IMG/VR virus record: IMGVR_UViG_3300010399_000083
Coordinates: 1-20,980 of that record
From: a virus
Length of the DNA: 20,980 bases
Strand: one strand, 5' to 3'
Position 1 is the first letter of the stretch; every line of letters starts with the position of its first letter. This document shows positions 1 through 20,980 of this stretch, one piece after another. The notes under the pieces were generated by a model, which ran no database searches, was not told the DNA's origin, and worked only from the letters and a program-made list of their open reading frames with translations. A program made the position numbers and the translations under genes.

Positions 1-59
1 CCTTCGCGTTTTTCTTTGATAGTCTGAAGGTTTTTCGTCACTTTGGCATAGGACTTGCT

Positions 60-554
60 ATGGCAGGCAAAGGCCCACCGAAGATTCCCACCAAGATTTT
101 ACAGATGCGTGGCTCCCCATTAGCCAAGGGCCGTACCGCTGAGCCCGTCCCCGTCGCCGCGACGCTGACGTGCCCCGAGTGGCTGGACGAGGCCGGGCAG
201 GCGCTCTGGCGGCCCCTCGTGAAGCACCTCAAGGCCATGGGTATCGTGGGCGCGGTAGACGCGCTGGCGCTGGGGCGGTACTGCCAGCTCTTTACGCGCT
301 GGCTGGCGGCAGAGCAGGCCATTCGGGCCAACGGCAGCCTGGCGCCGGTGCGGAACGAGTTCGGCGACGTGGTGAGCTGGCGCATTGCCGCCGAGGTGAA
401 GATTGCGGGTGACCTGGCGGATAAGCTGCTGCGGCTTGAGCAACAGTACGGCATGACGGCGTCCGCCCGCGCGTCGCTGAGTGTGGCGCCTGAGAAGGCG
501 AAGAAAGACGACGCCAGCGCAGACAAATCGCGCTTCTTCAAGCAACGCGCGTAG
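60..554 (+). CDS. terS: Phage terminase small subunit, P27 family
   Basis: 164 aa. Terminase small subunits recognise phage DNA and hand it to the large subunit for packaging at the portal. The N-terminus carries the P27-type 'KGPPKIPTKILQMRGS' entry segment (residues about 4-19), followed by a proline/tryptophan stretch (CPEWLDEAGQALW, about 38-50). A helical core with an RYCQLFTRW-like helix comes next, and the C-terminus is Lys/Asp-rich and probably disordered. Length and layout match the P27/Terminase_4 family. The ATG at 60 has an AGGA about 6 nt upstream. The gene sits directly before a DUF1737 gene and the large terminase, the normal position. The assignment rests on recognisable family pattern and context and is fairly secure. 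Confidence 0.88.
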   Translation: MAGKGPPKIPTKILQMRGSPLAKGRTAEPVPVAATLTCPEWLDEAGQALWRPLVKHLKAMGIVGAVDALALGRYCQLFTRWLAAEQAIRANGSLAPVRNEFGDVVSWRIAAEVKIAGDLADKLLRLEQQYGMTASARASLSVAPEKAKKDDASADKSRFFKQRA

Positions 555-557
555 CGT

Positions 558-743
558 ATGGATACCTATGTCATCTGTGAGGCAGACTCGACAAATGCAC
601 TGGCGCAGGAAGTCAACGAGCGATTACGTCAAGGCTACGCGCTGGCCGGGGGCGTCTCGGTAATCGAGGGGGAAGGGCATGATGGCAAATACTGGTACTT
701 TTTCCAGGCCATGATTTTACGCACGGAAGCGGAGACTCCCTAA
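558..743 (+). CDS. Small DUF1737-like protein
   Basis: 61 aa. The pattern (tyrosine/valine start, 'EVNERLRQGYALAGGVSV' around residues 18-35, then 'YWYFFQAMI' near 47-55) matches the short DUF1737 domain found in phages and bacteria, whose function I do not know. It starts 3 nt after the terS stop, and its TAA shares one base with the terL ATG at 743, so it is almost certainly co-translated with the packaging genes. No strong Shine-Dalgarno sequence is visible, which fits coupling to terS. The placement between the two terminase genes is less usual than the fold. It could be an accessory packaging factor, but that is inference from position only. Confidence 0.75.
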   Translation: MDTYVICEADSTNALAQEVNERLRQGYALAGGVSVIEGEGHDGKYWYFFQAMILRTEAETP

Positions 744-2455
744 TGCCTACCGCTACCCCCACCAAGCGCATCCCGGCGAAATGGGCGAAGCTGCTCCGCC
801 TCATCCCTGGCTATGATGCCATTACCACGGCGCAGGATGCGTTTTTTGTCCCCCGGCTCGCTCAGGATGCCCTCGACTTTTTCCCTGCCTGCCTGCACCA
901 TATTGAAGGCGCCCTGTATGGCCAGCCGTTCACGCTCCAGCCCTGGCAGCAAGCGATCATTGCCAATCTATTTGGTTGGCAGGTAATCGACCGCGAAGGG
1001 CGCCAGGTGCGGCGCTACCGCGAAGTCCTGCTGTATTGCCCTAGGAAGCAGGGGAAAACGCCCCTTGTTTCGGGGTTAGGGCTCTACGTCCTCTACTGTG
1101 ATGACGAAAAAGGCCAGCAGAACTATATCGCGGCAGGCGAACGGGAACAGGCCGGGAAGCTCTTTCGCTACTGCAAGGGCATGATGGAGATGGAGCCTGA
1201 GTTGAAGGCGCGCGGCAAAATCTATGGGGGGAATGCCGCAGCAGGGCAGGCCAAAAGCATCGTGATCGAGAGCGAATATAGCTTTCTCCAGGTCATTTCT
1301 GCGGATGCAGAGACGAAACACGGCGGCAATACGCATCTGGCGATTATTGACGAACTCCATGTGCAGCCTGACCGCAACTTGGTCGATGTGCTCAAAACCT
1401 CCATGGCGTCCAATAACCGCAAGCAGCCGCTGATTGTCTATGTGACGACGGCAGACTTTGATCGACCGAGTATCTGTAACGAGACCTACGATTATGCCTG
1501 CAAAGTGCGCGATGGTATCTCGCAGAATCCGCGCTTTTTGCCGGTGATCTATGAGGCCCCCCCGAGGCAGAACGGCGTGGACCTGGACTATACGGACCCG
1601 GCGATCTATCGTGATCCGCGTATCTGGGCGATGGCCAACCCGAATCTAGATGTGAGCGTGTCCCGGGCGTATCTGGAGAGTGAGAGCCAGCGGGCGTATG
1701 AGACGCCCGGCTACTTGCCGACCTTCCTACGCCTCCATCTGAACGTCCGCACGTCCAATCTCTCCGCCTGGCTCGACATGCAACGCTGGGATGCCTCAGC
1801 AGGGGTTGTCGATGCCGACGCGCTCAAGGGGCGGCAGTGTTGGGCGGGGCTTGACCTGGGGTCCACGTCTGACCTCACCTCGTTCTGCCTGCTTTTCCCC
1901 AACGATGACGGCTCGTATGATGTGCTCTGGTGGAATTGGGTCCCCGAAGTCACCGCCCGCAAGCGCGCGCAGAAGGGTGACGTGGCCTATCTCGACTTTA
2001 TCCAGCGTGGCGCACTCTTGACCACGCCGGGGGATGAGACGGACTACGAGACAATCCTGACGCAGATCAACGCCATTGGCCAGGACTACGGGATTGTCGA
2101 TATTGCCGCAGACCGCAATTTTCAAGGCGCGCAACTCTGCCAGGACCTCGTCAAAGCGGGGTTTGACGTGGTCCCGTGGGGCTTTGGCTATATGTCGATG
2201 GCCGCGCCCACGCAGGAGTTTGAGCGCCTGGTGAATCGGGGAGAGTTGCATCATGGCGGCAATCCCGTCGCACGCTGGGCGGCAGGGCATGTGATTGTGA
2301 CGCGAGACGCCGCGAACAATATGAAGCCTGACAAGGCCAGGTCAGCGGACAAAATAGACCCGGTCGTGAGCGCTATTATTGGGTTAGGCCGCTGTATGGT
2401 GCGTCCGAAGGCTGAAACGTCCATTTACGAGACGCGAGGCATGCTCGTCTTATGA
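743..2455 (+). CDS. terL: Phage terminase large subunit (ATPase and nuclease)
   Basis: 570 aa, the usual length. It is the motor that pumps DNA into the prohead and cuts it. The N-terminal ATPase shows a Walker A-like PRKQGKT (residues 100-106), a Walker B LAIIDE (199-204, catalytic Glu 204) and a coupling segment VYVTTA (232-237). The C-terminal RNase H-like nuclease starts near residue 367 with GLDLGSTSDLT (Asp 371 and Asp 377 are candidate metal ligands), continues with IAADRNF (454-460) and ends with ADKIDP (535-540). This architecture fits the TerL_ATP plus TerL_nuclease families seen in HK97-like phages. The ATG overlaps the preceding stop by one base and the stop overlaps the next ATG (ATGA). 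No damage is seen. Confidence 0.95.
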   Translation: MPTATPTKRIPAKWAKLLRLIPGYDAITTAQDAFFVPRLAQDALDFFPACLHHIEGALYGQPFTLQPWQQAIIANLFGWQVIDREGRQVRRYREVLLYCPRKQGKTPLVSGLGLYVLYCDDEKGQQNYIAAGEREQAGKLFRYCKGMMEMEPELKARGKIYGGNAAAGQAKSIVIESEYSFLQVISADAETKHGGNTHLAIIDELHVQPDRNLVDVLKTSMASNNRKQPLIVYVTTADFDRPSICNETYDYACKVRDGISQNPRFLPVIYEAPPRQNGVDLDYTDPAIYRDPRIWAMANPNLDVSVSRAYLESESQRAYETPGYLPTFLRLHLNVRTSNLSAWLDMQRWDASAGVVDADALKGRQCWAGLDLGSTSDLTSFCLLFPNDDGSYDVLWWNWVPEVTARKRAQKGDVAYLDFIQRGALLTTPGDETDYETILTQINAIGQDYGIVDIAADRNFQGAQLCQDLVKAGFDVVPWGFGYMSMAAPTQEFERLVNRGELHHGGNPVARWAAGHVIVTRDAANNMKPDKARSADKIDPVVSAIIGLGRCMVRPKAETSIYETRGMLVL

Positions 2456-2658
2456 CACCGCCCTCCTCCCCCGCCGCCTACGCGCCCCCCGCGCTGGACC
2501 TGCTGGTGCTGCACACGCTGCCGCCGCGCCTACAACGCATGGTCGCGCTGCTGCTGGCGCATGAGGAGGTCATTTGCCGGTATGGCGTGGGGCATGTGGA
2601 GTTGCATTTTCATGGCGAGAGCGTCCAGGTCAAGCTCGCGTGTAATCTCTGTCGCTAG
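2452..2658 (+). CDS. Small hypothetical protein after terL
   Basis: 68 aa, unrecognised. The start overlaps the terL stop in an ATGA, typical of translational coupling, which is the main reason to accept it. The N-terminus is Pro/Ala-rich. It is followed by a Leu-rich helical stretch (about residues 15-40) and a beta-like end with HVELHFHGESVQVKLACNLC, including two cysteines three residues apart at the C-terminus. Immediately downstream the composition changes to the pentamer array, so this is the last + strand gene before the reverse cassette. The function is unknown. It could be a spurious extension of the GC-rich tract, but the translated pattern is not pentamer-like. Confidence 0.55.
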   Translation: MTPPSSPAAYAPPALDLLVLHTLPPRLQRMVALLLAHEEVICRYGVGHVELHFHGESVQVKLACNLCR

Positions 2659-2667
2659 CCTGACCAC

Positions 2668-2834
2668 GTCGCGCCCGCCATGCCCTGCCTCCCCGCGCCT
2701 TCCTTGCCTGTCCCCGCCTCGCCGTGCCTGCGATGCCCTGCCGCGCCAAGCCGGGCCCTGCCGCGCCAAGCCTGCGATGCCCTGCCATTCCCCGCCTGGC
2801 CAAGTGCCGCCGCGCCCTGCCCTGCCCGCCGTGT
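2668..2834. repeat. Degenerate GCCNN pentanucleotide array, left copy
   Basis: Between the small gene ending at 2658 and the 3' end of the minus-strand gene at 2836, the + strand is a run of pentamers of the form GCCNN (for example GCGCC AAGCC GGGCC CTGCC GCGCC AAGCC in another phase), with occasional phase slips. Two exact 17-bp direct repeats are embedded. CCCTGCCGCGCCAAGCC occurs at 2736-2752 and 2756-2772 (20 bp apart, four units). GCCTGCGATGCCCTGCC occurs at 2726-2742 and 2770-2786. Reading frames through it give low-complexity Gly/Ala/Arg or Pro/Cys/Ala peptides that are not real proteins. I do not recognise a described element. Confidence 0.8.
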
Positions 2835-2835
2835 C

Positions 2836-3315
2836 CTACGCGACTTTCTGCCGCCGTGTGGGTGGGCGGTTGGCCGTCTGAGCCGCCTGTTCGCCCTGGG
2901 CGGCAGCGGTCACCGCGCTGACTAGGTCGGTCAGCATGTGATACCGCCGCGTCCACCCGGCCAGTTCGCGCAGCGCGGTCTCCAGGAGTTCTGCCCGTAG
3001 CGCGTCAGACGCTAGCACCGTGCTGACTTCGCGGTAGCCCCCACCAGGGCGGGTACGGTCAGCCATGAGGCTGACATAGACGGGATGCGGGGCCTGCTGC
3101 AACGCCTCCGGGTTGAGAATCGTCACTTTCTGAATCAGCACGCGGGCCTGATAGAGCCGGTACGCATGCCCCGCCACACTATCGTCCCACTCGAAGTGGG
3201 GATGCAGCGGATTCTCCGGATCACTGGCCAGTTCCAGAATTGCTTCGGGTCGTAAGCGGCCTTCGGGGTCGCTGCGGGTCAACGCCTGCAAGAGGTGTAA
3301 GCCTTCGGGCGTCAT
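2836..3315 (-). CDS. Uncharacterised phage protein with FEWDD...YRLYQAR motif
   Basis: 159 aa on the minus strand. The most conserved-looking part is residues 37-61: LHPHFEWDD, followed by AYRLYQARVLI. From memory this resembles an uncharacterised phage family with an 'HFEWDD...A..YR..QAR.LI' signature; I know of no established function. The N-terminal third (LRPEAILELASDPENP) looks like a small helical domain. The middle holds beta segments (PVYVSLMADRTRPGGGYREVSTVL) and the C-terminus is a long helix ending in a basic tail. The ATG at 3315 overlaps the stop of the upstream minus-strand gene (ATGA), and a GGAGG lies about 6 nt before it, so the two are a coupled pair. Its 3' end abuts the left pentamer array. 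Confidence 0.8.
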   Translation of the reverse strand: MTPEGLHLLQALTRSDPEGRLRPEAILELASDPENPLHPHFEWDDSVAGHAYRLYQARVLIQKVTILNPEALQQAPHPVYVSLMADRTRPGGGYREVSTVLASDALRAELLETALRELAGWTRRYHMLTDLVSAVTAAAQGEQAAQTANRPPTRRQKVA

Positions 3316-3998
3316 GCCGCCTCCGCTTCAACGGTAAAGAGGCCATAGCCGAGCCCAGCACTGGCGCGGGAGTCGGGGCGCCCTTCGCCCACGCCGACCT
3401 GGGCGCCTGCCCGCACAAGCAGGTTAAACACATCCGTGGTGCTAAATTGCTCGCGGTCAAACCGGATACGCAGATTGATCGCCCACTCCCGCCACATGGG
3501 CCGGACCCGCAGGTCCGCGACGCCGGTGGCATTGCGTACCGGCAAGATGGTCTTTTCGGGCTCGCCATGCAGGGTCACCAGCGGCGTGCCGTCGATCACA
3601 TCCAGTCCATCGGCTTCGACAAAGATGCTCAGTTTGGCGAGCGTCATTTTGAAGCCAATCGTGCGACAGGCGCTAATGAGCGCATTGCGAAAGGCGGCAG
3701 CGGGAATGCCGTAGCTGTCATCGACCATCCGGTGCATCGCCTGGAGGTAATCATCGTCAAAATCACGGGCTTGCCGTACTTTCTTGGAGCGGGCTTGCTG
3801 GCCTGCCTCCTGGGTTGTTTGCATTTTGCTCATGGCTTTTTGCGAAAAGCGGAGTTGCATATACGGGGCCGTCCCTACGAGGCGGAACTGGACAATCGCC
3901 TCTTGGAGAGGGCGAATGACAATGCTCTCATGAATGGCGGTGGCACCATTCATCATGGGGACTGCTGGGACGATTTTCGATGCTGCTTTTGTCGGCAT
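3312..3998 (-). CDS. Phage protein with RAMP-like glycine-rich C-terminal loop
   Basis: 228 aa on the minus strand. The start at 3998 is chosen because AGGAG and AAGGAA lie just upstream. A longer open frame continues into the pentamer array but translates as low-complexity repeat. Visible features: a beta-rich N-terminus (IVQFRLVGTAPYMQLRFS, about 35-52), a Lys/Arg-rich helical linker (60-80), YGIPAAAFRNALISACR (96-112), a second beta region with RVRPMWREWAINLRIRF (164-180), and the end VGVGEGRPDSRASAGLGYG (201-219). Glycine-rich loops of this GxG...GxG type near a C-terminus occur in RAMP-fold RNA-binding proteins. From memory, uncharacterised phage proteins with a 'VGVGEWRPEK' end share this layout. 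No specific function is established. It is the first gene of the reverse cassette. Confidence 0.8.
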   Translation of the reverse strand: MPTKAASKIVPAVPMMNGATAIHESIVIRPLQEAIVQFRLVGTAPYMQLRFSQKAMSKMQTTQEAGQQARSKKVRQARDFDDDYLQAMHRMVDDSYGIPAAAFRNALISACRTIGFKMTLAKLSIFVEADGLDVIDGTPLVTLHGEPEKTILPVRNATGVADLRVRPMWREWAINLRIRFDREQFSTTDVFNLLVRAGAQVGVGEGRPDSRASAGLGYGLFTVEAEAA

Positions 3999-4045
3999 TT
4001 TCCTTACTCCTGATGAAAAAATAAATAATGGAATACGCTGTGATT

Positions 4046-4419
4046 GCCGCGTCGTGCCTGCCGCGCCATACCGCGCCGTGCCTGGCCCAGCCCTGCCCCG
4101 CCTCGCCTGCCATACCATGCCTCGCCCCGCCCAGCCCTGCCAGGGCGAGCCGCGCCTGCCACGCCGGGGGCAGCCACGCCCAGCCGTCCCTCGCCAGGCC
4201 CCGCCTTGGCACGCCTGCCGCGCCGCACCTCCCGTGCCCGGCCCTGCCTTGCGCAGCCCTGGCGGCGATGTCGTGCGATGCCTAGCCTTGCCTTGGCCGC
4301 GATGCCTAGCCCTGCCATACCACGCCTTGCCAAGCCCAGACTGCCGCGCCTGCCTTGCCGAGCCATGCCCCACCGCGCCTCACCTCGCCAGGCCGCGCCT
4401 TGCCGGGCCTGCCAGGGAG
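4046..4419. repeat. Degenerate GCCNN pentanucleotide array, right copy
   Basis: About 375 bp upstream of the minus-strand gene starting at 3998. It consists of roughly 70 pentamers that mostly follow GCCNN on the + strand (NNGGC on the minus strand), with several phase slips and some degenerate units such as GGCGATGTC near 4261-4275. The minus strand therefore carries GG doublets at about 5-nt spacing over long stretches. Reading frames through it give low-complexity peptides with a five-residue Gly-x-Ala-Arg/Trp-x period, exactly what a 5-nt repeat read in triplets produces, so I do not treat them as genes. Similar AT-rich segments bound it on both sides. I do not recognise a named repeat family. 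Confidence 0.85.
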
Positions 4420-4420
4420 C

Positions 4421-4444
4421 ATGAAAAACTTAATAAATATATAG
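4421..4444. other. AT-rich boundary segment, paired with a similar one at 4013-4029
   Basis: Directly after the right pentamer array the sequence turns abruptly AT-rich: ATGAAAAACTTAATAAATAT and onward. On the opposite side of the array, at 4013-4029, lies ATGAAAAAATAAATAAT, in the same orientation. The two share ATGAAAAA followed by TAATAAATA-like sequence. They may be short direct repeats framing the array, promoter-like AT tracts, or chance. The TATATA at 4438-4443 could be a -10 element, but no good -35 stands 16-18 nt before it. Confidence 0.35.
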
Positions 4445-4564
4445 AGCAGGCTAGCGTATGTCAACCTTTGCTCAGTGTTTGAGTGGAAAGCACGGTCTAC
4501 TACTTTACAACCATGAACAAAAGCTATACACTTACCAAAATACCCTCTTCTGCCTATCCGACAG

Positions 4565-4605
4565 GGCGGCAGGTCTCCATTCCCGGAGGCTTGCCGCCTT
4601 TTTTT
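4565..4605 (+). terminator. Strong intrinsic terminator just upstream of the portal gene
   Basis: Arms at 4565-4578 and 4585-4598 pair over 14 positions (GGCGGCAGGTCTCC with GGAGGCTTGCCGCC, including two G-T wobbles). The loop is six bases (ATTCCC) and a run of seven T follows at 4599-4605. This is a textbook Rho-independent terminator for + strand transcription. The portal ribosome-binding GGAG (4613-4616) and ATG (4626) follow within 21 bp, so any promoter for the portal would have to overlap the terminator, or transcripts must read through or antiterminate. An open frame beginning at 4458 runs through the hairpin in the portal frame, but the terminator argues against that longer N-terminus. 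Confidence 0.85.
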
Positions 4606-4625
4606 ATGCCCTGGAGCCTGTGCCC

Positions 4626-6008
4626 ATGCCTGAGACTGCGCCACCGGGCTATACGCTGACCACAAGCGGCCTGGCCATGCCGACCGACCTGCGGGCTAGC
4701 CATTTTGGCGACGTGACGAACTCACAGACGCCGTCCCCCTGGCTGATTGACTGGTTCATGGGCAGTCGCCAGACCCATGCGGGGATGCGTGTCTCTCCCC
4801 AGGGCAGCATGGCGCTCTCGACGTACTACGCTTGCATCCGCGTGATCGCCGAGGACGCGGGGTCCCTGCCGCTGCAAGTGCTCGAACGCCTGGACCGGGG
4901 ACGGCGCAAAGCCACGGAGCACTGGTTGTGGCCGATTGTGCACGACGAACTCAATGTCGATATGTCGGCCATGATCGGGCGGGAAGTGCTTTACCATCAC
5001 GCACTAGGATGGGGCAATGCCTATGGCCTGATCCTCTACGATCAGAGTATGACGCGGCGGGAAGGGGACGTGGTCGGCATCTATCCCATTCACCCGGCGC
5101 GGGTGCGGCCTTACCGGGAAGACAGTGGGGAGCTGGCGTATCACATTTACACGAGCGGGCTGCCGTCGTCTGCCCCCGACATCCCTGAAGAGGTCCTGGC
5201 GCGAGACATGATCCATATTAAGGGGCCAGGCGCTGATGGGTTGGTCGGCTACAGTATCGCCCAGATTGCCGCAGAAAGCCTAGGGTTGTCGCTGGCAGCC
5301 CAGGAGTACGGCGCGTCGTTTTTTGGCAACTCCGCGATTCCGAGCGGCATTCTCAAACATCCGCAAAAGCTCTCTCCCGAAGGGCAACGCTTCCTCAAGG
5401 AGAGTTGGCAGGCACGGGAAGCACAGAGCGTGGCCGTGCTCGAAGAGGGCATGAGTTGGGAGCAAATCACGATTCCGCCTGAGCAGGCGCAATTCTTAGA
5501 GACGCGGATTTTTCAGGTGCTTGAGGTGTGCAGATGGTTCCGCATGCCTCCCCATATGGTGGGCCATTTAGCCGATGCCAAGTATGCCAATATCGAGCAA
5601 CAGGCGATTGATTATGTGGTCGGCACGCTGACGCCATGGCTAGTACGCGGGGAGCAGGAAATCAACCGGAAACTCCTACGCGGCACGCCGTTTTACGTGA
5701 AACATGACGTGCGTGGGCTTCTACGCGGCGATCAGGCCGCGCGGGCGGAGTACTACAAAGCCTTATTTGCTGTTGGTGCGTATAGTCCAAACGATATTCG
5801 AGAACTTGAAGATATGAACCCGGTTGATGGCTCTGACAACTACTTTCTGCAAATACAGTATTCCACCATTGAAAAGATTGTGAATGGCACCGCTCGGCAG
5901 CCACGCCAGGCGCAGCGGCCCCTGAGTCCCCAGGAGACACCAGCCGCTGCTCTAAATGGCGCGCGCAATGGCTACCATGCGCCAGAGGAGCTCGTCTATG
6001 CACCCTGA
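4626..6008 (+). CDS. Phage portal protein, HK97-like
   Basis: 460 aa, the usual size for HK97-type portals. It forms the dodecameric ring at one capsid vertex through which DNA passes and onto which the terminase docks. The hallmark segment ALSTYYACIRVIAEDAGSLP (residues 63-82) and the downstream ENVYQ-equivalent region (WGNAYGLILYDQ) are clear. So is the wing/crown pattern with GPGADGLVGYSIAQIAAESLGL. The C-terminal part has 'MPPHMVGHLADAKYANIEQQ', typical of Phage_portal proteins. The start at 4626 is preferred: GGAG stands 9 nt upstream, and the longer frame from 4458 would read through an intrinsic terminator and adds an N-terminus unlike the family. The stop overlaps the protease start by 11 nt. 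Confidence 0.93.
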   Translation: MPETAPPGYTLTTSGLAMPTDLRASHFGDVTNSQTPSPWLIDWFMGSRQTHAGMRVSPQGSMALSTYYACIRVIAEDAGSLPLQVLERLDRGRRKATEHWLWPIVHDELNVDMSAMIGREVLYHHALGWGNAYGLILYDQSMTRREGDVVGIYPIHPARVRPYREDSGELAYHIYTSGLPSSAPDIPEEVLARDMIHIKGPGADGLVGYSIAQIAAESLGLSLAAQEYGASFFGNSAIPSGILKHPQKLSPEGQRFLKESWQAREAQSVAVLEEGMSWEQITIPPEQAQFLETRIFQVLEVCRWFRMPPHMVGHLADAKYANIEQQAIDYVVGTLTPWLVRGEQEINRKLLRGTPFYVKHDVRGLLRGDQAARAEYYKALFAVGAYSPNDIRELEDMNPVDGSDNYFLQIQYSTIEKIVNGTARQPRQAQRPLSPQETPAAALNGARNGYHAPEELVYAP

Positions 6009-6975
6009 CGATACGCGGCGGTGCTTCCAGGCGCATATTGGCCTGTATGCCATCCTCACGTCCTGGTTGCAACAGGCCGTCTATGCCATTCAGCATAGCC
6101 TCTGGCCGACGCAGGCGCTTGCCCCAACACTCCCGCAGGCGTTTCGCCAGGAGGTCGACGAGGGGCGGTTGCCGACGCAGGCTGCTACCATGCCGATGCA
6201 GCGCCGAGAGGCGGAACTTTTTGCGCGGGTAGAGGATATCGCCGTGATTCGCCTGGTGGATCAGATGACCAAGATGCCGAGCAAGTTTGGTGGCACGTCC
6301 ACCGTGCTCACTCGGCGGGCGATACGCCAGGCGGTTGAGGCCGAGGATATTAAGAGCATCCTCCTGGCCATTGACTCCCCTGGGGGCATGGTCGCAGGCA
6401 CCCTGGAGTTAGCGGACGAAGTGGCGCGCGCGGTGACGGTGAAGCCGGTGCTGGCGCACATTGAAGATATGGGCGCCAGCGCGGCCTATTGGGTGGCTTC
6501 GCAAGCGCAGCGTATTACTGCGACTCGGTTGAGCCAGGTCGGCAGTATTGGGGTCTTCGCCGAGGTGATTGACTCCAGTGGCGCGGCAGCACGGGAGGGG
6601 ATTGTGGTGCATGTGCGCAGTACCGGCCCCATGAAGGGCCTTGGGGCACCGGGCACGCCGATCACGCAGCCCTTGCTTGATGAAATTGACGGGATTGTGG
6701 CCGGCATAGGCCAGGAGTTTTTTGCGGCAGTACGCACGGGGCGGAAGCTCAGTGCCGCGAAATTAGAGGCGGTGACGACCGGGCAGGTATGGCTCGCCCC
6801 GCAGGCGCAGGCGCTGGGCTTGCTGGACGGGGTCGAGTCGTTTGACCAGGCGCTTGAAGCCGCCAGTACGATGCGGCGCAAGCGACGGATGGAAAATGCT
6901 GAGGCTCGCGCGCCCCTGGCAGCCCTGGCAGCACGGTTAGGGGTGGATTTATTCCTTGCACCAGAAGGGCGCTAA
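5998..6975 (+). CDS. Prohead maturation protease, S49 (SppA-like) family
   Basis: 325 aa. In HK97-type assembly this enzyme cuts the scaffold part off the capsid protein inside the prohead. The ClpP/SppA fold is visible: LLAIDSPGG (residues 122-130), then EDMGASAAYWVAS (156-168) with the likely nucleophile Ser 161, QVGSIGVFAEV (180-190), and STGPMKGLGAP (208-218) with the likely general base Lys 213. This is the Ser-Lys dyad arrangement of S49 peptidases. The ATG at 5998 has AGAGGAG about 7 nt upstream; an ATG at 5956 in the same frame lies deep inside the portal gene and lacks such a site. The first ~70 residues have no clear match. The next gene is the capsid protein, the expected partner. 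Confidence 0.92.
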   Translation: MHPDDTRRCFQAHIGLYAILTSWLQQAVYAIQHSLWPTQALAPTLPQAFRQEVDEGRLPTQAATMPMQRREAELFARVEDIAVIRLVDQMTKMPSKFGGTSTVLTRRAIRQAVEAEDIKSILLAIDSPGGMVAGTLELADEVARAVTVKPVLAHIEDMGASAAYWVASQAQRITATRLSQVGSIGVFAEVIDSSGAAAREGIVVHVRSTGPMKGLGAPGTPITQPLLDEIDGIVAGIGQEFFAAVRTGRKLSAAKLEAVTTGQVWLAPQAQALGLLDGVESFDQALEAASTMRRKRRMENAEARAPLAALAARLGVDLFLAPEGR

Positions 6976-6976
6976 C

Positions 6977-8332
6977 ATGCCAACAGGCACCATGGATGTC
7001 CGCGAACTGCGCAAAGAAGCCGCGAACCTGCTGGCAGAGGCGCAAGATATTATCGAACTGGCGAGTACCGAAGGCCGGATTCCCAATGCCGAAGAACAAG
7101 GCGATATCGACCGCCTGACCGCTGAAGCGAGTGGCCTGGAGCAACATATTGCGCAGGCCGAACAGCACCGCATTCTCACCGATCAGCGTGACAAGATTGC
7201 CGCGATTCAGCAACGCTTTCAGCAGCACCCGGTTGCCCAGGAGACCTTGTCGCGGCCTGCGCCCTCGCGCGTGTCGCAGATGAAAGTCTTGTGGGAGCAA
7301 GACCCGAAAAAAGGGTATGCGAATCACCGTGAGTTTCTTATGGACGTGATGAAAGCGGCCATGACGGGGCGGGAGAGCGTGCAGCTTCAGTACCTCAAGC
7401 TCCGTTCTGCTGCCGGGAGTGACGAGCAAAGCACGTTCAGCGATCCCTATGGCGGGTATCTCGTGCCCATTGGGTTTAGCCCAACGATGCTCATGGTGTC
7501 GGCTGAAACTGATCCGATTGCTGGTCGCACGACGCAGATTCCTATGAACGTCCCGATGCTGAATATCCCAGCGCGCGTAGACAAGGACCATTCTACCAGC
7601 GTGAGCGGTGGATTGCGGGTCTACCGGCGTGCCGAGGCCGATACGGTCACGGCCTCCCGCATGCAGTTTGAGCAAGTGACGCTGCGGGCGAATGCGCTCA
7701 TGGGGATTAGCTACGCGACAGAGGAGCTGCTAACCGATTCGCCACAGTCGTTTATTGCGATCCTGACGGCTGGCTTTCGGGATGAGTTTGATAGCCGGAT
7801 TCTGGATGAGCGTCTGAATGGGACGGGCGTTGGGGAGTTCCTGGGCGTGATGAAGTCGCCTGCGCTGATTGCAGTGGCTCGTGAAGTCGCTGGCGAGATT
7901 TCCTACGTCGATATCCTCAACATGATGGCCCGCTGCTGGCGGTATCAGAATGCCGTGTGGCTCACGAACCATAACGTGATCCCGGAGTTAGGCCAGATGG
8001 CTTTGACGGTGGGGGCGGGCGGTTCGGCCATCTTTACGCAGAATGCCGCGTTGGAGTTGCCCTCGACGCTGATGGGGCGGCCTGTATTTTATAGCGAGTA
8101 CATGCAACCGCTTGGCACGCTCGGCGATATTCTGCTGGTGAATTGGTCGCAGTACCTGGAGGCGACGTACCAGCCGCTCCAAAGTGCCGAGAGTATACAC
8201 GTCAGATTTGTCAACAATGAGCGCACATTCAGGTTCACCGCCAGGAACGACGGTGCTCCATGGTGGCGCAGCGCGCTCACTCCAAGGAATTCAGCGCCTA
8301 CGCTGAGCCCGTATGTGGCGCTTGCGGCCTAA
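6977..8332 (+). CDS. Major capsid protein, HK97 fold, with N-terminal scaffold domain
   Basis: 451 aa. Residues 1-85 are Glu/Gln/Ala-rich and predicted coiled coil (LRKEAANLLAEAQDIIELAS and onward), corresponding to the delta/scaffold domain removed during maturation. The capsid body begins around residue 145. It has DPYGGYLVPIGF (156-167) and typical Phage_capsid-family segments: an E-loop/A-domain region with ISYATEELLTDS, FRDEFDSRILDERLNGTGVGEFLGV, and a C-terminal VNWSQYLEATYQPLQ. The cleavage site cannot be fixed by eye but should lie in about 90-150. The start at 6977 has AAGGG 8 nt upstream. It follows the S49 protease directly, which supports protease-processed assembly. Confidence 0.94.
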   Translation: MPTGTMDVRELRKEAANLLAEAQDIIELASTEGRIPNAEEQGDIDRLTAEASGLEQHIAQAEQHRILTDQRDKIAAIQQRFQQHPVAQETLSRPAPSRVSQMKVLWEQDPKKGYANHREFLMDVMKAAMTGRESVQLQYLKLRSAAGSDEQSTFSDPYGGYLVPIGFSPTMLMVSAETDPIAGRTTQIPMNVPMLNIPARVDKDHSTSVSGGLRVYRRAEADTVTASRMQFEQVTLRANALMGISYATEELLTDSPQSFIAILTAGFRDEFDSRILDERLNGTGVGEFLGVMKSPALIAVAREVAGEISYVDILNMMARCWRYQNAVWLTNHNVIPELGQMALTVGAGGSAIFTQNAALELPSTLMGRPVFYSEYMQPLGTLGDILLVNWSQYLEATYQPLQSAESIHVRFVNNERTFRFTARNDGAPWWRSALTPRNSAPTLSPYVALAA

Positions 8333-8384
8333 TTGGCCTTTACATGTACGTTTCGTGCTTTTATGAGTGAAGAGGAGCCGCTTT

Positions 8385-8834
8385 ATGGCCAGTCCGCAAG
8401 CCTCAAACCATTTTTTTAGCAACAACCATGTCCAAATGTATGACTTTGACTACGCGGCAGACCCGGTCGATGTAGCCTGGGTAGACATGCAGAACTACCG
8501 CCGCTTCGTCGTGGGCCTCTTCCGTAGTGTCGGCACGGCGACAGTAGATGGCTTCCGCATCCTGGCCAATACGGCAGCCGATGGCAGCGGGACAGATATT
8601 GTGGTGAAAGTCCACGCGCTAGGGACGGCGCCTGACGCGGTGGGCGATCAGATTTACCTGGAGTGTACCGCCGAGGAAGTGATGCAAGAAGCGACCGACG
8701 CGGGCATCACGGGGGCACGGTATGTGACGGCGAGTGTCGAACTGAACGGCGCGACCGATGAAGCGGTCGTGCTGTATATCCTGAGCGAACCGCGCTTTGC
8801 CCATGACGGCCTGACGGCAGATATTATCGCGTAA
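8385..8834 (+). CDS. Post-capsid structural protein, function unknown
   Basis: 149 aa. The beta-rich composition, with segments such as FRILANTAADGSGTD (about 55-69) and DEAVVLYILSEPRFAHDGLTADI at the C-terminus, resembles small proteins encoded right after the major capsid gene in other phages. I believe these are virion proteins but know no firm function. The ATG at 8385 is chosen because AGAGGAG (8371-8377) lies 7 nt before it; a GTG at 8367 would overlap that site. No signal peptide or membrane segment is seen. Candidate roles are capsid decoration or stabilisation, from position only. Confidence 0.78.
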   Translation: MASPQASNHFFSNNHVQMYDFDYAADPVDVAWVDMQNYRRFVVGLFRSVGTATVDGFRILANTAADGSGTDIVVKVHALGTAPDAVGDQIYLECTAEEVMQEATDAGITGARYVTASVELNGATDEAVVLYILSEPRFAHDGLTADIIA

Positions 8835-8846
8835 CCTACCGGCCAT

Positions 8847-8862
8847 GCTGGCGTGCGCCAGC
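8847..8862. other. Short perfect hairpin between two capsid-module genes
   Basis: GCTGGCG and CGCCAGC are perfectly complementary around a TG centre (realistically a 6-bp stem with a GTGC loop) in the 45-bp gap before the LamG-like gene. It lies just ahead of that gene's GAGGAG ribosome-binding site (about 8868-8873). There is no T run, so it is not a canonical terminator. It could be an RNA processing or stability element in an abundant capsid transcript. Confidence 0.5.
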
Positions 8863-8879
8863 CGTGCTGAGGAGTGTGT

Positions 8880-9605
8880 ATGCCTGCGGATGCCTTACTG
8901 AAATTATATAGCCATAGCCGCAACCGGCTGGCGCCGAATGTCAACGCGCTGGACCCGTCGCTATATTTCACCTACTTCAATGATTTTACGACCTTGCTTG
9001 ATCTGACGAATGATTGGGCAGCGGTAAAAGACGGCGCGGTGGTGCCGATCCAGTTGGATGCTTTTGGTGGGGTCTTGAGTATTCCCACTGACGTGAATAA
9101 TAACGATGAGCACTATCTCAGTTCGATTGCTGAAAACTGGATTTTTGCGGCAAACAAGCCATTGTGGTTTGAAGCCCTAGTGGCCTGTACGGAAGCCAAC
9201 GTTGATGACGCCAACCTGATCTTTGGGCTCTCGGATACTGTGGCCGCAAATAGCCTATTGGACAACGGCGCTGGGCCGATGGCGTCCTATGATGGCGCGG
9301 TGTGGTTTAAGGTCGATGGCGGGACGGTCTGGCAATTCGAGACAAGCAACGCCGGCACGCAGGTGACGACAGCAAGCGCCGGGGCGTTTCTGAGCAACAC
9401 ATTCTATCGTATTGGGTTTTTATTTAATCCCGGCGCAGGGACTACGGGGACGATTACGCCCTATCTCAATGGGATTAAAGGCGCGGCGCATTCGATTACC
9501 CTGGCGGGCCTAGAAGAAATGCACATCCTGCTTGGGGCGAAAGCGGGCGGTGGGGCTGCGGAAGTCCCGCGCGTCGATTACGTCAAAATTATCCAGAAAC
9601 GGTAA
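8880..9605 (+). CDS. LamG-like (jelly-roll) capsid-associated protein
   Basis: 241 aa. The pattern of short beta strands and aromatic residues resembles a laminin G/concanavalin-like fold: YFTYFNDFTTLLD (near 26-38), FAANKPLWFEALVACTEANVDDANLIFGLSD (about 91-121), then AVWFKVDGGTVWQFET and RIGFLFNPG. It is of a type often found shortly downstream of phage capsid genes. Such proteins are thought to decorate the capsid and may bind carbohydrate, but this is known only for relatives. The start at 8880 is supported by GAGGAG about 7 nt upstream. It lies between the post-capsid protein and the connector gene, inside the head module, so a capsid rather than tail-fibre role is more likely. Confidence 0.75.
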   Translation: MPADALLKLYSHSRNRLAPNVNALDPSLYFTYFNDFTTLLDLTNDWAAVKDGAVVPIQLDAFGGVLSIPTDVNNNDEHYLSSIAENWIFAANKPLWFEALVACTEANVDDANLIFGLSDTVAANSLLDNGAGPMASYDGAVWFKVDGGTVWQFETSNAGTQVTTASAGAFLSNTFYRIGFLFNPGAGTTGTITPYLNGIKGAAHSITLAGLEEMHILLGAKAGGGAAEVPRVDYVKIIQKR

Positions 9606-9609
9606 CCCG

Positions 9610-10257
9610 ATGCCCCTCCCTCTGACGCTCCTCGCGCCCCCGGTCGTCGAGCCGATTAGCCTCAGTGAGGCGAAGCTGCATCTACGGGTGGACATCGCCA
9701 CGGACGATACGCTCATCACGGGCCTCATTAGCGCGGCGCGGGACTATGCCGAACGCTTCACCGGGCGCCAGTTCCTCACGGCAACCTGGGCCCTGGCCCT
9801 GGACGCCTGGCCCTGTAGCGGGTGGGACGCGCGGCAGACGGGCCTCTGGCTGCCGAAGCCGCCGCTGCAAACGCTGACGGGCACGTATACCGATCTGCTG
9901 GGCGCCACCCAGCCGCTGGGCATCACGTATATCGATAGCGACGGCACGACACAGACGCTCGCCACGACGGTCTACGGCGTGGATACGCGGAGCGAGCCAG
10001 GGCGCATCTATCTCAAGAGCGGGCAGAGTTGGCCGAGCGTCTATGCCCAGCCGAATGCGGTGCAGGTCGTGTATAAGGCGGGCTGGCCCACGGCGCCGCA
10101 GTTCTATTTACGCCATGCGAGCTTGCGGAGTGCCATGCTGTTGCTGGTTGCGCACTTATATGAACAGCGCGAGGCCAGTGTCGAGAAGGCGCTTTCAGAA
10201 ATACCGCTGGGCGTCGAGAGTTTACTTTGGATGAACCGCTTATTGGAGGTGGCATGA
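9610..10257 (+). CDS. Head-tail connector protein, phiE125 gp8 / HK97 gp6 type
   Basis: 215 aa. The N-terminus 'EPISLSEAKLHLRVD...DDTLITGLISAARDYAERFTGRQF' (about residues 17-59) is the hallmark of the gp6-like connector family (phage conserved phiE125 gp8). A beta-rich middle and a helical end (LRHASLRSAMLLLVAHLYEQREA) follow. These proteins form the ring below the portal that closes the head. It starts 4 nt after the previous stop. No strong Shine-Dalgarno sequence is seen, so re-initiation from the gene before is likely. An in-frame extension back to 9532 would overlap the LamG-like gene and is not supported. Confidence 0.9.
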   Translation: MPLPLTLLAPPVVEPISLSEAKLHLRVDIATDDTLITGLISAARDYAERFTGRQFLTATWALALDAWPCSGWDARQTGLWLPKPPLQTLTGTYTDLLGATQPLGITYIDSDGTTQTLATTVYGVDTRSEPGRIYLKSGQSWPSVYAQPNAVQVVYKAGWPTAPQFYLRHASLRSAMLLLVAHLYEQREASVEKALSEIPLGVESLLWMNRLLEVA

Positions 10258-10258
10258 C

Positions 10259-10696
10259 ATGGCGGATCTCAGTATTACGGCCTCGCAAGTGATTGCTGGG
10301 AGCGATGCCATCTTCTTTGATGGGGTGGCTGGAGCAACCGTGACCGCAGGGCAGCCGGTATATCAGGACAGCGTGGATACGCTGCTGAAGCTGGCGGATG
10401 CGAACCTCAGCCTGGCGACGGCCAATGCCAAAGGCATCGCTCTGCATGGGGCCAGTGCCAGTCAGCCGTTGCGTATCCAGGTCGCCGGGACCATCACAAT
10501 GGGAGCAGCCGCCGCGCCAGTGGTCGGGAAGCTCTATAAGCTGAGTATTACCGCTGGCGGTATTACGCCGATTGAGGATACCAGCGCGGGCGGCCAATAC
10601 GATACGAATATCGGCGTGGGGGCTGCGCTGAACACGATCAAGCTGGATATTTTCCCAAGCGGACAGATTGTCCCGGCGTTTGATACATCGCCGTAA
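10259..10696 (+). CDS. Small beta-rich structural protein, paralogue A
   Basis: 145 aa, Ala/Gly/Thr-rich with repeated short strands: ASQVIAGSDAIFFDGVAGATVTAGQPVYQD at the N-terminus, then KGIALHGASASQPLRIQVAGTITMG in the middle. The next gene encodes a clearly related protein. Proteins with this 'ATVTAGQPVYQD...ADANLS' layout occur in phage head modules (similar in style to DUF2190-type decoration or spike proteins), but I cannot assign a specific function. GGAGG at 10245-10249 lies 9 nt before the ATG. The gene begins 1 nt after the connector stop. Confidence 0.75.
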   Translation: MADLSITASQVIAGSDAIFFDGVAGATVTAGQPVYQDSVDTLLKLADANLSLATANAKGIALHGASASQPLRIQVAGTITMGAAAAPVVGKLYKLSITAGGITPIEDTSAGGQYDTNIGVGAALNTIKLDIFPSGQIVPAFDTSP

Positions 10697-10709
10697 CTAA
10701 GGAGGGCCT

Positions 10710-11117
10710 ATGGCCGAGATTAGTCAAACGCCTGCCAGCGTGATTCCGGGGTCTGATGCCATTTATGCGCGGGGGATCGCCGGGGGGACGGTCACGGCAG
10801 GGGCTCCGGTCTACCTCGACGAAACGACACAACGCTACCTCGTTGCCGATGCCAATGCGAGCCTGAGTACCGCAGAGGTGAAAGGCATTGCCCTGGGCGC
10901 CGCGAGCGCGGGGCAGCCGCTGCGTATCCAGGTCGCTGGGACCATCACGATAGGCGGGACGGTGGTACTCTCGACGATCTATATTCTCGGCGCAGCGGGC
11001 GGTATCGCCCCGGCGTCTGACCTGGCGTCCGGGTGGTTCACGACGATCTTGGGCGTGGCGACCAGTGCAACGCAGTTGCGCCTCTGTATCTTTGCAAGCC
11101 GTGCGTTAAAGGCGTAA
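10710..11117 (+). CDS. Small beta-rich structural protein, paralogue B
   Basis: 135 aa. It aligns along its whole length with the preceding 145-aa protein: ASVIPGSDAIYARGIAGGTVTAGAPVYLD against ASQVIAGSDAIFFDGVAGATVTAGQPVYQD, and a shared QPLRIQVAGTITxG core. At DNA level 10914-10951 and 10463-10500 differ at only three of 38 positions, showing a tandem duplication. A very strong ribosome-binding site (AAGGAGGG) precedes the ATG, suggesting high expression and a structural role, probably capsid decoration. The pair could have specialised for different virion sites; this is inference. Confidence 0.78.
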   Translation: MAEISQTPASVIPGSDAIYARGIAGGTVTAGAPVYLDETTQRYLVADANASLSTAEVKGIALGAASAGQPLRIQVAGTITIGGTVVLSTIYILGAAGGIAPASDLASGWFTTILGVATSATQLRLCIFASRALKA

Positions 11118-11119
11118 CC

Positions 11120-11449
11120 ATGCAGGCCGGGAAGCTGAGGCATCGCCTCGTTATTGAGGCCCCGACGATTACGACGGACCTGGACGGCGGGCAAGTCGTG
11201 ACGATGCGTCCGGTGGGCACGCCCGTGTGGGGCGCCATTACGCCAGTCCGCATGACCGAGGCCGTGGTCGCTGGCCAGGTGGCCGCCCGTGGCACGCATC
11301 GGATTACGCTCCGATGGGGCGGAGTATTGCCGCCGAGCTATCAGTTGCGGGAAGGCACGCGCGTGTTTGAGATTACCGAGAGCCAGAACATGGACGAGCG
11401 CGACCGGCAATTGAATATCTTAGCGATTGAGCGCACCGAGGGGAATTGA
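11120..11449 (+). CDS. Head-tail joining / head closure protein (SPP1 gp16-like)
   Basis: 109 aa. The pattern 'MQAGKLRHRLVIEAP...DLDGGQVVTMRPVGTPVWGAITPV' with 'AARGTHRITLRW' and the C-terminal 'RVFEITESQNMDERDRQLNILAIE' is the signature of the small beta-barrel head-tail joining family (Phage_H_T_join). It stops DNA leaking from the filled head and provides the tail docking surface. Its start lies 2 nt after the previous stop, with AAAGG about 7 nt before the ATG. Size and position are as expected. Confidence 0.9.
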   Translation: MQAGKLRHRLVIEAPTITTDLDGGQVVTMRPVGTPVWGAITPVRMTEAVVAGQVAARGTHRITLRWGGVLPPSYQLREGTRVFEITESQNMDERDRQLNILAIERTEGN

Positions 11450-11452
11450 CGT

Positions 11453-11683
11453 ATGGCCCGGCATGCTCTGTTTACGATCAGCACTGATGTATTGCTTCAA
11501 TTAGGGCAAGGACGCTATGAGGTAGTGAAGAATCCTGTGCCGAATGATGCAGTCCTTATCAGCATTAACGCGAATCCTACCCAAGTACAGTTGGTTATTG
11601 AGCATGCTTCATTCGCAGATATTGCTGATGGGTGCGTGTTACCACATATTGATTCGCCGCTGGTGCAACGATTAGAGGACTGA
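11453..11683 (+). CDS. Small hypothetical protein in the head-tail joining region
   Basis: 76 aa, unrecognised. It starts 3 nt after the head-closure gene and ends 3 nt before the gp10-like gene, so it is clearly part of the operon. The base composition is visibly more AT-rich than the neighbours (codons such as ATT, GAT, AAT, TTA are frequent), hinting at a separate origin. The protein looks like one small alpha/beta domain: FTISTDVLLQLGQGRYEVVKNPVPNDAVLISINANPTQVQLVIEH is beta-rich, followed by an acidic end. No membrane segment or known motif is seen. Confidence 0.65.
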   Translation: MARHALFTISTDVLLQLGQGRYEVVKNPVPNDAVLISINANPTQVQLVIEHASFADIADGCVLPHIDSPLVQRLED

Positions 11684-11686
11684 TTC

Positions 11687-12256
11687 ATGGCCGGACGCTT
11701 CAATATCGCACTTCTGGGCGACAAAGAACTTTCTGCAGCGCTGGCAGCCCTGACGGACAAAGCCGAGCGCAAAGTCCTCATCCCCGCGTTCCGCAAAGCC
11801 AGTCAGACCGTCCTTGCCGATGCCCAGCGGCGGGTAGGCGCGGGCGTGAGTAGCCCGCTGCAAGTACGCGGGCGGCAGCAGGGGCAGGCGCTCACCGGGC
11901 GCCAGGTGCGCCGGCTGCGGCGGCAAGGGGCCATTGTGCGCGGCATTCGCAACTCGCTGGCCATTCGGCCACTCCGGCGCAGCAAAAACCGCGTGGGGTA
12001 TACGGTGGTGACAGGGACACGCGAGCAGATGGGGATTACCGGGAAATACTACTCCCCCGCGCATGTGGAATTGGGGCATGCCGCGCCAGGGGCAGGCCGG
12101 GCGGCATTGCGGGCGCGGCGGCGGGAATTTGGGGGACGGCGTACCCCGCCGCATCCCTATCTCAGGCCAGCATTGAAGAGTAACGAAGGCCGGTTACTGG
12201 CGCAGCTCAGCCAGGATATTGGGGCAGGCATTGAGCGGGTGGCACAGGAAAAATGA
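11687..12256 (+). CDS. HK97 gp10-like tail completion / neck protein
   Basis: 189 aa, strongly basic in the middle (about residues 62-100, with RRLRRQG and RPLRRSKNR). The start 'GDKELSAALAALTDKAERKVLIPAFRKASQTVLADAQRRV' (about 11-50) and the C-terminal 'PAHVELGHA...PPHPYLRPAL' are the signature of the HK97 gp10 family. In tailed phages it acts at the head-tail interface between the head-closure and tail-completion proteins. The basic middle is longer than in many relatives. Its stop overlaps the following start in an ATGA. Confidence 0.9.
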   Translation: MAGRFNIALLGDKELSAALAALTDKAERKVLIPAFRKASQTVLADAQRRVGAGVSSPLQVRGRQQGQALTGRQVRRLRRQGAIVRGIRNSLAIRPLRRSKNRVGYTVVTGTREQMGITGKYYSPAHVELGHAAPGAGRAALRARRREFGGRRTPPHPYLRPALKSNEGRLLAQLSQDIGAGIERVAQEK

Positions 12257-12675
12257 GCCTTGATATTGCCCTTGTGACCTATCTGGCTGGTCATGCTGCG
12301 CTCGTGCCGCTGATCGGAGACCGCATCTACCCACTATTGGCGCCGACACAGGCCGTGATGCCCTATCTGCTCTATGCGGAAATCCACGACGAGAGCACGC
12401 AGCACCTCCTGGGCGCGGGCGAGCTCGCGATGGCCACGTATCAGTGGGATGTCTATGGGCGGACACACCGCAGCGCACGCGAGGTGGCCAAGGCGTTTAA
12501 GTTACTGATGAATGGCTACCGGGGGGTCAGCGCGGGGGTCGCGATCCGGCGTGTCCTGGTACGCGGGATGGATACGGGCCTTGAAGATGATCAGGCCGGG
12601 GGGCAGCAGATGGCGTATCGGGTCACACTAGAAACCGATGTCTGGTATATGCAACCAGTCACCACGTTTGTGTAA
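12253..12675 (+). CDS. Tail completion protein, DUF3168 family
   Basis: 140 aa. The N-terminus 'LVTYLAGHAALVPLIGDRIYPLLAPTQAVMPYLLYAEI' (about residues 7-44) followed by 'YQWDVYGRTHRSAREVAKAFKLLM' is characteristic of DUF3168 (tail terminator/completion, gpU-like role). These form the ring that ends tail tube growth and joins tail to head. It is coupled to the previous gene by a 4-nt overlap, and AGGA lies just upstream. The next gene is the tail tube, as expected. Confidence 0.88.
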   Translation: MSLDIALVTYLAGHAALVPLIGDRIYPLLAPTQAVMPYLLYAEIHDESTQHLLGAGELAMATYQWDVYGRTHRSAREVAKAFKLLMNGYRGVSAGVAIRRVLVRGMDTGLEDDQAGGQQMAYRVTLETDVWYMQPVTTFV

Positions 12676-12684
12676 GGAGGGAGT

Positions 12685-13125
12685 ATGCCTGGACAGCCGG
12701 TGGATGTGGGCACGGGGGCCAGTATCGTCTTTGGCACCAGTGAGTTTACGGCGATGATCCATACGGAGCAGGTGCGCCTCAGTGGGCTCACGCGCAACTC
12801 TTTCCCCACCTCGCACCTGGGGACGTTACCGCCCGCAGCGGGGAAGCTGGGGAATGCGACCTTTATCCCAGGGCGCCTCATTGATCCGGGCTCGATGACG
12901 CTGGATATTCAGTTCACGCCCCAGGTTCGTCCCCCGATTCATGGCGATCCTGAACTGATTACGGTGACGTTCCCGAAGGCGCCGACGGATATTACCCCGG
13001 CGTACTGGTCCTGTATGGGGTTCCTCACGGCGTATAGCGACATTACGGTGCCCACCGATGCGCTCATGATGGCCACGGTGACCGTGAAATTTAGCGGCGA
13101 AATGACCATGGTGCTGGCGGCCTAG
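12685..13125 (+). CDS. Major tail tube protein
   Basis: 146 aa. Position between DUF3168 and the tail chaperone genes, size and beta-rich composition identify it as the tube protein that polymerises around the tape measure. Recognisable pieces are GASIVFGTSEFTAMI (residues 11-25), SMTLDIQFTP, and the C-terminal ATVTVKFSGEMTMVLAA, a typical tube-protein end. The strong ribosome-binding site (AAGGAGGG) fits a protein needed in many copies. No extra Ig-like domain is present. Confidence 0.85.
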   Translation: MPGQPVDVGTGASIVFGTSEFTAMIHTEQVRLSGLTRNSFPTSHLGTLPPAAGKLGNATFIPGRLIDPGSMTLDIQFTPQVRPPIHGDPELITVTFPKAPTDITPAYWSCMGFLTAYSDITVPTDALMMATVTVKFSGEMTMVLAA

Positions 13126-13135
13126 GAGGGCAGGT

Positions 13136-13549
13136 ATGGCATTTTTGACACGCGAACAACTCTTAGCGGTCCCTGATCTAGAGATTGAGGCGATCCCTGG
13201 CCCGCAGGGGCACGGGGAAGTGGGCATTCGCCTCCTCACCGGGGCTGAGCGCGACTGGCTTATTGAGCAATCCACTGGTGCGCGCGAGCAGGGGAAGCGG
13301 CTACGAGCCTTCCCCGCAATCGTTTGCGCCCTGGGGCTCTGTGATGAACAGGGGGGACGGCTGTTTACGACGGAAGAGGCGGAAGCCCTGACGGAAAAAT
13401 CGGGCTTGTTTTTGGAGAACGCGGCGGCGGCAATCTTGCGGAAAAATAAGCTCAACGACGCGGACCCGCAGGAGACTGAAAAAAAAGAGCCGCTCGTCCT
13501 GAACGACGCTTCTGGTTCTTCCTCGCCCGGACCCTTGGCCGCACCGTAA
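13136..13549 (+). CDS. Tail assembly chaperone, gpG-like (unshifted product)
   Basis: 137 aa. The sequence 'IEAIPGPQGHGEVGIRLLTGAERDWLIE' (about 18-45) and 'LGLCDEQGGRLFTTEEAEAL' fit the G-type tail assembly chaperones of siphoviruses, which keep the tape measure soluble until the tube assembles. The ATG has TAGGAGGG upstream. A run of eight A near codons 115-117 allows a -1 shift into the downstream frame, giving a longer GT-type product. The 20 zero-frame residues after the shift point are low-complexity (Ser/Pro/Ala), typical of the unshifted tail end. Confidence 0.85.
   Translation: MAFLTREQLLAVPDLEIEAIPGPQGHGEVGIRLLTGAERDWLIEQSTGAREQGKRLRAFPAIVCALGLCDEQGGRLFTTEEAEALTEKSGLFLENAAAAILRKNKLNDADPQETEKKEPLVLNDASGSSSPGPLAAP
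13479..13487 (+). promoter_or_regulatory. Programmed -1 ribosomal frameshift site (A AAA AAA G)
   Basis: Eight A (13479-13486) are read in the zero frame as GAA AAA AAA GAG. Slipping back one base after 13486 puts ribosomes in the frame that encodes the T-like domain, which stays open from here to 13884. A weak stem is possible downstream (GAGCC 13487-13491 with GGTTC 13514-13518, inner TCGT/ACGA), but it is not convincing. The downstream frame's first ATG (13567) lacks a Shine-Dalgarno site and leaves out about 27 conserved-looking residues, supporting frameshifting over independent initiation. Confidence 0.8.
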
Positions 13550-13884
13550 AAGAACTCCAGGCCAGCATGGATAGTGCGGAGTTTACGGACTGGCAGATAG
13601 AATATCAGCTCGAACCCTGGGATGAGGCACGTGCCGACTTGCGTATGGGTATCCTGGCCTCCGCCATCGCCAACTTGCATACGACACTCCGTGAGACGCT
13701 GCTGGCGCTCTGGGTCAAAGGCTGGCATCGGAGCGACAGTCCGCCCTATCTGCCACGGGATTTTATCCCCGACTTTCACTACACGCCTCCCACGCCCGCC
13801 CCTGTTAAGACGGTCCAGAGTGCCGCGCAGTTACAAGCATTTTTCATGAATCTGACGCAACAGACAGGCGGGACCATCCATTGA
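13486..13884 (+). CDS. gpT-like extension of the tail chaperone (made by -1 frameshift)
   Basis: 132 codons in the -1 frame relative to the G-like gene. The fused product would be about 249 aa (117 from the upstream frame plus 132). The segment 'TVKELQASMDSAEFTDWQIEYQLEPWDEARADLRMGILASAIAN' spans the shift-only residues and the region after the ATG at 13567, and matches the T-domain pattern (EF..W...Y...PW...R.D...G..A). The extension recruits tail tube subunits to the chaperone-coated tape measure in lambda-like systems; the same is inferred here. The following gene is the tape measure. An internal start at 13567 remains possible but is less likely. Confidence 0.82.
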   Translation, partial: RAARPERRFWFFLARTLGRTVKELQASMDSAEFTDWQIEYQLEPWDEARADLRMGILASAIANLHTTLRETLLALWVKGWHRSDSPPYLPRDFIPDFHYTPPTPAPVKTVQSAAQLQAFFMNLTQQTGGTIH

Positions 13885-13901
13885 GCGCGAAGGGATAAGC
13901 C

Positions 13902-16900
13902 ATGGCCGGGTTAGTTGGAAGCCTCCTGATCTCGCTGAGTGCGCGGACAGAGGAGCTGGAACGCGGACTCGCGAAGGCCCGGAGCGAGGTAGCGAGCCTT
14001 AAAAAGCCCGTACTGGAGACCCAGACTGCTCTCAACGGTCTGGGCGAAAGCGTGGTTCGGCTGGGGGCAGGGCTGGTCACGCTGGCAGCATTGAAGAGGG
14101 GCATCGAAGGCGTCGTCTCGTCTGGCGTCGAGATGCAGCGCCTCAATATCTCGTTTGGGGTTATTACTGGGTCGTCGCAAGGCGCACAAAAAGCCCTGGA
14201 TACGGTGCGCGTGACAGCAGAAGACCTCGGCGCCAGCTTTACCGATCTGGCCGACGCCTATAAGGGCATCGTGGCCGCGTCCAAAGGGACGCAGCTCGAA
14301 GGGGAGAAAACGACCGAGATTTTCAAGGGCCTTGTGAGCGCAGGCGCGGCTTTGCAGCTCAGCCAGGAGAGTATCAAAGGCATCTTGCTGGCCACGCAGC
14401 AGATTATGTCGAAAGGGACAATTACTGCCGAAGATTTCAAGAATCAGATCGGGGAGCGTCTCCCTGGGGCCATGAACATCCTGGCCCGCTCGCTGAACGT
14501 GACGACGGCGGAATTGACGAAGATGATGGAAGCGGGCGAGTTGCCTGCCTCGCGTATGCTGGATTTTGCCCGGCAAGCCAATGCCGAGCTCGGCGCGAAA
14601 GCGGCGGCCAATGCCCATACGTTGACGAACGAATGGGAGCGGCTGAAGAATGCCGTGTTTGCCTTGGGCGTGGAACTCGACAAATTAGGCGTGAATCGTG
14701 GACTGAGTAAGTTGCTCGAACTAGCGACGATGAGCGCCAAAGGGTTAGGGCTGCTGGCCAAAGATGTCCAGCAAATCGTCAACGGTCCGCAACTCCCCGC
14801 TATTCAATCGCTGCAAGAGCAATTCCCGAATGCCCAGATTGTAGGCACCCCGCAAGCTGCAGCCGTGCAAGAGACGGTGAGGCAACTCAACGCCGCGCAA
14901 AATGCCGCAGAAGACGCGGCGAAGGCCGTGCAGGCATTTGGCGATACCGACAGCATTGCCCGACGTTCCGCAGTAGTAGCCCTGAAACAGCAAGAAGCTG
15001 AGGTGGCACGGCTCAGTCAGCAATATGAAACGCAATATGAAGCCCTGCGCAACATCGGCGAGGTGTCACAACGGCTCGGGGAGATTCGGGAACGCACCGC
15101 GCAAGCCATCAAAGATGACCCGACGCTGGACCCGGATCGTGGACAAAAAGCGGTCGATCTGCAAAAAGAACTCCAGCAGCGCTATGACGACCTGCAAAAA
15201 ACGCTGGGCAAGCTCGATGAGCGGGTCACGATCAACCCGGGCAGCCGCCTGGAAGTCCTCAAAGAGCAAATCCAAGAACTCGAAAAGGTCATCAAGAGTG
15301 TTGAGAGCACGCTAAGCAGCAACAAAACATTGCTGCCGCTGCTGACCGGGCAAGGAGGCGCGGCGCTTCAGTCCAGCCTGTTCCCTAAAGCCAATGCGGC
15401 GGGGCTGGCTGCCGCATTGCCGCTGATCCAGAGTCAGGCCAGCACGTATAGCCTGGACCCCAATCTTGTCGCCGCACAAGCCTATCGTGAATCAGCTTTT
15501 AATCCGCGTGCCGTTTCCAGGGCAGGCGCCCAGGGCCTCATGCAGCTCATGCCAGAGACCGCAGCGGGGCTTGGCGTCACGGACCCCTTTGACATTCAGC
15601 AAAACCTCACCGGCGGCATGAAGTATCTCCAAAAGCTGCTGGCCAAGTTCAGCGGCGATATGGCGCTCGCGCTGGCCGCGTATAATGCGGGGCCGAATCG
15701 TGTCATCCAGGCAGGCTATAAGATTCCCGCGATTCCTGAGACGCAAGCCTACGTGAAGGATATTCTGGGACGGACAGCGGCGCTGAGTGCGGCGGGGGGG
15801 ATTCCTGCGACGGGGGCGGGGACCGGGGTAACCACGCAGCTCGCGCAACTCCAAGACCTCTTGCGCCAGAAACAATTGCAGGTGTTGGATATTGGCAATT
15901 TTGACAAGGGCATTGAGCGCCTTGGTAGGTTTTTGTCCGACTACGATCAGCTCCGCCTGAGCGCTGAAGAGTTCCAGGCAACCGAAGTGGAGCGTCTGAA
16001 TAAACAGTCGGCATTGCGTCAAGACCTCCAAAAGCAATTTACACAAGACCCACTGAAAGCCCAACTGGCGTTGACGCAACAACTCAGCGCAGCGCAAGAG
16101 CAGGTCGGCCAACAGTTCGCCACGAACACGTTACGGACGATGGGGCAGGACCAGGCGCGCCAGATTGATGACATCGTGCGCAGCCTGATTGAAGAAAACC
16201 GTGCGCTGGGCTTGAGTAAAGAAGCCATCCAAGATTATGAGCTGGCGGTACGCCATGCCACAGACGCGGACTTACACGAAGTCGCCGCGCTGCGAGAGAA
16301 GCAAGTCGCACTTTTAGCCGACCGGGATGCTGCGGAGACCCGCGCCACGCAGGTGGGCGACATTGAGGCCATGGCGAAAGCGCTGGGCGATGAGCGGGAC
16401 GGCTTGACGCTGACTGCGGATGCGCTCTTGCAAAAGCGGCTGGCCCTGGCGCAGGCCGGGGATGGGCAGCGGGCACTGATTGAGAGCTTACAGCAGGGGA
16501 ATAAAGAACTGCGGGCTGCCGCGCAGGCGACGGACTTTTTTCTTTCGACCATTGAAGAACTCGCCACGGGCAGCAAGATCAGCTTTGCCCAGATCGCGCA
16601 ATCGTTTAACAAACTGCTCCTGAGTATTCTAATCGATGCGTCGGGTATCCGACAAGCACTGACCGGGACGGTGAAAGGCGGCATTGACTGGCTCGGGGCC
16701 GCGCTCGGCTTGGTGAAGACCGGCGTAGGGGCAGCCACCGCGACCGAAGCGGCCAGTGCCGTTGAGGGTTTTCGCACGGGCTCAGGGAGCTTACCGCTGG
16801 CGACCGTCGATGATGCGGGCAACGTGCTGACGGGTTTTGAAGGCCGGGCGATGGGCGGCAGTGTCTATGCTGGGGTGCCCTATGCCGTGGGGGAGCGCGG

Positions 16901-17084
16901 CCCCGAAACGTTTATCCCGGCGCAGAATGGCACGATTGTGCCGCATAGTATGAGCCAGGGGCAATTTCCTCCCGTCATCGTCAACATTTATGGCGTCCAG
17001 GATATACAGTCTTTCCAGCGGTCACGGGGGGAATTGAATCGTGGCATTGCGCAGGCGGTGCAGCAGGCGCAGCGAGCGATGTAG
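13902..17084 (+). CDS. Tape measure protein with lytic transglycosylase domain
   Basis: 1060 aa. It sets tail length and enters the cell envelope at infection. Residues 65-270 match the tape measure N-terminal domain (ISFGVITGSSQGAQKAL, then IMSKGTITAEDFKNQIGERLPGAM). Residues 340-475 are coiled coil. Residues 505-625 are an SLT-type transglycosylase: catalytic Glu 530 in YRESAFNP, then GAQGLMQLMPETA (542-554), LAAYNAGP (591-598) and TQAYVKDIL (614-622). A further helical region (650-905), a possible membrane-inserting stretch (about 905-950) and a C-terminal GGSVYAGVPYAVGERGPETF module (985-1004) follow. The ATG has AAGGGATA upstream. The enzyme probably opens peptidoglycan locally for DNA entry. 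Confidence 0.93.
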   Translation: MAGLVGSLLISLSARTEELERGLAKARSEVASLKKPVLETQTALNGLGESVVRLGAGLVTLAALKRGIEGVVSSGVEMQRLNISFGVITGSSQGAQKALDTVRVTAEDLGASFTDLADAYKGIVAASKGTQLEGEKTTEIFKGLVSAGAALQLSQESIKGILLATQQIMSKGTITAEDFKNQIGERLPGAMNILARSLNVTTAELTKMMEAGELPASRMLDFARQANAELGAKAAANAHTLTNEWERLKNAVFALGVELDKLGVNRGLSKLLELATMSAKGLGLLAKDVQQIVNGPQLPAIQSLQEQFPNAQIVGTPQAAAVQETVRQLNAAQNAAEDAAKAVQAFGDTDSIARRSAVVALKQQEAEVARLSQQYETQYEALRNIGEVSQRLGEIRERTAQAIKDDPTLDPDRGQKAVDLQKELQQRYDDLQKTLGKLDERVTINPGSRLEVLKEQIQELEKVIKSVESTLSSNKTLLPLLTGQGGAALQSSLFPKANAAGLAAALPLIQSQASTYSLDPNLVAAQAYRESAFNPRAVSRAGAQGLMQLMPETAAGLGVTDPFDIQQNLTGGMKYLQKLLAKFSGDMALALAAYNAGPNRVIQAGYKIPAIPETQAYVKDILGRTAALSAAGGIPATGAGTGVTTQLAQLQDLLRQKQLQVLDIGNFDKGIERLGRFLSDYDQLRLSAEEFQATEVERLNKQSALRQDLQKQFTQDPLKAQLALTQQLSAAQEQVGQQFATNTLRTMGQDQARQIDDIVRSLIEENRALGLSKEAIQDYELAVRHATDADLHEVAALREKQVALLADRDAAETRATQVGDIEAMAKALGDERDGLTLTADALLQKRLALAQAGDGQRALIESLQQGNKELRAAAQATDFFLSTIEELATGSKISFAQIAQSFNKLLLSILIDASGIRQALTGTVKGGIDWLGAALGLVKTGVGAATATEAASAVEGFRTGSGSLPLATVDDAGNVLTGFEGRAMGGSVYAGVPYAVGERGPETFIPAQNGTIVPHSMSQGQFPPVIVNIYGVQDIQSFQRSRGELNRGIAQAVQQAQRAM

Positions 17085-17097
17085 AGGCATTATGCTC

Positions 17098-17358
17098 TTA
17101 TCCACGCCATCGAGGCGTGTTGTCTCGAATCTCCCGGCGGATGTCCTGCAATGAGTCGCTTAGTGGGACTTCTTCTATGGATGGAAGGTATGCAGCTCGG
17201 CGGCAAGCAGAAACAATCGCTGAGCCTGTGAGGAGTACTGCGCTGATAAGAAAACAGAGCAACCCCTCAATTTCATGGATGGCGCTCTTGGCGATACCAA
17301 AGAAGCCGCAGCCAGCAATAAAGGCGAGGGATGCAAGCAAAAAGAGGGAGATAGCCAT
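17098..17358 (-). CDS. Small two-helix membrane protein, minus strand
   Basis: 86 aa. Two hydrophobic segments are clear, residues about 2-24 (AISLFLLASLAFIAGCGFFGI) and 31-52 (GLLCFLISAVLLTGSAIVSA), followed by RR and a charged C-terminal tail of about 34 residues. The ATG at 17358 has AAGGAGA about 8 nt upstream. It follows the lipoprotein gene by 39 nt on the same strand, so the two form a short operon pointing against the tail genes. The function is unknown. A holin-like role is possible from topology, but the tail-gene location and lipoprotein partner suggest instead a membrane protein altering the host envelope. FIAGC looks like a lipobox, but processing there would be unusual given the second helix. 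Confidence 0.72.
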   Translation of the reverse strand: MAISLFLLASLAFIAGCGFFGIAKSAIHEIEGLLCFLISAVLLTGSAIVSACRRAAYLPSIEEVPLSDSLQDIRREIRDNTPRWRG

Positions 17359-17397
17359 CGAGCTTTTCTCCTTTCATCAATGTGGGTTGGCAAAGGT

Positions 17398-17751
17398 TTA
17401 TCGCCATTGGACTGCATTGCCCTCGCATTTTTGCGCGACCCAGCAGTTATTGACAAAAGGAGCTCCGTCACAGGTCACATCGACGACGGCGTCTCCATCG
17501 AGTGCCGCAGCCTTTTTTACGAGTGTGGCAATGGCTTTGCCTTCTTGTCCATTGAAGCGTGTCCCGCCTGCCCCTGAACAGTCGGCAGCGTCGAGGGGGG
17601 CCAGAATACGGAACGCCCGTGTTGGTGTGTCTCCATGGCGATAGACCGCGATCTGGGCAGCCTTTTCGCGCTGAGCATCTGTGAGCGTAGGCGGGCCAGC
17701 GACACAGCCGGCGAGCAAGCCGCAGGCGCAGAGGGCTATGAAAAAGCGCAT
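17398..17751 (-). CDS. RcsF-like outer-membrane lipoprotein
   Basis: 117 aa. The N-terminus is a lipoprotein signal with lipobox LLAGC (lipidated Cys 16). The mature part carries four further cysteines, C58, C94, C103 and C109. Their spacing (36, 9, 6) is nearly that of E. coli RcsF as I recall it (C74, C109, C118, C124: 35, 9, 6), which form two disulfides. The segment AVVDVTCDGAPFVNNCWVAQKC is the RcsF-type core. RcsF is the envelope-stress sensor upstream of the Rcs phosphorelay. The ATG at 17751 has AGGAGA 7 nt upstream, and its promoter must lie in or beyond the 61-bp gap to the tail gene at 17813. A phage copy could act as a decoy sensor or in superinfection exclusion; this is inference. 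Confidence 0.78.
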   Translation of the reverse strand: MRFFIALCACGLLAGCVAGPPTLTDAQREKAAQIAVYRHGDTPTRAFRILAPLDAADCSGAGGTRFNGQEGKAIATLVKKAAALDGDAVVDVTCDGAPFVNNCWVAQKCEGNAVQWR

Positions 17752-17812
17752 AGGGATTCTCCTGGTCCAAAAGAGGTCGTGTAGTCTGAGCATAGCATAA
17801 AGTGAGCAGCCA

Positions 17813-19243
17813 GTGTTTCTCGAATCCCTACTCTTCCCTGATACCGTCGCCCTGGGCATGACCGGCGGCCCGCGCTTCGCGACGACGGTGGCACCCTCGC
17901 CGAGCGGCGCTGAAGCGCTGATGGACCACTGGCCCCTGGAGTTGGGCGCGTGGGATTTGGTGCAGGCCAATCGCACCGACGCGGAGACGGCAGCCCTGCT
18001 GGCGCTCTTTCGCCTCGCCTGTGGCCGCGCGCACGGCTTCCGCTTTCATGATCCCACGGATGATACCGGCACGCTGGAACTGCTCGGCACGGGCGACGGC
18101 ACGACGCAGACGTATCAGCTCGTCAAACACTACGACGATGGCGCGTTTACGTACTCCCGGCCTATCTTAAAGCCCATCGCAGGCAGCGTGCTCGTGTATC
18201 TGGACGGTGTGTTGACCACAACCGTGCTGGTGTCCAGTAGCACGGGCGTCGTGACGCTGGACCCTGCGCCGGATGCCGACGTACTGATTACCGCTAGCTT
18301 CCGCTACCACGTCCCGGTGCGCTTCGACATGGACGCCTGCGCGATTACGTGCGTGGAACCGGGCATCTCGACGTGGAGCGGCATGCGCCTCGTGGAACTG
18401 CCGCGTGGGCCAGTGGACGGTAGCACGACCGGGGAAGCGAGCGCCGATGCCGCAGGCGGCGAAGCGGTCAACGAGGGGACGGGCTTTTTAAGTGCCGCGC
18501 TGGCGTCGATTGGAGATTCCGCAGGGACGGGCTTTATGACGACGCATTATGCCACGGTCGCGCTGCACTGGATTATCCCCACGTTTGAGGGCGATGATCC
18601 GGTGGTGTCGGTGCATCTGCGGCGCAGCTTCGTCCCCGACTTGCCCAGCACGGGGGCGTACTACGAGATCGGCCCGCTCTTACCGGAAGACTCCCCATAC
18701 ACCGAAAACACGATCTTTGGCGATTATCAGGGCGGGGCCAGTGGCGTGACCCTGGTGCCCGTAGGCACCCCGGCGCTGGATGCGAATGTGTACGAAGAGA
18801 CGCTCCGTGGGGCAGGCTACAACTATCAGGCGATTTTCACAACGCTCTCCGCCAAGATCGATGCCTCGCCCATTCTGCTGGTGAAGCACCTCACGTACCC
18901 GCCGACACCGCCTACCGGCGTGACGGCGACATTTCACGACGCGGGCGAGTTTTTCAGTTACGTCGATTTCACGTATCACCGGCCTGCGAGTTTGCACGGG
19001 AACACCGTCTATTTTTACTTCGCCGAAACGAATACGAATGGCGCGGGCTGGGTGCCCTATGGCGGGGGGCTCACGGGGGAATTTCTGGGCGATACGATGG
19101 ACGATATATCGTTCACGGGGAACTCGGGCTTTGCCGACCGCTCAAGCGAGGGCACGTTTGCCATACGGTTCAAGGCCCAGAATGACTGGGGCACGTCCGA
19201 CTGGTCCGAGGTCGCGTCGTGTATCATTCCGGCATATCCATGA
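17813..19243 (+). CDS. DUF2460 tail-tip protein with long C-terminal extension
   Basis: 476 aa starting at a GTG. Residues 1-200 are the DUF2460 domain found in GTA-like tail tips: FLESLLFPDTVALGMTGGPRF, then CGRAHGFRFHDP (70-81), LLGTGDGTTQTYQLVKHY (90-107) and VEPGISTWSGMRLVELP (181-197). Family members usually end here (about 200-215 aa). This one continues with a variable region (200-365) and a fibronectin-III-like C-terminus (365-476, with PPTGVTATFHDAGEFF and FAIRFKAQNDWGTSDWSEV). FN3 modules on tail tips commonly mediate surface contact. The GTG is chosen because FLESLLFPD is the family N-terminus; the ribosome-binding site is weak. It is divergent to the RcsF-like gene. Confidence 0.85.
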   Translation: MFLESLLFPDTVALGMTGGPRFATTVAPSPSGAEALMDHWPLELGAWDLVQANRTDAETAALLALFRLACGRAHGFRFHDPTDDTGTLELLGTGDGTTQTYQLVKHYDDGAFTYSRPILKPIAGSVLVYLDGVLTTTVLVSSSTGVVTLDPAPDADVLITASFRYHVPVRFDMDACAITCVEPGISTWSGMRLVELPRGPVDGSTTGEASADAAGGEAVNEGTGFLSAALASIGDSAGTGFMTTHYATVALHWIIPTFEGDDPVVSVHLRRSFVPDLPSTGAYYEIGPLLPEDSPYTENTIFGDYQGGASGVTLVPVGTPALDANVYEETLRGAGYNYQAIFTTLSAKIDASPILLVKHLTYPPTPPTGVTATFHDAGEFFSYVDFTYHRPASLHGNTVYFYFAETNTNGAGWVPYGGGLTGEFLGDTMDDISFTGNSGFADRSSEGTFAIRFKAQNDWGTSDWSEVASCIIPAYP

Positions 19244-19251
19244 GGGCAACC

Positions 19252-19461
19252 ATGATGTATGGAGCAGACCATTTTCGCATTGAGTGTAGTTGTGGGGCGG
19301 TGATCGAGCAATGCGTTTGTGACGGGCCAGGGAGTACGCATGTCACCATACGGCCCAAGGGGTGCGCAGCGTGTCAGACACCGCACCTCGCGGCCTTTCA
19401 GCGCTCGCGTGGAGCGATACATCGGTCTGTCGTTGAGGACCTCAGACGGGCACGGTCCTAG
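19252..19461 (+). CDS. Small cysteine-rich (zinc-binding-like) protein
   Basis: 69 aa. Six cysteines stand as two CxC pairs and one CxxC (12/14, 21/23 and 38/41), suggesting a small metal-binding or disulfide-linked fold, followed by a basic C-terminal helix. It is not a family I recognise. The ATG at 19252 has GAGGG just upstream; an ATG at 19240 overlapping the previous stop in ATGA would add four residues and is an alternative. It ends 3 nt before the second DUF2460 gene, so it is within the operon. Nothing indicates its function. Confidence 0.6.
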   Translation: MMYGADHFRIECSCGAVIEQCVCDGPGSTHVTIRPKGCAACQTPHLAAFQRSRGAIHRSVVEDLRRARS

Positions 19462-19464
19462 TCG

Positions 19465-20076
19465 ATGGCCTTCAGAGAGGTCCGCTTTCCCGATACGCTG
19501 GCGCTGGGCTCGTCTGGCGGTCCAATGTACCGCACGCATGTGGTAGTCAGTAAGGGCGGGGCCGAACAAAGAAATCAGTGCTGGAGCCAGCCGCTTGCCG
19601 TGTATGAGGTGGGCCTCATCAATCGCGAGTTGGCTGCCACGACGCTGCTGCGCCAGTTCTTTCGCTCGGTCGCGCAGGGGCAGCGTCATGGCTTCCGGTT
19701 CTACGACCGCGTGCCAGGCGAGCATACAGGGACGGCGGAAGTCCTAGGGACCGGCGACGGCGTAGAGGACACGTACCCGCTCATCAAACACTACACGATA
19801 GGCATCTACGACAGCGTGCGGGTCATCACGAAGCCCGTGGCGGGGAGTGTCACGGTCATGTTGAACGGCACGCCTACCGGGGCGTTCACGGTGGATACCA
19901 CAACGGGGCTGGTGACGATGACGAGCCCGCCGGGGAGTGGCGTGGTGGTGAGTGCATCGTTCCTGTTCGACGTGCCAGTGCGTTTCGTCACGGACGTGTT
20001 AGATATTCAGGCCGTAGAGCCAGGTATTTTTAGCTGGCCTTCGATCAAGCTGATGGAAACCAGGGCGATTGCATGA
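19465..20076 (+). CDS. DUF2460 tail-tip protein, second copy
   Basis: 203 aa, the usual family length. It parallels the first DUF2460 gene throughout: MAFREVRFPDTLALGSSGGP, GQRHGFRFYDR, VLGTGDGVEDTYPLIKHY, KPVAGSVTVMLNGTPTGAF and VEPGIFSWPSIKLMET. The two therefore arose by duplication within or before this phage lineage, with the first copy gaining an extension. In gene transfer agents and related phages, DUF2460 proteins form part of the distal tail hub next to the DUF2163 and peptidase components. The stop overlaps the following start in an ATGA. Confidence 0.88.
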   Translation: MAFREVRFPDTLALGSSGGPMYRTHVVVSKGGAEQRNQCWSQPLAVYEVGLINRELAATTLLRQFFRSVAQGQRHGFRFYDRVPGEHTGTAEVLGTGDGVEDTYPLIKHYTIGIYDSVRVITKPVAGSVTVMLNGTPTGAFTVDTTTGLVTMTSPPGSGVVVSASFLFDVPVRFVTDVLDIQAVEPGIFSWPSIKLMETRAIA

Positions 20077-20980
20077 AAACGTTTAGCGCTACACTGACCG
20101 CGCACTATCAACAAGCGGTGACAAATCTCGCTGAAGGCTGGAAGGTGGTACGCTCGGATACGCAGGTGTTTGGCTGGACAAATTTTGACCAGGATGTGAC
20201 CATCGACGGGGTTGTCTACCGTGCCAGTCAGGGGCTTGCGCCCACGTCTGCCCATACTACTAATGACCTCAGCGTCGATAGCGTTGATTGTTCAGTTTTC
20301 ATGGATATTTCTACTGAGCTAGAAATTGCTGCCGGTATTTGGGACGATGCGCAGATTATCCTCTTTGAGTACGTGTGGAATGACCCGCCTCTTGCTCTCG
20401 ACGATTCCGTCCATATCAAGCGCGTTGGCGCGCTAGGCCGGATTCAGCGCAAGAACCTCGTGCTGACTGCCGAGATACGCGGCCTCGCGGATAAACTCCA
20501 GACCCGCATTGGGCGGCAGTACAGCCCCATCTGCCCCTGGCGCCATGCGGTCTGGAATGGCACCACGTATGTCGCCAGCGTGGAGTGTCAGGCCGACCTG
20601 GCGGGACTGGGCTTTATCGCCGATGGCAGCGTGACGAGCGTGGGCGCGGACCCGACGCTGACGTTTGGCGATACGGCGAACACGAACCCCGACGATGCGG
20701 ACCCCAACAGCTACTATGAGGCCGGGGGCCAGGTCACGATGACGAGTGGCGCGAACACGGGGATCACGCGGGAGGTGCTGGCGTGGCGGGATCAGACGTT
20801 TACACTGCTCAGGCCGTTTCCGTATCCGCTGGAGGTGGGGGACACCTATCGCGCGGTCAGAGGCGAGTGGGGGAGCCGTCTCGTCACGTCTCCCGACAGC
20901 CTCGTCGGCGCGAGGCTCGAGGACGTCCTACCCGCGGACGTCGCCGCGCGGCTCCTCGCCGCGACGCGGCGGGCGCTCGA
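20073..20980 (+). CDS. DUF2163 / BR0599-type tail protein, runs off the window, C-terminus abnormal
   Basis: The frame is open from the ATG at 20073 to the window end (302 codons). Residues 1-165 match DUF2163 (AEGWKVVRSDTQVFGWTNFDQDVTIDGVVYRASQG near 21-55, then IKRVGALGRIQRKNLVLTAEIRGLADKL). The following part has the BR0599-type region (CPWRHAVWNGTTYVASVECQAD, then LLRPFPYPLEVGDTYRAV at about 245-262). The family would now give a Cys-containing 'GCDK...TC...F.N' motif, but the frame instead reads GEWGSRLVTSPDSLVGARL. The protein is probably broken or fused near residue 263. In GTAs this product is a hub component next to the cell-wall peptidase gene. Confidence 0.8.
   Translation, partial: MKTFSATLTAHYQQAVTNLAEGWKVVRSDTQVFGWTNFDQDVTIDGVVYRASQGLAPTSAHTTNDLSVDSVDCSVFMDISTELEIAAGIWDDAQIILFEYVWNDPPLALDDSVHIKRVGALGRIQRKNLVLTAEIRGLADKLQTRIGRQYSPICPWRHAVWNGTTYVASVECQADLAGLGFIADGSVTSVGADPTLTFGDTANTNPDDADPNSYYEAGGQVTMTSGANTGITREVLAWRDQTFTLLRPFPYPLEVGDTYRAVRGEWGSRLVTSPDSLVGARLEDVLPADVAARLLAATRRAL
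20863..20980 (+). other. Possible foreign segment with PAS-like coding sequence
   Basis: By hand count the final 100 bases (20881-20980) have 77 G or C, against 66 of 100 in 20701-20800. The peptide SLVGARLEDVLPADVAARLLAATRRALE is a good match in style to the conserved part of a PAS domain of bacterial sensor kinases or diguanylate cyclases ('vG...edvlP.e.a..ll...r.aL'). This is out of place in a phage tail protein. The most likely readings are host DNA beyond a phage end or an assembly join; the exact breakpoint cannot be set better than about 20858-20885. Confidence 0.45.

What the first reader, a model, noticed from the sequence alone, without database searches (positions are those of the whole stretch)
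2659..4460. Reverse two-gene cassette between terL and portal, framed by pentanucleotide arrays
Terminase and portal genes are normally adjacent. Here about 2 kb intervenes, holding two coupled minus-strand genes in an otherwise + strand module. GCCNN arrays lie on both sides (2668-2834 and 4046-4419) and, in this window, nowhere else. That looks like a discrete insertable unit (a moron or mobile cassette) whose ends are the arrays.
Basis: partly seen in the sequence, partly recalled or inferred. Interest (0 to 1): 0.75.

Follow-up and report, generated by a model that had tools for sequence, protein, structure and literature searches.

The report
Phage VIPR RNA-guided gene-silencing locus
The backwards two-gene block flanked by five-letter repeats is a VIPR locus, a recently described phage-borne RNA-guided system related to CRISPR: one gene makes a Cas7-like protein, the repeats encode its guide RNAs, and it probably silences genes of competing phages.

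Summary
Between terL/orf68 (ends 2658) and the portal gene lie two coupled minus-strand genes with GCCNN arrays on both sides and nowhere else in the window. The arrays are not mobile-element ends. They are guide-RNA arrays of a VIPR system (Viral Interference Programmable Repeat; bioRxiv 2026.04.26.720920, PMC13142463). The upstream gene (3312-3998, -) is vipr: its profile hits the solved SUSP1 Vipr (36pp, E 3e-5) and its model folds like Csm3/Cas7 (VIA Z 10.9). The downstream gene (2836-3315, -) is a vap with a predicted winged helix plus long helix. On the genes' coding strand the arrays read (GGYNN)n, cut into guide-sized units of about 8-10 pentamers by a 4-nt GGCA/CGCA. In 106 related loci, vap is found in 96 and an array in 98. 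Across 86 loci, NN composition fits only codon positions 1-2 (77% sense, 23% antisense, 0% other phases), which independently supports the published one-base-skip (wobble) code. One relative's guide matches a VIPR-bearing phage's replication gene 20/20. No target was found for this window's own guides. It is a new member of a known kind. The insertable-module idea is partly right.

The parts
4436..4464 (-). Promoter-like site TTGACA-17-TATATT, 11 of 12 consensus bases, directly before array 2; likely start of the VIPR transcript (inferred)
   Evidence: 3 promoter-like sites found in 2400-4800 versus 0.5 expected in shuffles
4044..4413 (-). Array 2: GGYNN pentamers (vrRNA array) upstream of vipr, about 6-8 units closed by GGCA-type 4-mers; cleanest guides CC-AA-GC-CT-GA-GA-GC-GG-AT-TC-AA, GT-AA-GG-CT-GA-AC-TG-GT-TG-CC-GT, GC-TC-CT-AG-TG-GG-GA-AT-AT, GA-GG-AG-TG-CA-AC-GC-AT-GC
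3312..3998 (-). vipr gene, 228 aa, RAMP (Cas7/Csm3-fold) protein with C-terminal Gly-rich GxGEGRPDSxxSAGLGxG motif
   Evidence: phrog_4652; 36pp SUSP1 Vipr; fold; alignment A1
2836..3315 (-). vap gene, 159 aa, start overlaps the vipr stop (ATGA); predicted winged helix plus 45-aa C-terminal helix, so predicted DNA-binding accessory protein
   Evidence: phrog_15946; model pLDDT 91; weak winged-helix matches
2657..2830 (-). Array 1: GGYNN pentamers (vrRNA array) downstream of vap; cleanest guides AG-AG-GC-GG-TT-CA-GG-AT-AG-AT and TT-GC-AG-CC-TT-GC-AG-AT

Best explanation
The cassette is a VIPR system carried by the phage as an extra module between terL and portal. A minus-strand promoter at 4464-4436 likely makes one transcript through array 2, vipr, vap and array 1 (inferred). 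The array RNA, (GGYNN)n in units of about 8-11 pentamers closed by a 4-nt GGCA/CGCA, gives guide RNAs (inferred here; shown for other VIPRs). Vipr, a Cas7/Csm3-fold protein (fold supported by the model), loads on the GGY scaffold, and the NN pairs read double-stranded DNA with one base skipped per pair, usually the codon wobble base (rule shown experimentally in PMC13142463 for SUSP1; supported here for this clade by codon-phase statistics and one strong target). Bound DNA is repressed, with the winged-helix Vap as a DNA-binding helper (inferred). Likely targets are genes of competing phages.
For: Vipr: profile and single-sequence hits to PDB 36pp 'SUSP1 Vipr protein' (E 3.2e-5 and 3.9e-5); Foldseek list made up of Cas7/Csm3-type RAMPs, VIA Z 10.9. 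Vap in 96 of 106 loci, always same strand. Arrays in 98 of 106 loci; all 99 long arrays on the vipr coding strand, none in 80 control loci. Locus anatomy and GGY/NN repeats as published. NN composition fits codon positions 1-2 only: 77% sense, 23% antisense, 0% other phases; 500 of 500 bootstraps. 20/20 in-frame 1-nt-skip match of an L021 guide to a replication gene of VIPR-bearing phages L014-L016, E 7.5e-6 per guide; other skips nothing below 0.005. Promoter-like site before array 2.
Against: No target found for the window's own guides; its 45 NN alone do not single out codon phase. Several window units are irregular (GCCAA, CACTT), so partial decay is possible. The window lacks the covarying tail seen in some relatives. 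Sequence similarity to SUSP1 Vipr is confined to the C-terminal part. Nothing about expression, RNA processing or repression was tested here.
Confidence: 0.9

Rival explanations
1. The arrays are the ends or recombination sites of a mobile two-gene moron, and the genes have an unrelated function.
For: Module absent from the terL-portal relatives fetched and found at different sites in other phages; arrays flank the genes on both sides in the window.
Against: Arrays always run in one orientation relative to the genes and most often lie between them or only downstream; the upstream protein is a RAMP related to Vipr; NN pairs carry codon-phase information.
Confidence: 0.03
2. The array is an RNA scaffold or sponge bound by the RAMP protein with no sequence-specific target; the NN positions are filler.
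For: Regular 5-nt repeat without more intrinsic structure than shuffles; no target for the window's guides.
Against: NN pairs fit codon positions 1-2 and no other phase; a relative's guide matches a phage gene 20/20 in frame; NN identity was shown to direct repression in SUSP1 VIPR (PMC13142463).
Confidence: 0.03
3. A decayed VIPR locus: genes intact, but window arrays partly degenerate and no longer functional as guides.
For: Irregular units in both window arrays; no target; window lacks the tail element.
Against: Both ORFs are intact with the conserved A1 residues kept, the promoter-like site is near-consensus, and at least six clean guide units remain. Irregular units also occur in relatives, and most relatives lack that tail family too.
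Confidence: 0.04

Closest known systems
VIPR (Viral Interference Programmable Repeat) systems, e.g. Escherichia phage SUSP1 (PMC13142463; PDB 36pp)
   Same: RAMP-fold Vipr protein, one adjacent vap gene, GGY/NN pentamer arrays on the gene strand in long intergenic regions, phage-borne, guide units that fit the 1-nt-skip wobble code
   Different: Vipr only distantly similar to SUSP1 Vipr; this vap is not detectably related to the gene next to vipr in ESCO50 of the SUSP1 clade; guides packed head to tail with a 4-nt GGCA/CGCA between them, perhaps the paper's 'staggered arrays', which could not be checked because the supplement is not readable here
Class 1 CRISPR RAMPs (Csm3, Cas7, Cas7-11)
   Same: Same fold over about 150 residues, Gly-rich loop at the C-terminus
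   Different: No CRISPR array, no other cas gene in the window; 5-nt repeat scaffold instead of repeats and spacers; 7-14% sequence identity
PHROG families phrog_4652 and phrog_15946
   Same: Sequence families that contain the two proteins
   Different: Listed as unknown function; here identified as Vipr and Vap

Membership tests
VIPR system | RAMP-fold protein related to known Vipr | tested here: met
   36pp hits; ESCO50 Vipr, a near-identical relative of 36pp, matched by the profile with hhalign probability 94.6; Cas7/Csm3 fold
VIPR system | GGY/NN tandem pentamer array next to vipr | tested here: met
VIPR system | Adjacent vap gene | tested here: met
   Gene 2836-3315 beside vipr in 96 of 106 loci; DNA-binding role only predicted from a weak winged-helix match
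VIPR system | NN dinucleotides specify DNA with a 1-nt skip | tested here: met
   For the clade: codon-phase mixture and the L021 to L014 target. For the window alone: inconclusive
VIPR system | Arrays transcribed into vrRNAs that bind Vipr | not testable with these tools
   Needs small-RNA sequencing and pull-down
VIPR system | Structured 3' tail on the vrRNA | tested here: inconclusive
   Covarying pseudoknot-like tail in 24 distinct relatives; that tail family is absent from the window; other tail types not excluded
CRISPR-Cas class 1 | CRISPR array and multi-gene cas operon | tested here: not met
   Only two genes; repeats are pentamers without CRISPR-type repeats
Array-bounded mobile cassette | Repeats at both ends as boundaries in relatives | tested here: not met
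   Most loci have arrays only between the genes (47) or only downstream (23)

The most novel reading that the evidence does not exclude
This large VIPR clade (phrog_4652/phrog_15946, in phages and prophages of many phyla) has its own array grammar: contiguous guides of about 8-10 pentamers separated only by a 4-nt GGCA/CGCA tag preceded by an A-rich pentamer, so that one long RNA holds several overlapping or tag-sharing guides, and the guides aim mainly along the sense strand of rival phages' replication and vipr genes.
Probability: 0.35. Interest if true: 0.65.

Novelty: new member of a known kind. Interest (0 to 1): 0.6.

Why it matters
VIPR was reported only in 2026, as a proposed ancestor of CRISPR with a non-contiguous guide code. 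This locus adds a member from an uncultivated phage with guide arrays on both sides of the operon, and it identifies two large unannotated phage protein families as Vipr and Vap. The composition test gives evidence for the wobble-skip code in this clade that does not depend on finding targets, and it can be applied to any such array.

Tried and rejected
Considered before reading the literature: a TRAP-like ring protein on repeated RNA, a DNA-level element (origin or packaging), and array-bounded mobile DNA; dropped after the RAMP fold, the 36pp hit and the codon-phase result. Rfam: no match in the window, so no hammerhead was found there. PADLOC and NCBIfam: no match. The vap profile A2 hit TALE repeats in PDB by a short helical stretch (no stretch passes on its own) and this was discounted. 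Target searches for window guides: two 22-base patterns, 0 hits; two 18-base cores, 1 and 0 hits, the single one antisense to a tail gene, out of codon phase and failing at the next two units, hence chance. Bradyrhizobium guides from L177 against 266 congeners: nothing convincing (one guide only at 2 mismatches of 18, the other a single 1-mismatch hit). The L174 to L031 (19/20) and L176 to L052 (17/18) matches are within reach of chance after correction for some 250-470 guides; one of 8 shuffled-order replicates reached E 1e-4, so only the L021 match (E 7.5e-6) is called strong. The VIPR type could not be assigned because supplementary files could not be read.

Full report
Observation. Two minus-strand ORFs (3312-3998 and 2836-3315, overlapping by ATGA) lie between the terL/orf68 end (2658) and the portal gene in an otherwise + strand late module. 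GCC recurs every 5 bases in 2660-2836 and 4040-4425 on the + strand only and at background level elsewhere. In portal relatives, terL and portal are adjacent and no such genes or arrays occur.

What travels with what. A relative of the upstream gene was found in 253 viral contig stretches, in mycobacteriophages, Gordonia phages, a cyanophage and, distantly, E. coli phage ESCO50, and in 21 bacterial genome contigs. The downstream gene accompanies it (96 of 106 loci, always on the same strand). Period-5 GGYNN arrays occur in 98 of the 106 loci; of the 8 without a detected array, at least two have the gene ending at or near a contig end. In the first set all 99 long arrays lay on the coding strand of the gene pair, and the 80 terL-portal control loci had none. 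In some AT-richer members the scaffold is GGT rather than GGC (ESCO50, L193). Array position varies: between the genes only (47 loci), downstream only (23), or combinations. So the array belongs to the genes, not to the insertion site.

Identity. A profile of 39 relatives hits PDB 36pp, 'SUSP1 Vipr protein', at E 3.2e-5; the window protein alone hits it at 3.9e-5. ESCO50's distant homologue matches 36pp at E 2e-126 and matches the profile by hhalign at probability 94.6. The AlphaFold2 model (pLDDT 80.5) matches Csm3/Cas7-type proteins throughout the Foldseek list (best E 7e-6), with VIA Z 10.9, rmsd 3.5 over 150 residues. The partner protein models well (pLDDT 91.1) as a winged-helix-like domain with a long C-terminal helix; PDB matches are weak (Z about 5), so 'DNA-binding' is a prediction.

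Literature. PMC13142463 (bioRxiv 2026.04.26.720920) describes VIPR: Vipr, an early-branching RAMP; a vap gene; and vrRNAs of 9-16 pentamers alternating GGY and NN, mostly in phages and prophages. NN dinucleotides pair with double-stranded DNA with one base skipped, usually at codon wobble positions; targets are satellites, prophages and other VIPR systems; programmed vrRNAs repress GFP and phage lambda genes. It mentions seven types and 'staggered arrays with overlapping vrRNAs'; the supplement was not readable here, so the type of this locus is open.

Array grammar in this clade. A parser splits the arrays into units of mostly 8-10 pentamers closed by a 4-nt element, GGCA (492) or CGCA (98) in most cases. 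The pentamer before it is A-biased at its first N (72% A), so it looks like part of a tag. In the window, array 2 gives clean units CC-AA-GC-CT-GA-GA-GC-GG-AT-TC-AA, GT-AA-GG-CT-GA-AC-TG-GT-TG-CC-GT, GC-TC-CT-AG-TG-GG-GA-AT-AT and GA-GG-AG-TG-CA-AC-GC-AT-GC plus irregular ones; array 1 gives AG-AG-GC-GG-TT-CA-GG-AT-AG-AT and TT-GC-AG-CC-TT-GC-AG-AT. A TTGACA-17-TATATT promoter-like site (4464-4436, -) directly precedes array 2. The arrays fold no better than shuffles. In a subset of relatives the array ends in a tail with stem CCGC/GCGG or CCGG/CCGG and a loop that pairs with sequence downstream; in 24 distinct tails the own pairing (mean 5.6 bp) exceeds every one of 500 re-pairings (mean 4.4, maximum 5.0), which fits a pseudoknot as the paper reports for the SUSP1 clade. 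Many of these tails are closely related, so the number of independent changes is smaller. The window lacks this tail family.

Independent test of the code. If NN pairs read DNA with the wobble base skipped, their composition should match codon positions 1-2. It does: over 86 loci (3,221 NN, unit ends excluded) sense codon 1-2 has the lowest divergence (0.05; others 0.126 to 0.261) and wins 500 of 500 bootstraps over loci. A six-phase mixture gives 77% sense codon 1-2, 23% antisense codon 1-2 and 0% for the four other phases. Searching guides against the held loci, the 1-nt skip gives one strong match: an L021 guide to the replication-helicase-like ORF of VIPR-bearing phages L014/L015/L016, 20/20 bases, in frame with the skip at wobble, E 7.5e-6 per guide; other skips give nothing below 0.005. 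An L174 guide matches the vipr gene of L031 at 19/20, in frame, suggestive only.

Limits. No target was found for the window's own guides, its 45 NN are too few to show codon phase, and some of its units are irregular, so partial decay cannot be excluded. Expression, processing and repression are inferred from the SUSP1 work.

The module is an extra, movable unit (moron-like): it is absent from the terL-portal relatives fetched, sits at other places in other phages and lies between terL and portal in the opposite orientation in L086. The arrays are not its ends but its guide RNAs.

Noticed in passing
window 17098-17976 (-): A second reversed pair of small ORFs between the tape measure gene and a DUF2460 gene: a possible lipoprotein (17398-17730, lipobox-like LLAGC) with a weak, below-threshold RcsF match (E 0.013) and a small membrane-like protein (17098-17358).
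   Followed up: partly
window 17813-19243 and 19465-20076 (+): Two neighbouring DUF2460 tail genes (E 2e-45 and 6e-54), the first much longer, which suggests a duplication.
   Followed up: no
window 4563-4600 (+): Strong intrinsic-terminator-like hairpin (16 pairs, T run) just upstream of the likely true portal start at 4626; the listed start at 4458 overlaps the minus-strand promoter-like site.
   Followed up: partly
window 558-743 (+): Small ORF between terS and terL with a near-threshold DUF1737 match (E 1.7e-4, 21.8 bits versus cut-off 24).
   Followed up: no
L029, L032-L035, L047-L064, L086, L178, L179 and others, 3' of arrays: Tail element AAACCGC-loop-GCGGGGTA(T/A)AA with loop-to-downstream pairing that covaries, a candidate vrRNA pseudoknot tail in this clade.
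   Followed up: partly
L014:11201, L031:6490: Predicted natural targets under the 1-nt skip rule: a replication-helicase-like gene (guide from L021) and a rival vipr gene (guide from L174).
   Followed up: yes
L086:371-2423: ORFs between terL and the VIPR genes in L086, one perhaps a DNA methyltransferase by eye, so this site may collect cargo genes.
   Followed up: no
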